Positions 1 through 64,000 of a DNA stretch of 64,000 nucleotides are shown here, in pieces. A program made the position numbers and the translations under genes. The notes under the pieces were generated by a model that had not been told where the DNA came from, made no database searches, and was given only the letters and a program-made list of their open reading frames with translations. Each line of letters opens with the position of its first letter. The stretch's first letter is position 1. Source of the stretch: JAYKJB01 sp035284745 [NCBI: Candidatus Sericytochromatia bacterium] (GTDB lineage Bacteria; Cyanobacteriota; Sericytochromatia; S15B-MN24); assembly GCA_035284745.1 (NCBI GenBank), contig JAYKIL010000034.1, positions 73,017 through 137,016 on the forward strand, written 5' to 3'.

Positions 1-1
1 T

Positions 2-1378
2 CGTTTCGTTGAGCGCTATTTCGAAACGGTATCTACGCGTGATGGAAGGCCGGATGGAGTAAGAACGGACTGTTCTATCGGTTTTGGCGTCAGGGTTTTG
101 TTGAATGGCGCCTGGGGATTTGCTTGCTCAGGGCGATTTGACGAAGCTGAAATCGGGAGAGTGACAGAAGAAGCGATGGAGATTGCCCGGGCCAGCGGGA
201 CGGTGGGCGGAAACAGAGTGTCGCTGGGGCCCCCTTTGGTGGTGAGAGGTCGCTACGAAACCCCGTTTGAGGAAGACCCCTTTGCGGTGTCTTTGGAGGA
301 AAAATTAGAGACGCTTTTGGCTGCAGAGGCATTGATGCGTTCGGTTCCAGGAGTGCGGGTGACCAACGGAACCATCGCCTGTCAGCGGGAGGTAAAGCTC
401 TTCGTCAGCAGTGAGGGCAGTCATATTGAACAGGTGTTGACCGAGACGGGTTGTGGCATTGAAGCCACGGCCGTTGGGACCAGTGAGCTTCAGACGCGTT
501 CTTATCCCAATTCATTCGGTCGGCATCAGGCCACTCGGGGGTACGAACTGGTGCGAGAGTTGGATTTGCCCGGGCATGCCACACGTATTGCCGAAGAGGC
601 CGTGGCGCTCCTGACCGCTGACCCGTGTCCCGCCCGGGTGACGAACCTTATTTTGGACCCCACCCAATTGGCACTTCAAATTCACGAGTCGATCGGCCAC
701 GCCATCGAACTGGATCGCGTCCTGGGGTATGAGGCGGCCTACGCGGGCACGAGTTTCCTGGAGCCAGCGATGCGCAACGGCTTTGATTATGCCTCACCCC
801 TTGTGACGGTCACCGCGGATGCCACGCTCAAGGGCGGTCTGGGCACCTTCGGGTGGGATGATGAAGGTGTCCCTGCGCAAAGGGTTCCGATCATAGAGCA
901 GGGACGCTTTAAAGGGTTCTTGTCCTGCCGAGAAACAGCGTCGCAAATAGGGGGAACCAGTGGTGGAATGGCGCGAGCCGATGGCTGGAACCGGATCCCC
1001 ATGGTGCGGATGACCAATGTCAATTTGGAGCCCGGGCAAGGAACGTTGTCTCAAATCATTGCGGATACTGAGGATGGTGTTTATATGCAGACCAATCGCA
1101 GTTGGAGTATTGATGACAAGCGTGTCAATTTTCAATTCGGTGCTCAAATTGCGTGGGAGGTGAAGGGTGGGCGCTTAACGCGAATGCTCAAGAATCCCAC
1201 TTACACGGGTATCACACCGCGTTTTTGGGCAGGGTGTGATGCGATTGCAGGCCCTGAAGAATGGCAGATTTGGGGTACGCCCAATTGTGGAAAAGGGCAA
1301 CCCGTACAGGTGGCTCACGTGGGCCACGGGGCGAGTCCAGCGAGATTCCGAGATGTGCAAATTGGTGTCTCCGCGTGA
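2..1378 (+). CDS. tldD: TldD metalloprotease subunit (5' end cut by window edge)
   Basis: Zinc metalloprotease subunit of the TldD/TldE(PmbA) complex, known to degrade unfolded peptides and mature some modified peptides. The frame is open to base 2, so the gene starts outside the window. About 458 codons are visible against a usual 480, so only a short N-terminal piece is missing. The metal-binding HExxGH motif is clear in the segment HESIGHAIELD (about bases 682-714), followed by the conserved GYEAAYAGTSF segment and the Gly-rich C-terminal barrel. The tldE-like partner follows 43 bp downstream, the usual pairing. A TTG at base 98 could be read as a start, but the preceding codons continue the family N-terminus (GVRVLLNGAWGFA), so it is internal. 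Family call is firm; substrate unknown. Confidence 0.95.
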   Translation, partial: RFVERYFETVSTRDGRPDGVRTDCSIGFGVRVLLNGAWGFACSGRFDEAEIGRVTEEAMEIARASGTVGGNRVSLGPPLVVRGRYETPFEEDPFAVSLEEKLETLLAAEALMRSVPGVRVTNGTIACQREVKLFVSSEGSHIEQVLTETGCGIEATAVGTSELQTRSYPNSFGRHQATRGYELVRELDLPGHATRIAEEAVALLTADPCPARVTNLILDPTQLALQIHESIGHAIELDRVLGYEAAYAGTSFLEPAMRNGFDYASPLVTVTADATLKGGLGTFGWDDEGVPAQRVPIIEQGRFKGFLSCRETASQIGGTSGGMARADGWNRIPMVRMTNVNLEPGQGTLSQIIADTEDGVYMQTNRSWSIDDKRVNFQFGAQIAWEVKGGRLTRMLKNPTYTGITPRFWAGCDAIAGPEEWQIWGTPNCGKGQPVQVAHVGHGASPARFRDVQIGVSA

Positions 1379-1421
1379 TGAGTTTTTCGGTGAAGGCTCG
1401 TTTTGAGCCTGTGAGGGATTG

Positions 1422-2792
1422 ATGACAGAAGCGGCGCATTTGGCGTTACTCAACGAAATACGCTTGAAAGACATTGCCGATGGCGTGTTGGCTCAGGTCG
1501 AGGCTGATGATGCTCAATTGACCTTGCGGGGGCACACGTCTTGCCTGACTCGGTTTGCGAATAATCAGATTCATCAGAACGTTTCGGAAAACGACCTCAT
1601 ATTGACGCTGCGTGTTTCGAAGGGAAAACGTCTGGGAGAGGCAAGTACCAACGACACCAGCCCCGACGGCCTGCGGGACTTGGTCGCGCGTGCCGTTCGC
1701 CTCTCGGAGATACACCCCCCGGACCCCCAATTTCCGGGATTCATTGGGCAACAACACTTCGAGCCGATTGCAGCAGCCGTATCGCCCACGACGCTCGCAT
1801 TTGAGCCAGTGGACCGCGCCCGAGTGGTCGCCCACGTCTGTCGAGGAGCGAAGTTAGAGGGCCTGAAGGCATCGGGAGCCTTTCAAACTGGCGTTCGCCA
1901 TTCTGCCATTTCGACCCTCTCGGGGGCGTGGGCCTATCATCCTGGGACCTGGGCTCACTTCAACACGGTGGTGATGGGGGACGATTCAAGTGGTTGGTCG
2001 TCAGATACTCACCGCGATGCTGGAATCATTGACGGTGAAGCTTTGGCGGGAGAGGCCATCGATAAAGCGTTACGCGGCCGTCGCCCACGAGAAATAGAAC
2101 CTGGCGAATACTCGGTCGTGCTTGAAGAGTATGCGGTTTTGGAACTGCTTGCTTACATTGGGAGATCTTTCGGGGCTGACGACGTGGCAGAGGGCCGGTC
2201 GTTTCTCAGCCAACGCGAAGGACAGCGTTTGATACACGAAACCTTGAGCATTGTGGATGATCCGCGCGACTTGGAGGGTTTACCGGTTCCTTTTGATGAC
2301 GAGGGCACTCCTTGCTCGCGACGGGTGCTTTTTGAGCGAGGGGTGGCGGGGCACCCGGTTTACGACCGTCGTTCGGCAGAGCGTGCTGGCTGCCAATCAA
2401 CGGGTCATCACGCGGCGGGGGGAGCATTCTGGGGTGCTGGGCCCCGAGCCTCGCACCTGACTCTGGCCCCGGGGCCTGGCGGCGCGGATGATTTGCTTTC
2501 GGGTCTAGAGCGTGGCCTGCTCGTGACCCGCTTCCATTATGTGAACCAGCTTGATGCGCGACGGACCTTGCTTACGGGAATGACCCGTGATGGTACTTTT
2601 TGGGTGGAAAACGGGCGGATTTGTTACCCCGTCAAAAATTTGCGCTTCACTTACCCGTGGTTGGAGGCGCTGCAGCACGTCAGTGCGGTCGGCCAACGCA
2701 CCAAGTTGGGGTTGAACTGGGCTGGCGGGGCGAGTCGCGCGCCTGCTTTGCGATTGAATAAGTTTCGTTTTACCGGAAAAACGACCTTTTGA
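1422..2792 (+). CDS. tldE: TldE/PmbA-family metalloprotease partner subunit
   Basis: Second subunit of the TldD/TldE complex. The protein of about 456 residues shows the family C-terminus: the ENGRICYPVKNLRFT segment near residue 400, and the DDEGTPCSRRVLFERG turn near residue 295. It lacks the HExxH zinc motif, as expected for the non-catalytic partner. I take ATG 1422 rather than TTG 1419, because GAGGG lies about 6 bp upstream. It lies 43 bp downstream of tldD on the same strand, so co-transcription is likely. The insert around residues 325-370 (VYDRRSAERAGCQSTGHHAAG) matches the loop where the partner subunit closes the peptide chamber. Function follows family knowledge; nothing here tells the substrate. 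Confidence 0.9.
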   Translation: MTEAAHLALLNEIRLKDIADGVLAQVEADDAQLTLRGHTSCLTRFANNQIHQNVSENDLILTLRVSKGKRLGEASTNDTSPDGLRDLVARAVRLSEIHPPDPQFPGFIGQQHFEPIAAAVSPTTLAFEPVDRARVVAHVCRGAKLEGLKASGAFQTGVRHSAISTLSGAWAYHPGTWAHFNTVVMGDDSSGWSSDTHRDAGIIDGEALAGEAIDKALRGRRPREIEPGEYSVVLEEYAVLELLAYIGRSFGADDVAEGRSFLSQREGQRLIHETLSIVDDPRDLEGLPVPFDDEGTPCSRRVLFERGVAGHPVYDRRSAERAGCQSTGHHAAGGAFWGAGPRASHLTLAPGPGGADDLLSGLERGLLVTRFHYVNQLDARRTLLTGMTRDGTFWVENGRICYPVKNLRFTYPWLEALQHVSAVGQRTKLGLNWAGGASRAPALRLNKFRFTGKTTF

Positions 2793-2840
2793 GGTTCCCG
2801 TGGAATGGATGGTCGGCGCCGCCGCCCTCATCCATACGGG

Positions 2841-3356
2841 TTAACCTTCCATACGGTTGACGACCCATTCCACGAGCGGAAGCAGGCGTGACTTTCGTAT
2901 ACTGCGGCTGGCGTTTTTTTGGTCACGTTCTCGCAGAAACGGTTCCAGGTTTTGCTCGATTTCTTTCATCGCAGCGTCCTCGCGCGCGGCCGCGTTTTTA
3001 AATTCCGACCGGATCTGCGCCAGTTCGCCCGCGTCGAGCCAGTGCCCACCGCATTGAGGGCACGAGTCGACCAGTATTTCTCGTTTGACGCTGAAGTGAT
3101 GTCGAAACAGTGTGACCGTTTCACAACGTGGACACTGTCTGGCCTTGCGACTGGGCGCGGTACCCGTTGGTAATTCTCTCTCCCCGGCTAGAATGGGCGA
3201 ATGAGGGTGCTCGTGCGTTTCATCGATTTGCTGCAATTCCAGGTTGTCAAACCATAGTCCTCGGCACCCTGATTGGCACCAATCTATGATTAAGCCGGGC
3301 GCTGCTTCAACCGGTGAAAGGGCAGAGGAACACGCAGGACATTGCATACGGGGCAC
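2841..3356 (-). CDS. Double zinc-ribbon (zf-TFIIB-like) protein
   Basis: Small 171-residue cytoplasmic protein with two zinc ribbons of the zf-TFIIB type. The first (residues 1-45) has CPAC, then a C-rich turn ending GLWFDNLELQQI. The second (residues 73-115) has CPRC, then CPQCGGHWLDAGELAQI. The GG/RxLWxDxxEL ending of each ribbon is diagnostic of the family. The C-terminal third is charged and probably helical. It is convergent with tldE and divergent from glmM across about 125 bp, so it is its own transcription unit. The role of such proteins is generally unknown; nucleic-acid or protein binding is only inference. Confidence 0.75.
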   Translation of the reverse strand: MPRMQCPACSSALSPVEAAPGLIIDWCQSGCRGLWFDNLELQQIDETHEHPHSPILAGERELPTGTAPSRKARQCPRCETVTLFRHHFSVKREILVDSCPQCGGHWLDAGELAQIRSEFKNAAAREDAAMKEIEQNLEPFLRERDQKNASRSIRKSRLLPLVEWVVNRMEG

Positions 3357-3481
3357 ATTTCCTTCGAAGGGGCTTGTGAGACACTGGCCTAGTATGGTCG
3401 CATGATTTCAGAATTCAGGCGTTTCGGCAAGCCGCAACTTGAGGCTTTGGGTGCGACAGAACGACTGTCGAGGGGGCGTTT

Positions 3482-4846
3482 ATGGCGGGATTATTTGGTA
3501 CAGACGGTGTACGGGGGTTGGCAAATCGGGACCTCACGCCTGAAATGGCCTTTGATTTGGGACGGGCGGGGGCGGCGTATTTGCGCGCTCAAAGCCAGGA
3601 GGCGCACCCAACGGTCGTGGTCGGCAAAGATACGCGGCGCTCTGGGGATATGCTCGAGGCGGCCTTGGCGTCGGGCATTTGCTCTGTGGGGGTTCACGTG
3701 AAACGCTTGGGGGTTGTTCCTACGCCGGGCGTTGCCTGGTTGACCCGTCAGTTAGGGGCCGTCGCGGGGGTGATGATTTCTGCGAGCCATAACCCGGCGC
3801 CAGACAATGGGATTAAATTTTTTGGCCCTAACGGCTTCAAGTTGCCTGACTCGGTTGAGGAGGCCATTGAAGACTTGATGCGGGATTCGGGACGATTACC
3901 GCGCCCCATTGGGGAGGCATTGGGGCGTATCGTAGACGCCCCTGAATTGACTAAGCAGTACGAGGATTATGTGGTCGGTTTGCTGCCTGCGGGTTTGCAC
4001 GGGGTTAAAGTGGTCGTTGATTGCGGCCACGGCGCCGCATCCCAATTGGCGCCGACGGTTCTACGGCGTCTCGGAGCGGATGTCATTTCTTTGCACATTG
4101 AACCTGACGGTGACAACATTAACCGCGACAGTGGTTCCACCCACCTTCACTTCTTGCAAGAGGCGGTGGTTGCGGCCCAGGCCCAGTTAGGGCTCGCCTT
4201 TGATGGCGATGCTGATCGCTTGTTGGCGGTTGACCACACGGGGGCTGCGGTTGATGGCGATCGGGTCATGTTGATTTGTCTGCAACACGGCGTCAAGAGT
4301 GAACGTCTGCGCACCCCCTCCGTGGTGGCAACAGTGATGAGTAATATGGGCTTTGAAGATGCCGTGAGCGCGCTTGGGGGCGATTTTGTTCGGGCCAAGG
4401 TGGGGGACCGGTACGTTCTTGAGGAGATGCTCAAACGTGATATTCGCTTGGGTGGAGAGCAAAGTGGCCATTTGATTTTTCTCGATGACAATACGACCGG
4501 CGATGGTTTGATTACTGCTCTGCGCTTGCTCGAGGCCATCCTTGCAAGCGGTCGTACTTTGCGGGAATTGGCGTCGGAGATGGTCAGCTATCCCCAACTT
4601 TTGCACAACCTGAGGGTTAGGGACCTGACGGGATGGGCTGACAACAAGGTGATCGCGGCCGAAGTTAAACAAGCGGAGGTTGAACTTTCGGGCCAGGGGA
4701 GAATTTTGCTTCGCGCTTCGGGTACAGAGCCATTGTTGCGTTTGATGATTGAGGGGCGTGACCCGTCGCAGATTGAACGTCTCGCCGCACGCTTGTCGAA
4801 GGTCATTTATCAGGAATTGAGCCCCGCGCCGACTGTGTTGGCTTAA
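3482..4846 (+). CDS. glmM: Phosphoglucosamine mutase GlmM
   Basis: Converts glucosamine-6-phosphate to glucosamine-1-phosphate, feeding UDP-GlcNAc for peptidoglycan and envelope glycans. The 454 residues match family length. The N-terminus LFGTDGVRG is typical. The phosphoserine loop ISASHNP places the catalytic serine at residue 102. The metal loop FDGDADR lies near residue 240, and the phosphate-binding RASGTEPLLRLM near residue 410. ATG 3482 has GAGGGGG about 5 bp upstream. Later genes in the window (wecA and wecB at 53.7-55.9 kb) use the product pathway. It is followed after 25 bp by xdhC, so it may share a transcript. Confidence 0.97.
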   Translation: MAGLFGTDGVRGLANRDLTPEMAFDLGRAGAAYLRAQSQEAHPTVVVGKDTRRSGDMLEAALASGICSVGVHVKRLGVVPTPGVAWLTRQLGAVAGVMISASHNPAPDNGIKFFGPNGFKLPDSVEEAIEDLMRDSGRLPRPIGEALGRIVDAPELTKQYEDYVVGLLPAGLHGVKVVVDCGHGAASQLAPTVLRRLGADVISLHIEPDGDNINRDSGSTHLHFLQEAVVAAQAQLGLAFDGDADRLLAVDHTGAAVDGDRVMLICLQHGVKSERLRTPSVVATVMSNMGFEDAVSALGGDFVRAKVGDRYVLEEMLKRDIRLGGEQSGHLIFLDDNTTGDGLITALRLLEAILASGRTLRELASEMVSYPQLLHNLRVRDLTGWADNKVIAAEVKQAEVELSGQGRILLRASGTEPLLRLMIEGRDPSQIERLAARLSKVIYQELSPAPTVLA

Positions 4847-4871
4847 CTGCAAGCTGATGTGAGGAGAGTCT

Positions 4872-5738
4872 ATGCGCAATGAGCCCATCATGGCGCGATT
4901 GACGGAAGCACTGGTCGCAGGCGCTCCCGTGGCACTGGCCACCGTCACAGGAATAACGGGTTCGATACCGACAGAGGTAGGAGCCAAACTGCTCGTCAAT
5001 GCTGCGGGGCAAATTTTGGCTGGCACCGTGGGGGGCGGTGCCTTGGAAGCGGTGGTGATTCATCGCTTGATGCGTGCCATTCACGAGCGGAAGGCCCTGG
5101 AATTGGAGCACCATCTCACAGATGATGAGGCCTCTACCTTGGGAATGACCTGTGGTGGCAGCATACGCCTTTTTCTGGAACCCTATGTCGCTCATCCGCG
5201 TTTATTGTTGGTTGGGGCTGGGCACGTGAACCAAGCAGTCGCTCGAATGGCCCAAGACTTGGACTTCGACGTTTGGGTGGTCGACGATCGCCCCCAGTGG
5301 GTGACCACCGAGTTTTTTCCCCGTGCTCAACGGCTTGAGGTCGTTTCCTCTCTAAAGCGTCCTTTCGATTTTGTGGACCACAGTGAGGATGTTTTTTTGG
5401 TGATTGCGACCCGTTGTCACGCGACGGACCGACTCGTTTTGCGTGAAGCCATCCAGCGAACGTGGCGCTATGTTGGCATGATTGGGTCACGGCATAAAAT
5501 AGTTTCCATCCGCGAAGAACTGCAAGGTGAAAACCTGCTTGAGGCTATCTCAAGCGATTTTTATGCCCCCATGGGGCTTGATTTGGGCGGTAAGTCGCCG
5601 GCCTCGGTTGCGTTATCTATTTTGTCGGAGATCCAGATGCTTCGGCACGGGCGGAATGGCCGTTCTCTCTCGGAATCCTTGCGCGGTGAGGTTCTCCCCG
5701 CCGGCAGCGAGAATTCAGCGGTCTCGCGTGAATCCTGA
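4872..5738 (+). CDS. XdhC/CoxI-family molybdoenzyme maturation factor
   Basis: Member of the XdhC/CoxI family, which delivers and sulfurates the molybdenum cofactor for xanthine-dehydrogenase-like enzymes. The 288 residues show an N-terminal XdhC domain with GTVGGGALEA and the conserved GMTCGG cysteine motif (about residues 50-100), then a Rossmann domain starting LLLVGAGHVNQAVA (about residue 113) and the closing GLDLGGKSPASVALSILSE motif. ATG 4872 is preceded by GAGGAG at a good spacing. The last 11 bp overlap the start of the nucleotidyltransferase gene, so the two are translationally coupled. No xanthine dehydrogenase or CO dehydrogenase large subunit lies in the window; the client enzyme must be elsewhere. 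Confidence 0.88.
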   Translation: MRNEPIMARLTEALVAGAPVALATVTGITGSIPTEVGAKLLVNAAGQILAGTVGGGALEAVVIHRLMRAIHERKALELEHHLTDDEASTLGMTCGGSIRLFLEPYVAHPRLLLVGAGHVNQAVARMAQDLDFDVWVVDDRPQWVTTEFFPRAQRLEVVSSLKRPFDFVDHSEDVFLVIATRCHATDRLVLREAIQRTWRYVGMIGSRHKIVSIREELQGENLLEAISSDFYAPMGLDLGGKSPASVALSILSEIQMLRHGRNGRSLSESLRGEVLPAGSENSAVSRES

Positions 5739-6309
5739 GCACCTTGCGGTCATTTTGACGGCAGCGGGTCGTTCAACGCGGATGCGCGAATTGAAGCCGT
5801 TGCTCGATTGGCGAGGGGCACCCCTGATTGCTCATCAGGTTCACACCCTGTCACCCTGCCGCAAGTTGCTCGTGGTCTTGGGGTATGCGGCTGACATCAT
5901 TGGCCCGATAGTTCCGAAGTTGGGCAATGTTCAACGGGTTTTGAATCCACATTTCGATGCGGGCCGCGCCAGCTCGATTGCCCTTGCTGCGCGCTCTGTT
6001 CCTGAGGATGCGGAGGGGATTTTGCTGGTCGCTGTCGATCAGCCCGCCCGCTGGGAGGTGGTTGAGGCTTTGTGCCGGGGTATTTCGGAGGGGGCTGAGG
6101 TGGCATTACCTTGTTTCGAAGGGAAGCGTGGGCATCCCGTCTTGCTTCGCCGCAGCCTCTTGCCCAGCTTGCGAGACCTGGAGAGTCAGCCTGTGGGCCT
6201 GCGCTCACTTCTCGATGCCCGGGGCGACCGTGTGGACGAAATTCGCGTGGATTTTCCGGACGTGCGGTGGAATTTGAACACACCCGCAGATTATGAACGG
6301 GTCCGATGA
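5728..6309 (+). CDS. MocA/MobA-like nucleotidyltransferase
   Basis: Likely transfers a nucleotide (CMP, in MocA) to the molybdenum cofactor. The 193-residue protein opens with the nucleotide-binding motif LTAAGRSTRMRELKPLL, has the LVAVDQPARW metal-binding turn (about residue 95), and the family motifs GKRGHPVLL and NLNTPADY. GTG 5728 is chosen because the family begins directly before the LTAAG motif. The longer open frame upstream lies entirely over xdhC and is unlike the family. Overlap with xdhC (stop 5736-5738) and the shared cofactor theme support a two-gene operon for molybdenum hydroxylase maturation. The aspartate in VAVDQP replaces the more common xxGDxP arrangement, within family variation. 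Confidence 0.85.
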   Translation: MNPEHLAVILTAAGRSTRMRELKPLLDWRGAPLIAHQVHTLSPCRKLLVVLGYAADIIGPIVPKLGNVQRVLNPHFDAGRASSIALAARSVPEDAEGILLVAVDQPARWEVVEALCRGISEGAEVALPCFEGKRGHPVLLRRSLLPSLRDLESQPVGLRSLLDARGDRVDEIRVDFPDVRWNLNTPADYERVR

Positions 6310-6447
6310 CTGCTTGCGTGCTGCCTCCGCGTCCCTTTTTTCCTCGCTATTAGGAAAAGACGGGTGACTAGTGGCCCTATCCGGGAACAGGAAAAGGCGG
6401 GTATGATCCAGCGAGTGGGCGGTGCGGTCAGGGGCGAGGAGAAGAGA

Positions 6448-7857
6448 ATGTCGGTTTTTCGGTATACGTTACCCATCGTGTGTTCGGCCGTGTTGTTCGC
6501 ATGCGGCGTGGAACCCGCTGGGACACAACCCAAACCGCAGGTGAACACCAGCCAGGATTTGCTCGCTGTCCAGCGTTTATCGGGGCGGGTTGTGTTTTTG
6601 GATGAATCGCGTCCGGGCGCAGTGGTGAAAGCCTACGATCTACTCACCGGCCAGGAAGTTTCTTTGATATCGGCGGGTGGTCAGAATTTGATATCGGCCG
6701 GTGGTCAGAACTTGATAACGGCCGGTGGTCAGAATCTGATTCGTACCGATGACCAGGGCTATTTTGAGGCATTCGTTCCGCTGGCCGATGTTGGCGATGT
6801 CTTGAAGCTTGTGGCTCAGACTGAGGGGGGGGCGCTCGTGAGCTTTGTTGCCCCTCAAGGGCCTGTGTTGGGCGCATCGTGGTTGCCTGGGCGCTATGCT
6901 CTGCGGCAAGCGTCGTCGACAGGCACTGGGGTTCGCGTGGAGATTACCCCCGCAACCACGGTGCTCGCCAAATCCTTTGAAGGGGCACTTAAGCTCCAGT
7001 TTGAAAGACCCCAAGCCGAGCGAGCAGAGGCCATTGAGCGCGTCATCGAGTCGGCGAACAAGACGTTTGACCGGGTGGCTGAGTCGTTGCGCGATAATCC
7101 CGCCACCGCCCGCGATTTGGTATCTGCGCTTGATGAGCAGGGTAACTTGCGAGACATCTCGGCGTTCCAGCGTGCGGTCACCCGCATTGGAGTGATCGAG
7201 GAACTGGTCACGCAAGTAGAGCAGATTGTCTCCGAGGTTAAGCGAACTGTCACCGAATCTTCTGATCGTGATAAGCGGCCGCAAAACCGCCCGGTTCGTC
7301 GGGATGATTTCCCTTTGGGGGCGGTTGAGGTGACCGACAAGGGGGAGGTCACCATTCTTCATCCATCCAAAAAGAATGACGTGACCCCGGCCGCTGGCAT
7401 TGCAAAGACTTCGGAGTCTCCCATCAAGGGGGCTGCGGCGCCGCGTGCGGAAGGGGAGGGGCGTTCCTCTGATGCCCGGGGTAACAGCAATGCTGCCGAG
7501 ACGAAGTTGCCTGCCTCAGAGACTGGGACCAAAAAGGAGCCTGAGAGCGGGGCTTCAACAGGGGGGGGCTCAGCTGCGGATAGCTCGTCGGTCGAGATTG
7601 GACCTGTCAATCCGTCCCGCGACGTGGCGCGTGACGGGACGTCCACGACAAAAGACGAAAGCGCGCAACGGGAAAATGAAAACGGGGCTTCGACCGAAGC
7701 GAAGGGGGGCGGGGTACCGACTTCACGCGCTCAAACGGGGGAGTCGGGGTCTACAAAAACCTCACAGGAACCTGTGGAACGTTCATCGGCTGGCGGCAAC
7801 GGGGGGGATGAAAGACGCGCTGGCCCCGAGACGGCCGCGAGCCGCAATCAGGGCTAA
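6448..7857 (+). CDS. Putative lipoprotein with SAGGQNLI tandem repeat and disordered tail
   Basis: Unrecognised surface lipoprotein of about 469 residues. ATG 6448 has a purine-rich GAGGAGAAGAG in front and gives a clean lipoprotein signal (SVFRYTLPIVCSAVLFAC, lipobox L-F-A-C). The in-frame ATG/GTG codons upstream would bury this signal. Residues about 45-100 look like a carboxypeptidase-regulatory or transthyretin-like beta module (SGRVVFLDESRPGAVVKAYD...DDQGYFEAFVPL). It is interrupted by three tandem copies of an eight-residue unit, [ST]AGGQNLI. A helical middle (residues 190-280) follows. The last 180 residues are low complexity, rich in G, S, T, E and K. It stands alone between mocA and the convergent slipin. 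Function unknown. Confidence 0.75.
   Translation: MSVFRYTLPIVCSAVLFACGVEPAGTQPKPQVNTSQDLLAVQRLSGRVVFLDESRPGAVVKAYDLLTGQEVSLISAGGQNLISAGGQNLITAGGQNLIRTDDQGYFEAFVPLADVGDVLKLVAQTEGGALVSFVAPQGPVLGASWLPGRYALRQASSTGTGVRVEITPATTVLAKSFEGALKLQFERPQAERAEAIERVIESANKTFDRVAESLRDNPATARDLVSALDEQGNLRDISAFQRAVTRIGVIEELVTQVEQIVSEVKRTVTESSDRDKRPQNRPVRRDDFPLGAVEVTDKGEVTILHPSKKNDVTPAAGIAKTSESPIKGAAAPRAEGEGRSSDARGNSNAAETKLPASETGTKKEPESGASTGGGSAADSSSVEIGPVNPSRDVARDGTSTTKDESAQRENENGASTEAKGGGVPTSRAQTGESGSTKTSQEPVERSSAGGNGGDERRAGPETAASRNQG
6670..6741 (+). repeat. 24-bp tandem repeat, three copies, in frame
   Basis: Three direct copies of a 24-bp unit (6670-6693, 6694-6717, 6718-6741), each encoding [ST]AGGQNLI inside the lipoprotein gene. 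The copies differ mainly at third positions and at the first codon of the unit. This suggests an older duplication kept for its protein sequence. Confidence 0.9.
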
Positions 7858-7888
7858 CGGGGCTTGTGGGCCGTGGGAACCCCGTGAT

Positions 7889-8674
7889 TCAGGGTTTCTC
7901 TCGTTCGAGGAAGTGGCGTAAGAGTTCCACGGGCAAAGGAAATACGATGGTACTGTTCTTTTCGGCCGCAATATCCGTTAATGTCGCAAGGTAGCGCAGT
8001 GTGAGTGCTTCAGGCACTGAAGCAATAATCCGCGCCGCCTCTGCCAGTTGACTGGACGCTTGATATTCTCCCTCTGCGTGAATAATTTTTGCTCGCTTTT
8101 CCCGTTCAGCCTCGGCTTGGCGGGCCATGGCCCTTTGCATGGTGCCGGGCATTTCGACGTCCTTAATCTCCACCGCACTCACCTTGATTCCCCACGGTTC
8201 TATCTGCTCATCGATAATCTGTTGCAGTCGTAGGTTGATGGCCGCTCGCTCTGCCAAGAGTTCATCCAGCATGGATTGCCCCAGCACATTGCGGAGAGTG
8301 GTCTGAGCGAGTTGCGCGGTGGCACTGCCGTAGTCTTGGACTTTGATGACGGCTGCGCCCGGATCTACGATGCGGAAGTAGACCACGGCGGTCACTTTAA
8401 TCGTGACATTGTCTCGCGTAATGACTTCTTGGGCCGGCAACTCGAATGTCACGGTGCGGAGGTCCATCCGAATCATTCGATCAATCACCGGAATAATGAA
8501 GAACAGACCGGGCCCTTTCGCGCCGACCAATCGACCCAGCCGAAAAATAACACCGCGTTCATACTCTTGAACCACCCGAACCGATGCCACCGCGAGCGCT
8601 GCCAAGGCCAGGAAAAATATTGAGAAAACCGAGAAAAATCCCGATGTCCACAAAAAACCGAGAATCTCTCCCAT
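7889..8674 (-). CDS. Slipin (stomatin-like SPFH/Band 7 protein)
   Basis: Membrane-anchored SPFH protein of 261 residues, stomatin/slipin subgroup. An N-terminal hydrophobic hairpin (about residues 5-30) is followed by the SPFH domain, beginning [15 protein letters not shown] and including [29 protein letters not shown] and [12 protein letters not shown] charged coiled region ([17 protein letters not shown], about residues 190-210) and the C-terminal segment typical of slipins close it. ATG 8674 has AGGAG eight bases upstream. Slipins assemble into rings or cages and are usually encoded beside an NfeD protease that cleaves them. Here that protease is three genes upstream in the same orientation. 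Known partners suggest membrane quality control; the exact role is unknown. Confidence 0.93.
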
Positions 8675-8722
8675 TGGATGGTCTCCTGTTTTTTTTCTAG
8701 TGATTCGCCCGCCGACGGTTCA

Positions 8723-9727
8723 TCATACCAACTCGACCGTTGCACCAACAGTTTCGAGCGAGCGCTTTACCTCTTGGGCATCCTGAGCACGGACTCGCCG
8801 CATGATGGCGTAAGGAGTCTGTTCGACCACGGCTTTGGTATGGGCAAGATCCCAGCCGGTAATTCTGCGAAGCACGCTGATGACATCCAAGACCTGGAGT
8901 CCGGGGGCTTCCAACACGATGTCAACGGTCTCAGAACCGACATTGCCGCTGTCCACAGATTCTCGCACACGTCGGACTGCCACGACGGCCCCGCTGGCCT
9001 CCAGTTGCTGTCGTAGGTTCTCAGCGCGTTCCACGTCACCCGCCGCTGGCAGTGTTGCAGGAAGGTTACTCAGCAGTTCTTTGGCCTCCAAAAGGGCCAA
9101 GTCTGTGGCTTGAGTCAACGCGCGCATGGTCGAGATGGGGTTGTCGCCCGGAGCCAGCAAAACGACCTCCCACGTCACGTTATCTCTTGATGTCGCGCCT
9201 GCAATTTCGCGAACCTCTTCCACTTCAATCGCCATGAGATTGAGGCCCCAACTCAAAGCCGTTTCATTCACCGCTTTTTTGAGACTGCGGCCGAGTTGAC
9301 GGCGATCCTCCTGAGAAATCAGACTTTCCGGGGGCAAGGAACCCACCGCCGCATCGAATGCAATGCTGATGAGTTGTTCGATGGCTGCACTGAGTCGTGT
9401 TTGACGCATGAGGGTTGCCGCTTGCTCCGGTTGAAGAACGACAAATTCAACCTCGAGAATGGCAGCCATCCAGGCCCCGTTTACGGCACGCAAGCTCGGA
9501 AACTCTAGAGTCGCCGCCTGCGGTCGTAACGAGACCCGTGTCCAGGTTTCAAGCCCCAGAATGAAGAAAACACGCCCTTTGCTTTTGGTGCGATGGGGCA
9601 CTCCTCGACGAAAAATCACGATTCTTTCGTCTTCTCCGACCACTACATTGGAAAAGTGGGCCACGATCATGGCCGCCCCTGAAACCAGGGCCAAAGTGAT
9701 CAGAGAGGAAATGAGGAGTGCGCTCAC
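8723..9727 (-). CDS. SPFH-domain protein fused to two ribosomal L7/L12-like C-terminal domains
   Basis: Unusual fusion of about 334 residues. GTG 9727 begins a membrane anchor (SALLISSLITLALVSGAAMIV) just after the stop of the upstream gene. The longer open frame lies over that gene and is rejected. Residues about 25-180 form a divergent SPFH/Band 7 domain (GEDERIVIFRRGVPHRTKSKG, FFILGLETWTRVSL, SWGLNLMAIEVEEV). Residues about 183-253 and 266-334 each look like the C-terminal domain of ribosomal protein L7/L12. They show the VVLLAPGDNPISTMRALTQ... and VDIVLEAPGLQVLDVISVLR openings, a G/D-L-x-x-A/T-K turn (LALLEAKELL, WDLAHTKAVVEQTP), and the ending LEASGAVVAV or LETVGATVELV. The slipin follows after 48 bp. 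The L7/L12 assignment is pattern recognition and needs a profile search. Confidence 0.78.
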   Translation of the reverse strand: MSALLISSLITLALVSGAAMIVAHFSNVVVGEDERIVIFRRGVPHRTKSKGRVFFILGLETWTRVSLRPQAATLEFPSLRAVNGAWMAAILEVEFVVLQPEQAATLMRQTRLSAAIEQLISIAFDAAVGSLPPESLISQEDRRQLGRSLKKAVNETALSWGLNLMAIEVEEVREIAGATSRDNVTWEVVLLAPGDNPISTMRALTQATDLALLEAKELLSNLPATLPAAGDVERAENLRQQLEASGAVVAVRRVRESVDSGNVGSETVDIVLEAPGLQVLDVISVLRRITGWDLAHTKAVVEQTPYAIMRRVRAQDAQEVKRSLETVGATVELV

Positions 9728-9744
9728 GTGTTTTCTCGTAGGGG

Positions 9745-12375
9745 TTATCGACCAGTCGCCGTCAGGCCTACTCGTGCATTGCGGGTCCCCGCTTCGGAAA
9801 TGCCCGCAAAGCCGACCGTGTAGTTGTTCTCTGCATTCCACAACAAAAATCCGGTGCCCTGAGCGTCTCGGTTGGCCCTGATTTGTCGCGCCACGTAGGC
9901 TGGGCCGTAGTTGCGTATCCGATACGGGAACGCTTGTAACCACGGTCGAATAGCAACCCCCGAACCCGCGGTTTTTTGCGCTACTTTTTTGACCCCTTCC
10001 CCAATAAAATGCTCCGGGTGATCGGGTGGATATGCCAAATTATCGAAATTTTTGTAGAAATGGGAGGGATAAAGCATGGGGCTGATGACATCCAATTGAT
10101 GCCCCATGTCCTCCAGCCTTTGGCCGGTAATCTTTACATCGATGCTTTGCTCCCAGGCAACAACCCCGTATACATCGGCCGAGATCAGCACGCCCGTTGG
10201 CCCCAGGCTTTCGCGCGCTCGTTTGAGCCAGGCGGTGATCACAGGGTGTTTTTCTGGATTGTCTTTTCTTGCTCGCCAGTCGATGTCGCTTGTTTCGCCT
10301 TGTGCCGGGAAGCGAACATAATCGAACTGTATTTCGTCCACACCACTTTTTACCAACTCGTGTGCCAATGCCAGGTTGTAATCTTGCACCGCGGGCAATG
10401 ACGCATCCACCCAAGCCAAATTTCCTGCCTCGCGCCACACCCCTCCCGTTCGCTTCGATTTGAGCGCATATTGGGGCTTTTTGCGCGCGAGCTTCATATC
10501 GTGAAAAAGTACCAGGCGAGCCACGGTGTGAATCCCTTCGCGATGAAGGCGTTCCACCATTTTGGGCAAGTCGTGAATCATACCGCCCCCGTAGGCTTTC
10601 AGTTCGCGAGCGAGCGGAACGTCAGAGTTATACGAGATAGCGCCATTCATATCCTTGGCGTCGAAAACAACCGTGTTACCACCGTGCTTTTTGAGTTCAG
10701 AAACGATTCGCCACAGAGACTCACTGCCTGCGGTGGTCCCGGTGATGTAGACGCCATTGGCCGGGAATGTTTTGTCTCGCTTCACCAGTGCAGGGGCAGG
10801 GGGCGCCTGCCGCACTTGAGGGATGTTCAACCATTCTCCGATCTTTAAAGGTCGGTTTAGCTGATTGCTGCTTCGAATGGCAGTCGCTAACTTCGGATAG
10901 GTGTAATAGTCCGTATAACGTAGGTATCGCCAAGCAATCGCTTCGACGGAGTCTCCTGGCGCGACGCGGTGGCGAATCGTGCCTCCCTGATATTCGCCAC
11001 CTGGGGGTAGCTTTTTGTTGTATCCCGGGTGATGGTCAAGGCCCGGAGGTTGCAGATTTTTATCATCGGAAGCCGTTTCAGGGGCATTGCTATGCGAGAT
11101 CGAGGCGGTGGCGGGTACGGTTTCTACCGGCACATCAGCGGCCAAAGATTGCGAGATACCCGCAGCCCTCGGGGACGCCTCACCAGAGGACGTGAGGGCC
11201 ACGGGGCTTGCCGCTGCGTCTTTTGTCACGTCGTGCGCAGCCGTTTTCGCGGGGTCGAAACTGTTGGTTTTTTGGCCTGTGGGCAAGGACGCTGCATTGA
11301 ACCGTTCTTGGGCTGTTTGGGGAAAACTGACGGTGACCGGATCCCCATCGCTCACGAAGGGCTGCCAGGATTCCTTCACCGGGGCCGTACTGCCTGGTTG
11401 GCGGTTGAACCAATTTTTGAATTCACTGTCGATGCACTGAATGCGGGCAACTCCAGTCGCCTTGTAAGATCTGTCATAGGGCGAATAGGCTGGGTTCGAC
11501 CCGACCAGCAATAATGCAGCGTGGCGGTACGCCGTTTCGCCCGCTCCGCCCGAAACCACCTTCTTTAGCCCCGCAGCATCACGGGGGCCAATGCCAAATG
11601 GCAAGGCAAGGGTGGTCATCGGGTAGGGTCTGCCAATTTCTTTGCTGACGAATGCCTGCAACTTGCCGAGGTGGTTTTCTATCTTCGTTGAAGACATCGT
11701 TCTCAGACTTTCATGGCTCCACGTATGGTTGCCAATCTCTCGGCCCGTATTGACCAAATGGCGAAATTTTTCCCCAATGACGCCAGCCTGGTCGAAGCCA
11801 CTTGGCAGGACGTAAAAAGTCGCGCCCCGGCCAAAATCTGGGTGAGTCGCACAGAAGGTATCAAGCATCCCGACGGCGCAATCGGGATCGACCACTTTTT
11901 TCCCGTCCGCTCCCGTCTTCCAACCTCCTTGGGAATCCTTTAAATAGCGGAATTGCCCGTCCGTGCTGTCGTCAAAGGTGAGCACTACGGGCTTTTTCCC
12001 GGCGGGTACCAGGAATTGCTTTTGAGCGACATCGGCCATGTTCAGGAGATAGTAATTGTTGTTGTAAAGAAAATTGAGGTCTTTGCGGAAATTTTCTGGG
12101 GTGCGAGTCCATCGTTCCTCTTTTGGGCCGAACCGATGGTACTCAAGCACAGGGATGAAGCCCAGTTCGTTTGCGATGCCTTGTCGCGTTTTCAAGATCG
12201 GCCCCGTGGCTGTCTTCGCTGGCGATGAGATATCAGCGCGCGTTTGTTGGTGCTGCTGCTGGAGACCTTTCGGTGGGTTGCTTTGCTCGTCCGTTTTCGG
12301 GCAACCGAGGGTTCCCCCGGCGCACAAAATGGCGATGACCCTTATGAACAACTGATCGGAATGCGAGGCACTCAT
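9745..12375 (-). CDS. Lipoprotein: polysaccharide deacetylase (NodB) + LysM + GHL/DUF4015 glycosidase-like fusion
   Basis: Three-domain cell-wall enzyme of about 876 residues. ATG 12375 has AAGGAG at good spacing and gives a lipoprotein signal (lipobox TLGC, Cys 25). Residues about 75-320 form a NodB-type deacetylase. The first motif reads LTFDDSTDG (133-140), where the usual TFDDG glycine is replaced by Ser. The zinc motif NHTWSH is intact near 216-221. After a low-complexity linker, a LysM domain (about 467-520, HRVAPGDSVEAIAWRYLRY) should bind peptidoglycan. The C-terminal half (about 540-870) is a DUF4015/GHL TIM-barrel family with DEIQFDYVRFPAQG and DVISPMLYPSH. It sits between the SPFH fusion (17 bp downstream) and the NfeD protease (112 bp upstream). 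Likely an envelope glycan-modifying enzyme; substrate unknown. Confidence 0.85.
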   Translation of the reverse strand: MSASHSDQLFIRVIAILCAGGTLGCPKTDEQSNPPKGLQQQHQQTRADISSPAKTATGPILKTRQGIANELGFIPVLEYHRFGPKEERWTRTPENFRKDLNFLYNNNYYLLNMADVAQKQFLVPAGKKPVVLTFDDSTDGQFRYLKDSQGGWKTGADGKKVVDPDCAVGMLDTFCATHPDFGRGATFYVLPSGFDQAGVIGEKFRHLVNTGREIGNHTWSHESLRTMSSTKIENHLGKLQAFVSKEIGRPYPMTTLALPFGIGPRDAAGLKKVVSGGAGETAYRHAALLLVGSNPAYSPYDRSYKATGVARIQCIDSEFKNWFNRQPGSTAPVKESWQPFVSDGDPVTVSFPQTAQERFNAASLPTGQKTNSFDPAKTAAHDVTKDAAASPVALTSSGEASPRAAGISQSLAADVPVETVPATASISHSNAPETASDDKNLQPPGLDHHPGYNKKLPPGGEYQGGTIRHRVAPGDSVEAIAWRYLRYTDYYTYPKLATAIRSSNQLNRPLKIGEWLNIPQVRQAPPAPALVKRDKTFPANGVYITGTTAGSESLWRIVSELKKHGGNTVVFDAKDMNGAISYNSDVPLARELKAYGGGMIHDLPKMVERLHREGIHTVARLVLFHDMKLARKKPQYALKSKRTGGVWREAGNLAWVDASLPAVQDYNLALAHELVKSGVDEIQFDYVRFPAQGETSDIDWRARKDNPEKHPVITAWLKRARESLGPTGVLISADVYGVVAWEQSIDVKITGQRLEDMGHQLDVISPMLYPSHFYKNFDNLAYPPDHPEHFIGEGVKKVAQKTAGSGVAIRPWLQAFPYRIRNYGPAYVARQIRANRDAQGTGFLLWNAENNYTVGFAGISEAGTRNARVGLTATGR

Positions 12376-12487
12376 CGAGACTCCTTCCGTCACGCCGAGT
12401 GGCGTGCGGGTGGTAATGGTGGGTTGGGTTACGGCAGAATGGCTACCCGAAAGGCACAACCCTTCGCGGGGTTGAGTCGGTGCTGAA

Positions 12488-13876
12488 TTATGTTACCTGA
12501 TTCTCCCTGAGCTTGCGGCGCACGTAAAGGGTCAGCCCCTCGACCCGTTCGACAGTCACAATTTCTCCCACTTCCAAGGAATCTGAACCCTCAACAAGGA
12601 CCGCGCGCCAGAGCTCTCCTTGACAATGAACGATCCCCGCGGTGCCTGCCATTTCGGTGACCACGACGTCTTGTCCCTCCATCGCCTCGACGCCCACCGC
12701 CGGAGGACGATGTTGAGATTTGAGTGCAAAATGAAGGATCAACGCGACCATCCCCCCCGTCAAAACGGCACTTGTGATGATAAAGGGCCAAGCCGGGGCC
12801 AGGGATGCGGCATCTTTTCCGAATAGCATGAGGCCCCCCAAGATAAGGGCGAGAATGCCCCCCACGGTTAACAGGCCAAAACTTGGAATGAGAGCCTCCG
12901 CGACGAAAAGGAGCAACCCGAAAATGATGAGTGCGATGCCGGTGCCATTGATGGGAAGCGTGCCAAGGGCAAATAGACCCAACAACAGGCAAATGACACC
13001 CACCACACCCGGCAGAATGGCGCCGGGCGACTGCAATTCGATCAGGATGCCGATAACCCCAATGTTCATGAGGATCAGTGCCACCGTCGGATCGGCCAAT
13101 TTGAAAAGCATCTTTTCTATGGCCGACATCGGGACTTCTCGTAATGATGCCCCCTGAAGGCGGAGTGTCACCGGAACGCCAGCGACGTTCAAACGACGGC
13201 CTTCGAGGCCGCGTCGAAGTGCCGGAATATCGGCGGCCAGCACGTCGACCACGCGAAGCCGCAAGGCCTCTTTCGCTGTGATAGAGACACTCTTGCGAAC
13301 GGCTTGCTCAACCCACTCGGCATTTCTTCCCCGCTGTGTGGCCAGACCGCGGGCATAGGCGGCCGCGTCATTGGTGACTTTTTCAGCCAAGTCCCCTTTG
13401 ATGTCTTCGCCCGAACCAGAAACAGGGTGCGCCGCGCCGATGGCGGTGTCGGGGGCCATGGCCGCGACGTGTGCGGCAATGGTGATAAACATGCCGGCCG
13501 ACGCTGCGCGCCCACCTGCCGGCGCAACCCAGACCACGACGGGGATACGGCTGGCAATGAGATCTTTAACCATCTCGCGCATGGCGCTATCCAGTCCGCC
13601 TGGCGTGTCCAGCCGAAGAACGACTGCAGAAGCTTGCAGATCTTCCGCCTCTTGCAGCCCACGCCTGAAATAGTGTGCCGAGACCGGTGTGATTGGGCCT
13701 GCGATGGTGAGAACAAAGATGTCAGGCTTCGCCGTACCGGGGCCCGGTACGGTATCAAGGGCGGCAGCCGTCATTCCGAGCGTGAGCCAAAAAAAGCATA
13801 GAAAGCCAAAAAGAGTTTTCAGGCCCACCAGGGGCCTGAAAACGTTGCAAAGTGTTTCATGAAGGGGGCTTTCCAA
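12488..13876 (-). CDS. nfeD: NfeD long form (ClpP-class membrane serine protease with OB domain)
   Basis: Membrane-bound serine protease that, in characterised homologues, cleaves the C-terminal hydrophobic segment of stomatin-like proteins. It has 462 residues. A signal or TM segment (about 18-38) leads into a ClpP/SppA-like domain with the catalytic serine in GGRAASAGMFI (Ser126) and the catalytic lysine in the DIKGDLAEKVTND segment (Lys160 or Lys166). Three to four TM helices (about 265-400) include LLFVAEALIPSFGLL, and the C-terminal OB-fold follows. The start is TTG 13876, with AGGA overlapping the flotillin stop. The gap to flotillin is only 7 bp, so the two are surely co-expressed. It belongs with the slipin, SPFH fusion and short NfeD of this locus. 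Confidence 0.92.
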   Translation of the reverse strand: MESPLHETLCNVFRPLVGLKTLFGFLCFFWLTLGMTAAALDTVPGPGTAKPDIFVLTIAGPITPVSAHYFRRGLQEAEDLQASAVVLRLDTPGGLDSAMREMVKDLIASRIPVVVWVAPAGGRAASAGMFITIAAHVAAMAPDTAIGAAHPVSGSGEDIKGDLAEKVTNDAAAYARGLATQRGRNAEWVEQAVRKSVSITAKEALRLRVVDVLAADIPALRRGLEGRRLNVAGVPVTLRLQGASLREVPMSAIEKMLFKLADPTVALILMNIGVIGILIELQSPGAILPGVVGVICLLLGLFALGTLPINGTGIALIIFGLLLFVAEALIPSFGLLTVGGILALILGGLMLFGKDAASLAPAWPFIITSAVLTGGMVALILHFALKSQHRPPAVGVEAMEGQDVVVTEMAGTAGIVHCQGELWRAVLVEGSDSLEVGEIVTVERVEGLTLYVRRKLRENQVT

Positions 13877-13883
13877 GGCGTTC

Positions 13884-15434
13884 CTAATGCTTGGACTGGG
13901 CGATTTGGAAGGGCTCGATGTGCCCTGTGTCCGAACCGTTGGGGACGGCGGGCGTCTCTATGACAGGGTTGCCTTTTCTAATCTGATTCATCAGGTCTTG
14001 TATGGAATGCCCTGTGATCGCTTGGATGACTTCTGGAATCTGGGCGACCATTTTCGCGACCTCGCCCGTCAGCGCGCTGGGGCCGTTTTTCCCGTCGCCC
14101 GCGGAGACAATGGTGATTTTGTCTACCTGGGTGAGGGAATTCGAGAAGGCTTGAGCCATTTGAGGCAAGGAGGCGAGGATGCCATCCAAAATGGCCGCTT
14201 CCGTGTAGCGTTCATAGGCATCAGCGCGCTTGTGCATCGCCTCGGCTTCCGCATTGCCTTTTGCGCGGACGACCTCAGCTTCCGCTTCACCACGCGAGCG
14301 CATCACCTCGGCTTCGGCCTTCCCTTTCATCGCCGTAATTTCTGCTTCGGCTTGTCCTTGGGCCCGAAAGGCTTCCGCGCGTCCGCTGGCCTCACGGGCA
14401 ATTTTCTGACGTTCCGCTTCGGCGAGAATCTCAATCCGTCGCTGGTCTGCATTGGCCTGTTTAATCATCATGGCTTCAAGTTCAAATTCGCGTCGTTTGA
14501 CTTCAAGCTCTTGTACGCGCAGTTGCTCTTGCTTTTCGACTTGGGCGATGCGTACCTGCTCCGCGATAACTTTTTGCTGTGCTTGGTTGGCCGCGATTTC
14601 GTACGCTTTCTCCGCGAGGGCACGCTGTTCATTCACCGTTGCGTCATACTCGGCGCGTTTCACGTTCAGGTCGCGTTGGGCCTCCGCCTGACGGGTTTCA
14701 GAGATGGATTGCGCCAACACACGCTCTTGGTCTGCCCCGGCCTGCGCGACGGATGCTTCGCGAGACGTCTCAGCCCTCCGTATTTGGATGTCGCGCTGGG
14801 CTTCGGCATCCGCAATTTCTGCCACCCGTTTGACCGCCGCGACGTCCGGACGACCCATGTTACTGATGTAGTCTTGATCATCGGTTACTTTGCGGATCGT
14901 GAAGGAGATCATCTCCAGCCCCATCTTGTCGAGATCCTCTGCGACGGTTTCCCGCACTCTGCTCACGACATTTTCTGGTTCTTTCACAATTTGCTCGATC
15001 GTGAGCAAGCCCACAATGCCTCGCAGGTGACCTTCCATCACCAACTTGATGAGGTTTTCGCGCTCCGTCTGGCTCTTGTCGAGGAACTGCTCTGCCGCTG
15101 TCTGAATGCTTCGGGTATCACTCTTCACTTTCAGTTGCGCCACTGCCTCGACACTTACCGCGATGCCCTGATGGGTGTAAATATCTTGTTCAGGGTTGAC
15201 ATCAAAACTCATCAATTCCAAAGACAGTTCCTTGCAACTCTGTATCATCGGAATCACAAGCTTCCCGCCGGTCGTAACAATATTAGTGCCGCCCCAACCG
15301 TATACAATCAGGGCCCGGTTGGGGGGGATTTGCCGATAGATACTGGCACCTATCCACAAAATACCGAACAGTGAGCCCACCAACAATGACGCGACGAGCA
15401 GGATCGTGCCAAGGTTTTCAGTCAAATCAAACAA
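13884..15434 (-). CDS. Flotillin family protein (SPFH + long coiled coil)
   Basis: Flotillin/YqiK-type scaffold of membrane microdomains, 516 residues. One N-terminal TM segment (about 10-33) is followed by an SPFH domain (about 34-200, RQIPPNRALIVYGWGG to SFTIRKVTDDQDYI). A long Ala/Glu-rich coiled coil (about 205-430) has the repeated EAE motifs typical of flotillins. A C-terminal region (ILASLPQMAQAFSNSLTQVDKITIVSAGDG) drives oligomerisation in the family. The start is TTG 15434, with AAGGAG about 9 bp upstream. It lies between the two NfeD genes, matching the common nfeD-flotillin pairing. The opposite strand carries a long open frame that is only a shadow of the coiled coil. Confidence 0.95.
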   Translation of the reverse strand: MFDLTENLGTILLVASLLVGSLFGILWIGASIYRQIPPNRALIVYGWGGTNIVTTGGKLVIPMIQSCKELSLELMSFDVNPEQDIYTHQGIAVSVEAVAQLKVKSDTRSIQTAAEQFLDKSQTERENLIKLVMEGHLRGIVGLLTIEQIVKEPENVVSRVRETVAEDLDKMGLEMISFTIRKVTDDQDYISNMGRPDVAAVKRVAEIADAEAQRDIQIRRAETSREASVAQAGADQERVLAQSISETRQAEAQRDLNVKRAEYDATVNEQRALAEKAYEIAANQAQQKVIAEQVRIAQVEKQEQLRVQELEVKRREFELEAMMIKQANADQRRIEILAEAERQKIAREASGRAEAFRAQGQAEAEITAMKGKAEAEVMRSRGEAEAEVVRAKGNAEAEAMHKRADAYERYTEAAILDGILASLPQMAQAFSNSLTQVDKITIVSAGDGKNGPSALTGEVAKMVAQIPEVIQAITGHSIQDLMNQIRKGNPVIETPAVPNGSDTGHIEPFQIAQSKH

Positions 15435-15537
15435 GGTTGGTACTCCTTAAACCGCAAAGCATTTGGTGAAAAGACACTTGAGAATTGATGACCGGGTTGC
15501 CTCGTCGCGAGGGAGCCACGAAAATTTGTCAGAGCTC

Positions 15538-16110
15538 TCATACCCCGGACTTATCATCAAAAAACTCGCCTGATGGTTGAACCACTGCAACGCCGCGCTG
15601 ATAAGTCAAGATGACGACCTCTCCCCCCTTCGGAATGGCGTCGCTGCCCTCTCCCCTGGCCGCTTCGACCCGTTGTGAGCCGTGTTTGGAGAAGACGATT
15701 TCACCCACGCCTCCAGCCGGTATGCCCACGCTGACCTTGGCGAGAGTGCCCGCTAATTCATCATCTGCAGGGTCTCGCAGGCTATGGCTCTTGGACAGTG
15801 TGTTAAAAAATTTGTTGACACCCCAATATGCGGGCGCTCCGAAGGAAATACCCAACAGCAAAGACGGAAACAAGCCGAGGGGCGTGGCGACCAGTGTGAC
15901 CCAGCTGACGCCGCCGAACCAGGTCAAGAAGACCATAAAGGCTGACAAGTTCAACGAAGGCAAACCAAATTCTTGCGAACCCTCTACCCCCGGCGGCGTC
16001 AGCTTGCCAAAGATTTCGCCCTCGAGCCCACCGTGTGATGCGCTGAGCAGTCCAGAGACCAAGGAGAACAGGAGGCCGACAGCGAAGCAGCCGAGCAGGA
16101 TAGATTCCAC
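15538..16110 (-). CDS. Short NfeD / YuaF-like membrane protein
   Basis: A 190-residue partner of flotillins, lacking the protease domain. Three hydrophobic stretches (about residues 3-23, 53-75 and 78-97) are followed by a soluble OB-fold-like domain (about 115-185). That domain has the family turn GTLAKVSVGIPAGGVGEIVFSKHGSQR and ends in GGEVVILTYQRGVAVVQP. GTG 16110 is the only in-frame start that keeps the first TM helix; it has a weak ribosome site. It precedes the flotillin gene by 103 bp on the same strand. Homologues such as YuaF and YqiJ are encoded with flotillin and affect membrane fluidity; that role is inferred here from context. Confidence 0.8.
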   Translation of the reverse strand: MESILLGCFAVGLLFSLVSGLLSASHGGLEGEIFGKLTPPGVEGSQEFGLPSLNLSAFMVFLTWFGGVSWVTLVATPLGLFPSLLLGISFGAPAYWGVNKFFNTLSKSHSLRDPADDELAGTLAKVSVGIPAGGVGEIVFSKHGSQRVEAARGEGSDAIPKGGEVVILTYQRGVAVVQPSGEFFDDKSGV

Positions 16111-16179
16111 AGTGACATTGTACCCTGTTGGGGTTTTCTCCTGGTGATATCGAGGAGGGCCATCAGGACGCGGGGGCGT

Positions 16180-19100
16180 TTACCGTTCCAATGACTCGGT
16201 CTCAACAATCCTCGACCTGAGTCGTCGTGCACTGGGGTCGGCGGGGTCAAGTCGCAGGGCCTCGAGACAATAGCCAAGCGCTTTCGGGATGTCGCCGCTG
16301 TTAAGCGCCGTCTCACCTATGTTTACAAGGATATTAATCTTTTCATCGATGGTGCGGGGATGACTGTCTCGTGAAAGAATCGCCAAAGCAGCCTTGGCTG
16401 CTGCATATTCCCCCGTGAGATCGCCCGCAATATGATGCAGCGTCATCAGTCGTTTCCAGGCGTCCAACTGAATGTTTGATTTTTCGTTTGCGATTTCGTG
16501 CCACGTGCGAAGCGCACGCGCAAGACCTGCGGGTTGGGCTGTCATCCAGCCGTGGCCGCCGACAACCTGCGTGAACAAAAGGTTGGCTTCCAAAAGTCGC
16601 TCTTCGCGGCTTTGGAAGGGGCGTGGTGATTGTTCCAAGCACGTCAATGCTTCGACAACGTGACCTTTCCGCGCTAATCGGTTGGCTTCAGCCAATCGGG
16701 CATGTCTGTCCTGAGGATATTGACTGCGCCACTCGCGAATCACTTTGCCCGCGAGTCCTCTGTGTTCGTTCAGTGGCAAGTGTTTTTTCTGGTAAACGAC
16801 GAATTTGGCAAAGGTTCCGGCTGAAATATCTGTCGCGGTCTGTTTCCGATATTGCGTCAATGCGTGCTGCGGATCGGCCCCTGAACCCGTCGAAAGCCTC
16901 ACATCTTGTTCGTAGGGGACCAGGCACGTCCGACCGGCGTAAGCGAGTTTGGGCAAAAGAAACTCAAGCGTGGTGTGGGCGTGGCGACTGTTCTGACTAT
17001 CGTAGGCCCACGATGCCACCGATTGCTCAGTTCCCATTTGCAACATCAAAAGGGCTTCCGGTGCATCGAGACCAATTTTTTTTAGGTCGTCGGCGATGGA
17101 TGGCGCGCGCAGTTTTTTTTGGAGGGAAGACGATTGAATCTTCAAATGCGCGCGTGTCCCCATCAGAAGGACGCGCGTGCCCTCTGTTTGCCACAACGTC
17201 AGGTGTGCGAGGTGTGCGCTCAGTTGGGCGGCGAGATGTTGAAAGGACGATATATCCTGACCTTCCAAGTCAACCTCCTGCACAAAGATTCCTCCGGGCG
17301 ATAGGTGTCTGATCCATCGCTGGTACGTGAGAAGGGTGGGAATTCGGCTCAGCGCTTGTGGCTTTAGGCACCGAGCTGGAAAGATTATCGCTTGGTATCT
17401 TGTGTCGCTTTTGAGCGATGGCGGGGAGGCCAATCGGTGCGTGCGAGGGTCCTCTAAAGCCCCCTGATTGAATTCTTGTAATTTGCGGGTCGCGGCCCAC
17501 GCGGCATCGTTCGGTTCATAAACATCGAGGCGTTGGGGGTTGTGTTTGAGAATGCTGGCGGCCATCACGCCATCGCCCGAACCCACCAAGGCTATCGCCC
17601 CGGGGGTTGTTTGAAGCAGAAGGGGCAGGTGCCCCGCCACGCGATGCGCGACCGTGTCGTTAGGCAGTGAGATGGCGTGCCCATCGAGAATGAGGTCCAA
17701 GCCGACCCGGGTGGCATACAGAGCCACATTTCCGTGAGAATCGCTTCGGCTGAATATAGGATCCACGCCACCTCCCAATTGGCTCTTCACTGCGATCCAA
17801 GATGGGGGAGGTGGAAAGGAGCGGGACAAGGCCATGGCGGGGAGGTCGATATATGGATTCACCGCACGCAAAAGCCCCAAGGCAAACAAGGGAAGGCTGG
17901 CGATGGAAATGACGCGTAATGTCGACCAGCCAGGGATTTGGCGGGTCATTAACGCGGCGAGACACGCGAAGTATGCCCCAAGGCCCTGGAACAGACCTTT
18001 GATGCCCAAAATTGGCAGTACGCCGTACCAACCCAGAAAATGCCCCAGTGCCCAAGCAAAGACGGCGGACGGCAAAAGCCAGGTTTTGGGAATCCGTGCA
18101 TCATCGCCTTCCGCCACGTTCCACGCGCTTGCGAAACAAATGCCCGCAGGCACAACGCACAAGGTCGCGATGACGAGCATCAAGACTAGAACCACCGGAA
18201 ATGCATCCGGGGCGTCCAACAGCATTCGTGAAGCGTGAGAGAGCCACAGCGCCACGCGGTCGATCAGGAAGGTGCTCACAAAAAATATCGCCCCTAACGA
18301 CGCCATCACGGCGATCGATGCCGTCAGGTTTTTTCTATGGGAGATGATGGTGAAAAGCCCGGCACCCAGCGCCAGGCTGCCCAAAATTGCCGTGGTTGCG
18401 ACGGCAGGGATATAAATACCTCCCTCCCACGCAACGGCGAAAAGCCGGTGCCACGCCACACTGGCAACACCGAGTCCGAGACTCGTCGTCACAAGCAGGA
18501 GACGGTTCATTTGAGGGGGAGAGATGGGGTGCCCCGGGGGCGAATCTTCTTCGGCTTGTGGCGCTGAATCTTGCTTGGAAAGTCCCATTGCGAATATGCC
18601 GGCAATGACCCAAACAAAGGAAAGAAGGTAGGTGGCCCTTTCGGGCCCCCAAGAAGGCACGATGCTGGTTTGAAACAACCAATGTCCGCTAGCTCCCCCC
18701 AACATCGTGCCGATGAAGGCCCAGTTCCAGTGCCGTGACATCCTCTGCTCCATCAAGTGAGACAGAACGGGCCACATGAAGCCTATCGCCCCGGCGCTTG
18801 GGAAGCATCCTAAAATGAGTTGTATCCACATCGCCGAATGCATGTCGCTCAGGTTTCCTGTTACGAGATGAGCTTGGACAGTCGGCATGAGAGGTAAACA
18901 AAGGGCCGTTACCAGACAGAGCCACGCGTAGAGGTAGAGTGGATGCAACACCCGGCGTACTACTTTGTGGCCGGCAAAAACGCCAACCGCGACAGCAAGC
19001 GCCAAAAGCGAGAGGAATAGAGGTTCCACCGTCTCGAATCCAACACTGAGGCTTGCAAGGTAGTGCTCGCTCAAGCTCGCGGCGGCGGCAAGTCCGAGGC

Positions 19101-19236
19101 CCGTGAGAAAAACAAACAAATACATCCACGGGCCCAGGCTCAGCGGGCGAGGTGAAAGTTCGTCAGGTGCGCTATCGTGTTCATCATGTTCCAATGCAAA
19201 GGCGCCTTGTTGGTGTGGGGCCATTTTGAAGACCAT
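16180..19236 (-). CDS. Polytopic membrane protein with spermidine-synthase-like domain and TPR tail
   Basis: Large protein of 1018 residues. Residues about 35-480 hold some 12 membrane helices, arranged like the transporter-like half of membrane-bound spermidine-synthase homologues. Residues about 500-690 form a Rossmann-like spermidine-synthase domain (AIALVGSGDGVMAASILKH, then LDVYEPNDAAW). The methyltransferase-like glycine loop is present, but the catalytic aspartate of true polyamine synthases is not evident. The C-terminal 200 residues are helical and end in a recognisable TPR (GDIPKALGYCLEALRLDPAD). AGGAG abuts the first ATG (19236), so the second ATG at 19224 may be the real start. 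It lies 69 bp upstream of the short NfeD and could head the operon. Reaction unknown. Confidence 0.75.
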   Translation of the reverse strand: MVFKMAPHQQGAFALEHDEHDSAPDELSPRPLSLGPWMYLFVFLTGLGLAAAASLSEHYLASLSVGFETVEPLFLSLLALAVAVGVFAGHKVVRRVLHPLYLYAWLCLVTALCLPLMPTVQAHLVTGNLSDMHSAMWIQLILGCFPSAGAIGFMWPVLSHLMEQRMSRHWNWAFIGTMLGGASGHWLFQTSIVPSWGPERATYLLSFVWVIAGIFAMGLSKQDSAPQAEEDSPPGHPISPPQMNRLLLVTTSLGLGVASVAWHRLFAVAWEGGIYIPAVATTAILGSLALGAGLFTIISHRKNLTASIAVMASLGAIFFVSTFLIDRVALWLSHASRMLLDAPDAFPVVLVLMLVIATLCVVPAGICFASAWNVAEGDDARIPKTWLLPSAVFAWALGHFLGWYGVLPILGIKGLFQGLGAYFACLAALMTRQIPGWSTLRVISIASLPLFALGLLRAVNPYIDLPAMALSRSFPPPPSWIAVKSQLGGGVDPIFSRSDSHGNVALYATRVGLDLILDGHAISLPNDTVAHRVAGHLPLLLQTTPGAIALVGSGDGVMAASILKHNPQRLDVYEPNDAAWAATRKLQEFNQGALEDPRTHRLASPPSLKSDTRYQAIIFPARCLKPQALSRIPTLLTYQRWIRHLSPGGIFVQEVDLEGQDISSFQHLAAQLSAHLAHLTLWQTEGTRVLLMGTRAHLKIQSSSLQKKLRAPSIADDLKKIGLDAPEALLMLQMGTEQSVASWAYDSQNSRHAHTTLEFLLPKLAYAGRTCLVPYEQDVRLSTGSGADPQHALTQYRKQTATDISAGTFAKFVVYQKKHLPLNEHRGLAGKVIREWRSQYPQDRHARLAEANRLARKGHVVEALTCLEQSPRPFQSREERLLEANLLFTQVVGGHGWMTAQPAGLARALRTWHEIANEKSNIQLDAWKRLMTLHHIAGDLTGEYAAAKAALAILSRDSHPRTIDEKINILVNIGETALNSGDIPKALGYCLEALRLDPADPSARRLRSRIVETESLER

Positions 19237-19346
19237 GCTCCTACAAAAGATGACTGGCTGCGTATTGTACCATCGTGGTTACGTTGCGCCTCCGGATGGG
19301 CCGGTGGGAGAATAGTACTCGAAGTCCTCGGGATTGGAGCGGTCAG

Positions 19347-22300
19347 ATGATAGGTGAACTGCTGGTCAATCGCTATCGGGTGTTGCGCCAATTGGGTGAG
19401 GGCGCGATGGGCGAGGTGTGGCTGGTAGAAGATACGACCCATTCCCTTGAGGTGGCCCTGAAGGTTATTGCAAGGCGAGGAGCGACCGCTTCGATCGACG
19501 AGGAGCAACTGGAAAAGTCATACCTGGACTTCGAGCAGGAATTTCGTCTGATGACCCAGTTGCGCCATCGGAATTGTTGTGAAGTGCTTGATTACGGATT
19601 GCTGCCGGGCGGTCAACCTTACATCACGATGGAGTATGTTCCAGGGGTTGGCCTGGACGAGTTGGGTCGCGTCGATGCAGCCACTTTTCAGTCTCTGTTT
19701 TCTCAGATTGCTGCGGCATTGGAGTACATTCACGCGAGAGGTCTGGTTCATTCCGACCTGAAGTCTGCCAACGTGCGCGTGCGTCCTGACGGAACGCTGA
19801 AAGTAATGGATTACGGCCTGATGGAGTATGCCGGCCGGGTGGGGGGAGCGATTAGGGGCACACTGGGCTATCTGGCCCCGGAGGTGTTTCGGCGGGGTTT
19901 GATTGATCGCCGTACCGACCTCTATGCCTTGGGTGTCTTGGGGTTCGAGATGTTGACCGGGCGTCTGCCTTTCGAGGCTGAAAAACCCGGTGACGTTGTT
20001 CGAGCACACGTTGAAACCGCTCCGCCGCGTATGGCTGAGTTCGTGACGGGTATTGAGCCTCATCACGAGAGAATTGTGAGGCGTTTGCTCGCCAAAGAAC
20101 CCTTGGAACGGTTTCAATCGGCTGAGGAAATACTCATTGCTTTGGGCCTTGCGGAGGATCGTGGCCTCACAGGTCGACTGCTGGCATCCCCTCTCGTCGG
20201 GCGGGCTTCGGAAATGGCCCGTTTGTTTGTGTGCCTGGCACGAGTAACCGGTGGCAGGCCGGGCGCCGCGTTGGTGATACGGGGGCCTGCGGGGTCCGGA
20301 AAAAGTCGTTTGCTTAAGGAGTTTAGCTTCAATGCCCGTTTAGAGAACTTGCCTTACTCTGAATCCCACAATTTGGAGTTTGCTCAAGCCCCCTACGCGT
20401 CACTGATCATAATTCTCCGGGGGCTGATGCCGTATTTTCGGGAGTTCGTGCCTGACGAACTTGTCGCTTCAGCACCTGTGCTCGCCAAAATTTTGCCCGA
20501 GTTGTCGGGTGAAGTGGCACGGGAACTGGAAGCGGGCGACCAGAAGAAACGTCTTCAGGCAACGATTGTGGGGCTTATTCACGCATTGGCTTCTCGGCGG
20601 GGCACCGTTTTATTGGTCGAAGACCTTCAATGGGTTGATGCGTTAACCCAAGAGGTCCTGACAGCGCTCATCTCCATCACCACTGAAATGCCGTTGTTGC
20701 TCTTGCTCACCACCCGCGGGGAGCGAGACCAGTGGCTGAAGGAAGATGTTGTAAGGGCGATTGACCTGCCTTTGCTTCCGCGTGCAGGCATTGAACGCAT
20801 GGTGGCTTCGATGCTCGGTGTGACAGAACTCGAGGCGGCGATCGCCGACCTTGTGGTCCAGACAGCCGCCGGGAATCCTGGCTACGTGGAAATTTTCCTG
20901 GAACATCTGGTTGAAACTCACGCCCTGCGTCGAAGCCAGGGAACGTGGATGCTTGTCGCGGACTCTTTTGCCGAGCGCGAGCAATGGGCTGTCTCGGGTT
21001 TGCTGGCACGGAAGTTTTCGGCCTTGCCAGGCTCTGCGCAAGCCTTGGCGCGGATTGCTGCGGTGTGGGGCGGCGAATTTACCCTCGAGACGTTAAGGGA
21101 TCTCGCCGAGACTTCTGACGACGCTTTCTTCGCGGCGATGGAAACCTTGCGGGCTAATCAAATCTTTATTCCGGTGGACGCGGGGCGCTGGAACATACCG
21201 GCAGATTCCCTTCGCAACGCAATTTTTGAGACCCTTCACCCGACAGACAGACGGCTGTTGCATACACGCGTGGGGCAGTATTTGGTCCGTCACGCCCCGG
21301 GCCACACATTGGACGGCTTGTCGATGGGCTTGCTTGTGGCCGCAACCCGTCATTTCTGTCAGGGCGAATTGCCCTACGAGGCCGTGCGCACATCACTAGA
21401 GTTGGGAAGCCGTCTGGCTGCACTTTCCGCCCTCCAGGAGGCCGCGGTTCATCTGGAGGCCGGTCTGACGTTGTTGCGAGACAATGAGCCAGGCTCTCCC
21501 TTGGAAGCGGAGTTTCTCAGGTTGTTGGGCCATGTTTACCAACAGGCGGGGGAATTCGAGCGAGCCCGTTTCACTTATTCAGAGCTGATTCCACGCTTGG
21601 AAATTCTGGGTGATCGCTTCTTGCTTGGGCGCGTTTTGATTGCTTCCAGTGCTGTCGAACAAGCCCTGGACAACTTGGAAGACGCGTTGCTCCTCGCTGA
21701 ACGGGCACATCGTGTGGCGCTTGATGCGTCTGATTTTGCGGGTGCTGCTCGCGCGCGGCTTTTGGCCGGTAAGGCGGCAGGGTCCATGGGCCGTACCGGG
21801 GATTCCCTGCGCTGGCTGAAAGAGGCGCTTGACCTATCCGATTTAAGCGATGAGGTTGCTTTGGTTGCCGAATGCTTGGCAGAGCATGGTTTCGCGCAGG
21901 CTGCCTGGTTGCCAGAGAATATCGAACAAGGGCTTGATGCGTTGGGTCGTGCCCTGGACCAGGTATCGCAGGTGGATGACACGCGGGGAAAGATGCGTGT
22001 CTTGACGTTGTTGGGGCAGACTCAGTTGGCGGCGGGGGAATATGCGGGAGCCCGAACGCAACTCGCTGCGGCGCAAAAACTTGCATCCCAACTGGGAGAC
22101 GCCCTGGAACTGTGTGTTATGCAGACGCTGCTGGCTCTGTGTGACCTGGAATCGGGCGCCTTCGATGCGGCGGCCGATTCCGCCCGCCTGAATGTCGAGG
22201 CGGCCGGGAGATTGGGGTCGAGCTATCTGCTTGGAATTGGCCTGATGACCGAGGTGGTAAGCGAGGTGTGGCGAGGCAATTTAAAGGAAGCCTCGGCCTT

Positions 22301-23078
22301 GATGGGGGTCGCCTTTGAACAAGCGGGCGGAACTCGCAACACCTGGGGAGAGGCCCGTATGTTGGCCCTAAAGGGGGATGCATTGTCCTTGATGGGACGG
22401 AATGCTGAGTCTTTGCAGACGGCCGAGCGCTTGCAGGAATTGATGGTTGATACAGGGAATTTGGAGCCTCAAGGCCGTTTGTGTCTTCTTTGGGGCGAAA
22501 ACCTTTTGCGGTCTGGCGCGTTGGATGAGGCTGCGCAGTTTTTCAAACAGGCTTTGGAAATTGCGCAGAGCAGTCGTTCGCTATACGTCCAACTGCAGGC
22601 CTTATTAGGGTGTGCGCGACTGGCTTTGGAACGGGAAATTTGGGACGATGCATCGAATGCCATCGAGAAGGCGTTGAGTTTAGCGCAGACGATGGGTGTA
22701 TCGTATGCGGAGGCGTTGGCCTGGGGCCTGAAGGGTGAATACGGTTTAGCGGTGCAAGACGGAAGCCCCGGCGAGGCATTTGTTCGCATGCGGGAACTTG
22801 CCAGCCACCATCACTTGCCTCTGCTGGAGGCGCGCGCGCTGTTCGGAATGGCTGCCTCGAATCCGTATGATGAAAATGCTCGCGGGATGGCCGGTGCAGC
22901 GCGTGAAATCATTGAGCGGCTCGTCGACGGGCTTTCGCTGCACCACGCTGAGGCCTACTTGGCCTTGCCTCAGATTCAACAGATGAGGGAAGGCAACTTT
23001 GTCGCCTTCGGTTTGCGTCGGCGGATGATTCGAAAATTTTCAGCTCCAAAAATTGATCCTCACTCTTGGCTGCGCTGA
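19347..23078 (+). CDS. Serine/threonine kinase fused to AAA/STAND-type ATPase and TPRs
   Basis: Signalling protein of about 1243 residues. ATG 19347 has GGAG at 7 bp spacing and begins right at the kinase fold. Kinase domain (about 8-265): G-loop GEGAMGEVW (17-25), Lys39 in VALKVI, catalytic loop HSDLKSANV (Asp137; HSD replaces HRD) and DYG (155-157) instead of DFG. The catalytic residues are kept, so it is probably active. Next comes an ATPase with Walker A GPAGSGKS (313-320) and Walker B VLLVEDLQWVD. It is followed by about 650 residues of TPR-like helices. No output enzyme follows the repeats, unlike many such kinases with GAF or cyclase ends. It is divergent from the 1018-residue membrane protein. 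Confidence 0.88.
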   Translation: MIGELLVNRYRVLRQLGEGAMGEVWLVEDTTHSLEVALKVIARRGATASIDEEQLEKSYLDFEQEFRLMTQLRHRNCCEVLDYGLLPGGQPYITMEYVPGVGLDELGRVDAATFQSLFSQIAAALEYIHARGLVHSDLKSANVRVRPDGTLKVMDYGLMEYAGRVGGAIRGTLGYLAPEVFRRGLIDRRTDLYALGVLGFEMLTGRLPFEAEKPGDVVRAHVETAPPRMAEFVTGIEPHHERIVRRLLAKEPLERFQSAEEILIALGLAEDRGLTGRLLASPLVGRASEMARLFVCLARVTGGRPGAALVIRGPAGSGKSRLLKEFSFNARLENLPYSESHNLEFAQAPYASLIIILRGLMPYFREFVPDELVASAPVLAKILPELSGEVARELEAGDQKKRLQATIVGLIHALASRRGTVLLVEDLQWVDALTQEVLTALISITTEMPLLLLLTTRGERDQWLKEDVVRAIDLPLLPRAGIERMVASMLGVTELEAAIADLVVQTAAGNPGYVEIFLEHLVETHALRRSQGTWMLVADSFAEREQWAVSGLLARKFSALPGSAQALARIAAVWGGEFTLETLRDLAETSDDAFFAAMETLRANQIFIPVDAGRWNIPADSLRNAIFETLHPTDRRLLHTRVGQYLVRHAPGHTLDGLSMGLLVAATRHFCQGELPYEAVRTSLELGSRLAALSALQEAAVHLEAGLTLLRDNEPGSPLEAEFLRLLGHVYQQAGEFERARFTYSELIPRLEILGDRFLLGRVLIASSAVEQALDNLEDALLLAERAHRVALDASDFAGAARARLLAGKAAGSMGRTGDSLRWLKEALDLSDLSDEVALVAECLAEHGFAQAAWLPENIEQGLDALGRALDQVSQVDDTRGKMRVLTLLGQTQLAAGEYAGARTQLAAAQKLASQLGDALELCVMQTLLALCDLESGAFDAAADSARLNVEAAGRLGSSYLLGIGLMTEVVSEVWRGNLKEASALMGVAFEQAGGTRNTWGEARMLALKGDALSLMGRNAESLQTAERLQELMVDTGNLEPQGRLCLLWGENLLRSGALDEAAQFFKQALEIAQSSRSLYVQLQALLGCARLALEREIWDDASNAIEKALSLAQTMGVSYAEALAWGLKGEYGLAVQDGSPGEAFVRMRELASHHHLPLLEARALFGMAASNPYDENARGMAGAAREIIERLVDGLSLHHAEAYLALPQIQQMREGNFVAFGLRRRMIRKFSAPKIDPHSWLR

Positions 23079-23254
23079 AAAGATAGACCGGACCACCTTT
23101 TGGGTAGCCGGGAGCGGCAAAATAGGAAAAATTTGGGTGCGTTCATCACAACGCCGTGGTCGATTGTCTACCATTATGTTAGAGTGGCTTTTTGAAACAC
23201 TTGATTGGTGAAAACGCCCTATTTTGCAGGCGGTGCCCTGGAGTCTCCCGTTTC

Positions 23255-24598
23255 ATGTTAGTCCCTCGCTCTCTGGTTTCAATTGCTCTGATCGCCGCTT
23301 GCACGCTGACCTTGCCAGCGGCTTCCGCGCAGTCGGGGTCCGAACTCTTGCTGTCCGCCGGAACGGGTAATTTGTCGACGTTGAGTCGCTGTTTGGCGGC
23401 GGGCGTTCCCGTTGAGTCCCGGGATGAATATGGCAACACGCCCCTCATTTTGGCCGCCCAACAAGGGCAAAAGCGTTCGGCGCTTTACCTTTTGAGTGCG
23501 GGCGCCGACATTGAAGCGGTGGATCAGAATGGTTACACGGCTCTCATATGGGCGTCGCAGCAGGGGCATTCTGAACTGGTTGAGGCCCTCTTGTTACGGG
23601 GCGCGAATGTCGATGCGCGGGAGAAAAATGACTACACGGCCCTCGAATGGGCGACTTGGGAGGGGCGGGTAGACGCCGTCAAGGTGTTGTTAGCCTACGG
23701 AGCAGACCCTGGGCGCCGCACGCGTTGGGGATTTACTGCGAGGGATCTTGCTCGCCGCCAGGGCATACCCGAGGTGGTGAAATTGTTCCCGGTGGAAGCG
23801 GTTCGCTCGGCGCGTTCATCGGCCTCGGGTGACTCTGCGAATGGCGCCGTTTCCAAGCAGTCGACTGCGGTCACGTCCTCCTCCACGCAGGCCATTCACG
23901 CGCCAGCAAAGAAAAAAGAGACCCCGCTTCCCTCTGCCTATCGTGAAGTGGGGCGGTCAAAGCTGGGCGCGCCCATTCATCTGGCGTCGATTGGTCGAGG
24001 TCCACGTTCCGTTCTGTTTATCGGCTCTATCCACGGAGACGAGCCTCAGGGGACCGACCTTATTTATCGGATGATGCGTGATGCGGGGCGTTACAAGAGT
24101 TTGCTCGAACGGAACCGTTTTCTGGCCATTCCCAACGCTAATCCTGACGGATATGCTCGGCGCATTCGCACTAACCTCAACGGTGTTGACCTGAACCGAA
24201 ATTTCCCGACTCGCTGGCGTCGAACCGCGCGTGGGCGATTCTTTAGTGGGCCAAAGCCCCTGTCAGAGCCGGAATCGCAAGTATTGGCGCGGGTGGTTGA
24301 TGATGAGGCGCCTGATCTGATTGTTGCCTTCCACGCGCATATGGCTTGCAACAATTATGACGGTGCCAGTGCCGCGCCGGTCGCACGTGCGATGGCGCGC
24401 GCGAATGGCTACCGATTGCTTCCGTTCATTGGATATGAAACCCCTGGCTCTTTGGGGCAATACGCATCCAATGGCCTTGGGATTCCCATCGTTACGCTCG
24501 AGGTCGGGTTCGAGACCCCTGATCAGTTGTGGCGCAAGGTGCGAGAGTCTCTGCTGGTGGCGTTGGACTCGAGCGTAAGACTGAGCGCCGCTTTCTAA
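23255..24598 (+). CDS. Periplasmic ankyrin-repeat / M14 zinc carboxypeptidase fusion (MpaA-like)
   Basis: Secreted protein of 447 residues. ATG 23255 gives a signal peptide ending ASAQ. TTG 23192 also opens the frame but would put 21 extra residues before it. Residues about 28-185 are four or five ankyrin repeats (DEYGNTPLILAAQQG, DQNGYTALIWASQQG, EKNDYTALEWATWEG). A Ser-rich linker leads to an M14 peptidase domain (about 230-447). Its zinc ligands are His and Glu in GSIHGDEPQG and His in VAFHAHMA. The Arg/Asn substrate motif is GVDLNRNFP, and the general-base Glu is in TLEVGFE. The domain most resembles the amidases that cut gamma-D-Glu-diaminopimelate in peptidoglycan fragments. The ankyrin part may hold a partner or inhibitor. 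Confidence 0.87.
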   Translation: MLVPRSLVSIALIAACTLTLPAASAQSGSELLLSAGTGNLSTLSRCLAAGVPVESRDEYGNTPLILAAQQGQKRSALYLLSAGADIEAVDQNGYTALIWASQQGHSELVEALLLRGANVDAREKNDYTALEWATWEGRVDAVKVLLAYGADPGRRTRWGFTARDLARRQGIPEVVKLFPVEAVRSARSSASGDSANGAVSKQSTAVTSSSTQAIHAPAKKKETPLPSAYREVGRSKLGAPIHLASIGRGPRSVLFIGSIHGDEPQGTDLIYRMMRDAGRYKSLLERNRFLAIPNANPDGYARRIRTNLNGVDLNRNFPTRWRRTARGRFFSGPKPLSEPESQVLARVVDDEAPDLIVAFHAHMACNNYDGASAAPVARAMARANGYRLLPFIGYETPGSLGQYASNGLGIPIVTLEVGFETPDQLWRKVRESLLVALDSSVRLSAAF

Positions 24599-25467
24599 AC
24601 TGGCTGATGCCTCGTTGACGGCAGGTCGAGTCCTGTCAGCGAGACCGATAAATTCCACAGGGCCCGGGCCAATTCGTTGTTTTGGGCCTCCAAGCTGGGT
24701 TGACTCTGTGTGCATTTGACCCAGTAAGCGCCGCTGATGTTTGCAACGGCATCATCGACCGCGAGAAATACGCTGGTCTTCGCTCCTTGTTCTTCGTTGA
24801 TCATCCAAGGGCGCGCCAGCCGTAAAAACCAAGACATCCAACGCGCTCCCCCGTGACCGAATTGAGTGGCCACAAAGCCGGGATGGAGAGCATTGACGGT
24901 CATTGCTGTCCCTTTGAGGCGAGAGGCGAGTTCTCGTGAAAAGAGGATGTTGGCAAGTTTTGAGGCCTGATAGGCCTTCCATGGGTGATAAGGACGGCCA
25001 TCGACGATTTTTTCCAGATCGATTTGAGCACCTTCGTGCGCCCGTGAGGCCACGTTAATGATTCGGCCTTGCGGGGCGCGTTGAATGAGCGGCAGCAGTC
25101 GCAATGTCAGGGCGAAGTATGCCAAGTGATTCAGGGCAAAGGTGTTTTCGATTCCATCCGCGGTTCGGATATGACGATCGAAAATGGCGCCCGCGTTATT
25201 AATCAACGCATCCAATTTTGCGCAACTCTCAAGGATTTCTTGCGCGGCACGTGCCACATCTTTCAGATGGCTGAGGTCTGCGATGACTGTCGTCACCGTC
25301 GTGCCTTTTGCCGCCCCTAATGCAAGGGCTTCCTGGGCTGCTTGCTCCGTTCGTTGGGTGTCCCGCCCAACCAGAATGAGATTCGCGCCACGTTCAGCCA
25401 GTTCAAGGGTTGTGACCCGCCCGATCCCTCGACTGGCACCGGTGATTAAATAGGTTTTGTGAGCCAT
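24595..25467 (-). CDS. Short-chain dehydrogenase/reductase (retinol-dehydrogenase-like)
   Basis: NAD(P)-dependent oxidoreductase of the SDR superfamily, about 290 residues. Cofactor motif TGASRGIG lies near residues 8-15, NNAG near 88-91, catalytic Ser in the INVASRAH segment, and the active-site Tyr/Lys pair in YQASK (about 163-167). The pattern DRHIRTADGIENTFALNHLAYF and ALHPGFVATQFG is typical of the retinol-dehydrogenase/WWOX-like branch. ATG 25467 is preferred over ATG 25473 because AGGAG touches the first and sits six bases before the second. It overlaps the end of the upstream convergent peptidase gene by 4 bp. Substrate cannot be read from sequence. Confidence 0.9.
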   Translation of the reverse strand: MAHKTYLITGASRGIGRVTTLELAERGANLILVGRDTQRTEQAAQEALALGAAKGTTVTTVIADLSHLKDVARAAQEILESCAKLDALINNAGAIFDRHIRTADGIENTFALNHLAYFALTLRLLPLIQRAPQGRIINVASRAHEGAQIDLEKIVDGRPYHPWKAYQASKLANILFSRELASRLKGTAMTVNALHPGFVATQFGHGGARWMSWFLRLARPWMINEEQGAKTSVFLAVDDAVANISGAYWVKCTQSQPSLEAQNNELARALWNLSVSLTGLDLPSTRHQPV

Positions 25468-25604
25468 TTCCATCTCCTGCGAGGTTGAGGATATCGCACG
25501 GTTGCGAACGTTCTAGTGGCGAGAGAGCGTCCCTATGGTATATGGTACACCGGCAGGGGTCTTTATACGGATGTCCTCAGGTGGCAGCAAACGGGGATGT
25601 ATCA

Positions 25605-26624
25605 ATGAACAAATCTAAACAAGGCGGGTACGCAGACTACGATGATCCGGATTTCGATTCGGAATGGTTCGATGACGAGGCCTATGATCGGGCCTTGGCC
25701 CAAGGGTATGATGACGACTCGTTGGAATCGAATGTTTCATCGCAGGTGCCGCCTCCGCGGGCGCGGCACGCTGCGCCTCCGAGCCGCACCCGTTCCGAGG
25801 CCGCCTCTCCTTTGCCGATGGCTCTGGCCGGTCTATTTGCTGTGGTCTTGGCGGCCAGTGCAGGTTACTATCTCGTGGCAAAATTTGCCGGTTCGGGGCT
25901 GGCGCAACGTGTGCAGGCTGCCTATTCTGTTTTGCGTGGAAAGCCGTCGGCTCCCGCCCCGGAGAGTGAAGAGAAGTCATCCCCTGCTGCGATAAAAGAA
26001 CCCGGTCCTTCTCCCGAATCGCCAACGACCTCTCCTGCTGCCGCAGCTGTTCCTGCACTTTTGCCCTCTGCGGCTCCGGCTGCAACGACAACCACCGGGG
26101 CGGCCGATGGGGAATTACCCGTGGATGAATTCGGCCCGAGTGGTCCTTCGGCACCCTCTGTGGCTCCGGTCGATGTCGCGCCTTCGCCGGTCAAGAAACC
26201 CCCGTCCCCGAAGGCGATGACCCCGGGTGAACCCTCGTCCCCCCCGCGCCTGCCTGCCCAGGCGCGAAAGCCCGTCGGCTCCCCTTCGCTTCCCAGCCTG
26301 GCTCCAGAGGCTCTCCCACCGAAGCGTTTGAACCTGATTTTTGCTCCGAATGTGGTGGCAGTGACCACGGCGCAGGTGGAAGCCCTTTGGACTTTCATTG
26401 ACTCTCTCGAAGGTCAATCGGGGCGCTTCTTGGTCCAGGGGTACTTAGGCTACGGTCGCCTGGCTCCTGCTCTGGCACAGCAACGGGCCCAATCCGTTGC
26501 CGGTGTTCTGCGTCGCCATCTTGGCCGTTCATCTTCCTTGGTCGATGTCCGTGTTTCCGGTCGACCCGTTCAAGGGATAGCAGGGCGCAAGGTGGAAGTC
26601 ATCTTCACGCCGTCGGCGCCGTGA
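25605..26624 (+). CDS. Membrane protein with Pro-rich linker and OmpA-like C-terminal domain
   Basis: Protein of about 339 residues, unnamed. The N-terminus (1-60) is strongly acidic (YDDPDFDSEWFDDEAYD) and cytoplasmic. One TM helix (about 71-95, PLPMALAGLFAVVLAASAGYYL) follows. Then comes a long Pro/Ala/Ser linker (about 110-235) that could span the periplasm. The C-terminal domain (about 240-339) resembles an OmpA/MotB peptidoglycan-binding fold (ALAQQRAQSVAGVLRRHLG, then GRKVEVIFTP). The classic NRRVE arginine is replaced by GRKVE. ATG 25605 is chosen because everything upstream in frame lacks protein character. The pentapeptide gene starts 34 bp downstream. A tether between inner membrane and cell wall is the likely role (inference). 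Confidence 0.68.
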   Translation: MNKSKQGGYADYDDPDFDSEWFDDEAYDRALAQGYDDDSLESNVSSQVPPPRARHAAPPSRTRSEAASPLPMALAGLFAVVLAASAGYYLVAKFAGSGLAQRVQAAYSVLRGKPSAPAPESEEKSSPAAIKEPGPSPESPTTSPAAAAVPALLPSAAPAATTTTGAADGELPVDEFGPSGPSAPSVAPVDVAPSPVKKPPSPKAMTPGEPSSPPRLPAQARKPVGSPSLPSLAPEALPPKRLNLIFAPNVVAVTTAQVEALWTFIDSLEGQSGRFLVQGYLGYGRLAPALAQQRAQSVAGVLRRHLGRSSSLVDVRVSGRPVQGIAGRKVEVIFTPSAP

Positions 26625-26658
26625 GAGCAGAACCCAGAACAACCTTTGAGGTGAGAGT

Positions 26659-28095
26659 TTGGAATTTGTTATCCACAGACGTGACCCACATCGCCAAGAG
26701 GTTTTTCGCATTGACGATCCGCGAGGAACCTGGCGATCGGTGGTTGAGCGCGCCGTCGAGAGCGGGGTACCTCTTGATGATGTTAACCTCTCGGAGAGAG
26801 ATCTGGCAGGCCTGTCGCTCTCGTCGGCCTCCTTGCGGCGTGCACATCTGACCGGCAGTAACCTGCATCAAGCCAAACTGGTCGGAGCGATTCTCACTGA
26901 CGCCCAATTGGGGGGCAGCGACCTCGACTGGGCCGATCTTTCGGAGGCTGACCTCAGCGGTGCGTTTTTAGGGCACGCGGATCTTTCCTACGCGAACCTC
27001 TCGCAGGCGATTTTGTATCGGGCAGACCTTTCAGATTCTGTTCTCGTCGGGACCACGCTGTCAGGTGCCAATCTGCGGGAGGCGAAATTGAGAGCACTGA
27101 ATCTTGCCGGCTTGAATCTTGTGGCGGTGGACCTTCAGGGCGCTGATCTGACAGGGGCCAATTTGTCCAGAACGGACTTACGCGAGGCCAATTTGACAGG
27201 AGCCAAATTAGAGGGAGCACTTTTGGGTGGCGCCAACTTGTCGGGTGCCAACCTCCGGGGAGTCTGGGCGTCGCAGAGTTGTTTGGCAGGCGCAAATTTT
27301 TCGGGGGCCGACCTGACAGGTGCCGATATGAGCAAGGCAGATTTATCGGGAGCCTGCTTGTCTCAAGCGACCCTGCGGGGAGTCAATTTTGTGGATGCGA
27401 ATCTTCGCTGGGCTGAAATGCCTGAGGTTTTGATGACTTATGCCAACCTGACAGGGGCTCGTCTGCAGCGCGCGAACCTGTCTGGAGCGTCGTTTACCCA
27501 AGTGTTGTCAGGAGGGGGATGGGCGCGTTCGAGTCTCGAGGGTGCTTGTTTTGATGATGCGCAACTTTTTGAGGCCAATTTGAGCCGGCTCGATTTGTCG
27601 CGGGTGAGCTTTCAACGAACCAATTTGATTCGTGCGAATCTCAGCTTTACGCGTTGTTTTGAGGCGAACTTCAATCAGGCGCGCATGAGCGGCGCAGCAC
27701 TTCATCGGGCGCAATTGAACAAGTCTGATATGTATCGAATTGACGCTCGGCGGGCCGATCTTCGAGAGGCTAATTTGTCCTTGGTGGACCTGACGGAGGC
27801 TGATCTCAAAGGCGCTGACCTGTCCGAGGCGAACTTGAGGCGGGCCAACTTGACACGCGCGAATTTAGGCCTGTGTGGACTGGTGAATGCAAACCTCACG
27901 GAGGCAAATTTGACTGAAACCTACATGGGTGAGGCACGGATGGAGGGGGCTCTCCTTGATCGGGCCACTTTGAGTGCCACCGAATTGAGCGCCCGCCAGG
28001 CGGAAACTCAACCAAGTGCCCGCCTGCGGGAGGCTCGCAGGCGAGCGATGTCATCCAGGGATATTGGACGAAATCAGCCTGGCGGGCGACAATAG
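26659..28095 (+). CDS. Pentapeptide-repeat protein
   Basis: Protein of 478 residues that is almost entirely pentapeptide repeats (A-[DN]-L-x-x). After a 45-residue head, repeats run from about residue 50 to 445, with units such as ADLSEADLSGA, ANLTGAKLEGA and ADLKGADLSEANL. They predict a long right-handed quadrilateral beta helix. The start is TTG 26659, with GAGGTGAGAG just upstream. The next internal start would lose the head, which has no repeats. No signal peptide or TM segment is seen, so it is probably cytoplasmic. It lies 34 bp after the OmpA-like gene. Some family members mimic DNA and protect gyrase, but most have no known role; I assign none. Confidence 0.9.
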   Translation: MEFVIHRRDPHRQEVFRIDDPRGTWRSVVERAVESGVPLDDVNLSERDLAGLSLSSASLRRAHLTGSNLHQAKLVGAILTDAQLGGSDLDWADLSEADLSGAFLGHADLSYANLSQAILYRADLSDSVLVGTTLSGANLREAKLRALNLAGLNLVAVDLQGADLTGANLSRTDLREANLTGAKLEGALLGGANLSGANLRGVWASQSCLAGANFSGADLTGADMSKADLSGACLSQATLRGVNFVDANLRWAEMPEVLMTYANLTGARLQRANLSGASFTQVLSGGGWARSSLEGACFDDAQLFEANLSRLDLSRVSFQRTNLIRANLSFTRCFEANFNQARMSGAALHRAQLNKSDMYRIDARRADLREANLSLVDLTEADLKGADLSEANLRRANLTRANLGLCGLVNANLTEANLTETYMGEARMEGALLDRATLSATELSARQAETQPSARLREARRRAMSSRDIGRNQPGGRQ

Positions 28096-28128
28096 CGGTC
28101 AAGCGTTGCCACATTTTGAACGTGGAAC

Positions 28129-29766
28129 GTGCCGCGGTGGTTGATACCAACAGCCACGAAGCATATCGTGTGGAGCGAGTCATTGAAGACGCTGGATTGG
28201 TTCGTTGTTGTTGTCTATCTGCTCTTCATGCTTGGAATGGGGTTTTGGCACGCGCGTCGCAGCACGGATCTTAAGGAGTATTTTTTAGCGGGCCGGGTGA
28301 TTCCGTGGTGGGCTGCCCTGTTTTCGTTGGTCGCTACCGAAATCAGTGCCGCGACATTTTTAGGGGCACCCGAACAAGGCTTGACTCGCGATATGTCGTA
28401 TCTCCAGTTTTCAGTGGGGACGATTGCGGCCCGTTTTGTATTGGCTGCCTTCTTCATTGGCGCTTTTTATCATTTCAAGGTTTACACCATTTACGGGTTT
28501 TTACTTGAACGATTCGGCCTGGCCACCAATACGACGACCGCTGCGGTTTTTTTGGTAGGGCGTTTGTTTGCTGACGGCTCTCGGCTATTTATTGCTTCGA
28601 TTGCCATCAACGTGGCGACGGGCATCAGTATGGGGTGGTCCATCATTATTTTCGGCCTGACGACGCTGGCTTATACGCTTGCGGGCGGTATGACAGCGGT
28701 GATATGGACGGATGTCGCGCAGGCTGTGGTGATGTTGGTTGGCGTGACGGCCTTGGTTTACAGTCTTTGGAGTCAAATTGGGATGTCAGCCGGCGCGGTC
28801 TTCGCGACCTTGTCGGAGGCCAACAAATTCCAGATTTTTGACTTCTCGCTGTGGATGAACGATGGGCGTTTTGCGCCACTATTTAATCCTTATCACGCGT
28901 TACCGGCCATCGTCGGTGGGTTTTTCCTCACGATGGCGACCCACGGAACGGACCACGATATGGTCCAACGATTGTTGACCTGTCGTGAGAGCAAAGATGG
29001 GAAACGCTCGATGTGGGTGAGCGGCTTTCTGGGGCTCTCGTTTACTGTGGTTTTCATATTTATCGGACAGTTGCTGTTTTTGTTCGTGCAAGGATTGCCT
29101 GCGGGGCATCCGATGCTTCAAACCGCCGAACTGCTGAAGGCGGAAGGGCGAAATGGACATTTTCTGCTGTACTATGTTCTGAATTATCTGCCCGCGGGAC
29201 TCGCCGGGCTTGTTATCGCATCTCTGCTGGCATCCGCGATGTCGACTTTGTCGTCTGCGTTGAACGCGATGAGCGCCACTTTTATTGCTGACTTTTACCA
29301 GCGATATTGGGTCAAGGATGCGTCATCAACGCATTACGTGAAAATGTCACGATGGATGACCGCCGGTATTGGTTTGACTTTGATCGGTGTTGCGTTGCAG
29401 GTTTTGCGATTTTACGAGGCCAATCCGAAGACGGACTTGTTATCCATCGCGCTTGGTGTCATGACCTTTTTCTACGGTGCGTTGTTGGGTATCTTTTTGG
29501 TGGCGTTTCTCTCTCGCACCCGGGGCAATACGTGGTCGAACATCGCGGGCGCCGTGGCGAGCATTGGGACCATCATTATCCTGAAGTCCAATACCGAGCT
29601 GGCGTGGCCCTGGTTCATCGTGGTTGGTACCCTTGTGACGATGGCCATTGCTTTGCTGGGAAAAACGGCCGTGGAGGTCAGAGAACGCTACGCGCAGTCG
29701 TCGGCCGACGCCTTGGCGGAGGCGCAAAGGGAACTGTTGGGGACCGGTGCCTCGACCCAGGGGTAA
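28129..29766 (+). CDS. Sodium/solute symporter (SSF family)
   Basis: Cation-coupled transporter of the solute:sodium symporter family, about 545 residues with some 13-14 TM helices. Recognisable are the first helix region (WFVVVVYLLFMLGMGFWHARRS), the SLVATEISAATFLGAPEQG substrate-site segment in TM2, and the GGMTAVIWTDVAQAVVMLVG signature in TM6. The C-terminal ASAMSTLSSALNAMSATFIADFY motif carries the sodium-site serines. GTG 28129 is the longest start. GTG 28168 directly before the first helix is an alternative; neither has a strong ribosome site. The gene is followed 4 bp later by an outer-membrane protein gene, so the two may form a transport unit. Substrate unknown. Confidence 0.92.
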   Translation: MPRWLIPTATKHIVWSESLKTLDWFVVVVYLLFMLGMGFWHARRSTDLKEYFLAGRVIPWWAALFSLVATEISAATFLGAPEQGLTRDMSYLQFSVGTIAARFVLAAFFIGAFYHFKVYTIYGFLLERFGLATNTTTAAVFLVGRLFADGSRLFIASIAINVATGISMGWSIIIFGLTTLAYTLAGGMTAVIWTDVAQAVVMLVGVTALVYSLWSQIGMSAGAVFATLSEANKFQIFDFSLWMNDGRFAPLFNPYHALPAIVGGFFLTMATHGTDHDMVQRLLTCRESKDGKRSMWVSGFLGLSFTVVFIFIGQLLFLFVQGLPAGHPMLQTAELLKAEGRNGHFLLYYVLNYLPAGLAGLVIASLLASAMSTLSSALNAMSATFIADFYQRYWVKDASSTHYVKMSRWMTAGIGLTLIGVALQVLRFYEANPKTDLLSIALGVMTFFYGALLGIFLVAFLSRTRGNTWSNIAGAVASIGTIIILKSNTELAWPWFIVVGTLVTMAIALLGKTAVEVRERYAQSSADALAEAQRELLGTGASTQG

Positions 29767-29770
29767 TTGA

Positions 29771-30583
29771 ATGGAGCAACCTTTCTTCCTTGCGCGATCG
29801 TTTGCTTTTGCCGTTATTTTGGCGGCCATCGGCAATTTTGGGGTTGCGCGTTCTGCTTGCGCATACCCATCGAGTTTGATATTCGCTCCCTCAGGGGATG
29901 TGATGTCCCAGGGCAGCACCCAGGTGTTTTTCTACAACGCTTTTTACGGCACGGCGGTCGATGCTTGGACTGGTTTTAATGTCGGTGTCATCCCGCGATA
30001 CCCATACGGCACCAGTGGCCTGGAGTTTGGTGGGGTGGAAATGGGTGTGGACGTTTTTGCTTCACCCGGCAATGATCCGGGCATTAAGCCCATTGGTAAT
30101 ATCAAAATTGGCCTGCTGAATGAAGCGGGGGCCGTTCCAGCTCTTGCGATAGGTTATATGTCTTGGGCCTTTTTACATCGAGACCGCAGTTTGAATTTCT
30201 CCTACCTTTCGGCCTCGAAAGCCGTGATGTGGGGGAAAAATGATTTGGGCCGCGCGACGTTAGGCTTGGCTCACACCATGCCGACTTCGCCTGACGCTTT
30301 CAAACCGACGTGGCCGCTACCGGTGGGGAATCAGGCATTGATGGGAGGATGGGAATTTCCATCGATCGGCCCTTTTTCATTTGCCATTGATACGGTGGGG
30401 GGCGTGAGCGAATTGTCGAGCACCTGTCTGGTTCTCAATCTGGAGATAGTGCCGGGTACCTTTGCATCGGTCGGTTACACCATCTCTCACAATCGCTCTA
30501 TCAATTCGGCGGACGCGTATTTTCTGCAGACCTACACAGACTTCGATTTCTCGAAGGCCATCGCGCCCAAACGATTGAATTGA
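29771..30583 (+). CDS. Putative secreted or outer-membrane barrel protein
   Basis: Protein of 270 residues. A signal peptide (FLARSFAFAVILAAIGNFGVARSACA, about 5-31) is followed by alternating polar/hydrophobic strands such as AWTGFNVGVIPRYPYG, GLEFGGVEMGVDVFA, NIKIGLLNEAGAVPALAIGYMSW and FASVGYTISHNRS. This is the look of a small outer-membrane beta barrel, though the last residue is Asn rather than the usual aromatic. ATG 29771 lies 4 bp after the symporter stop. The 52-bp gap to the SpoIIE phosphatase suggests it could be co-transcribed with both neighbours. I do not recognise a named family. Confidence 0.65.
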   Translation: MEQPFFLARSFAFAVILAAIGNFGVARSACAYPSSLIFAPSGDVMSQGSTQVFFYNAFYGTAVDAWTGFNVGVIPRYPYGTSGLEFGGVEMGVDVFASPGNDPGIKPIGNIKIGLLNEAGAVPALAIGYMSWAFLHRDRSLNFSYLSASKAVMWGKNDLGRATLGLAHTMPTSPDAFKPTWPLPVGNQALMGGWEFPSIGPFSFAIDTVGGVSELSSTCLVLNLEIVPGTFASVGYTISHNRSINSADAYFLQTYTDFDFSKAIAPKRLN

Positions 30584-30635
30584 TACAACAAATGGTTGGA
30601 ACGTTGCTATTCCCCGCGAAGAGGGCCTGGATGTC

Positions 30636-32891
30636 GTGAAACTATTTCATAAAACCTTGGCCGCAGTCGCACTGACGATTTTCGTTTTGGTCATATTTCT
30701 GTCGTTTTTCTGGCGCGATACGTTGATGGCTTCCTACAACTCCTTCGAACGGGTTGAAATGAAACTCCATATCGAGAGAGCCCTCAACACGCTTCTTAAC
30801 GACGCCCGTGAGCCCTCTACGCGTCTGAATGACTGGGCTGCCTGGGACTCATCGTGGCGTTTCATGCAGGATCAGGAGAAAGGCTTCATCGAGAATAACT
30901 TTCCCAAGCCGTTTACCCTGACCGATATCGGGATGCACATCGTTGTGTTCGTGAGCGAAGACGCCGTTATTAAGCATTCTCTGGCGGTGCAACCCGTGGG
31001 AACCCCTGAATGGCAACCCTTGCCCGAGGGGTTCAAGCCCCACTTGCGGCAGGGCGCCCCGTTGGTGACCCACCGCGCCTTGCAATCGCGAGTTGAAGGG
31101 TTTGTGGTGACCCCGGAAGGAATATTGGAGGTGGGCTCTCACCCCATCACGCACGGCGACAAAACCGGCCCCGCTCGTGGGTCTTTGATTTTTGCAAGTT
31201 ATTTAACGCCCGAAAAGATTCAGCGTTTAGGCTCTTTGATTAACTTACCTTTCAAAGTCTGGGCACTGAATGATTTGACGCTGGGGTCCGAGTTGGCAGC
31301 GGTTCGCGAGCGACTGACCGCCGGTGCCGACGGACATTTAGAGATAGTCGCTCGAGACGAGGAAGAAGTGACGGGCTATGCCTTGGTGAATGATATCTAC
31401 GGTCAGCCTGCGTTTCTGGTGAGCGCTGCCGTTCCGCGTTCGATCTATCAACAAGGTTTGAAGACGGTTCGGCAATCGCTCTTTTTATTGAGTTTCACCG
31501 GGATTTTGTTTGCGGTTCTCAATATGTTTCTTCTTCGCGGGATCGTGTTGAAGCGTTTGGCTCACCTTTCGGACCAAGTGGCAGAAATTGGTTCGCGCGG
31601 CAATCTCGCTGCGCGCGTCGACGTTTCAGGGGGCGATGAAATTGCGACTGTCGGTCAGACCGTCAACGGAATGCTGACACAATTAGAAAGCAGCCAGGCA
31701 GCATTGTTTGAGTTGGAAGCGTGGCGAAAAGGCGAGCAACGTTACACAGATTTGATGGACGCCTCTCCAGCCTTTGCGCTGATTATCTCATCAGGCACCA
31801 TTGTGTATGCGAATCCGAATGCTGCCCGCGGTTTTGGCTATGAACATTCCTCACAACTGTTGGGCCGTTCCCTGACAGAGTTGTTGATCGCGGGCGAGCC
31901 CACTCAAACCTTCTTGGCCGACATTTCTAAACTGTTGGCGGGGGAATTGTCGGTCCTTCGCATGGAGTTGAAAGCTGTTCATACGGACGGCAAGATGATC
32001 GATTTGGAAGTTGCCGCTAATACGATGAGTTTCAAAGATGTGGCGAGTATTCAGTTGCTGGCGCAGGATGTGACGGAAACCAATCAGGCCCAGGATCGCT
32101 TAACCCGTATGGGCAAAGAGATGGAAATTGCGACCAGAATCCAGACCGTTTTGGTGCCACAAGAATTACCTATTCAAAATTTTGATCTGGCGATGGCATT
32201 ACATACCGCGGCCGAGGTAGGCGGCGACTTAATTGATTATCTCCCGCAATCGGATGGCCGTTTCTGGCTGGCGATAGGAGATGTCACCGGACACGGTTTA
32301 ACACCAGGCCTTGTGATGATGATGGCTCAAAGTTTTGTGACCGCTTACCTCTTGGACGCACCCGAACAGACTCCGACAGAATGTCTACAGCGCGTTAACG
32401 CGGCTTTGTTTCAGAACGTGCACGATAGAATGCAGAACGATAACTACATGACTCTACAGCTTCTGCATCATACGGGGGATGGTCATTTTGTAGCTGCTGG
32501 GATGCACTGTGACATTCTTATTTGGCGCAGTGCGACTCAGCAAGTTGAACGTCTGGAGATCCCAGGATTCTGGACAGGACTTCTCAGGGATATCTCTGAA
32601 ATGACACAGGACCTCGAATTTTCCCTCGAGCCGGGTGATATCTTGCTCTTATACTCCGATGGTTTGATTGAGGCCGCGAATCAACACAATGAGCAATATG
32701 ACATGGAGCGATTGGAGCAGGCTCTGTCACGTTATGCCTCGCTTCCTGTGTCGAGCATCAAGGAAGAAATTGTTGCCGAAGTGAAGGCGTGGCTGTTGGA
32801 ACAGGCCGATGATATTTCGATCATTGTTCTGAGGCGATGGGAAAATGACGGGGGGCTTGCCCCGATTCAAGGAAGTGAACACTTCGCCTAA
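30636..32891 (+). CDS. CHASE4-HAMP-PAS-SpoIIE transmembrane phosphatase
   Basis: Membrane signalling protein of 751 residues. TM1 lies at about 8-26. A periplasmic CHASE4 domain (about 45-275) carries the family signature NDWAAWDSSW (65-74). TM2 lies at about 285-305. A HAMP domain follows (about 305-355, LKRLAHLSDQVAEIGSRGNLAARV), then PAS (about 370-480, DASPAFALIISSGTIVYANPNAARGFGY), then a SpoIIE/PP2C phosphatase (about 500-745). The metal-binding aspartates are in VGGDLIDYL, IGDVTGHGL, LLYSDGLIEA and ADDISIIVL. It should dephosphorylate a serine, typically of an anti-sigma-factor antagonist, in response to an envelope signal. No STAS antagonist or anti-sigma kinase gene lies in the window. 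GTG 30636 is the start. Confidence 0.92.
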   Translation: MKLFHKTLAAVALTIFVLVIFLSFFWRDTLMASYNSFERVEMKLHIERALNTLLNDAREPSTRLNDWAAWDSSWRFMQDQEKGFIENNFPKPFTLTDIGMHIVVFVSEDAVIKHSLAVQPVGTPEWQPLPEGFKPHLRQGAPLVTHRALQSRVEGFVVTPEGILEVGSHPITHGDKTGPARGSLIFASYLTPEKIQRLGSLINLPFKVWALNDLTLGSELAAVRERLTAGADGHLEIVARDEEEVTGYALVNDIYGQPAFLVSAAVPRSIYQQGLKTVRQSLFLLSFTGILFAVLNMFLLRGIVLKRLAHLSDQVAEIGSRGNLAARVDVSGGDEIATVGQTVNGMLTQLESSQAALFELEAWRKGEQRYTDLMDASPAFALIISSGTIVYANPNAARGFGYEHSSQLLGRSLTELLIAGEPTQTFLADISKLLAGELSVLRMELKAVHTDGKMIDLEVAANTMSFKDVASIQLLAQDVTETNQAQDRLTRMGKEMEIATRIQTVLVPQELPIQNFDLAMALHTAAEVGGDLIDYLPQSDGRFWLAIGDVTGHGLTPGLVMMMAQSFVTAYLLDAPEQTPTECLQRVNAALFQNVHDRMQNDNYMTLQLLHHTGDGHFVAAGMHCDILIWRSATQQVERLEIPGFWTGLLRDISEMTQDLEFSLEPGDILLLYSDGLIEAANQHNEQYDMERLEQALSRYASLPVSSIKEEIVAEVKAWLLEQADDISIIVLRRWENDGGLAPIQGSEHFA

Positions 32892-32915
32892 GTCGGGGCA
32901 ACCGCCAAAAAACCT

Positions 32916-33962
32916 CTATCGCAATGGCGAGAATTGCCATCCTCGATGACGGAGAAGCCCGTGAGTTCCGCTCACGCGGTTGAGGATGGGCAGCGTATCT
33001 ATCAAACCGGTGTTACGGTCGAAAATCTGGATTTGTCCGTTGCGCTCAAACAAAATACGCTCACATTGACCATCCAAGAATGCCGCACCGTAAACTTTTT
33101 GCCCATAGCCCAAGGTCGTCGGCCAACTCGAAGGGCCACTGTTCAAAAGTGCCAGGTTATCAATCATGCCGCTTTGGGTGTTAAGCACCTTGATGCGATC
33201 GCCTTGTTGGAACAGTAGACACCGTCCGTCACTGCTTAATTCAAATGCACGTAAAGGGTCTCTCGAGTTATTCAGGAATGGGAAAGAGAACTGTCGTCCG
33301 GTTCCCAAGTCGGTCAAAAGAATTTCATGGCCGCCGCTGCTGTAATTGCTGAAGGCGATGGCCCGCCCATTGCCTGCGAGGGAGAGTCCGTTTAGCACTC
33401 CCCTGGCTCGTCCCGCGGCGGGTACGATATAGTCTTGCTTGGTCGCCGTGTTGAGAATGTGAACCCGCCCCAAATCGTCGAGATACGTGAGGTTTCCGTA
33501 AGCATCTACATCCATCAGTCTGATATCGCTGCGCCGGTTGCTCAGTTCCGGAAACGTTTGAATGAGTTGAGTTTTTAAGTCGTAGATGCCTATTTCGCCC
33601 TGTTCCTCAAACACAGCGAATCGGCCCCCTCGACTGAGGCGAACATAGTCCGCGCCGCGTAGCGCGGGTATCTCAATGACGGTTGCGCGGCCTCGGTCCG
33701 CGAATGAAAGGATGGGGCGACGGGAATTGGCGCGAACAAAAGGGAGGAGGTCACCTCCAAACACCGTTCCCACCTCCCCAAATACTGGATGTTGTTTTTT
33801 GAGGGGTTGAGTTGTCGGATACGTTTCGTTGCTTGATTTATTCAACAAAGTGCGAGTTGCCCCCGTGTCCTTTTGACGGGGGGGGGCCGTTGATTGGGCA
33901 ACACACGCGACCAAAATGGTCATTGAGAGGGCGGCTACTCCGCTCTTCATCCATTTTTTCAT
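32916..33962 (-). CDS. Beta-propeller (TolB-like) lipoprotein
   Basis: Lipoprotein of about 348 residues. ATG 33962 sits 6 bp after AGGAG, while ATG 33968 touches it, so the second is preferred. The signal MKKWMKSGVAALSMTILVAC has lipobox L-V-A-C. The rest is repeats of beta strands of the TolB/WD40-like kind: GGRFAVFEEQGEIGIYDLKT, DAYGNLTYLDDLGRVHILNT, GNGRAIAFSNYSSGGHEILLTDL, SSDGRCLLFQQGDRIKVLNT and CERILFERNGQIQIFDRNTG. This makes a five- to six-bladed propeller likely. It is convergent with the SpoIIE phosphatase gene. Probably a periplasmic scaffold or sensor; specific role unknown. Confidence 0.75.
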   Translation of the reverse strand: MKKWMKSGVAALSMTILVACVAQSTAPPRQKDTGATRTLLNKSSNETYPTTQPLKKQHPVFGEVGTVFGGDLLPFVRANSRRPILSFADRGRATVIEIPALRGADYVRLSRGGRFAVFEEQGEIGIYDLKTQLIQTFPELSNRRSDIRLMDVDAYGNLTYLDDLGRVHILNTATKQDYIVPAAGRARGVLNGLSLAGNGRAIAFSNYSSGGHEILLTDLGTGRQFSFPFLNNSRDPLRAFELSSDGRCLLFQQGDRIKVLNTQSGMIDNLALLNSGPSSWPTTLGYGQKVYGAAFLDGQCERILFERNGQIQIFDRNTGLIDTLPILNRVSGTHGLLRHRGWQFSPLR

Positions 33963-34098
33963 GCTCATCTCCTGCGCTATTCATCACGGCCCCTTAGTGC
34001 AGGGGCACCATTTGATTTGTAGCATCGCGCGGCGCCAAGACCTACGAGCGGCAGGCCGCTAACAGGTTGGCTGACAGGAGGTGAAAACCAGGAAATTC

Positions 34099-34659
34099 TC
34101 AGTTTTTCCAGGCCCATCGAGAGAGTAATTGATGCAAGTCACGTTCGGCTGCATTCGCCGACTCCTCTGACTTGGCAATCGCCGCGATGCGGATGTGGGC
34201 ACCCCGGTAAAAAGCGTGGGCGGCAAATACCTGAAACTTCGCCTGGCTCGGCGGCTGAGCCGTCCAACTCTCGTAGAAGCCCGGCGCTCCTTTCAAAAGA
34301 AGTTCGCGTTGCGAGTAATTCTGATAGCCGAGTTTTTGTGCCAGTCGGTGGGCCTCACCACGCGCCGCCCGTACAGGAAAACGCTCCAACGGTTCCGTGC
34401 GGTCAATTTCAATGTCAATACGGTGTTTGCGGGCGCTGCCACGCGGTAACATTTCCCAGCGCTTGAGGTCACGGGGGGCTCTCCCTAGGGGGGGGAGGGC
34501 GTGAATCTCCCATTCACGTGCGCTGGGAAGTTGAAAAATATCGCTTTCCTTCGCGGACAGGGGATCAGCGCCTGCTGCCAAAGCGACGCAAGCGAGGGCG
34601 ATGAAGGTAAACGTGGCTGAAAGCAGCCGGGATGAGTGCTGGGAAAAAAAAACCTGCAT
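34099..34659 (-). CDS. Hypothetical exported protein
   Basis: Protein of 186 residues with a signal peptide (RLLSATFTFIALACVALAAGA, about 11-31). A compact soluble domain follows, containing GSARKHRIDIEIDRTEPLERFPV, KLGYQNYSQRELLLKGAPGFYESW and AHAFYRGAHIRIAAIAKSEESANAAERDLHQLLSRW. The alternating strands and final amphipathic helix look like an alpha/beta sandwich. I do not recognise the family. It lies downstream of the cysteine-rich gene on the same strand, but a strong hairpin at 34683-34711 separates them, so it is probably its own unit. Confidence 0.6.
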   Translation of the reverse strand: MQVFFSQHSSRLLSATFTFIALACVALAAGADPLSAKESDIFQLPSAREWEIHALPPLGRAPRDLKRWEMLPRGSARKHRIDIEIDRTEPLERFPVRAARGEAHRLAQKLGYQNYSQRELLLKGAPGFYESWTAQPPSQAKFQVFAAHAFYRGAHIRIAAIAKSEESANAAERDLHQLLSRWAWKN

Positions 34660-34682
34660 CGTCAGTTTTTACTCACAAAAGT

Positions 34683-34711
34683 GCCGCCCGAAAGGTGTCG
34701 GGCGGCTTTTT
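34683..34711 (-). terminator. Rho-independent terminator after the cysteine-rich repeat gene
   Basis: Perfect 9-bp stem (34683-34691 with 34698-34706, G/C rich) around a 6-base loop. Read on the minus strand it follows the cysteine-rich gene by about 45 bp, with a short T run after the stem. The plus-strand side has an even better five-T tail (34707-34711), so it could work in both directions. Confidence 0.75.
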
Positions 34712-34754
34712 CGTTCGTCCCGTGGAAGAAGGGTTCCACGTCGGGTTTTTCGAC

Positions 34755-35831
34755 CTAGTGGCCGCCTTTGTAGCTCCAGCGCAAGCCGAGGGTTGGACCC
34801 CCGAAATCGGCTTGGTGGGCTGTCACCAAGTAGCCAGCCGTCAAGCCAAAGGAACCACGGCCGAACTTCATACCCAAGTCCAATCGGGGTTCTACGGCCC
34901 AGAGCAGGCGCGCTTCCAGAAGATTGTTCACGCCTCCCGCTTGCGTCGTGCGGAACATGGCGCCACCGCCGAGCAGTGCGCCCACATCCGCCCGAACGGG
35001 GCCGACGTCGAGACCCACCTTGGGCAGGAAGCCCGCGTAAGGTACGTACCAGGGGCCCGGTGTGCCGGTCTGTCCCACTTGGAACGCGTGATTGAATTGA
35101 CCGCCCAGAGAGAAATGCGAGTTGAGGGCCATGTTTTTCTCGCTGGAAAAGATGATGTGTTGGTTCGTCGCTCCACCCAGCGCGGGCAAGAAGCGAATGC
35201 TCGCAGACTTAACCGACTTGTGGTTCCCCAAATGCTTCTTCCAGCCTTTCTGCTTGCGACAGCAGGCGGAACAGCAGGACTTTTGTGATTTTTCACCGCA
35301 GGCACCGGAGCAGGCGGCTTTGGCACCCGACTTGCAGGCACCGGAGCAGGCGGCTTTAGCACCCGACTTGCAGGCACCGGCGCAGGCGGCTTTGGCACCC
35401 GACTTGCAGGCACCGGCGCAGGCGGCTTTGTCGCCCGACTTGCAGGCACCGGAGCAGGCGGCTTTGTCGCCCGACTTGCAGGCACCGGAACAGGCGGCTT
35501 TGGCACCCGACTTGCAGGCACCGGAGCAGGCGGCTTGGTCGCTGCAAGAATGGTGACTTTTCGCGGTTGACGCGCAGCAGTCGCCCTTTGCTGTTGTCTT
35601 GGACGGCTTGCTTTCCGATTTCACTGCTGGCTTACAGCAGTCTGAAACCGCCTGCTTTGCCTTGTTCGGCGCGTGGCTGGAATCTTTTTTAGCGGAAGCT
35701 TCAGACTTCGCCGAAGTTCCGTGGGCCGCTGTGTTGCCGTGGTGGGAGTGGGCCACCGCGACCCCCACTGGCATTGACCAGAGGGCCCAGGCCGCTGTGG
35801 CGGCCACAATAAATTTGGTGAGGCGCATCAT
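34755..35831 (-). CDS. Cysteine-rich C-x3-C repeat protein with C-terminal barrel-like domain
   Basis: Unrecognised exported protein of 358 residues. Signal peptide (about 3-27, ending AVA) is followed by a short His/Lys/Ser-rich stretch with two CC pairs. Next come seven 12-residue repeats (residues 99-182) of the form K-A-A-C-[SA]-G-A-C-K-S-G-[AD], then SCCSACC. I count 23 cysteines between residues 65 and 191. The C-terminal 160 residues contain no cysteine. They read as beta strands of an outer-membrane barrel (HFSLGGQFNHAFQVG, VGLDVGPVRADVGALLGGGAMF, RLDLGMKFGRGSFGLTAGYLV, ending GLRWSYKGGH). The regular C-x3-C spacing suggests metal (copper or zinc) binding or buffering at the cell surface. 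This is inference; no metal transporter lies beside it. Confidence 0.75.
   Translation of the reverse strand: MMRLTKFIVAATAAWALWSMPVGVAVAHSHHGNTAAHGTSAKSEASAKKDSSHAPNKAKQAVSDCCKPAVKSESKPSKTTAKGDCCASTAKSHHSCSDQAACSGACKSGAKAACSGACKSGDKAACSGACKSGDKAACAGACKSGAKAACAGACKSGAKAACSGACKSGAKAACSGACGEKSQKSCCSACCRKQKGWKKHLGNHKSVKSASIRFLPALGGATNQHIIFSSEKNMALNSHFSLGGQFNHAFQVGQTGTPGPWYVPYAGFLPKVGLDVGPVRADVGALLGGGAMFRTTQAGGVNNLLEARLLWAVEPRLDLGMKFGRGSFGLTAGYLVTAHQADFGGPTLGLRWSYKGGH
35286..35537 (-). repeat. Seven tandem 36-bp repeats inside the cysteine-rich gene
   Basis: Seven head-to-tail 36-bp units encode the 12-residue Cys repeat. The units are nearly identical at DNA level, apart from the Ser/Ala and Ala/Asp codons and a degenerate last unit. 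Such identity implies recent or ongoing copy-number change, or gene conversion, within the array. There are no spacers. Confidence 0.92.
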
Positions 35832-36063
35832 GAATTCTTTCTCTGGTTCGGTAACACGCTGGGTTCAGCGCATGGGGACATTGTAGGCTGACCATATGCT
35901 CACGCTGTGCTCCAAGCCTTCAAGGTCTTGATGTTTCAGCGTTGGAGACAAGCAGCCACCAGAACGTCTATAGTTTAACTCAAAATTTTTTCATTTGCAG
36001 TCTAAATTTAGTTTTTTCTATTTTCTGGTGGCGCCTGAAACCCTTGTCGCGAAGTAAGTGGTG
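35832..36063 (-). promoter_or_regulatory. AT-rich control region between dps and the cysteine-rich gene
   Basis: 232 bp without a gene. The dps side contains a run of A/T-rich sequence (about 35973-36022) flanked by a perfect 10-bp inverted repeat, GCCACCAGAA at 35955-35964 and its complement at 36023-36032. No rho-independent terminator for dps is obvious. The AT-rich stretch probably carries the promoter of the cysteine-rich gene, but I cannot fix -35/-10 boxes with confidence. Confidence 0.35.
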
Positions 36064-36534
36064 TTAGTCCTCAAGCAACGAACGTAGCATCCAGGCCGTT
36101 TTTTCGTGGGTTCGTAAACGTTGTGTCAGTAGATCACATGTCGCTTGGTCGCCAGCATTTTCAGCGGCTCGAAAAGCCTCTCGGGCTGTGCGCGCCACCG
36201 TCTCATGACTTTCAACCAGACGTTGAAGCATTTCCGGCGCCTTGGGAATTTCTTCCTCTTCGTGAATATGCGAGAGGGCAATAAATTGACGCCAAGTGCC
36301 TGGAGCCGGGAAACCTAATGCGCGTATTCGCTCGGCGATGACATCTACAGCAATCGCGAGTTCCAGGTATTGCGCCTCAAACATCGTATGAAGCGTTTGA
36401 AACAAGGGACCGGTCACATTCCAGTGAAAATTATGCGTTTTTAGGTACAACGTGTAGGTGTCCGCTAAGACTTGGGCGAGTCCCTTTGCGATTTGTTCTC
36501 GCGTATGAGTTTCCAGACCGATGTTGACTGTCAT
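36064..36534 (-). CDS. dps: Dps family ferritin-like DNA-protecting protein
   Basis: Mini-ferritin that oxidises and stores iron and protects DNA during starvation or peroxide stress. 156 residues from ATG 36534, which has a strong AAGGAGG at 7 bp spacing. The ORF extends ten codons further upstream without a ribosome site. The ferroxidase ligands of the Dps dimer interface are visible: H37 in NFHWNVTGPLF, H49, D64 and E68 in IAVDVIAERI. The closing RLRTHEKTAWMLRSLLED is typical of bacterial Dps. It is followed by the AT-rich region before the cysteine-rich gene, and it lies downstream of the EF-hand gene, from which a terminator separates it. Confidence 0.96.
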   Translation of the reverse strand: MTVNIGLETHTREQIAKGLAQVLADTYTLYLKTHNFHWNVTGPLFQTLHTMFEAQYLELAIAVDVIAERIRALGFPAPGTWRQFIALSHIHEEEEIPKAPEMLQRLVESHETVARTAREAFRAAENAGDQATCDLLTQRLRTHEKTAWMLRSLLED

Positions 36535-36721
36535 CAAGTTTCCTCCTTGCCGGCGTGAGAGCACCCCGAATTCCGAGCAGAATTGAGAACCCCAAGTTCG
36601 CTAAGGGTCTTGGCGGACGGGTTGTTTCTGCAGGATGGGCCCCTGGAAATGATTCTTTCTTGAATTCACGAGGGTATCATTGGCAATTGTGCCGGTATTT
36701 ATCGGATCATTCTGGTCGCGA

Positions 36722-36759
36722 TCACAACAATAAGGCCTCGGTGTCATCACACCGAGGCC
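36722..36759 (-). terminator. Rho-independent terminator after the EF-hand gene
   Basis: Perfect 11-bp stem (36734-36744 with 36749-36759) and a 4-base loop. On the minus strand it is followed by a T-rich run (36733 downward, TTATTGTT). It lies 24 bp after the EF-hand stop and isolates dps from that gene. Confidence 0.85.
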
Positions 36760-36783
36760 GTGGCTCCAAGATAGAAACTTGTT

Positions 36784-37068
36784 CTAGAAAAGACCGTTAA
36801 TTCCTAACTTGACCCAGGCCGCAAGGCCCTCAAAAAATCCAACTTGTCCGTCCCGATTCGTGTCCACTTCTGTCGCAACTGCCTGCGCCACTAATGCTTC
36901 GTGGGTGACAAATTGTCCGAGGGGTGAAGACCGTTGGAAAAAATCTTTCGCTCTTCCCGTAACCTCGGGATAAACACCGAAGGCCGGAAGATGAGTCATG
37001 TTGATCCAGCCATCTTGGTTACGGTCGTAGTTCTTCATCAGGTTGCGAGTGTATTGCTGGATATTCAT
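36784..37068 (-). CDS. Small EF-hand calcium-binding protein
   Basis: 94-residue protein with two EF-hand loops. The first (residues 14-25, DRNQDGWINMTH) has the D-x-N-x-D-G positions but His instead of the final Glu, so it may bind calcium weakly. The second (about residues 69-80, DTNRDGQVGFFE) is canonical. No signal peptide or TM segment is visible, so it appears cytoplasmic unless exported by another route. It is monocistronic, with a strong terminator directly downstream. Possible calcium sensor or buffer; partner unknown. Confidence 0.8.
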   Translation of the reverse strand: MNIQQYTRNLMKNYDRNQDGWINMTHLPAFGVYPEVTGRAKDFFQRSSPLGQFVTHEALVAQAVATEVDTNRDGQVGFFEGLAAWVKLGINGLF

Positions 37069-37168
37069 TTTGGGCTCTCCTCGTGACGCGCTGAAAGTCG
37101 TTAGTCCTATATCCGCGCGTTTCCGGAAAATCCGGCTAAGAGAAGATGTTTAACGCAATAAGAATTCC

Positions 37169-38587
37169 TTAAGAAATTGATGTGGCCGCGTCCTCAAGGC
37201 ACAGGACCGGATCGGCCTGTAGTGCGTTCATCATCAAGAGGTTGCGGTCAAAACCGTCCGGGTCGTTGGCGAGGTGTCCGCGTTCCGCAAGTAACGACTT
37301 GATGGTTTCAACGTCGGCGGCTGCGAGGTCATCAGGGGACAAGCAGGCTGCAACACCGAGGGCAGCGCCCAGCGTGACATTGTATTGAACAAGCCTACAC
37401 ACCGAGTGCGCGAAAGGGGTGTAACCCGCTGCCCGAGACGCAATTCCCAAATTCGAAATAAAGCGGGCGATGCCTGCGTCGATGTTAACGTGCGCGGTGA
37501 TCGGGCCGGGCACCGCAACAGCGCGGAAGCCTCTAAAGTCAGGATAATAGCAGAAGGTGCCGACGCTTCGGGCGGGGACCTCTGTGGCAAGGTCCCGCAG
37601 TGTGAGACGCCGTCTCGTATCCAGGGCGTGCCGGGTTTGCCTGACATAGATTCCCGAGGGTAATTCGACGAAGGCATTTTTCCAACCCAGTTCCTCCCGC
37701 AGGAACCTCTCGAAGTGCTGGGCTTCGCTCCGGAAAAAGTCGTCCGCTCCTTCACGGGAGAGTCGTAACAAGGTGGCGGCATCTTCACTGAAATAGATGA
37801 GGCCATTCCAAGAAGTGATATCGGGACCTATCACAGCGACGTTGAAGCCGTCTGCCTCAAATTGATACGCGGGATTTCCCAGCCCTTGGGTCTCTCGCCA
37901 TCGCTGGAAGGCCAAACCCAGGTGGGGTGGTCCGATCAGCAGATAGTCTTCGCCTTGCTCCAGGTCAAGAAATGCGCGGGCGCCAAACATTCGTTGTCGC
38001 AGTGCTTCCAGTTGGGGGTCCTGTCCCAGTGCCTGGCACGTGGCCATGATGGTGGCGGGCGTCACGCCGCGAACGACCGGCAGTGGGCTGATTCCAAGCC
38101 GTTTGTTGAGACCGTAATCTGTAAACCCGTCGCTGAAGCGCATTCCGGCCGCTTCAGCCAGGTCGGCGTCGGGGGTGGCATCAATGAACGCTTTGGCAAT
38201 CAGTGAATCTCTTTCAAGTTCCACACTTCGGAGCCGCCTGTCTTGCAGGGTGACGCCTTTCCAGTGTTCTCGAAGGATTTCAACCCCGGCGCTACGGAGC
38301 ATCGATTCTAATTCAGCCGCTCCACGTTTGGCCTGCAGGGCGACCAACGAAACACCCGCCTGCGTCAGAAACTGGCTGAAGATGCCATCTTCGGGGGACT
38401 GCACCGGTGCTTTAAGGTGTCGCGCATCCCGATCAACGAAGGCCAGACCATCCTCTGTGAGCAATCCGCCCAGCATCGCGTTCGGAGAGACCAACAGTCC
38501 CACCCGACTGCCCGTCTGGGCGGCGGCAACGGCAGCAAGACAACCTTCGGTTTCATTGCCGATCACAAGAATATCGAAATCATGCAT
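37169..38587 (-). CDS. FAD-dependent oxidoreductase (FAD_oxidored family)
   Basis: Flavoprotein of about 472 residues from ATG 38587. The N-terminus FDILVIGNETEGCLAAVAAAQTG is a slightly modified dinucleotide-binding motif (GNETEG in place of GxGxxG), followed by GGLLTEDGLAFVD. The C-terminal half has the family pattern of the FAD-dependent oxidoreductases annotated near glycoside and radical enzymes (SGIYVRQTRHALDTRRRLTLRDL, CYYPDFRGFRAVAVPGPI). The open frame extends 65 codons upstream, but that part overlaps nfu and lacks protein character. It lies 34 bp after nfu and ends the suf gene run, so it may be co-transcribed. Substrate unknown. A link to iron-sulfur assembly is context only. Confidence 0.8.
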   Translation of the reverse strand: MHDFDILVIGNETEGCLAAVAAAQTGSRVGLLVSPNAMLGGLLTEDGLAFVDRDARHLKAPVQSPEDGIFSQFLTQAGVSLVALQAKRGAAELESMLRSAGVEILREHWKGVTLQDRRLRSVELERDSLIAKAFIDATPDADLAEAAGMRFSDGFTDYGLNKRLGISPLPVVRGVTPATIMATCQALGQDPQLEALRQRMFGARAFLDLEQGEDYLLIGPPHLGLAFQRWRETQGLGNPAYQFEADGFNVAVIGPDITSWNGLIYFSEDAATLLRLSREGADDFFRSEAQHFERFLREELGWKNAFVELPSGIYVRQTRHALDTRRRLTLRDLATEVPARSVGTFCYYPDFRGFRAVAVPGPITAHVNIDAGIARFISNLGIASRAAGYTPFAHSVCRLVQYNVTLGAALGVAACLSPDDLAAADVETIKSLLAERGHLANDPDGFDRNLLMMNALQADPVLCLEDAATSIS

Positions 38588-38621
38588 GTGCGTTCCCGTG
38601 GATGTCGTGTTGGAATGAGAC

Positions 38622-39185
38622 TCAGACAGCAATGACCTGGATTTTCGGTTCGATGGTTTGCAATAAGGCTTCAATGCCAGCCATCGTCCCTGTAATCGAA
38701 CTGGGACAAGTGCCACAGGCCCCTTGGTAGTGAATGCTGAGTTGATCGCCTGCCAAACCGACGACTTCCAGCCCCCCTCCATCCATCATCAATGCCGGGC
38801 GAACTCGGTCATCGAGCAAAGCGTTGATTTTTTCAAGCCGGGCACGGTCCGCGTCACTGAGCGTATCGGGCGAGAGTTTGGCGGCGGCGGGACCGGCAAA
38901 GGCCCTTTGGATGGCACCGGCATCGGCTTCGCGGATGGGCACAGCCAGCGCACGTTCCAATTCAGGCCATACGGCGCGACCATCCTGCACGACCGTCAGA
39001 TATCGGTCAACATAGTACACCTCGGTCACGTGGGGAATCGCAAAGAGTGCCTTCGCGAGTGGGTCGTCGCTGGCCTGCTCTGGCGAGTCGTAGGAGCGTG
39101 CGGTCCCCAAGGTGAGCGCTTCCTTGAGCACAAAGCGTTTCGCGTTGGGGTTTGGTGTAAATTCGATTTCAGCGATCTTCGGCAT
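38622..39185 (-). CDS. nfu: Nfu-type iron-sulfur cluster carrier
   Basis: Carrier that receives an Fe-S cluster from the Suf machinery and passes it to target proteins. 187 residues: an N-terminal Nfu_N domain (IEFTPNPNAKRFVL to VTEVYYVDRYLTVV, about 1-85), a linker helix, and the C-terminal NifU-like domain (about 115-187). The cluster ligands are in GACGTCPSS (C-x2-C) and the domain start is RPALMMDGGGLEVVGL. This domain order matches mitochondrial NFU1 and bacterial Nfu. It lies 36 bp downstream of sufU in the suf operon, which supports a cluster-transfer role. Confidence 0.94.
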   Translation of the reverse strand: MPKIAEIEFTPNPNAKRFVLKEALTLGTARSYDSPEQASDDPLAKALFAIPHVTEVYYVDRYLTVVQDGRAVWPELERALAVPIREADAGAIQRAFAGPAAAKLSPDTLSDADRARLEKINALLDDRVRPALMMDGGGLEVVGLAGDQLSIHYQGACGTCPSSITGTMAGIEALLQTIEPKIQVIAV

Positions 39186-39221
39186 AAGACAAAACCTCGA
39201 TGGGGACGTGTGGCGTATTCT

Positions 39222-39716
39222 TCAAGGGGCTGGCGAACCCGAACCCGGAACGGGGTCCCCACTCCCCTCGGTTGAACTCGAGGCTTCACCGCTTAATGCG
39301 GCTTGAAGAGTGTGCCAAGGCAATACGGCACATTTGACGCGCGCCGGAAGATTCGCAATGCCGGAAAAAGCCTGTAGGTAACGGTTGCCGTTGTTTTCTG
39401 ATGAGATTGAGTCTGTTTGACCGGTCACCACTTGCCGGAAGTCTTGCACCAAGGTTTTGACGCTTTCGATGGATTTTCCCTTGACCTGGGTCGTCATGAT
39501 GGAGGCAGAGGCCTGACAAATGGCGCAACTCTGGCCCTCAAACCGTATTTCGTCGATGGCGTCTTGGGAAAGCCTCGCCGTCAACCAAATATGGTCTCCG
39601 CACAGCGGGTTCAACCCCTCGCTGTGATGCGTCGCATCTGCGACCTTTCCGTAGTTTCTCGGCTTTTTGTTGTGTTCGAGAATGAGTTGATTGTAGAGGG
39701 CGTTAGGAGATGTCAT
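39222..39716 (-). CDS. sufU: SufU-type (IscU-like) scaffold / zinc sulfur acceptor
   Basis: Accepts persulfide sulfur from SufS. 164 residues from ATG 39716, which overlaps the sufS stop as ATGA. Three conserved Cys are visible: C in NPLCGDHIWL, C-x2-C region in QSCAICQASASIMT, and C in ARVKCAVLPWHTL. The family zinc-site Asp follows the first Cys. The roughly 20-residue insert between the second and third Cys is as in SufU rather than IscU. The C-terminal tail (SSSTEGSGDPVPGSGSPAP) is an extra disordered extension. Gene order sufS-sufU matches the Bacillus-type SUF system, although the operon is otherwise arranged BCDSU. Confidence 0.95.
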   Translation of the reverse strand: MTSPNALYNQLILEHNKKPRNYGKVADATHHSEGLNPLCGDHIWLTARLSQDAIDEIRFEGQSCAICQASASIMTTQVKGKSIESVKTLVQDFRQVVTGQTDSISSENNGNRYLQAFSGIANLPARVKCAVLPWHTLQAALSGEASSSTEGSGDPVPGSGSPAP

Positions 39717-40957
39717 CCGTGAAAAAGCTCCGAAACTGCTGTCAATCCTCGCACCAGCGCCTCGCATTCTTCCAGCGTGTTGTAAAAGGTGAACGATGCA
39801 CGGGCCGTGGCGGGTACGCCCAGTCGTTTCATCAGCGGTTGTGCGCAGTGATGTCCTGCGCGGATGGCAATCCCCCCGGCATCCAACACGCTCCCTACAT
39901 CGTGGGGATGAACGCCTTTAACCTCAAAGGAAATAACGGCCGCCTTCTGCGGAGCTGTTCCGATCAGGCGCACGTACGGAAGTTCGGCCAAAAGGCTGGT
40001 TGCGTGGGTCAGCAACGTGTTTTCATAGGCTGCAATCCGTTCGATGCCAATGTCTTGCAGGTATCGCAGAGCTTCTCCCAATCCCACCGCGGCGGCGATG
40101 GAAGGGGTGCCTGCCTCAAACTTGTACGGTAGGTCGTTGTAGGTGGTCTGTGAGAAACTGACGGTTCGGATCATATCGCCGCCCCCCTGCCAAGGGGGCA
40201 TTGCTTCCAAAAATTGCCGTTTGCCGTACAGAACCCCGATGCCAGTTGGACCGCAAAGCTTATGGCCTGAAAATACGTAAAAATCGGCGCCCAACGACTG
40301 TACGTCGACCCGGGTGTGAAGAACCGCTTGGGCCCCATCGACCAATACCGGTATTCCCTGCGCGTGTGCCGCCACAATGATCTCGCGGATGGGGACAATG
40401 GTGCCCAGCGCATTAGAAATGTGGGTTATCGCAACAAGGCGGGTATTCGGGCCTATCCTTTCAATCACATCGCGCGCTAAAAGGCTTCCATCGTCTTGGA
40501 TTGGGGCGACGACAAGTTTTGCGTCACGTTCTTTACAGATCATTTGCCACGGAACCAAATTCGCGTGGTGCTCCAGTTCCGAGATGAGAACCTCATCTCC
40601 TGCACGCAGGTTGGTCCTTCCCCAACTGTTTGCCACCAAATTAATGGCCTCGGTGGTGCCACGAGTGAAGATAATTTCTTCACGTTCGGCCGCATTGAGA
40701 AATTGCTTGACTGTGTCCCGTGCGGCTTCATAGGCCCCTGTCGCCTCCTGGCTCAACGTGTGGACCCCACGATGAACATTGGCGTGCTCGAAACTGTGAT
40801 AGCGCACCAATCGTTCAATCACTCGTTGCGGCATTTGGGCGCTGGCCGCGTTGTCCAGATACACCAGCGGGTTCCCATTGACCTGGCGCCCAAGAATGGG
40901 GAAGTCTGCTCGAATTAATTCAACAGGCAACAACGGGGACGTCACGGAGATGCTCAT
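39713..40957 (-). CDS. sufS: Cysteine desulfurase SufS
   Basis: PLP enzyme that removes sulfur from cysteine and passes it as persulfide to SufU. 414 residues, family length. The PLP lysine is K233 in FSGHKLCGP, and the persulfide cysteine is C371 in IRAGHHCAQP (group II desulfurase, short loop). YLDNAASAQMP, the HANVHRGVHTLS segment and EAGTPSIAAAVGL are all typical of SufS. It overlaps sufD upstream by 4 bp (ATGA) and sufU downstream by 4 bp. The chain of overlaps argues for tightly coupled translation. Confidence 0.97.
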   Translation of the reverse strand: MSISVTSPLLPVELIRADFPILGRQVNGNPLVYLDNAASAQMPQRVIERLVRYHSFEHANVHRGVHTLSQEATGAYEAARDTVKQFLNAAEREEIIFTRGTTEAINLVANSWGRTNLRAGDEVLISELEHHANLVPWQMICKERDAKLVVAPIQDDGSLLARDVIERIGPNTRLVAITHISNALGTIVPIREIIVAAHAQGIPVLVDGAQAVLHTRVDVQSLGADFYVFSGHKLCGPTGIGVLYGKRQFLEAMPPWQGGGDMIRTVSFSQTTYNDLPYKFEAGTPSIAAAVGLGEALRYLQDIGIERIAAYENTLLTHATSLLAELPYVRLIGTAPQKAAVISFEVKGVHPHDVGSVLDAGGIAIRAGHHCAQPLMKRLGVPATARASFTFYNTLEECEALVRGLTAVSELFHG

Positions 40958-42267
40958 TTTTTCGACTCCGCGCGCTGGGTGCGCCCCAGCACGACGGCCT
41001 GCAGCTGCTTACGCAAACTGTGGATCGGAATGTTCTCTAATACCTCGGCAGCGAAAGCGAAGGTCAAGAGCGCGCGCGCATCCGATTCCGAAATGCCGCG
41101 GGCTCTTAGATAGAACAGCTGCTCCTCGTCCAGTTGGCCAATGGCCGCTCCGTGGGCGCACTTCACATCGTCTGCTTCAATGGCTAGTTCGGGTTTCGTG
41201 TCAATTCGTGAGTCGCTCGAGAGTAATAGACCCCGGGAGGACTGAGCAGAGTCCGTCTGCTGCGCTTGCGGGTGGACTCGAATCAGCCCTCGGAAAACAG
41301 CGTGAGAGCAGCCATCAAGAATCATCCGTTGCGACTGACGGCTTTGACCGTGGGGCTTCCGATGAATCAATTGCGAGCGGGTATCCGCCTCTTGGTCGCC
41401 GGCGAGCAGTGCCAAACCGTCTAGGGTGGCGTTCATTTCTGTCTCAACCCCGTCAATGCTGACATCAAAACGTGACAGGCGGCCCCCGAGCGTAATATTG
41501 CGCAATGTGTATCGGGCCCGTAGCCCGAGATTCGCCGCACATCGCTCAAAATGACAGCCCATACGACTCTCGCTTTGGACTCGAATGTGTGTGAGCTCGC
41601 TCTCTTCCCCCACCGCTACCTCCGTGATGGCGTGCACTGCCTGGACAGTTTCGTGGGTGGCGACGTAGGTTTGAACCACGGTTGCCTTGGAGCGAGGCCC
41701 GGTCGAAATCCAGATGCGAGGAGCAATGCGAACGCCTTCTCTCGCGCCACTTGAGACGAAAAGAAGGTGGATGGGACGGGGCTCGTTGACACCGGGCGGA
41801 ACTTCCAAGCAGGCCCCTTCACGCCCGAAAAGGGTTGCCAAAGCTGTCATGGTATCGCTCTCGGGCGGTGCAATGCTTCCCAGTGCGCGCGGCCCGTCCG
41901 TGTCGTTTAATGTGCCAAGCGGACGAAGAACGATGGACCCCAATTCACTGAGGTTGCTCAACTCGGGCGAGAAGTAACCGTCCACAAAAGTCAGGCGGCG
42001 CCCCTCCGCTTCCGGCAGTATGAACCTTGAAATGTCGGGGAGCAGAATGTGCCCCGCACGCGCTGGAGTCTGGTACGTATGCTCGAGCAAAGGAACCAGT
42101 GTCATGAATCTCCAGTCTTCCTCGTGTGCCGTGGGCAAAGCGGCATCCTGGAGATATGTCCGCGCTCTTTCCTGCAATCCCTGCGTCACGGATGGTGTTG
42201 TGATGGGCTGTTGTGAGTCGGTCAGTGCCGATGCCAACCAATGTCGCGAATCTGTCAGCGCCGACAT
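40954..42267 (-). CDS. sufD: SufD scaffold subunit
   Basis: Component of the SufBC2D scaffold on which Fe-S clusters are built. 437 residues with an N-terminal helical part and a C-terminal right-handed beta helix. Typical is the segment RARYTLRNITLGGRLSRFDVSIDGVETEMNATLDGLALL followed by ...TRSQLIHRKPHGQSRQSQRMILDGCSHAVFRGLIRVHPQAQQTDSAQSSRGLLLS, described here only by its ends (about residues 265-370). The DDVKCAHGAAIGQLDEEQLFYLRARG motif near the end contains the conserved Cys-His of SufD. It follows sufC after 3 bp and overlaps sufS. Confidence 0.96.
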   Translation of the reverse strand: MSALTDSRHWLASALTDSQQPITTPSVTQGLQERARTYLQDAALPTAHEEDWRFMTLVPLLEHTYQTPARAGHILLPDISRFILPEAEGRRLTFVDGYFSPELSNLSELGSIVLRPLGTLNDTDGPRALGSIAPPESDTMTALATLFGREGACLEVPPGVNEPRPIHLLFVSSGAREGVRIAPRIWISTGPRSKATVVQTYVATHETVQAVHAITEVAVGEESELTHIRVQSESRMGCHFERCAANLGLRARYTLRNITLGGRLSRFDVSIDGVETEMNATLDGLALLAGDQEADTRSQLIHRKPHGQSRQSQRMILDGCSHAVFRGLIRVHPQAQQTDSAQSSRGLLLSSDSRIDTKPELAIEADDVKCAHGAAIGQLDEEQLFYLRARGISESDARALLTFAFAAEVLENIPIHSLRKQLQAVVLGRTQRAESKK

Positions 42268-42270
42268 GAC

Positions 42271-43059
42271 TTACACCGCACCTGGCGTTGATGCCTGCGA
42301 GCGAAGCCAGTCATATCCGCGACTTTCCAATTCTTGGGCCAGTTCTTTCCCGCCTGTCTTTATCAGACGCCCATCTGCCATCACGTGGACAAAATCAGGA
42401 ACGATGTAATTCAGAAGGCGTTGATAGTGCGTCACCATGATGATTGCATTCTCGGCATTCGAGAGTTGGTTGACGCCTTGCGAAACGGTCTTCAGTGCAT
42501 CAATATCCAGGCCTGAATCAGTTTCATCCAAGATGGCTACTTTCGGATTAAGAACAGCCATTTGAACAATTTCGTTGCGTTTCTTCTCGCCGCCGGAAAA
42601 TCCTTCATTCACGCTTCTTTCTAGGAAACTGGCCGGAAGTTCAACCACCTTGATGCGCTCGTTGATGTAGTCGTCAAATTCGATCGGGTCTAATTCTTCT
42701 TCGCCTCGGGCGACCGCAAGGGTGTTATACGCCTGGCGCAGGAAGGCGGCATTGCTGACACCGGGGATTTCGATAGGATATTGGAACGCCAGAAATAGAC
42801 CGGCTCTTGCGCGCTCTTCCGCCTCAAGAGCCAACAAATCACGATCCAAGAATTTGACACTGCCCGCGGTGACTTCGTAGTCCGGATGGCCTGCCAGGAC
42901 TTTTGACAGCGTGCTTTTTCCGGACCCATTGGGTCCCATAATAGCGTGGACTTCCCCAGCACGCACAACAAGGCTGAGTCCTTTCAGAATGGGGGTTCCA
43001 TCGACTGAGGCGTGAAGACCATCAATTTCAAGCAAAATGGGGGCGTTTGTTTGGATCAT
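42271..43059 (-). CDS. sufC: SufC ATPase of the Fe-S scaffold
   Basis: ABC-type ATPase that drives conformational change of SufBC2D. 262 residues. Walker [10 protein letters not shown] lies at 42-50. The Q-loop is in [11 protein letters not shown], the signature is [10 protein letters not shown] (about 151-160), and Walker B reads [12 protein letters not shown]. Its Asp/Glu pair and the [11 protein letters not shown] tail are SufC-specific. It has no TM segments. It lies 4 bp after sufB and 3 bp before sufD. Confidence 0.97.
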
Positions 43060-43063
43060 GCTG

Positions 43064-44500
43064 TTACCCTACACTGTTCTCAAGTTTAAGACCGAGTAGT
43101 TTCGTCGCCTCTACGGCAAACTCCATCGGTAGTTGGGTGAATACGTCTTTGCAGAAGCCATTGATGATCATGGCAATGGCTTCCTCAGCGCCTATCCCTC
43201 GCTGGGCAAAGTAAAACATTTGGTCTGCCCCAATCTTTGAGGTGGTTGCTTCGTGCTCAACTTTCGCGCTGTCGTTTTGCACCCTGATGTAGGGGACCGT
43301 ATCAGCCGCGCACGATTGGCCGATGAGCATTGAGTCACACTGTGAGTAGTTACGTGCCTGACGCGCTTTAGGGCCTACTTGAACCAGACCTCGGTACGTA
43401 TTCTTTGAGCGACCCGCCGAAATTCCCTTGCTAATGATGGTCGAGCGCGTGCGAGGGCCAATGTGAATCATCTTTGTGCCCGTATCCGCTTGTTGACAAT
43501 TGTTTGTGAGGGCAACGGAGTAGAATTCTCCCACGGACTCTTCTCCAAGAAGTATGCAACTCGGGTACTTCCAGGTGATGGCAGAGCCTGTCTCGACCTG
43601 AGTCCACGAAATTTTGGACCGCTTGCCTTTGCACAGCCCCCTCTTTGTTACGAAGTTGTAGATCCCGCCTACGCCATTCTCGTCGCCCGCGTACCAGTTT
43701 TGCACCGTGGAGTATTTGATATCCGCGTCATCCAATGCCACGAGTTCGACCACGGCTGCGTGCAGTTGATTGGTGTCAAATTTGGGTGCTGTGCAGCCTT
43801 CCAAGTAGCTCACCTTCGCACCGTCTTCGCACACGATCAACGTGCGTTCAAACTGTCCCGATTCTTCGGTATTGATGCGGAAATAAGTGGAAAGTTCCAT
43901 CGGACACGTCACTCCCCGAGGAACGAAGCAGAACGATCCGTCAGAAAAGACGGCAGAATTCAAAGCCGCGAAGTAGTTGTCGGTGTAGGGGACAACACTG
44001 CCCAGGTATTTTTTTACAAGTTCGGGGTAGTCGCGAACAGCTTCCGAAAAAGAGCAGAAAATAACCCCGGCCGCTTTGAGCTTTTCTTTGAAAGTGGTTG
44101 TGACTGACACGCTGTCAAACACCACGTCGACTGCGACATTGGCCAGCATTTTTTGCTCGTGAAGGGGGATTCCTAGCTTTTCAAAGGTTCGGATCAGCTC
44201 CGGATCAACCTCGTCGATACTCTCCAATTTCTTTTTCTGCTTGGGCGCTGAATAGTACACGATATCTTGATAGTCGATGGGCGGGTACGTGGCGTGTGCC
44301 CAATGCGGCTCTGTCATCGTGAGCCAATGGCGATAGGCTCGCAACCGAAAGTCAAGAAGCCAATCCGGCTCCCCCTTTTTGGCCGAAATCATTCGCACGA
44401 CGTCTTCGTTCAGACCCTTCGGTAACATTTCAGCTTCAATCGGAGTCACGAAGCCCGCTTCGTAGGGGCGATTGATCACCTTTTCGACTTGAATGCTCAT
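43064..44500 (-). CDS. sufB: SufB scaffold subunit
   Basis: Main scaffold subunit of SufBC2D. 478 residues, family length. Diagnostic segments are [16 protein letters not shown] (about 43-58), [25 protein letters not shown], the [11 protein letters not shown] cysteine site (about 250), and [14 protein letters not shown] with the conserved Cys near residue 400. [15 protein letters not shown] follows. It is the first gene of the leftward suf operon. Its start lies 232 bp from the divergent Rrf2 regulator gene. Confidence 0.97.
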
Positions 44501-44550
44501 ATCGTAACCTCAATACCACCATAGCATAAATTGGATAATTCAGGTCTAGT

Positions 44551-44579
44551 TTGTCAAGCCAAGGTGTTTCGAGTAATAT
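44551..44579 (+). promoter_or_regulatory. Candidate promoter of the Rrf2 regulator gene in the suf divergent region
   Basis: TTGTCA (44551-44556) and TAATAT (44574-44579) with a 17-bp spacer point rightward to the Rrf2 gene. The opposite strand of the same bases reads TTGACA (44557-44552), a perfect -35 pointing toward sufB, but I find no good -10 at standard spacing for it. Two direct copies of TGGATAA (44532-44538, 44579-44585) flank the site and could be regulator half-sites. Confidence 0.45.
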
Positions 44580-44732
44580 GGATAAAGTAGTGGAGCAGAA
44601 TAGCCAGCTTCGATCAGGAGCGATGAGTGTGATATCCGCTATTACGCACAGATCTCTTGGCGATGCTGTGTCGTCCCGAGAAATTCTGGGTGATGTCTGG
44701 CGAGGGCCGATTTTGAGGATCACCTGTAACCC

Positions 44733-45257
44733 ATGATCACCAGAGCGACAGAATACGCGTGCCTTGCCATGCTTTATTTGGCGAAGCAGCCGCCGGGTTC
44801 CCCAGCGAATACGGCGGATGTTGCACAGGTGGAGAGAATTCCGCCCTCCTTTCTGGCCAAGGTGATTAACCAACTTGCGAAAGCGGGTTTGGTCGTTTCT
44901 CGGCGTGGACCGGCGGGTGGATTGGAATTGGCGCGTGACGCTGCTACCATCACCCTTCGACAGGTTGTCGAAGCGATCGAAGGGGAGCTGGCTGTCAACT
45001 TGTGTACCGCATCTCAGGACTACGCGTGCTTTCGATTGGGTTGCTCGTTGAAATCTGCTTTCGCAGATGCTCAGCGGGTTTATCTGGAACGCTTGAATGC
45101 TGTGACCCTGGCAGACTTGGTGCGCGAAGATCGATACGTAGGGGACACCGGTACGGTGCGGCCCGTGGCGCTACTTGTAGATGAGCCCTCACATTCCTCG
45201 AAATCTGAGTTGATGAGACGGAGTGCGCGGGTGATGGAAAAGGAGAGCAGACGATGA
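44733..45257 (+). CDS. Rrf2-family transcription regulator with cysteine cluster (IscR/SufR-like)
   Basis: Winged-helix regulator of 174 residues. N-terminal HTH domain (about 1-85): ITRATEYACLAMLYLAKQ, then ERIPPSFLAKVINQLAKAGLVVSRRGPAGGLELAR, the standard Rrf2 recognition region. Three cysteines (LCTASQDYACFRLGC, about residues 90-103) have spacing x7 and x4, close to the Fe-S ligand triad of IscR (x5, x5). It is therefore probably a cluster-sensing regulator of the divergent suf operon. The C-terminal 30 residues extend beyond the usual family length. It overlaps the A-type carrier gene by 4 bp (ATGA), so regulator and carrier are coupled. Confidence 0.92.
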   Translation: MITRATEYACLAMLYLAKQPPGSPANTADVAQVERIPPSFLAKVINQLAKAGLVVSRRGPAGGLELARDAATITLRQVVEAIEGELAVNLCTASQDYACFRLGCSLKSAFADAQRVYLERLNAVTLADLVREDRYVGDTGTVRPVALLVDEPSHSSKSELMRRSARVMEKESRR

Positions 45258-45613
45258 CAACCGAATCTCGCCCCAATACCAAGTCTCTGGTGACCTTAAC
45301 GCCCCGCGCGGCGGAACACGTCAAGACGCTTTTTGAAAGAAAAGGCCTTCCTGACGCATTTTTGCGTGTGGCGGTCGCCGGAGGGGGCTGTTCAGGGATG
45401 TCTTATAAGTTGGACGTTGCGACGGAACCGGGAGCCACCGATCGGATCATCCCTTCCGAGGGGGGCGTCCGTGTTTTGGTCGATGTGAAGAGCGCGTTGT
45501 ACATCGCGGGTATTGTCATTGACTATGATGACGACCTGATGAACGCGGGCTTCAAGTTCATCAATCCCAACGCGAAGACGAGCTGTGGCTGTGGTGAAAG
45601 CTTTAGCACCTAG
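45254..45613 (+). CDS. A-type iron-sulfur carrier (ErpA/IscA/SufA family)
   Basis: Carrier that inserts Fe-S clusters into apoproteins. 119 residues with the three conserved cysteines: one in [14 protein letters not shown] (about 47), and C-x-C in [10 protein letters not shown] near the C-terminus. [13 protein letters not shown] at the start and [12 protein letters not shown] near the end are family signatures. The start overlaps the Rrf2 regulator. The last 29 bp overlap the MsrB gene. Position beside the suf regulator makes a Suf role likely; I do not choose between ErpA and SufA names. Confidence 0.95.
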
Positions 45614-46112
45614 GGGGTTGCCCCTGTTTTTGGGGATCGCTCTGCTTTTGGGGTGTGGCGGAGCGGATGCTGCAGATTCCTCCGACCTGGGGAAGACCGC
45701 CATGGCCTCCCGGGTGCACCGTACGGATGCAGAATGGCGGCAACGTCTTTCGCCCGAGGCCTACTCGGTTTTGCGTCAAAAAGCGACTGAAAGGCCCTTT
45801 ACCGGGGCTTACCACAAAGAGGAGGCCCCCGGAACTTATCATTGTGCGGGGTGTGATCTTCCCCTGTTTGAGTCTCGTGCGAAGTTCGACTCAGGAACAG
45901 GGTGGCCCAGCTTTTGGGAGCCTCACTCAGCCAGTCATGTCCGTGAAGAAGAAGACAAAAGTTTGTGGATGATTCGCGTCGAGGTCTTGTGTGCTGCCTG
46001 TGACGGCCACCTCGGGCACGTGTTTACAGACGGCCCGGCTCCCACGGGAAAGCGTTACTGTATCAATTCTGCCGCCCTTTTATTCCGACATGCCTTGACA
46101 AAATCCCCTTGA
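45585..46112 (+). CDS. msrB: Lipoprotein methionine-R-sulfoxide reductase MsrB
   Basis: Repairs oxidised methionine (R form). 175 residues: lipoprotein signal with lipobox LLGC (Cys24), then a full MsrB domain. Zinc cysteines are C87/C90 (CAGC) and C136/C139 (CAAC). [13 protein letters not shown] and the catalytic Cys159 in [11 protein letters not shown] are intact. GTG 45585 is the start and overlaps the A-type carrier gene by 29 bp; nearby GTG codons 45591 and 45594 are alternatives. The lipid anchor places it outside the cytoplasm, so it needs an envelope electron donor. A matching membrane-anchored MsrA lies at 48.96-49.7 kb. Confidence 0.92.
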
Positions 46113-46131
46113 AGGTCAGGCTTCGCGGCAC

Positions 46132-46995
46132 TCAACTCGCCTCGCCGATCTTTGAGCGCTCTGGACCCGTTTGCCATTCGATGGTCATCTCACTTAACGG
46201 GCAGCCTGCGCGGTAAGCGAGCCGAACCCATATGACCTGTCCCTTGAACACGGGGCGAGCGGGGAGTGGAAACTGCAACTGGAACAGGTACCAATCGTTG
46301 TCGGGATGTTCGAATTCTTCAGTCAGGACCGCTTTGGAAATGAGACTAATTCCATTGGCAGTTCCGTCACGTTCAGCAAGCAACGGCACGCATATATCGA
46401 CGCCCGTCTCGGGCTGTCCCATATAGCAGACCCAGTAGGTGACGGGTTCTGACACTGCGGCAATTCGCTGATCTTCTAGATGCGGATGAGATGAACGTAT
46501 GATGGGAATTTCGAATCCCTCATAGTGGTAATCCATTTCAACGAGCTGCAGGGCGTTCACGACCGCATACGGGATGGTCCTTAAATTTGTTTGACCGAGG
46601 CGACTCAGCACGGCCCGCATCACCGGCACTTGTTGCTCGTTTACCAAGCCCACGTGTAGCATCTCGCAAATCACCAAGTGGGGCTGCTCTGGTGGAGAAA
46701 AATTTTCCGCGTTCGCGGTAATCACTTCGACGATGTCGTTCAAACCATTCAGCGTCATTACACGGCGAGCCACCTCAGCCATTTCCACGTCCCGTTCAAC
46801 AGCATAAACTTTTCGGGCTCCAGCCCGGGCCGCGATGGCGGACAAAACACCACTCCCGGCGCCTATCTCCAACACGACACAGCCTGGGATCATTTGCTTG
46901 GTAATCGCAAATCTGAACGATTTCATGCGCCTTTCGTTGATGAGCATCATGTGGTGATAAGGCTGCGGGATGCGCCAACCCTCTGGAAACGTCAC
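46132..46995 (-). CDS. PRMT-like SAM-dependent methyltransferase
   Basis: Methyltransferase of 287 residues resembling protein arginine methyltransferases. SAM-binding motif I VLEIGAGSGVLSAIAARAGA (about 41-60) is followed by KVYAVERD (motif post-I). The double-E loop is partly conserved as ICEMLHVGLVNEQQ (about 109-122). The N-terminus WRIPQPYHHMMLINERRMKSF aligns with the PRMT YFxxYxxxxxHxxML region. The C-terminal half is a beta barrel. Bacterial members are uncommon and their substrates are not established. It overlaps the upstream Sel1-like gene by 4 bp (ATGA), so the exported protein and the methyltransferase are co-translated. Confidence 0.75.
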   Translation of the reverse strand: MTFPEGWRIPQPYHHMMLINERRMKSFRFAITKQMIPGCVVLEIGAGSGVLSAIAARAGARKVYAVERDVEMAEVARRVMTLNGLNDIVEVITANAENFSPPEQPHLVICEMLHVGLVNEQQVPVMRAVLSRLGQTNLRTIPYAVVNALQLVEMDYHYEGFEIPIIRSSHPHLEDQRIAAVSEPVTYWVCYMGQPETGVDICVPLLAERDGTANGISLISKAVLTEEFEHPDNDWYLFQLQFPLPARPVFKGQVIWVRLAYRAGCPLSEMTIEWQTGPERSKIGEAS

Positions 46996-47948
46996 GGAAG
47001 CATCTCCCCGCTTGGAGAGGGGTTTTCAAAAGTCATTTTTTCCCTCCATTTTTGAATCATCGCTTGGGTTTGCTCGACCGCGTCTGTCGGGAGGCTTTTG
47101 GCGTCGGGGTAGTATTTTTGAGCGCTCGCAGGGGTTTGGTTGTACGCGAGACACCAATAGGCGAAAGCCAACACGCGGTACGCGGGAGAATGGGGGTGCA
47201 TGGGCAGAGTTTCGGCCAAGTTCCTCATTGCGAGGCGATCGCCCTGGGCCGCGGCGCGAAAGTACCAGGTGATGGACTCTTCTTGCATATCGCGATGGAG
47301 TGCGTTGCCAACGGTATGTCCCCAGGCGTTCTGGGCCCATCGTTTGCCGGCCCTGGCTTGCTGTTCCAAATTCCTTGACTCTTTGGACGGTGTGACAATG
47401 GCTTGAGCGTCAGAGGGAGTGGGATGGCGGGTGGGCGGTTGATGATGCATCCCAAGTGACATTTTCCAGATATTCCTGGCTTGAGAGAGCGCCAAGCCTT
47501 GGGCGAGGGGCGCGAGCTTTTGGTGATAGGTCTCCCATTTTGCTTGTGCGGCTGGGTGTCCAGAAATGTGCGCCCGAGCCAACCACCGGAGGCCAGCCAG
47601 TCGGGTGCTCAAGTTGGGAGCTCTCGACGCAAAAAAATCCCCCAAAATAAACTGGGCCTCTCGATGCCCACGGAGGGCTTCGAAGGTCAGTAACTTGACG
47701 GCGAGTTCGGTCCCGTCTGGGGCAGAGGACTTCGCCAACAGCTGCTTGGCGATCGCTAGACGCCTTTCCGGTGGGCCGGCAAAGGGTGTCATCGCCATCG
47801 CATCGCGTGGGTGTTTCTGGCTTCGATGCAGCGTTTTCGCGTGGGCGGGCACATCGCAAAGAGCGGCAATGCAAAGGGCGGTGAGTCCAAATGATGTGAG
47901 ACGTTCCCGAAACACCATAGATTTACGAGTCTCGTTCGGATTTTTCAT
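46992..47948 (-). CDS. Exported Sel1-like repeat protein
   Basis: Protein of up to 318 residues with a signal peptide (LTSFGLTALCIAALCDVPAHA, about 17-37). An ATG ten codons in (47918) is an equally possible start. Two or more Sel1/TPR-like helical repeats are visible: AVKLLTFEALRGHREAQFILGDFFA, GLRWLARAHISGHPAAQAKW, and the clear SITWYFRAAAQGDRLAMRNLAE. Such repeats usually form protein-binding solenoids. It stands first in a two-gene unit with the PRMT-like methyltransferase, divergent from FNR. Function unknown. Confidence 0.7.
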   Translation of the reverse strand: MKNPNETRKSMVFRERLTSFGLTALCIAALCDVPAHAKTLHRSQKHPRDAMAMTPFAGPPERRLAIAKQLLAKSSAPDGTELAVKLLTFEALRGHREAQFILGDFFASRAPNLSTRLAGLRWLARAHISGHPAAQAKWETYHQKLAPLAQGLALSQARNIWKMSLGMHHQPPTRHPTPSDAQAIVTPSKESRNLEQQARAGKRWAQNAWGHTVGNALHRDMQEESITWYFRAAAQGDRLAMRNLAETLPMHPHSPAYRVLAFAYWCLAYNQTPASAQKYYPDAKSLPTDAVEQTQAMIQKWREKMTFENPSPSGEMLP

Positions 47949-48071
47949 CCGGAAAGCATGCCATGGTGCTCATCTGGAGGATGGCGCGTCAAGCGGGAGC
48001 TGTGCTGAAAACCTTGGGCGTTGGTGACTGTGTTATCCTGAGCGAGTTATTCGCGGAAAGGAAACCCTGGA

Positions 48072-48938
48072 ATGACTGCAACCGGCATCGAAATTCCCCT
48101 GAACCTGGTCAAACCGAGCGCACCCTATGAAGCAACGGTCATCGAGAATCGCTGCTTGACCCCTGGGAGCTCAGAGGATGTTCGTCACATTGTTTTGAGC
48201 CTGGGCGAGAGTGGTTTGCGTTACCTGGAAGGACAGTCTGTGGGCGTGATCCCGCCAGGGCTAGATGAGGCCGGGAAGCCGTTGCGCTTGCGTTTATATT
48301 CCGTGGCGTCTGCACGCGGTGGCGATGATGATACCGGGACCACCGTGAGTTTGTGCGTGAAACGAACCATCTACGAGAATGAACGAGGGGAGATTGTTCG
48401 CGGGGTGTGCTCAAACTATCTCAATGACAGGGTGGCAGGTGATCGTGTGAAAATTTGCGGCCCGATTGGGAAACATTTTTTGTTGCCGCCCGACCCTGAA
48501 CAGCCCATCGTGATGTTTGCCACTGGAACAGGCATCGCGCCGTTTCGTGCTTTTTTGAGGCAACGGTCAATTTTGAAGCATCGGGGAGCGGCCATCTTGA
48601 TATTTGGTGTGCGAACCTCGAACGAGTTGCTGTATCTCGAAGAACTTCAGGCGTTGCTGAAGGAACCGGGCGATCGCCTCGCGCTGGCGATATCGCGAGA
48701 ACAGAAAAACGCCGAAGGCGGGCGGATGTACGTCGGCGACCGTCTTCACGACCTAGGGGATGATGTTCTTCGGCTGCTTTCCGGGGGGGCCTTCACCATT
48801 TACCAATGTGGCTTGAAGGGGATGGAGGCTGGTGTGGAGGCCGCTTTTTCCCGTCTTCTGAGTCAGGAAGGCCTCGACTTTTCGGCTTTGAAGCCGGAAT
48901 GGGTGCGCGCGAAACGCTGGCTGGTCGATACCTATTGA
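48072..48938 (+). CDS. Plant/cyanobacterial-type ferredoxin-NADP reductase
   Basis: Transfers electrons between ferredoxin or flavodoxin and NADP(H). 288 residues: FAD domain (about 15-145) with LRLRLYSVAS and VCSNYLND, NADP domain (about 150-288) with ATGTGIAPFRAFL and YQCGLKGMEAGVEAAF. The C-terminus WLVDTY aligns with the aromatic end that stacks on FAD in plant-type enzymes. No phycobilisome-linker N-terminal extension is present. It stands alone between divergent and convergent neighbours. This subtype is typical of plastids and Cyanobacteria and also occurs in some other bacteria, where it may supply reductant to Fe-S or biosynthetic enzymes. Confidence 0.93.
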   Translation: MTATGIEIPLNLVKPSAPYEATVIENRCLTPGSSEDVRHIVLSLGESGLRYLEGQSVGVIPPGLDEAGKPLRLRLYSVASARGGDDDTGTTVSLCVKRTIYENERGEIVRGVCSNYLNDRVAGDRVKICGPIGKHFLLPPDPEQPIVMFATGTGIAPFRAFLRQRSILKHRGAAILIFGVRTSNELLYLEELQALLKEPGDRLALAISREQKNAEGGRMYVGDRLHDLGDDVLRLLSGGAFTIYQCGLKGMEAGVEAAFSRLLSQEGLDFSALKPEWVRAKRWLVDTY

Positions 48939-48961
48939 ACGAGCGAAACCAAAGAAACGTT

Positions 48962-49735
48962 CTAATTCTTTGAAGCGCCTTTAAGCTTGTTGCCATATTT
49001 CGCGCGTACCTTCGTCACTTTGGGGGCGACGACGCTCTGACAATAGGGAATGTTTGGGTTTCGGGCGAAAAAGTTCTGGTGCTCAGACTCCGCCACCCAA
49101 AAGCGTTCCAGCGATACAATCTCGGTGACAATGGGACGTTCCCAATCAGGGGCGATGGCCCGAATGTGGCGGTGGGCCCGTTCTTTTTCCTCTTCGGTTT
49201 GGACGAGAATGATGGAACGGTATTGTGAGCCGTGGTCGGGTCCTTGCGCATCCTTGGTCGTGGGGTCGTGAATCGCGAAGAAGATATCAAGTAACTCTCG
49301 ATATGCTACGACCGTCCGGTCATACGGGACGCGAACGACCTCGGCGTGACCGGTGTGCCCGCTTGAGACTTGTGCGTAGGTCGGATTTTCAATACGCCCC
49401 CCCGCGTAGCCTGATTCCACGTCACCCACGCCCCCAAATTGTTCGAAAGCGGCCTCCAAGCACCAGAAACATCCACCCCCAAAGTGAGCGAAGGCCAGGT
49501 TTTTGTCAGGAATTCGGATGGCGGCCGATAATTGGGCAAGGGGCGGATTTGTTTCTTTTCGCGTGAGTTGTGTCAAACTCATCCACGCTCCCAACACCAG
49601 CAGCAGCAGTAGAGCCGCGCGAATGGTCAGGGCGGTTCGCGGTACGTCGCTTTTTTGGTCCTCCCAGGTATTAGCGGAGGAACGCCAATTCGGTGTCCGT
49701 GTAGCCAGAGTCCGTCGCTCCTTGCGCCTTCGCAT
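48962..49735 (-). CDS. msrA: Membrane-anchored methionine-S-sulfoxide reductase MsrA
   Basis: Repairs oxidised methionine (S form). 257 residues. A basic N-terminus and one TM helix (about 36-54) precede the MsrA domain (about 80-245), with the catalytic Cys89 in GGGCFWCLEAAF, then YAGG, GHTGHAEVV and the resolving-Cys region IPYCQSVV. ATG 49735 has GGAG nine bases upstream and overlaps the phosphatase gene by 65 bp. A GGGAGG just after that gene's stop has no start codon behind it before the helix, so 49735 is kept. With the lipoprotein MsrB at 45.6 kb it forms a matched envelope repair pair. Confidence 0.92.
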   Translation of the reverse strand: MRRRKERRTLATRTPNWRSSANTWEDQKSDVPRTALTIRAALLLLLVLGAWMSLTQLTRKETNPPLAQLSAAIRIPDKNLAFAHFGGGCFWCLEAAFEQFGGVGDVESGYAGGRIENPTYAQVSSGHTGHAEVVRVPYDRTVVAYRELLDIFFAIHDPTTKDAQGPDHGSQYRSIILVQTEEEKERAHRHIRAIAPDWERPIVTEIVSLERFWVAESEHQNFFARNPNIPYCQSVVAPKVTKVRAKYGNKLKGASKN

Positions 49736-50378
49736 AGCGTTTCACTCCAAAAGACAATCCGAGGAAGAAGGTGCGAAAACCCTTCTCTTTCATTTCCTCA
49801 TAGGCCTGCTCAAACGTCCACTTATCTCGCGCAATTCGATAGATGCCAACCATGGCCCCGGTTCTGTCTCTCCCGTGTTGGCAGTGCACGAATACGGGGC
49901 CCTCCTGATCGTTCAAGGTGAGCTTCAGCCAAGAGTCAACCTGTTCTTGCTTGGGGGGCAATATCCAGCTCATCGGGATATGTGTGAATTTCATTCCCAA
50001 GCGTTCAACGAGTTCTTTTTCGTGGCTCGCCTGCTTTTTGTTGAAATGCAAGTAGACGACGTGCCTGATGCCCAGGTCCCGCAGTTGCGCTAATCCTTGA
50101 TCCGTTGGTTGCTGTCCTCGATAGAGTTGGTTGTCCACTTTAAAAAAGTGCCCGAGGTCCTCGCGCCGGCGTGTCGGTTCCCAACCTGGCTCATCGGCCT
50201 GACGCGCCTCAAGTGCACGCGCCTGTTGAGCAATCGGAGGGCTGGCTGCCCGCGTCAACGCGGTTTTGGGGGCGCCCGGCGCGGTCATTTTTCCGCATCC
50301 GGTCACAAGGACAAAACAGCCTGCGCTCAGCGCACACAGCATCAGGTGACTCTTGGCCCGGTCTTTCTTTTGCTTCAT
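49671..50378 (-). CDS. Lipoprotein dual-specificity/tyrosine-phosphatase-like protein
   Basis: Protein of about 235 residues from ATG 50378 (GTG 50396 is possible). The lipoprotein signal MLCALSAGCFVLVTGC has its lipobox Cys at about 28. The phosphatase domain (about 75-225) has the P-loop HCQHGRDRTG (Cys166, Arg172), and an upstream LYRGQQPTDQGLAQLRDLGIRHVVYL typical of the bacterial DSP/Siw14-like branch. The likely general acid lies in the HIPMSWILPP loop, where the usual Asp is not obvious. It overlaps msrA by 65 bp. Its exported location means it acts on envelope phosphoesters or secreted phosphoproteins; substrate unknown. Confidence 0.83.
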   Translation of the reverse strand: MKQKKDRAKSHLMLCALSAGCFVLVTGCGKMTAPGAPKTALTRAASPPIAQQARALEARQADEPGWEPTRRREDLGHFFKVDNQLYRGQQPTDQGLAQLRDLGIRHVVYLHFNKKQASHEKELVERLGMKFTHIPMSWILPPKQEQVDSWLKLTLNDQEGPVFVHCQHGRDRTGAMVGIYRIARDKWTFEQAYEEMKEKGFRTFFLGLSFGVKRYAKAQGATDSGYTDTELAFLR

Positions 50379-50505
50379 CGGATTTTTGCCTCTCACCGTT
50401 GGGGGTGCAGTCCTTGTCGATGTCTTGCCGGCATCCCTGACGTATTTTTGGTCTAAAAATGGTAAAATTGAGGTTAATAATTTATTGCTGGATGTGATCG
50501 CCCTC

Positions 50506-50534
50506 TTTACAGTCTGCAGCCGATCCGTTATTCT
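50506..50534 (+). promoter_or_regulatory. Promoter of tRNA-Leu
   Basis: TTTACA (50506-50511) and TATTCT (50529-50534) are separated by exactly 17 bp and lie 12 bp before the tRNA 5' end. That is the expected place for a sigma-70-type promoter of a stable RNA. Confidence 0.65.
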
Positions 50535-50546
50535 CTGTTACTCTGA

Positions 50547-50627
50547 GCGCAGGTGGCGGAATGGCAGACGCACCAGTTTCAGGTACTGGCGCCGCGAGGC
50601 GTGTGGGTTCAAGTCCCACTCTGCGCA
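50547..50627 (+). tRNA. tRNA-Leu (anticodon CAG)
   Basis: Class II tRNA of 81 nt. The acceptor stem GCGCAGG (50547-50553) pairs with TCTGCGC (50620-50626), with discriminator A at 50627. The anticodon stem CCAGT/ACTGG surrounds the loop TTCAGGT with anticodon CAG. A long variable arm (CGCC...GGCG) and a T arm GTGGG-TTCAAGT-CCCAC are present. The 3' CCA is not encoded (CTT follows). It reads CUG leucine codons. It has its own promoter and terminator and stands between the phosphatase and PPC genes. Confidence 0.96.
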
Positions 50628-50635
50628 CTTCACAG

Positions 50636-50667
50636 TCGGTCCCTTCCGGGGGCCGATTTGTTTTTTT
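50636..50667 (+). terminator. Terminator of tRNA-Leu
   Basis: 8-bp G/C-rich stem (50636-50643 with 50649-50656, one G-U pair), followed by ATTTG and seven T (to 50667). It starts 9 bp after the tRNA and its T run touches the stop codon of the convergent PPC-domain gene. Confidence 0.85.
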
Positions 50668-51214
50668 AGTGGGCGCTGGGGGCCGAAGGACTGATCTGCA
50701 GTTCCTTGAATCCGGTGCGCGGATCAACGATGCGCAGGAAGCTTACCTGGGGAAGAAGGCCTATCACCACCTCTGCGGTGGTGAAAACCCGTGATCCCTC
50801 CAGCAAATGCCCTCCGGTGGTTGCGCCCTGGCCGTTACTCAGAGAGATATGCAGATGCGAGCCGTCGGCACCGAGCGTGCCCACCAAAGAAACGATCTCG
50901 AGGGGGCCCTCGAGCCACGTTCCCTCGTTTTCTCCCGCCTGTCGCAGGTGAGCCCGCTGCAGACTGCCAACACACGTGATCATGGTGGCCGCTGAGACGT
51001 GATGGTTTTTCAATCTGCCCGAGATTGAAGTCTTCACGTCATCGCCGGGAAGTAACCGGAAGGCAAGCACGCGGAGGGATGATTCACCTTCAGGGCCTGA
51101 ACTGGGAAGGGCGAGCGTGTCTTTGTTGGGGCCGGTCAGTGCCACGAGGCCTGCAAACAGGACGCAACCCGTGGCGGCGGTTGCAAGGCGTGAAAATTGC
51201 TGGAGTTGGCGCAT
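50666..51214 (-). CDS. Exported PPC (DUF296) domain protein
   Basis: 182 residues from ATG 51214, which has GGGAG six bases upstream. The N-terminus (MRQLQQFSRLATAATGCVLFAGLVALTG) is a signal peptide or anchor. The rest is a single PPC/DUF296 domain (about 48-175): LAFRLLPGDDVKTSI, AATMITCVGSLQRAHLRQAG, LEIVSLVGTLGADGSHLHISL and TTGGHLLEGSRVFTTAEVVI. The last two carry the conserved histidines of bacterial members. In plants the domain sits beside AT-hooks; in bacteria it forms lone trimers of unknown function and is usually cytoplasmic. An exported copy is unusual. The longer frame upstream overlaps the rpiB region and is rejected. Confidence 0.82.
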   Translation of the reverse strand: MRQLQQFSRLATAATGCVLFAGLVALTGPNKDTLALPSSGPEGESSLRVLAFRLLPGDDVKTSISGRLKNHHVSAATMITCVGSLQRAHLRQAGENEGTWLEGPLEIVSLVGTLGADGSHLHISLSNGQGATTGGHLLEGSRVFTTAEVVIGLLPQVSFLRIVDPRTGFKELQISPSAPSAH

Positions 51215-51398
51215 TCGGAACTCCCTTTTTGAAAGCGACGAGGCGCTGGGGTGAACATTTAATTTGATGGGGGCTCGCTGGGTCAAGTGTTCGCCCCCAT
51301 TCGCAGGCCAGTTTGGTGGCGAATCTAGCCAGGTTTTCGTTGTGACAGCTATGATGACAGTTGGTTTGAACGTGTGTGTTTGGAGTGCGACAAAGGTT

Positions 51399-51866
51399 GT
51401 GAGGATAGCGATTGGCAGTGACCACGCAGGTCACCGTCTCAAAACTGAACTTTTTGACCGTTTACAACGAGAGGGGTTCGAAGTTCTGGATTGTGCCGGG
51501 GGACCGGAGCGTTCAGATTACCCGATGGCTGCCGAGCGGGTTGGACGGGCCGTCACTTCAGGCGAGGCACACCGGGGGGTCTTGGTCTGCGGTTCAGGCA
51601 TTGGGGTGGCGATTGCGGCCAATAAGGTTCCGGGCATCCGTGCGGCAACGATCGGAGAACCCGTTTCGGCCCGGTTGTGCCGCGAGCACAACGACGTTAA
51701 TGTAATCTGTTTGGGGGAACGATTAATCGGCCCCGAAATGGCGTGGGAATGTGTACGGGTTTTTCTCTTGACCAATCACTCCTCGGAGGGCCGTCATTCG
51801 GTTCGTGTGGCGCAAATTCACGCCATCGAGAATGAAAACGGAAAACGCTCGGGCCAGGGCGATTAA
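51399..51866 (+). CDS. rpiB: Ribose-5-phosphate isomerase B (RpiB/LacAB family)
   Basis: Interconverts ribose-5-phosphate and ribulose-5-phosphate. 155 residues from GTG 51399, which puts the first residues directly at the family opening [10 protein letters not shown]. The open frame continues 45 codons upstream over non-coding sequence and is not used. The active-site segment [23 protein letters not shown] and the [16 protein letters not shown] motif are complete. glyA follows after 26 bp, a common neighbour pair (rpiB-glyA) in bacteria. Confidence 0.93.
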
Positions 51867-51892
51867 TTGCTCCCATTGCGAAAGGGCTGGAC

Positions 51893-53161
51893 ATGTCATT
51901 GAAAGATGCTTTGAGCACGGTTGATCCTGAGATTGCAGCGGCTGTCTCTCAAGAAGCACGGCGTCAAGCCCATCATCTGGAACTCATCGCCTCCGAGAAT
52001 TTCGCGAGTCAAGCGGTCATGGAGGCACAAGGCAGTGTACTGACCAACAAGTATGCCGAGGGCCTGCCGGGACGCAGGTATTATGGCGGGTGTGAATTCG
52101 TTGATGTCGTAGAAACACTGGCGATTCAGCGGGCGCAGAAGCTTTTTGGGGTTCCCCACGTTAACGTGCAGCCCCACTCGGGGGCGCAGGCGAACATGGC
52201 AGTGTTTCTGGCCTCCCTGAAGCCGGGTGACCTGATTATGGGGATGGATCTGGCCCATGGGGGACACTTGACACACGGCAGTCCCGTCAATGTCTCGGGC
52301 CTCTATTTTCAGGTCGAAGCCTATGGCGTCAATCCGGAAACCGAGCGGCTCGATTACGATTTACTGCGCGAAAAAGCGTTGAAACACCGGCCAAAAATGA
52401 TTATTTGTGGGGCGTCAGCGTATTCTCGCGTGATCGACTTTTCAATCTTTCGACAAGTGGCAGACGAAGTAGGAGCGCTCTTGATGGCTGATATCGCTCA
52501 TATTGCCGGCTTGGTGGCGGCTGGTCTGCATCCTACACCGGTGGGGCACGCGCACTTTGTCACCACGACGACACATAAAACACTGCGAGGGCCGAGGGGT
52601 GGTTTGGTGATGTGCGGCGAAGAGCACGCCAAGGCCATCGACAAAGCCGTTTTCCCGGGCTTGCAAGGGGGGCCTTTGATGCACGTGATCGCGGCCAAAG
52701 CGGTCGCATTCCACGAGGCGTTGCAGCCCGGGTTTTTCGACTATATGTCACAGGTCGTGCGCAACGCCCGCGTGATGGCGGAAACCTTCATGGCGGAGGG
52801 CATTCGGGTTATCTCAGGGGGCACCGACAATCATTTAATGAGTCTTGATGTCAGAACCGTGGGGCTAACCGGTAAGGAGGCCAGCCAGTTGCTGGGTGAG
52901 GTAGGTATCACAGTGAACAAAAACACCATTCCAAATGACCCCGCCAGTCCTTTTGTAACCAGTGGAATTCGAATCGGTACGCCTGCGGTGACAACGCGCG
53001 GAATGGGGGAAGAAGAGTGCCGCCAAATGGCCCGGGCCATCGCAACGCTCTTGAGGGAAAAAGGGACCCCGGAGGCACAGGCGGCGGTCCGGAAAGAAGT
53101 AGCAGAACTCTGCGATGCTTTCCCTCTATACGCCGAGGGACCTGCCGTCTCGGCCAAATAA
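51893..53161 (+). CDS. glyA: Serine hydroxymethyltransferase GlyA
   Basis: PLP enzyme that converts serine and tetrahydrofolate to glycine and methylene-tetrahydrofolate. 422 residues, family length. The PLP lysine is K229 in [46 protein letters not shown] and [14 protein letters not shown] are all standard. The dCMP deaminase gene begins 5 bp after its stop. This joins one-carbon and thymidylate precursor supply in one transcript with rpiB. Confidence 0.98.
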
Positions 53162-53166
53162 ACGGG

Positions 53167-53655
53167 ATGATGACCATGAAAAGAAGACCCACTTGGGACA
53201 CCTACTTCCTTAAGATGGCGGGCGTGTGTGCGGAACGCGCGACCTGTGATAGGAAATCTGTGGGGGCTGTGATTGTCCGTGACAATCATCCGATAGCGAC
53301 GGGCTACAATGGCGCGCCGCCGGGACTTCCACACTGTGATGAAGTGGGGCACTTGTTGCGAGAGGTGGACGGCCGCCCTTCGTGCCAGCGCGCCACCCAT
53401 GCGGAGCAAAATGCAATTATTACCGCGGCTCGTTTTGGACACAGAACCGAGGGGGCGACGATCTACGTGACGGCGCAACCTTGTCTGAATTGTGCCAAAG
53501 CAATCATTACCGCCGGCATACGACGGGTTGTATGGACAGAAGGCTATCCGGACCCTGTGAGTCTTGAATTTTTGCGAGCGGCGGACATTGAACTGGTTCA
53601 CGTTGTTTCTGCCGACGAGTCTCACAGCTCTCCTTCTTCTCTCAGTGCTGGGTGA
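53167..53655 (+). CDS. Deoxycytidylate (dCMP) deaminase
   Basis: Zinc deaminase that makes dUMP for thymidylate synthesis. About 162 residues. ATG 53167 follows the glyA stop by 5 bp (ATG 53170 and 53176 are alternatives). The fold starts RPTWDTYFLKMAGVCAERATCDRKSVGAVIV. Zinc ligands are His in RATHAEQNAII and two Cys in TAQPCLNCAKAII, with the catalytic Glu in HAEQ. The longer open frame upstream is inside glyA and is not coding. ComEB/Dcd-type families share this fold; the length and motifs fit dCMP deaminase. Confidence 0.9.
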   Translation: MMTMKRRPTWDTYFLKMAGVCAERATCDRKSVGAVIVRDNHPIATGYNGAPPGLPHCDEVGHLLREVDGRPSCQRATHAEQNAIITAARFGHRTEGATIYVTAQPCLNCAKAIITAGIRRVVWTEGYPDPVSLEFLRAADIELVHVVSADESHSSPSSLSAG

Positions 53656-53723
53656 TGATGTACTTGAGCGTCGTCTATCCTTATGTTAACCTACGTGGAC
53701 GCTCTGTTTGAGGTTTAATTCCG

Positions 53724-54785
53724 TTGCGTGAACAGGTGATGCCTTTCCTGGTGACGCTATTGGTTGCTTGGTTGGCGACGGACCTTCTGATTCCCTGGGT
53801 AACTCGCTTGGCGTATGCCCTCGGGCGGGTCGATCACCCGGATGCCCGAAAAGTACACACAACGCCGATTCCTAGGCTGGGCGGTGTTGCTATTTTTTTC
53901 GGTTTTGCTATCTCCATCGCCGTGATAGAGCTGATAGTAGCAGGACCCCTGTTTCCGCGGACCGGTCCCTTCATGGGGCTGTTTGTAGGGGCTTCGCTCA
54001 TCTTTCTTTTGGGAATCGTCGATGACTTGCGCCCCTTGCCCGCCTCGGTGAAGTTGGTTGTTCAGATCGTCGCGGCAGGGGTCGCGGTGGCTTTGGGGGT
54101 TCGTATTGAGGTGTTGAGTAACCCGATGGGGGGGATGATCATCCTGCCGATGGCGTGGTCTGTCGGGCTCACGATATTTTGGCTCGTTGGAATTACGAAC
54201 ACCATTAACCTGATTGATGGCCTTGATGGGTTGGCGGGCGGTGTCACACTCATTGCAGCCAGTACGACCGCTTTGATTGCGTTTCAGACGAAGCAACCCG
54301 CTCTGGCCTTACTGGCGTTGGCATTGGTGGGGGCGACCGTTGGTTTTCTGCGTTACAACTGGAATCCTGCCAAGATTTTTATGGGAGATTCTGGAAGTTT
54401 ATTTTTAGGATTTGCGCTGGCCGCCATCTCGGTCATCGGACTGCTGAAGGTGGCTGCAACCGCTGCCTTGTTGGTTCCGATTCTAATTTTGGGGGTTCCT
54501 ATTTTTGATACGGCGTTTGCGATTGTCCGGCGCGCGATTCAGCGTCGCCCGATCTTTTCGCCCGACAGAGGTCATTTGCACCATCGTTTACTGGGCCTCG
54601 GGTTTTCGCAAAGACGGGCCGTTGTGATTATTTACGCCATCTGTCTGTTGCTCGGTGGGACTGCGCTCACCCTTTTCGATATTCCGGAAGGCCTCGTTGT
54701 TCTATTCACGGCGCTGGCGATTTTGGCGTGGGCATTTTCTTCTCGTTTTGTACGCGCCGTCAAGGTGAGGGCTGACGAACCATGA
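53724..54785 (+). CDS. Undecaprenyl-phosphate sugar-1-phosphate transferase (WecA/TagO-like)
   Basis: Membrane enzyme that starts envelope polysaccharide synthesis by moving GlcNAc-1-phosphate (or similar) to undecaprenyl phosphate. 353 residues with about 10-11 TM helices. Catalytic loops: GIVDDLRPLP (about 96), NLIDGLDGLAGG (about 160), KIFMGDSGSLFLG (about 218) and DRGHLHHRLLGLG (about 288), the MraY/WecA signature set. TTG 53724 has GAGG about 10 bp upstream; ATG 53739 is an alternative. It overlaps the UDP-GlcNAc epimerase gene by 4 bp. Confidence 0.93.
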   Translation: MREQVMPFLVTLLVAWLATDLLIPWVTRLAYALGRVDHPDARKVHTTPIPRLGGVAIFFGFAISIAVIELIVAGPLFPRTGPFMGLFVGASLIFLLGIVDDLRPLPASVKLVVQIVAAGVAVALGVRIEVLSNPMGGMIILPMAWSVGLTIFWLVGITNTINLIDGLDGLAGGVTLIAASTTALIAFQTKQPALALLALALVGATVGFLRYNWNPAKIFMGDSGSLFLGFALAAISVIGLLKVAATAALLVPILILGVPIFDTAFAIVRRAIQRRPIFSPDRGHLHHRLLGLGFSQRRAVVIIYAICLLLGGTALTLFDIPEGLVVLFTALAILAWAFSSRFVRAVKVRADEP

Positions 54786-55942
54786 AGCCACTGGTGATGA
54801 CTGTTTTTGGCACCCGCCCTGAGGCGGTGAAGATGGCGCCATTGGTGTTGGCTTTGCGGGCGTGCCAAGAGCTCGATACGGCGTTGGTGGTGACAGCGCA
54901 ACATCGCGAGATGTTGGATCAGGTATTGGATTTGTTTGCCTTGGTTCCGGATCATGACCTCGATTTGATGAAGTCGGGTCAGAGCCTGACCGATGTGACC
55001 AGCCGTGTTTTGACCCATTTGGGCCCTGTTTTAGAGGCCCGTCGCCCCGCGTTGGTGTTGGTCCACGGAGATACCACGACGACCTTCGCTGCGAGTTTGG
55101 CTGCATTCTACCGTCAAATTCCGGTTGGCCACGTCGAGGCGGGTTTGCGAACACCCGAGCGTTACAATCCTTACCCCGAGGAGATGAATCGGCGTTTGAC
55201 GACGCAACTGGCAAATTTACATTTTGCCCCCACCTACACCTCAGAGAAGAACTTGCGTGCGGAAAATGTTGCGGCGGATGCGATATACCGCACCGGCAAT
55301 ACCGTCATCGATGCCCTGCTGATGACGGCCCGCAAGTTACCGGGCGCGGAGTCAACTGCCGGTCGTCAAATCCTGGTGACGGCTCATCGTCGGGAGAATT
55401 GGGGGGAGCCGCTCGCGAACATTTGCCGAGCGGTTTTACGTCTGGTTCAGAGTGACGAAACGCTTCGGGTTTTATTTCCCATTCATCGAAACCCGGTGGT
55501 TCGCCAGACTGCGCAGGCTATCTTAGGTCACCATTCGCGAATTGAATTGATTGAGCCGCTGGATTACGCGCCGTTTGTGGCTGCGATGCGGGACTCGCAT
55601 TTGATCCTCACCGACAGCGGAGGGGTGCAGGAAGAGGCTCCGTCCTTGGGTAAACCGGTGCTTGTGCTGCGCACTACGACAGAGCGACCGGAGGCGATTG
55701 AATCAGGGACGGTCCAATTGGTGGGTGTCGATGAAGACGCCATTTTTGAGGCTGCTCAGCACTTGCTGACAAACGAAGGTGCCTACGAAAAGATGGCAAG
55801 GGCTGTGAACCCGTATGGAGATGGGGCAGCCTGTGCGCGGATTGTTGATGCGTGTCGTCACTTCCTCGGCCTGTGCAGTGAGAGACCTGATGAATTTTCT
55901 CCGGGCGCCGTTGCGACCTGTTCCGTCCCTCGGAACCGCTAG
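54782..55942 (+). CDS. wecB: UDP-N-acetylglucosamine 2-epimerase (WecB)
   Basis: Non-hydrolysing epimerase that makes UDP-ManNAc. 386 residues. Family motifs: VFGTRPEAVKMAPL at the N-terminus, VHGDTTTTFAASLAAFY (about 95), GHVEAGLRT, YPEEMNRRL, then VTAHRRENWGEPL (about 200) and ILTDSGGVQEEAPSLGKPVLVLRTTTERPE, with the catalytic Asp/Glu/His set. The ATGA overlap with the transferase gene indicates one operon for envelope polysaccharide. The 3' end lies 3 bp from the convergent cNMP-binding gene. Confidence 0.97.
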   Translation: MKPLVMTVFGTRPEAVKMAPLVLALRACQELDTALVVTAQHREMLDQVLDLFALVPDHDLDLMKSGQSLTDVTSRVLTHLGPVLEARRPALVLVHGDTTTTFAASLAAFYRQIPVGHVEAGLRTPERYNPYPEEMNRRLTTQLANLHFAPTYTSEKNLRAENVAADAIYRTGNTVIDALLMTARKLPGAESTAGRQILVTAHRRENWGEPLANICRAVLRLVQSDETLRVLFPIHRNPVVRQTAQAILGHHSRIELIEPLDYAPFVAAMRDSHLILTDSGGVQEEAPSLGKPVLVLRTTTERPEAIESGTVQLVGVDEDAIFEAAQHLLTNEGAYEKMARAVNPYGDGAACARIVDACRHFLGLCSERPDEFSPGAVATCSVPRNR

Positions 55943-55945
55943 CCT

Positions 55946-56419
55946 TCAAACGCGCTTGACAGCGGTCAGGCTGCGAATTTCTTGGTCGGCGTCTCGCAAT
56001 CGTAAACTCACCTTCTTTACCAGGTTTTTCAGCAGCGCCGCGGCCAATGCCGGCGATGAGGTGATGAGGTCTCTCAGTGGAGGACCCGGAACCTTCAACA
56101 CAACGCTGTCAACGAAAGCACAGGCGGTCGCGGAACGTGGAAGCTCATCGAAACAGGCGAGTTCGCCGAAGATTTGGCCCCTATCAAGCAAGGCTAAACG
56201 CTGCTCTTCTCCTCTTTGGATGACGGTGGTTAATTCAACCGCGCCTGCCACCACGACGAAGAGATCGGTGCCGCTTTCGCCTTCGCGAAAGATAGTGGTA
56301 CCCGAGGTGACTTCTATAAGCTCGCTGATTGAACAAACCTGCTCAAGGATGGTGTTCTCAACCCCTTGAAAGACATCGGTATGGGAGAGGGCATCAAGAA
56401 GTTCCAAGGTTGAAGACAT
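55946..56419 (-). CDS. Stand-alone cyclic-nucleotide-binding domain protein
   Basis: 157 residues from ATG 56419, with GAGG seven bases upstream. One cNMP-binding domain (about 15-135) with EVTSGTTIFREGESGTDLFVVVAGAVEL and the phosphate-binding cassette IFGELACFDELPRSATACAF, in which the R-S-A arginine is kept. No HTH follows, so it is not a Crp-type DNA-binding regulator; the last 25 residues are a short helix. It is divergent from the ThiF/MoeB gene across 114 bp. Likely a small sensor of cAMP or cGMP that acts on another protein; partner not visible. Confidence 0.83.
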   Translation of the reverse strand: MSSTLELLDALSHTDVFQGVENTILEQVCSISELIEVTSGTTIFREGESGTDLFVVVAGAVELTTVIQRGEEQRLALLDRGQIFGELACFDELPRSATACAFVDSVVLKVPGPPLRDLITSSPALAAALLKNLVKKVSLRLRDADQEIRSLTAVKRV

Positions 56420-56533
56420 CGAAGGGCCTCGCGAATTAGACGTTAACTTTTCACGTGATTTAAACCGGGGACTCCCCCTCATGCTAGCATGGGGCGCGTT
56501 TTTCAGAAATTGAACGCGGAGTGAGATTAAACG

Positions 56534-57361
56534 ATGCTTTGGGACGCTAATGATTCATCGGCGCGAGAGTTTTACAGCAAGCAACTCTTGTTGCCAGAGG
56601 TCGGCCTGAGTGGGCAATCGGCCCTCCTGGAGAGTTCCGTTCTCCTTGTTGGTGCCGGCGGATTGGCTGCCCCGATCCTTTCATATTTGGCTGCGGCGGG
56701 GGTCGGGCGCATTGTTGTCTTGGATTCTGATGCGATTGAATTGTCTAATTTGCCGCGACAGTTCCTTTTTCGATTCGATGATGTGGGGAAATCCAAGGTG
56801 GACGTGGCCGTCTCCCGACTCCGCGGCGTCCCTCCTGGGACGGTGATTGAGTCGTATGCAGAGCGTTTGACCCCTGAGAATGCAGCACACTTTCTTGGAG
56901 GCATCACGGTGGCCATCGACGCGAGCGATAATTTTGGAACCCGTTTTTTGTTGAATGATGCGTGTCGATTGGCCGGAATTCCGTGGGTCCACGGGGCGGT
57001 GACCCGATTCTCTGGCCTTCTGAGTACCTTTCTGAAGGAGGGACCTTGTTACCGTTGTTTTTTTCCAGAACCGCCCACATCCGGTCGAATTCCTGCCTGT
57101 GGCGACGCGGGTGTGTTGGGGCCTGCGGTGGGAGTGGTGGGGAGTTGGCAAGCGCTTGAAGCGATAAAAATTTGCCTCGGGAAGTTAGATGCTACCTTGT
57201 CAGGGCGGGTGATGAGTGTGGATTTATGGACGTCGCAGGTTGAATTTCTTACACTACCGCGCGATGGCGCCTGCTTGTTGTGCGGCGACAGACCTGAAAT
57301 TGTGAGTGTTGATTTGGATGAGAGAAGTTATCGTGGCAGTTGGGGGGGGGCTTTGGTGTGA
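56534..57361 (+). CDS. ThiF/MoeB-family E1-like adenylyltransferase
   Basis: Activates a ubiquitin-like sulfur-carrier protein by adenylation (MoaD or ThiS in known pathways). 275 residues. N-terminal REFYSKQLLLPEVGLSGQ, ATP loop LLVGAGGLAAPILSYLAAAGVG (about 36-57), and the LPRQFLFRFDDVGKSKV arginine region. DASDNFGTRFLLND holds the key Asp. The catalytic Cys is in ACGDAGVLGP (about 193), and the zinc pair is CYRC plus CLLC. No ThiS or MoaD gene is adjacent. The next gene, a lipoprotein, starts inside its stop codon (GTGA). Confidence 0.93.
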   Translation: MLWDANDSSAREFYSKQLLLPEVGLSGQSALLESSVLLVGAGGLAAPILSYLAAAGVGRIVVLDSDAIELSNLPRQFLFRFDDVGKSKVDVAVSRLRGVPPGTVIESYAERLTPENAAHFLGGITVAIDASDNFGTRFLLNDACRLAGIPWVHGAVTRFSGLLSTFLKEGPCYRCFFPEPPTSGRIPACGDAGVLGPAVGVVGSWQALEAIKICLGKLDATLSGRVMSVDLWTSQVEFLTLPRDGACLLCGDRPEIVSVDLDERSYRGSWGGALV

Positions 57362-58017
57362 ACCTGCGACTGCCGACAGTGGGGTTTCTGTCGCTTGTTA
57401 TCCTGAATGCCTGCGCCGCATTTTGGGTTGAACGGGGACCCGTCGTGGTACCCTCGCGCACGCTGGCGCCTCCCGAGACACGCGTTTGGGATGTTCGCTC
57501 AGATCCTCGTGCGGAGGTAGAACGATGGACCCGATCAACCAGAGTTGGGCTCGGTGGCTACGTCGATGCCGTTTTGTGGGACCCGACTGCCGCGCAGAGT
57601 CAGCTCGCCTATGAGATTGCCCTCAATCACCTGGGGCGGGCAGCCGCTTCGGATTTATCAACGCAGCGATGGAGTACGCTGTATGGGGCGGAGCGTGACC
57701 GTTTTCCTATTGACCTGCGTTGGCGCTTCGATGAGCAATTTATTGCAAGTCGGCGCATTCTTGACCCCGGGACTTGGCGTTTTGAGCTGCAGTTGGCGAC
57801 AGGAGGCCCCCTGTCCCCGCATTCGGTGGCGGTATTGAAGAGTTCTGTGTCTGCGCAGGATGGATTCTGGAATGGCGAGGTGAGGCTTTGGTTCCCTTGG
57901 CGTGATCCCGTGAGGCACCAGTTGGTGCTTGGTGGCGAGAATCCATGGGTGCGTCTTGTTATGAGTCACTTTTCAGGCAATGGAGAGGTCACCTGGCGTT
58001 TTCCTGGTGCGTGGTAA
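57358..58017 (+). CDS. Hypothetical lipoprotein coupled to the ThiF/MoeB gene
   Basis: Protein of about 219 residues. GTG 57358 overlaps the previous stop as GTGA and begins a lipoprotein signal (RLPTVGFLSLVILNAC, lipobox L-N-A-C). The mature part has a conserved-looking mix of helices and strands (VGLGGYVDAVLWDPTAAQSQLAYEIALNHLGRAAASD, RFPIDLRWRFDEQF, WRFELQLATGGPLSPHSVAVLKS, ending GNGEVTWRFPGAW). I do not recognise the family. Translational coupling to a cytoplasmic E1-like enzyme is odd and may be only positional. Confidence 0.65.
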   Translation: MNLRLPTVGFLSLVILNACAAFWVERGPVVVPSRTLAPPETRVWDVRSDPRAEVERWTRSTRVGLGGYVDAVLWDPTAAQSQLAYEIALNHLGRAAASDLSTQRWSTLYGAERDRFPIDLRWRFDEQFIASRRILDPGTWRFELQLATGGPLSPHSVAVLKSSVSAQDGFWNGEVRLWFPWRDPVRHQLVLGGENPWVRLVMSHFSGNGEVTWRFPGAW

Positions 58018-58127
58018 ACCCGGACGGTGCTTTGAAGCGTGATGGTGGATGGGGTATAACCGATCATGTCGGCGATGCGTTCTGGTCTGCACAGCCGTGA
58101 TGGGTCGTTTCTCGGGGTCCAAGCAAG

Positions 58128-58550
58128 ATGATGTTGAATAAAATCCTAACCAATGTGGTGGTGACGGAGGAGGGCGTTGCTCGAATTCATCAACTGCTCG
58201 GCGAGTTGGTGAGAGATGTCGATGCAACGGCGGCTTTTCTGGTGGAGAAGAGTGGCCAAATGCTGGCGACCGAGGGCGAGATCAAAGGTTTGGACACCGC
58301 GGCTATCGCGTCTTTGGTCAGCAGCAGTTTCGCGTCGACACGGGCCGTGGCGAAGCTGATTGGTGAGGCTGAATTTGAGGCCATGTTTCAGCAAGGCGAT
58401 CGCTCAAGTATCTTTCTTTATTCTTTGCCAACCTACGACATCTTGGTCGTCATCTTTTCTGATCTGAGCAAGACAGGTTTGGTGAAGGTCCAAGCGGCGC
58501 AAACCGCGAGGGCGTTAGCCCAAGAATTGGAGCAGATGGGACAATCTTGA
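58128..58550 (+). CDS. Roadblock/LC7 domain protein (MglB-like)
   Basis: Small protein of 140 residues with one Roadblock/LC7 domain (about 15-130): LGELVRDVDATAAFLVEKSGQMLATEGEI, DTAAIASLVSSSFASTRAVAKLIGEAEF, and the strand-rich IFLYSLPTYDILVVIFSDLSKTGLVKVQA. Such proteins regulate or hold Ras-like GTPases; MglB is the polarity GAP in Myxococcus. No MglA-type GTPase gene is next to it. ATG 58128 or 58131 are equally possible starts. It sits just before the atp operon, separated by about 120 bp. Confidence 0.85.
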   Translation: MMLNKILTNVVVTEEGVARIHQLLGELVRDVDATAAFLVEKSGQMLATEGEIKGLDTAAIASLVSSSFASTRAVAKLIGEAEFEAMFQQGDRSSIFLYSLPTYDILVVIFSDLSKTGLVKVQAAQTARALAQELEQMGQS

Positions 58551-58666
58551 AGTGCCGCCTTGGAGACACGTATCGACACGGTTTCTCTTCCCCGGCCGGT
58601 GTCTCTGGTGTTCTTGCGGTTGTTTCAAGCTCGTGGTAGCTTTAAGCCAATCGGTCTCGTCTTGGA

Positions 58667-58873
58667 ATGACCGTTCGTGGAGTTGAATCCGTCCATATGA
58701 GAGAGGTCAGCGCCGCCTACGGTTTGTTGTATTCACTTCTTTTTGGCGCAGTGTTGGGCTACGGAATAGACGTTGAGGCCGGTAGTGCACCGTGGGGCCT
58801 GATCGGCATGGCTGTATTAGGTTTTGGTGCTGGGTTATACAATCTTTATCGGACACTCACGCAAGCGTCATGA
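58667..58873 (+). CDS. AtpZ-like small membrane protein of the atp operon
   Basis: 68 residues with two TM helices (SAAYGLLYSLLFGAVLGYGID and APWGLIGMAVLGFGAGLYNLY), the AtpZ/ATPase_gene1 layout. Homologues are always first or second in atp operons and help assemble the c-ring or bind Mg/Ca. ATG 58667 is the longest start; ATG 58697 directly before the first helix is an alternative. It overlaps the next gene by 4 bp (ATGA). Confidence 0.8.
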   Translation: MTVRGVESVHMREVSAAYGLLYSLLFGAVLGYGIDVEAGSAPWGLIGMAVLGFGAGLYNLYRTLTQAS

Positions 58874-59271
58874 CCACCACGTTTCACTTGAGGGATGATC
58901 TGGGACACCTCGAATCTCGCCTGTTTAGGCATCTATTCGTGATGTCTCTCCTCTCCTTTGCGGTGGGGGGCATGTTTGCTGGACTTGAGTGGGGCATTGC
59001 GGCCGCTCTGGGACCTCTGGCCGCTCTGGCCTACTACCGCTTGCTGGCCCGCCACACTCGGAACGCCGTGCGTCACAGGGTACACCCTGGCAATATGCTT
59101 GCCTCCTTGTTTTTAGGGTTGCGCCAGGTGGTGTCGATTGTGCCGCCCTTGGCGTGTTTTGCGATGTGGGGTGAAGCAGGTTGGGCCTGCTTGGCGACAC
59201 TCGTTTTGAGTCGACATTGGATAGTTGTCGTAGCTTGGCCGGTCAGAAGGCCGATATCCGGCGCGGTGTAG
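58870..59271 (+). CDS. atpI: ATP synthase protein I (AtpI)
   Basis: 133-residue membrane protein with four predicted helices (FVMSLLSFAVGGMFAGLEW, GIAAALGPLAALAYYRLLA, MLASLFLGLRQVVSIVPPLACF and CLATLVLSRHWIVVVAWPV). This is the layout of AtpI, which helps assemble the F0 sector. Start ATG 58870 overlaps the AtpZ-like stop. The assignment rests on topology and on its place between atpZ and atpB, as sequence conservation in this family is low. Confidence 0.8.
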   Translation: MTTTFHLRDDLGHLESRLFRHLFVMSLLSFAVGGMFAGLEWGIAAALGPLAALAYYRLLARHTRNAVRHRVHPGNMLASLFLGLRQVVSIVPPLACFAMWGEAGWACLATLVLSRHWIVVVAWPVRRPISGAV

Positions 59272-59296
59272 TCGGTTTTTCACAGGAGTTTTGGCG

Positions 59297-60193
59297 TTGA
59301 ACACCAGCTTGATAGCGCAGGCACACGACGAACATCATCACAGCCCTCATGGGCATGAACCCGTCCTTGGAATGGGAACGGCGGACCCGGTGCACGTTAG
59401 TGCCCAGGCCACCAGTCACGGCGGTGGACACGGCGGCGGGGAACTCATCGCGAGCCATTGGCAGGAGACCATTCCGGGCTGGGGCGTCTTTCACGTCGAT
59501 ACGGTGCTTTACGGCGGTATCGTGATGCTGGCCTTGTTGCTGGTATTTGGAACCCTGGGTCGTGCCGTATCGGCCATTCCCGATGAGCAGTCGGGCTATG
59601 TCGGCACGGTCCTCGAAGAGGTTGTGGGATTTTGTCAGGGATTGATCAGAGACTACATCTCGCCGTCAGTCACACCCTATCTGTGGTTCCTTGGTTCGGT
59701 CTTCTTGTTTATATTGACATCCAATTGGTTGGCACTCTTGCCTTGGAAAGCTTGGGAAATGCTTGCCGGGGAAAAACTGGCGCATGCGATGGGGCTGCCT
59801 CATGCGCTGGCTTACCATGCGCCGACCGCAGACCTGAATACGACCTTGGCTTTGGCGCTGATCAGTCTGGTGATGTACTGGTATTTCGGAATTGCCAGCA
59901 ATGGGTTGACGGGTTTTCTGTCTCACCATTGGTTTGATAAGCCCATTGGCTTGTTTCCCTTGCGGATGCTGGAGGATGTCACACGCCCGATGTCTCTTGC
60001 CCTTCGTTTGTTTGCAAACATGACGGCGGGGCACGTGTTGGGCTTGGTGCTTTTGGCCCTGACCTACTTTGTCATCCCGGTCATCGTTCTCCCCCTCGAA
60101 CTTTTCGTTGGAGCGATCCAAGCTTTTGTATTTACGGTGCTGTCGGCGGCCTACATTGGCACCGCGGCGGCTCAACATTCTCACGAACACTGA
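59297..60193 (+). CDS. atpB: ATP synthase F0 subunit a
   Basis: Stator channel subunit of the F0 sector. About 298 residues with 6-7 TM segments. The essential arginine is in LALRLFANMTAGHVLG (about residue 238), and the C-terminal FVFTVLSAAYIGTAAAQHSHEH is typical. TTG 59297 is chosen because AGGAG lies eight bases upstream, while TTG 59291 would be only two bases away. The N-terminus is histidine rich (HDEHHHSPHGHEP, and HGGGHGGG further on). It lies 25 bp after atpI and 74 bp before the c-subunit gene. Confidence 0.95.
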   Translation: MNTSLIAQAHDEHHHSPHGHEPVLGMGTADPVHVSAQATSHGGGHGGGELIASHWQETIPGWGVFHVDTVLYGGIVMLALLLVFGTLGRAVSAIPDEQSGYVGTVLEEVVGFCQGLIRDYISPSVTPYLWFLGSVFLFILTSNWLALLPWKAWEMLAGEKLAHAMGLPHALAYHAPTADLNTTLALALISLVMYWYFGIASNGLTGFLSHHWFDKPIGLFPLRMLEDVTRPMSLALRLFANMTAGHVLGLVLLALTYFVIPVIVLPLELFVGAIQAFVFTVLSAAYIGTAAAQHSHEH

Positions 60194-60222
60194 ATTGACG
60201 GTCATTCTTCGAACCACTGTAA

Positions 60223-60618
<396 letters not shown>

Positions 60619-60626
60619 CGCCTCCG

Positions 60627-60654
60627 GCCTTTGGCCGCCTTCGCGGTCAAAGGC
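60627..60654 (+). other. Intercistronic hairpin between atpE and the b' gene
   Basis: 12-bp stem (60627-60638 with 60643-60654, one G-U pair) and a 4-base loop. No T run follows, so it is not a terminator. It lies directly after the c-subunit stop and may protect the upstream mRNA, raising c-subunit dosage over the downstream genes. Confidence 0.7.
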
Positions 60655-60687
60655 ACCTTGGCGTCCTGAGAAAGTGGACACTCAAAT

Positions 60688-61158
60688 ATGTTGGAAATTA
60701 ACCTCACACTCCCGCTCATGATGGCCATGTTCCTCGTGTTTGCCATTGCAATGAATGCCGTTTTTTTTGCGCCCGTGACGCGGGCTTTGGAGGCAAGAAA
60801 GGCGCACATTGATCAACAGCATCAAGCCTCCTTGGCGGCTTCGGAAGCTGCTCTGGCTTTGCAAGCGGATTACGAGAAAAAGCTCAAAGGGGCTCAGGCC
60901 GAAGCCCAAGAGGCGATACAAGCTGCTTTGCTTTCTGCCGAGGAAAAGCGCACCGCTTTGTTGTCGGAGGTCCAGGCTCAACTGGGCTCTGAATTACAGG
61001 CGGCAAGGCAGGAGATTCGCGCTGAGAAAGAGCGGGCGCTTGCCACGCTCGGTTTCGAGGTGCAGGGTTTTGGAGATTTGATTCAGCGCAAGGCGCTGGA
61101 AGACTCTGACTCAGCAGCTGTCATCGGGGCTGGGTCGGGTCTACAGGGAGGAGGTTAG
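60688..61158 (+). CDS. ATP synthase F0 subunit b'
   Basis: Peripheral-stalk subunit. 156 residues: one N-terminal TM helix (about 8-30, LPLMMAMFLVFAIAMNAVFFAPV), then a long charged coiled coil (about 35-130) rich in AEAQEA-type heptads. The C-terminus is a Gly/Ser-rich tail. It is distinct from the b gene that follows 3 bp later. Split b'/b pairs are typical of Cyanobacteria, plastids and some other bacteria. Confidence 0.9.
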   Translation: MLEINLTLPLMMAMFLVFAIAMNAVFFAPVTRALEARKAHIDQQHQASLAASEAALALQADYEKKLKGAQAEAQEAIQAALLSAEEKRTALLSEVQAQLGSELQAARQEIRAEKERALATLGFEVQGFGDLIQRKALEDSDSAAVIGAGSGLQGGG

Positions 61159-61161
61159 ACG

Positions 61162-61659
61162 ATGGAGTTTACCTATTGGCACGCGGTCGCTAACATTGTT
61201 AACTTCCTGCTGTTTGTCGTCATCATCGCGAAATTTGCTGCTCCTCCCCTCGTCAAGGCTCTAGAAGATTCTCGCGCGTCGACATTGCGAGTTTTGGCCG
61301 AGGCTTCCGAGTCTCGTGCATTGGCCGAACAAACCTTGAACTCGACTCAGTTACGCTTGGCTGATGTCGACGCGGAATTGTCTACGATGGTCAATGACGC
61401 GCGGGAGATGGCTGCCAAACAGGCAATTCGCCTGGACGAGGCCGCTCAGGCCGAGGCCGCGCGGCTTCGGGCTTCAATCCGCGGGGAAATCGAGCGGGAA
61501 CGTCAGGCGGCTGTGAATGAGCTGCGCAAAATACTGGCGGACCAAGCCTTCGAGCGGGCCGTGTTGAATATTCAGGCGTTCATGACGCCAGAACGTCAGA
61601 GTTCTCTGGTGGCAGGGCTTATTCGGAAAGTGGGGGATGGGTCATTAGCGCTCAAGTGA
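61162..61659 (+). CDS. atpF: ATP synthase F0 subunit b
   Basis: Second peripheral-stalk subunit. 165 residues: TM helix (about 6-25, AVANIVNFLLFVVIIAKFAA), then a coiled coil (about 30-145) ending in the delta-binding region (FERAVLNIQAFMTPERQSSLVAGLIRKV). It starts 3 bp after b' and overlaps the delta gene by 4 bp (GTGA). Confidence 0.92.
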   Translation: MEFTYWHAVANIVNFLLFVVIIAKFAAPPLVKALEDSRASTLRVLAEASESRALAEQTLNSTQLRLADVDAELSTMVNDAREMAAKQAIRLDEAAQAEAARLRASIRGEIERERQAAVNELRKILADQAFERAVLNIQAFMTPERQSSLVAGLIRKVGDGSLALK

Positions 61660-62183
61660 TTGCGGACCGCTATGCGGACGCCTTATTTCAAGCGGCTCGA
61701 AGCAGGGGAGATGCGACCCTGGCCGAGGTCGACGCCCAGTTGCTGAGTCTCGTTCGATTGCTGGACGAGAGCCCTGATCTGGCCCAGGCCTGGGAAAGTC
61801 CTGTTGTAGCCGTTGCTTCAAAACAAGGCATCGCGCGTTCCTTATTGGGAAATCGGGTGAATCCTTTGGTCCTGAATACTCTGCTGCTGTTGTTTGAACG
61901 CAAACGGGCCGTGTTGTACAGGCGTGTTCAACTGGGATTTCGCAAGCGCTACGACGCGGTCAGACAGCGGGCACTGGTGAAGGTGGTGAGCGCCTTCCCA
62001 ATGGAGGAGTCCCAGTCGACACAGTTGGGGAATCAGCTTCAGGCCCGGTTGGGTATGGCGGTTGAGATGGAAACAGTTGTAGACCCCTCGCTTTTGGGTG
62101 GTTGTGTTTTGACGATCGATGACCAAGTGATTGATCATTCCCTTCGGGGTCGTCTTGAGGCGATGCGCCTCGCGCTAAACTGA
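61656..62183 (+). CDS. atpH: ATP synthase F1 subunit delta
   Basis: Links the peripheral stalk to the alpha3beta3 head. 175 residues: N-terminal six-helix domain beginning IADRYADALFQAARSRG, and a C-terminal domain ending DPSLLGGCVLTIDDQVIDHSLRGRLEAMR, the family signature. GTG 61656 overlaps the b stop. It lies about 80 bp before the alpha-subunit start. Confidence 0.95.
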   Translation: MIADRYADALFQAARSRGDATLAEVDAQLLSLVRLLDESPDLAQAWESPVVAVASKQGIARSLLGNRVNPLVLNTLLLLFERKRAVLYRRVQLGFRKRYDAVRQRALVKVVSAFPMEESQSTQLGNQLQARLGMAVEMETVVDPSLLGGCVLTIDDQVIDHSLRGRLEAMRLALN

Positions 62184-62262
62184 GTGACTTAAAGAAAGAG
62201 CCGATTCATTAACAGGTGGTAGGCAATTGAACGCCGATTCGCCGAAGCAGAAAGAGGAGCCC

Positions 62263-63783
62263 ATGACAGGCATCAGTCCCGCAGAAATCAGCGCCGTATT
62301 GCGCGAACAAATCGAGAATTTTTCAGGCGAGTCCTTGGTGACGAATACCGGGACGGTCTTGGAGGTCGGTGACGGTATTGCCCGAATTCACGGACTCAAA
62401 AAGGCGATGTCTGGTGAGATGCTCGATTTTGGCGGGGGTGTCATGGGTCTGGCGCTGAACCTTGATGAAGATACCGTCGGCGCGGTTGTTCTTGGGGATT
62501 ACAAGCGGATTCGTGAGGGAGATGTCGTAAAAACAACGGGCCGTATTCTTGAAGTTCCGGTGGGCGATGCCTTGCTTGGCCGTGTTGTCAACCCCTTGGG
62601 AGCCCCCATTGATGGTAAGGGGCCTATTGCCGCGTCGGGCAGTCGCCCCGTCGAGAGTCCGGCTCCCGGCATCGTTGACCGGAAGTCGGTCCATGAATCG
62701 CTTGCTACCGGTATCACCATCATTGATGCATTGATTCCGATTGGCCGCGGACAGCGCGAGCTCATTATCGGGGACCGCCAGACTGGAAAAACGGCGGTGG
62801 CAGTCGACACGATTATTAACCAAAAAGGAAAAGGCGTTATCTGCATCTACGTCGCCATCGGGCAGAAAACTTCGACTGTGGCGCGGGTCATCAAAGCGTT
62901 AGAGGACAACGGCGCGATGGACTATTCGATCGTTGTGTCTGCGGGTGCTGACGAGCCGGCCCCCATGTCCTACCTCGCTCCATATTCGGGCGCTGCGATG
63001 GGCGAACATTTTATGTACAACGGCAAGCACGTGTTGATTGTATATGACGACTTGACGCGGCAGGCTTGGGCTTACCGCGAGATGTCGCTGCTGCTGCGCC
63101 GCCCACCGGGTCGCGAGGCGTACCCAGGGGATGTTTTCTACTTACACAGCCGCCTGCTGGAGCGTGCAGCGAAGTTGTCTGACAAGCTCGGAGCGGGTTC
63201 AATGACGGCCTTGCCGATCATCGAAACCCAGGCCGGTGACGTTTCGGCGTACATTCCCACCAACGTCATCTCGATTACAGACGGCCAAATTTTTCTAGAG
63301 ACAGACTTGTTCAACGCGGGTATTCGGCCCGCCGTGAACGCCGGTATTTCCGTGTCCCGTGTAGGCGGTGCGGCGCAGACCAAGGCGATGAAAAAGATGG
63401 GTGGACTTCGACTGGAGTTGGCACAGTTCCGTGAGTTGGCTGCGTTCTCGCAGTTTGCCTCGGATTTGGACAAGGCCACACAGGCTCAATTGTTCAGAGG
63501 TCAGCGCCTGCAGGAACTTCTTAAGCAGCCTCAGTATGCGCCGCTGTCGGTGGGTGAGCAGGTCATTTTGATCTTCTCTGGAACTTCGGGGCTGCTGGAT
63601 GATGTTGATGTTGTCGCCGTGGGCCGTTTCAAGGCCGAGTTGCTGGTCTATCTGAGCAATCAGCGTCCGGAACTTGAGCGCGCCATCACCGAGAGCGGTG
63701 TTTTTGACGATGAGACTTCGACAAAAGTCCGCGAGGCCATTGAGACCTTCAAGAAGACGGTCTTCAGCGGCGCATCCGCTTAA
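62263..63783 (+). CDS. atpA: ATP synthase F1 subunit alpha
   Basis: Non-catalytic nucleotide-binding subunit. About 506 residues. N-terminal domain with [10 protein letters not shown], Walker [10 protein letters not shown] (about 170-178), the [24 protein letters not shown] segment, arginine finger in [16 protein letters not shown], and C-terminal helical domain. ATG 62263 has GAGGAG just ahead and begins as other alpha chains do; TTG 62227 would add 12 residues. It is the last complete gene of the window. Confidence 0.97.
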
Positions 63784-63797
63784 GGAGGCATTGCACA

Positions 63798-64000
63798 ATG
63801 GCTGAGAACGCCCGCGAGATTCGGGCGCGGATCAAGAGCGTCAGAAATACTGAAAAAATTACTCGCGCCATGCAGATGGTGGCCGCGGCGAAAGTTCGTC
63901 GTGCGCGAGAACGGGTGGAGGCAGCTCAGCCCTACGCTGATGCGATGACGGAAGTCTTTAGGGAAGTCGCTTCTCAAGTCCCGCCAAGCGAGTATCGTTC
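63798..64000 (+). CDS. atpG: ATP synthase F1 subunit gamma (3' end beyond window)
   Basis: Central rotor shaft subunit, only the first 67 codons visible. ATG 63798 has AAGGAGG about 10 bases upstream. The N-terminus reads AENAREIRARIKSVRNTEKITRAMQMVAAAKVRRARER, described here by its ends; the REIRxRIxSVxNTxKIT pattern is the family opening. It follows atpA after 14 bp, so the operon continues to the right. Confidence 0.93.
   Translation, partial: MAENAREIRARIKSVRNTEKITRAMQMVAAAKVRRARERVEAAQPYADAMTEVFREVASQVPPSEYR

What the first reader, a model, noticed from the sequence alone, without database searches (positions are those of the whole stretch)
8723..9727. SPFH protein carrying two tandem L7/L12-like (ClpS-fold-like) domains
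After a divergent SPFH domain the protein has two copies of a module that matches the C-terminal domain of ribosomal protein L7/L12 in strand-helix order, in the D-L-x-x-x-K turn and in the xxxAGAxVxV ending (8969-9181 and 8726-8932). That fold is shared with ClpS, an adaptor that brings substrates to ClpAP. An SPFH scaffold with adaptor-like domains, in the same locus as a ClpP-class NfeD protease and two other SPFH proteins, suggests a membrane scaffold that recruits proteins for cleavage or recruits translation factors.
Basis: partly seen in the sequence, partly recalled or inferred. Interest (0 to 1): 0.85.

Follow-up and report, generated by a model that had tools for sequence, protein, structure and literature searches.

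The report
Membrane scaffold with ribosome-stalk binding domains
A bacterial membrane-scaffold gene related to stomatin has lost the helical half that normally builds its cage and carries instead two copies of the binding domain of ribosomal stalk protein L7/L12, a pairing not met in the genomes we could search, probably making it an accessory scaffold subunit with an unknown binding partner.

Summary
The 334-aa protein at 8723-9727 (-) has an N-terminal membrane helix, a divergent stomatin-type SPFH domain (Pfam Band_7, 44.9 bits) and two complete L7/L12 C-terminal domains (PF00542; 44.4 and 54.9 bits). AlphaFold gives both modules the L7/L12 order of strands and helices; module 1 matches L7/L12 at Z 12 and ClpS at Z 10. 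The modules stand where stomatins have their cage-building helices.

ClpS is not matched in sequence and its pocket residues are absent. Of five basic helix 4-5 columns kept in 48 of 48 ribosomal L12 domains, each module keeps two.

The gene lies in a flotillin / ClpP-NfeD / glycosyl-hydrolase / SPFH-L12 / stomatin gene row. Best reading: an accessory SPFH subunit whose cage half was swapped for two L12-fold binding arms with a changed partner. No match joined SPFH and L12 in samples of three phyla (296, 299, 297 genomes), in plasmids or phages. The host is unplaced, so relatives may exist unseen. New variant of a known kind.

The parts
8723..9727 (-). SPFH-L12 gene (334 aa; GTG start at 9727, stop codon at 8723-8725)
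   Evidence: starts 17 bases after the stop of the gene before it
9662..9718 (-). N-terminal membrane helix (residues 4-22)
   Evidence: hydropathy 2.35 over 19 residues
9209..9643 (-). divergent stomatin-type SPFH domain (residues 29-173)
   Evidence: Pfam PF01145 44.9 bits; against the window stomatin z 13, against the flotillin's first 230 residues z 2
8969..9181 (-). L7/L12 C-terminal-domain module 1 (residues 183-253)
   Evidence: PF00542 44.4 bits; model Z 12.4 to 8yeq and 11.8 to 1ctf
8933..8968 (-). 12-residue linker between the modules
   Evidence: holds the only stretch of the model under pLDDT 50
8726..8932 (-). L7/L12 C-terminal-domain module 2 (residues 266-334)
   Evidence: PF00542 54.9 bits; same strand/helix order in the model, without alignment rows of its own
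7889..8674 (-). canonical stomatin (SPFH1), 261 aa, next gene downstream
   Evidence: Band_7 138.5 bits; 260.9 bits to solved stomatin chains 9wmj and 9oh9
9745..12459 (-). lipoprotein-like gene: polysaccharide deacetylase + weak LysM + DUF4015 glycosyl-hydrolase domain; likely ATG start at 12375
   Evidence: PF13200 300 bits, PF01522 44.7 bits, LysM below its cut-off; start judged by eye from a lipobox-like N-terminus
12488..13876 (-). NfeD1b: ClpP-like protease + membrane + NfeD C-terminal domain
   Evidence: PF25145, PF24961, PF01957; 129.6 bits to PH1510-N, Ser and Lys in register
13884..15434 (-). flotillin, 516 aa
   Evidence: Band_7 105.5 bits; FloT model 339 bits, below its cut-off of 700

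Best explanation
The gene encodes a membrane-anchored stomatin paralogue in which the C-terminal half that builds the SPFH cage (wall helix, cap helix, C-terminal strand) has been replaced by two L7/L12-fold modules. Most likely it is an accessory SPFH subunit that sits in or beside a ring of the neighbouring stomatin or flotillin, and whose two modules are protein-binding arms that bring one or more partners to that membrane patch. Shown here: domain make-up, fold of the modules (predicted), swap at the end of the SPFH domain, gene neighbours, loss of most of the basic factor-site residues and of the ClpS pocket residues. Inferred: co-assembly with the neighbour, orientation of the arms to the cytoplasm, the existence and identity of a new partner.
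For: Aligned to ten stomatins (the window's own and 9 of the 10 fetched; L087 fell out of my script's filter), the SPFH part ends just before the helical region, where module 1 begins. Within the SPFH part it keeps 14 of 40 columns that are invariant in those ten, among them the Glu that I place at stomatin E59, but it has Val where all ten have the Arg that I place at R70. [quoted passage not shown] The modules keep 12 and 16 of 25 near-invariant bL12 columns while losing most of the basic ones in helices 4-5. L12-fold modules outside the ribosome are on record: a single-TM protein with HTH + ClpS-L7/L12 domain (PMC12419801, section 26 read) and insertions in vWA-MoxR systems (PMC7159879, passage seen); here also in viral contigs, one with membrane helix + coiled-coil-like stretch + L12 domain (L099, judged by eye). 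Five genes on one strand, with gaps of 7, 28 (to the TTG start; longer to the likely ATG), 17 and 48 bases.
Against: No relative was found, so no conservation shows which module surfaces matter. Co-assembly is untested; 26 of 40 invariant SPFH columns are changed, so it may not enter a ring. The whole protein could not be modelled: pLDDT 38 without an alignment. Operon membership rests on spacing alone.
Confidence: 0.45

Rival explanations
1. The L12 modules mainly hold subunits together: they replace the lost helical wall as an oligomerisation device and bind no outside partner.
For: They stand where stomatins have the helical region; the eLife 2020 paper calls the L12/ClpS domain 'multimerizing' (PMC7159879, passage seen).
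Against: In bL12 it is the N-terminal domain that dimerises, and the C-terminal domain binds factors (PMC12548414, passage seen). No interface was modelled.
Confidence: 0.2
2. A membrane-tethered mimic of the ribosomal stalk that recruits translational GTPases or ribosomes to membrane patches.
For: Sequence closeness to bL12 is strong; one Lys of the site (K84 by my recalled numbering) is kept in both modules, a basic residue at K70 in module 1 and R73 in module 2.
Against: Only 2 of 5 basic helix 4-5 columns are basic in each module and the segment charge is -1 and 0 against +1 to +3 in 48 bL12 domains.
Confidence: 0.1
3. A ClpS-like adaptor that brings substrates to a protease such as the NfeD1b neighbour.
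For: Shared fold: module 1 against ClpS Z 10.4, rmsd 1.7, 70 aligned; an NfeD1b protease with Ser and Lys in register is in the same gene row.
Against: No ClpS sequence signal; the [N/D]-D pair and the His, present in 12 of 12 ClpS, are missing (in one of two alignments D-N of module 1 falls on the pair, in reversed order). ClpS serves the cytoplasmic unfoldase ClpA, whereas the protease domain of the studied archaeal NfeD lies outside the cytoplasm (both recalled).
Confidence: 0.07
4. Decaying or chimeric gene without function, or an assembly join.
For: No relative found in the places searched; strongly divergent SPFH domain.
Against: One open frame of 334 codons; GC3 0.59 against 0.59-0.65 in 14 genes of the window and codon score 0.071 within their range of 0.052-0.107; the other two forward frames hold 14 and 10 stops. 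The antisense codon score is 0.064, so the score alone proves little. The two modules differ at 48 of 65 aligned places, so their pairing is old.
Confidence: 0.05

Closest known systems
Stomatin / SPFH1 with NfeD1b operons (PH1511-PH1510 type)
   Same: Membrane helix + stomatin-type SPFH domain, NfeD1b and a canonical stomatin in the same gene row; tandem SPFH1 duplicates are on record (PMC2636767, section 13 read)
   Different: The part after the SPFH domain is replaced by two L12 modules; a flotillin and a deacetylase/DUF4015 gene share the row
Ribosomal protein bL12, C-terminal domain
   Same: Fold and many of the near-invariant residues; profile scores over the cut-offs
   Different: No bL12 N-terminal domain, two copies in tandem, most basic helix 4-5 residues lost
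Non-ribosomal ClpS/L12-domain proteins (single-TM HTH + L12; vWA-MoxR insertions; viral proteins)
   Same: L12-fold module used as a separate unit, sometimes on a membrane helix
   Different: None of those I looked at has an SPFH domain or two full modules; the papers were seen in passages and one section, and a 308-aa phage protein aligned over 142 columns (A0A7M1RYT6) was not examined
ClpS adaptor
   Same: Same fold class, Z about 10
   Different: No sequence signal, no pocket residues

Membership tests
SPFH / Band_7 (stomatin branch) | Band_7 domain over the Pfam cut-off | tested here: met
   44.9 bits against 23.6; stomatin rather than flotillin by z 13 against 2
SPFH / Band_7 (stomatin branch) | wall helix, cap helix and C-terminal strand after the SPFH domain | tested here: not met
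   region replaced by L12 module 1 in alignment with ten stomatins
SPFH / Band_7 (stomatin branch) | ring salt-bridge pair E59-R70 | tested here: not met
   Glu kept, Arg replaced by Val; 10 of 10 stomatins have both (E59/R70 placed by me on the motif)
SPFH / Band_7 (stomatin branch) | assembles into a membrane ring | not testable with these tools
   needs protein
L7/L12 C-terminal domain | PF00542 over cut-off in each module | tested here: met
   44.4 and 54.9 bits against 25.9
L7/L12 C-terminal domain | beta-alpha-alpha-beta-alpha-beta fold | tested here: met
   model of both modules; module 1 Z 11.8 to 1ctf, rmsd 1.4, 68 aligned; module 2 was not matched separately
ribosomal protein bL12 | N-terminal domain for dimerisation and L10 binding | tested here: not met
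   best NCBIfam L12 stretch covers profile 59-124 of 125 only
ribosomal protein bL12 | basic factor site in helices 4 and 5 | tested here: not met
   2 of 5 basic columns in each module, 5 of 5 in 48 of 48 bL12 domains
ClpS adaptor | PF02617 sequence match | tested here: not met
   none listed at E<=10; own profile of 10 ClpS at most 6.9 bits to a module
ClpS adaptor | [N/D]-D pair and His (recalled as the N-degron pocket) | tested here: not met
   12 of 12 fetched ClpS have both; alignment of the modules with ten of them
NfeD1b-SPFH1 gene row | NfeD with ClpP-like domain beside a stomatin | tested here: met
   separated here by two genes

The most novel reading that the evidence does not exclude
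A new SPFH class in which the cage wall has been exchanged for stalk-type arms, so that membrane microdomains gather translation factors or ribosomes, with paired divergent modules recognising different partners: a membrane-bound stalk mimic.
Probability: 0.08. Interest if true: 0.85.

Novelty: new variant of a known kind. Interest (0 to 1): 0.52.

Why it matters
It would be an SPFH protein that keeps the membrane-facing half and swaps the cage half for independent binding domains, which gives a clean way to ask what each half of an SPFH protein does. It also adds SPFH scaffolds to the list of non-ribosomal uses of the L12 domain.

Tried and rejected
ClpS reading: rejected on sequence and pocket residues, kept only as fold kinship. 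Stalk-mimic reading: weakened by loss of basic residues. The modules as part of a normal SPFH C-terminus: rejected.

Relatives: P0001 found no relative in genome contigs (79 stretches matched a pattern, none a relative; six exact 8-residue patterns, so only close relatives could ring) or viral contigs. Plasmids (6 of 72,556 records) and phages (7 of 50,697) gave L12-domain matches only. Phylum samples: 82 of 296 genomes matched at E<=1e-7, 113 of 299 at E<=1e-7, 7 of 297 at E<=3e-9. In the listed matches none covered the SPFH domain together with an L12 module; some bL12 matches begin at residue 148-165, in frames of 128-180 aa. At most 7 candidates per genome were scored in these calls. Searches drew, as far as the listed rows show, largely the same genomes and are not counted again. 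There was no positive control with both domains; each half was detected separately.

Host: no genome is held for the window. GlmM found at best 54% identity, to Alicyclobacillus. A cyanobacterial or Sericytochromatia host is only my guess from memory of repeat style, untested; a plasmid locus gave no way into that phylum.

A tree of 57 L12 domains left both modules on branches of 6 to 7 changes per column, so it cannot say whether they arose by duplication. Single-sequence AlphaFold of the whole protein failed, pLDDT 38. Stomatin queries in viral contigs found nothing.

The term 'l7 l12' does not match the usual spelling with a slash (a paper known to hold it counted 0), so the empty and that term elsewhere show nothing. 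Usable: SPFH with bL12, 0 papers; SPFH with L12 as whole words, 2 papers: PMC7159879, whose SPFH mention is a reference title, and PMC5445863, a spray-drying study seen in the listing only. The library holds open-licence papers only.

Full report
What is there. The minus-strand frame 8723-9727 encodes 334 residues. Pfam reports a Band_7/SPFH domain at residues 29-173 (44.9 bits) and two L7/L12 C-terminal domains. Module 1 (8969-9181) alone scores 44.4 bits and module 2 (8726-8932) 54.9 bits, both over the 25.9-bit cut-off. NCBIfam's L12 equivalog also passes its cut-off, but only over the C-terminal half of the profile. The best solved chains by sequence are L7/L12 and, further down, stomatins for the SPFH part. 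The modules match each other far better than shuffles (z 9.5) with 17 of 65 identities, so they are an old pair.

Fold. AlphaFold of the tandem region with seven viral L12-domain rows gave mean pLDDT 81.5, and strand-helix-helix-strand-helix-strand in both modules. All seven rows aligned to module 1, so module 2 was modelled essentially from its own sequence; its blocks of ten lie at pLDDT 59-83, those of module 1 at 84-96. VIA-align puts module 1 on L7/L12 at Z 12.4 (8yeq, rmsd 1.5, 70 aligned) and 11.8 (1ctf, rmsd 1.4, 68 aligned), and on ClpS at Z 10.4 (9ayo, rmsd 1.7, 70 aligned); the first rows outside these two families are at Z 7.9. Foldseek ranks 1ctf first. Module 2 was not matched on its own. 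The full protein without an alignment gave no usable model.

How it departs from a stomatin. Its SPFH part is stomatin-like (z 13 against the neighbour stomatin, z 2 against the flotillin). The human stomatin ring has SPFH1, SPFH2, a wall helix, a cap helix and a C-terminal barrel strand, with subunit salt bridges E59-R70 in SPFH1 and more in wall and cap helices (PMC12344292: passages and section 9). Here the Glu is kept, the Arg is Val, and the other bridges' helices are missing, whereas all ten stomatins keep both residues. Of 40 SPFH columns invariant in the ten, 14 are kept. So this protein should not build a stomatin cage by itself; joining a ring of its neighbour through the kept face is an inference.

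What the modules have lost. I took 48 bL12 domains, one from each of loci L021-L028 (found with PF00542) and L031-L070 (found with this protein). In them 25 columns are at least 95% one residue; module 1 keeps 12 and module 2 keeps 16. I judge those kept to be mostly fold positions, from memory of the structure, not from a computed burial. Five conserved basic columns lie in the helix 4-5 stretch, described as the conserved, positively charged site for IF2, EF-Tu, EF-G and RF3 (PMC6753160, passages; the choice of these five columns and their E. coli numbers are mine). Every one of the 48 has all five; module 1 has P, R, T, L, K and module 2 has V, S, R, A, K. The ClpS side fares no better: no PF02617 hit is listed up to E 10; a profile of ten ClpS, picked by a motif, scores 6.9 and 1.4 bits, but it also gives real bL12 domains only 1.7 to 12.8 bits, so this test is weak by itself. 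The [N/D]-D pair and the His are present in 12 of 12 fetched ClpS and not in the modules.

Neighbours. On the same strand, in reading order: flotillin, NfeD1b, a lipoprotein-like deacetylase/DUF4015 gene, this gene, and a canonical stomatin. NfeD1b aligns to the solved protease PH1510-N, with the Ser that is Ala in chain 6m4b and a Lys in register (the catalytic roles are recalled). NfeD1b-SPFH1 and NfeD-flotillin operons, and tandem SPFH1 duplicates, are described in PMC2636767 (passages and section 13). So the gene row is a richer version of a known kind, and this protein takes the place of a second SPFH1 copy. In Staphylococcus aureus, flotillin with NfeD is reported to hold unfolded proteins in microdomains (PMC11222466, abstract and section list only).

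How widespread. Matches in three phylum samples of 296, 299 and 297 genomes fell on the L12 part or on the SPFH part, never on both; the same held for plasmids and phages, where only L12 matches came. A fixed-pattern scan of the genome collection found no close relative. These searches could not reach the phylum of the host, which is unknown, and had no positive control with both domains, so rarity is shown only for the places searched. L12 modules outside the ribosome do exist: a family search of 149 genomes gave 147 matches in 142 genomes, five of them second matches: one inside a 1193-aa frame that looks like RpoB, one cut by a contig end, two in frames of 96 and 98 aa, and one below the cut-off that looks like elongation factor Ts (RpoB and EF-Ts named from memory of their sequence). 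Viral contigs fetched with a bL12 query carry such modules on other partners; that set is biased to modules with the classical motif.

Explanation. I take it to be an accessory SPFH subunit with two binding arms of changed specificity (0.45). Arms that only hold subunits together (0.2), a stalk mimic (0.1), a ClpS-like adaptor (0.07) and a broken or chimeric gene (0.05) are the rivals; the rest is left for functions not thought of.

Verdict. The two suggested mechanisms are not supported by the residues that would be needed. The architecture appears to be new, as a variant of a known kind of protein, as far as the searches named here reach; of two papers holding both 'SPFH' and 'L12', one does not describe such a protein in the passages seen and one was seen in the listing only.

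Noticed in passing
An L12 module inside an RNA polymerase beta subunit deserves its own look.
   Followed up: partly
L097, L098, L099, L103 (viral contigs): L12-domain or helix 4-5 motif fused, by eye, to a P-loop kinase-like part, an HTH-like part, a membrane helix with coiled-coil-like stretch, and in L103 present twice in part.
   Followed up: partly
A0A7M1RYT6, crAss-like phage protein in BFVD: A 308-aa 'bL12 C-terminal domain-containing protein' aligned to the tandem model over 142 columns; possibly another tandem L12 protein.
   Followed up: no
window 6364-7857 (+): Lipoprotein-like frame with a short tandem repeat LISAGGQNLISAGGQNLITAGGQNLI near its N-terminus and no Pfam match over a cut-off.
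   Followed up: no
window 9745-12459 (-): Polysaccharide deacetylase + weak LysM + DUF4015 glycosyl-hydrolase domain in one lipoprotein-like gene, lying between nfeD and the SPFH-L12 gene.
   Followed up: no
window 19275-23078 (+) and 26659-28095 (+): A 1267-aa serine/threonine kinase with matches to TOMM kinase/cyclase fusions below their cut-off, and a 478-aa pentapeptide-repeat protein.
   Followed up: no
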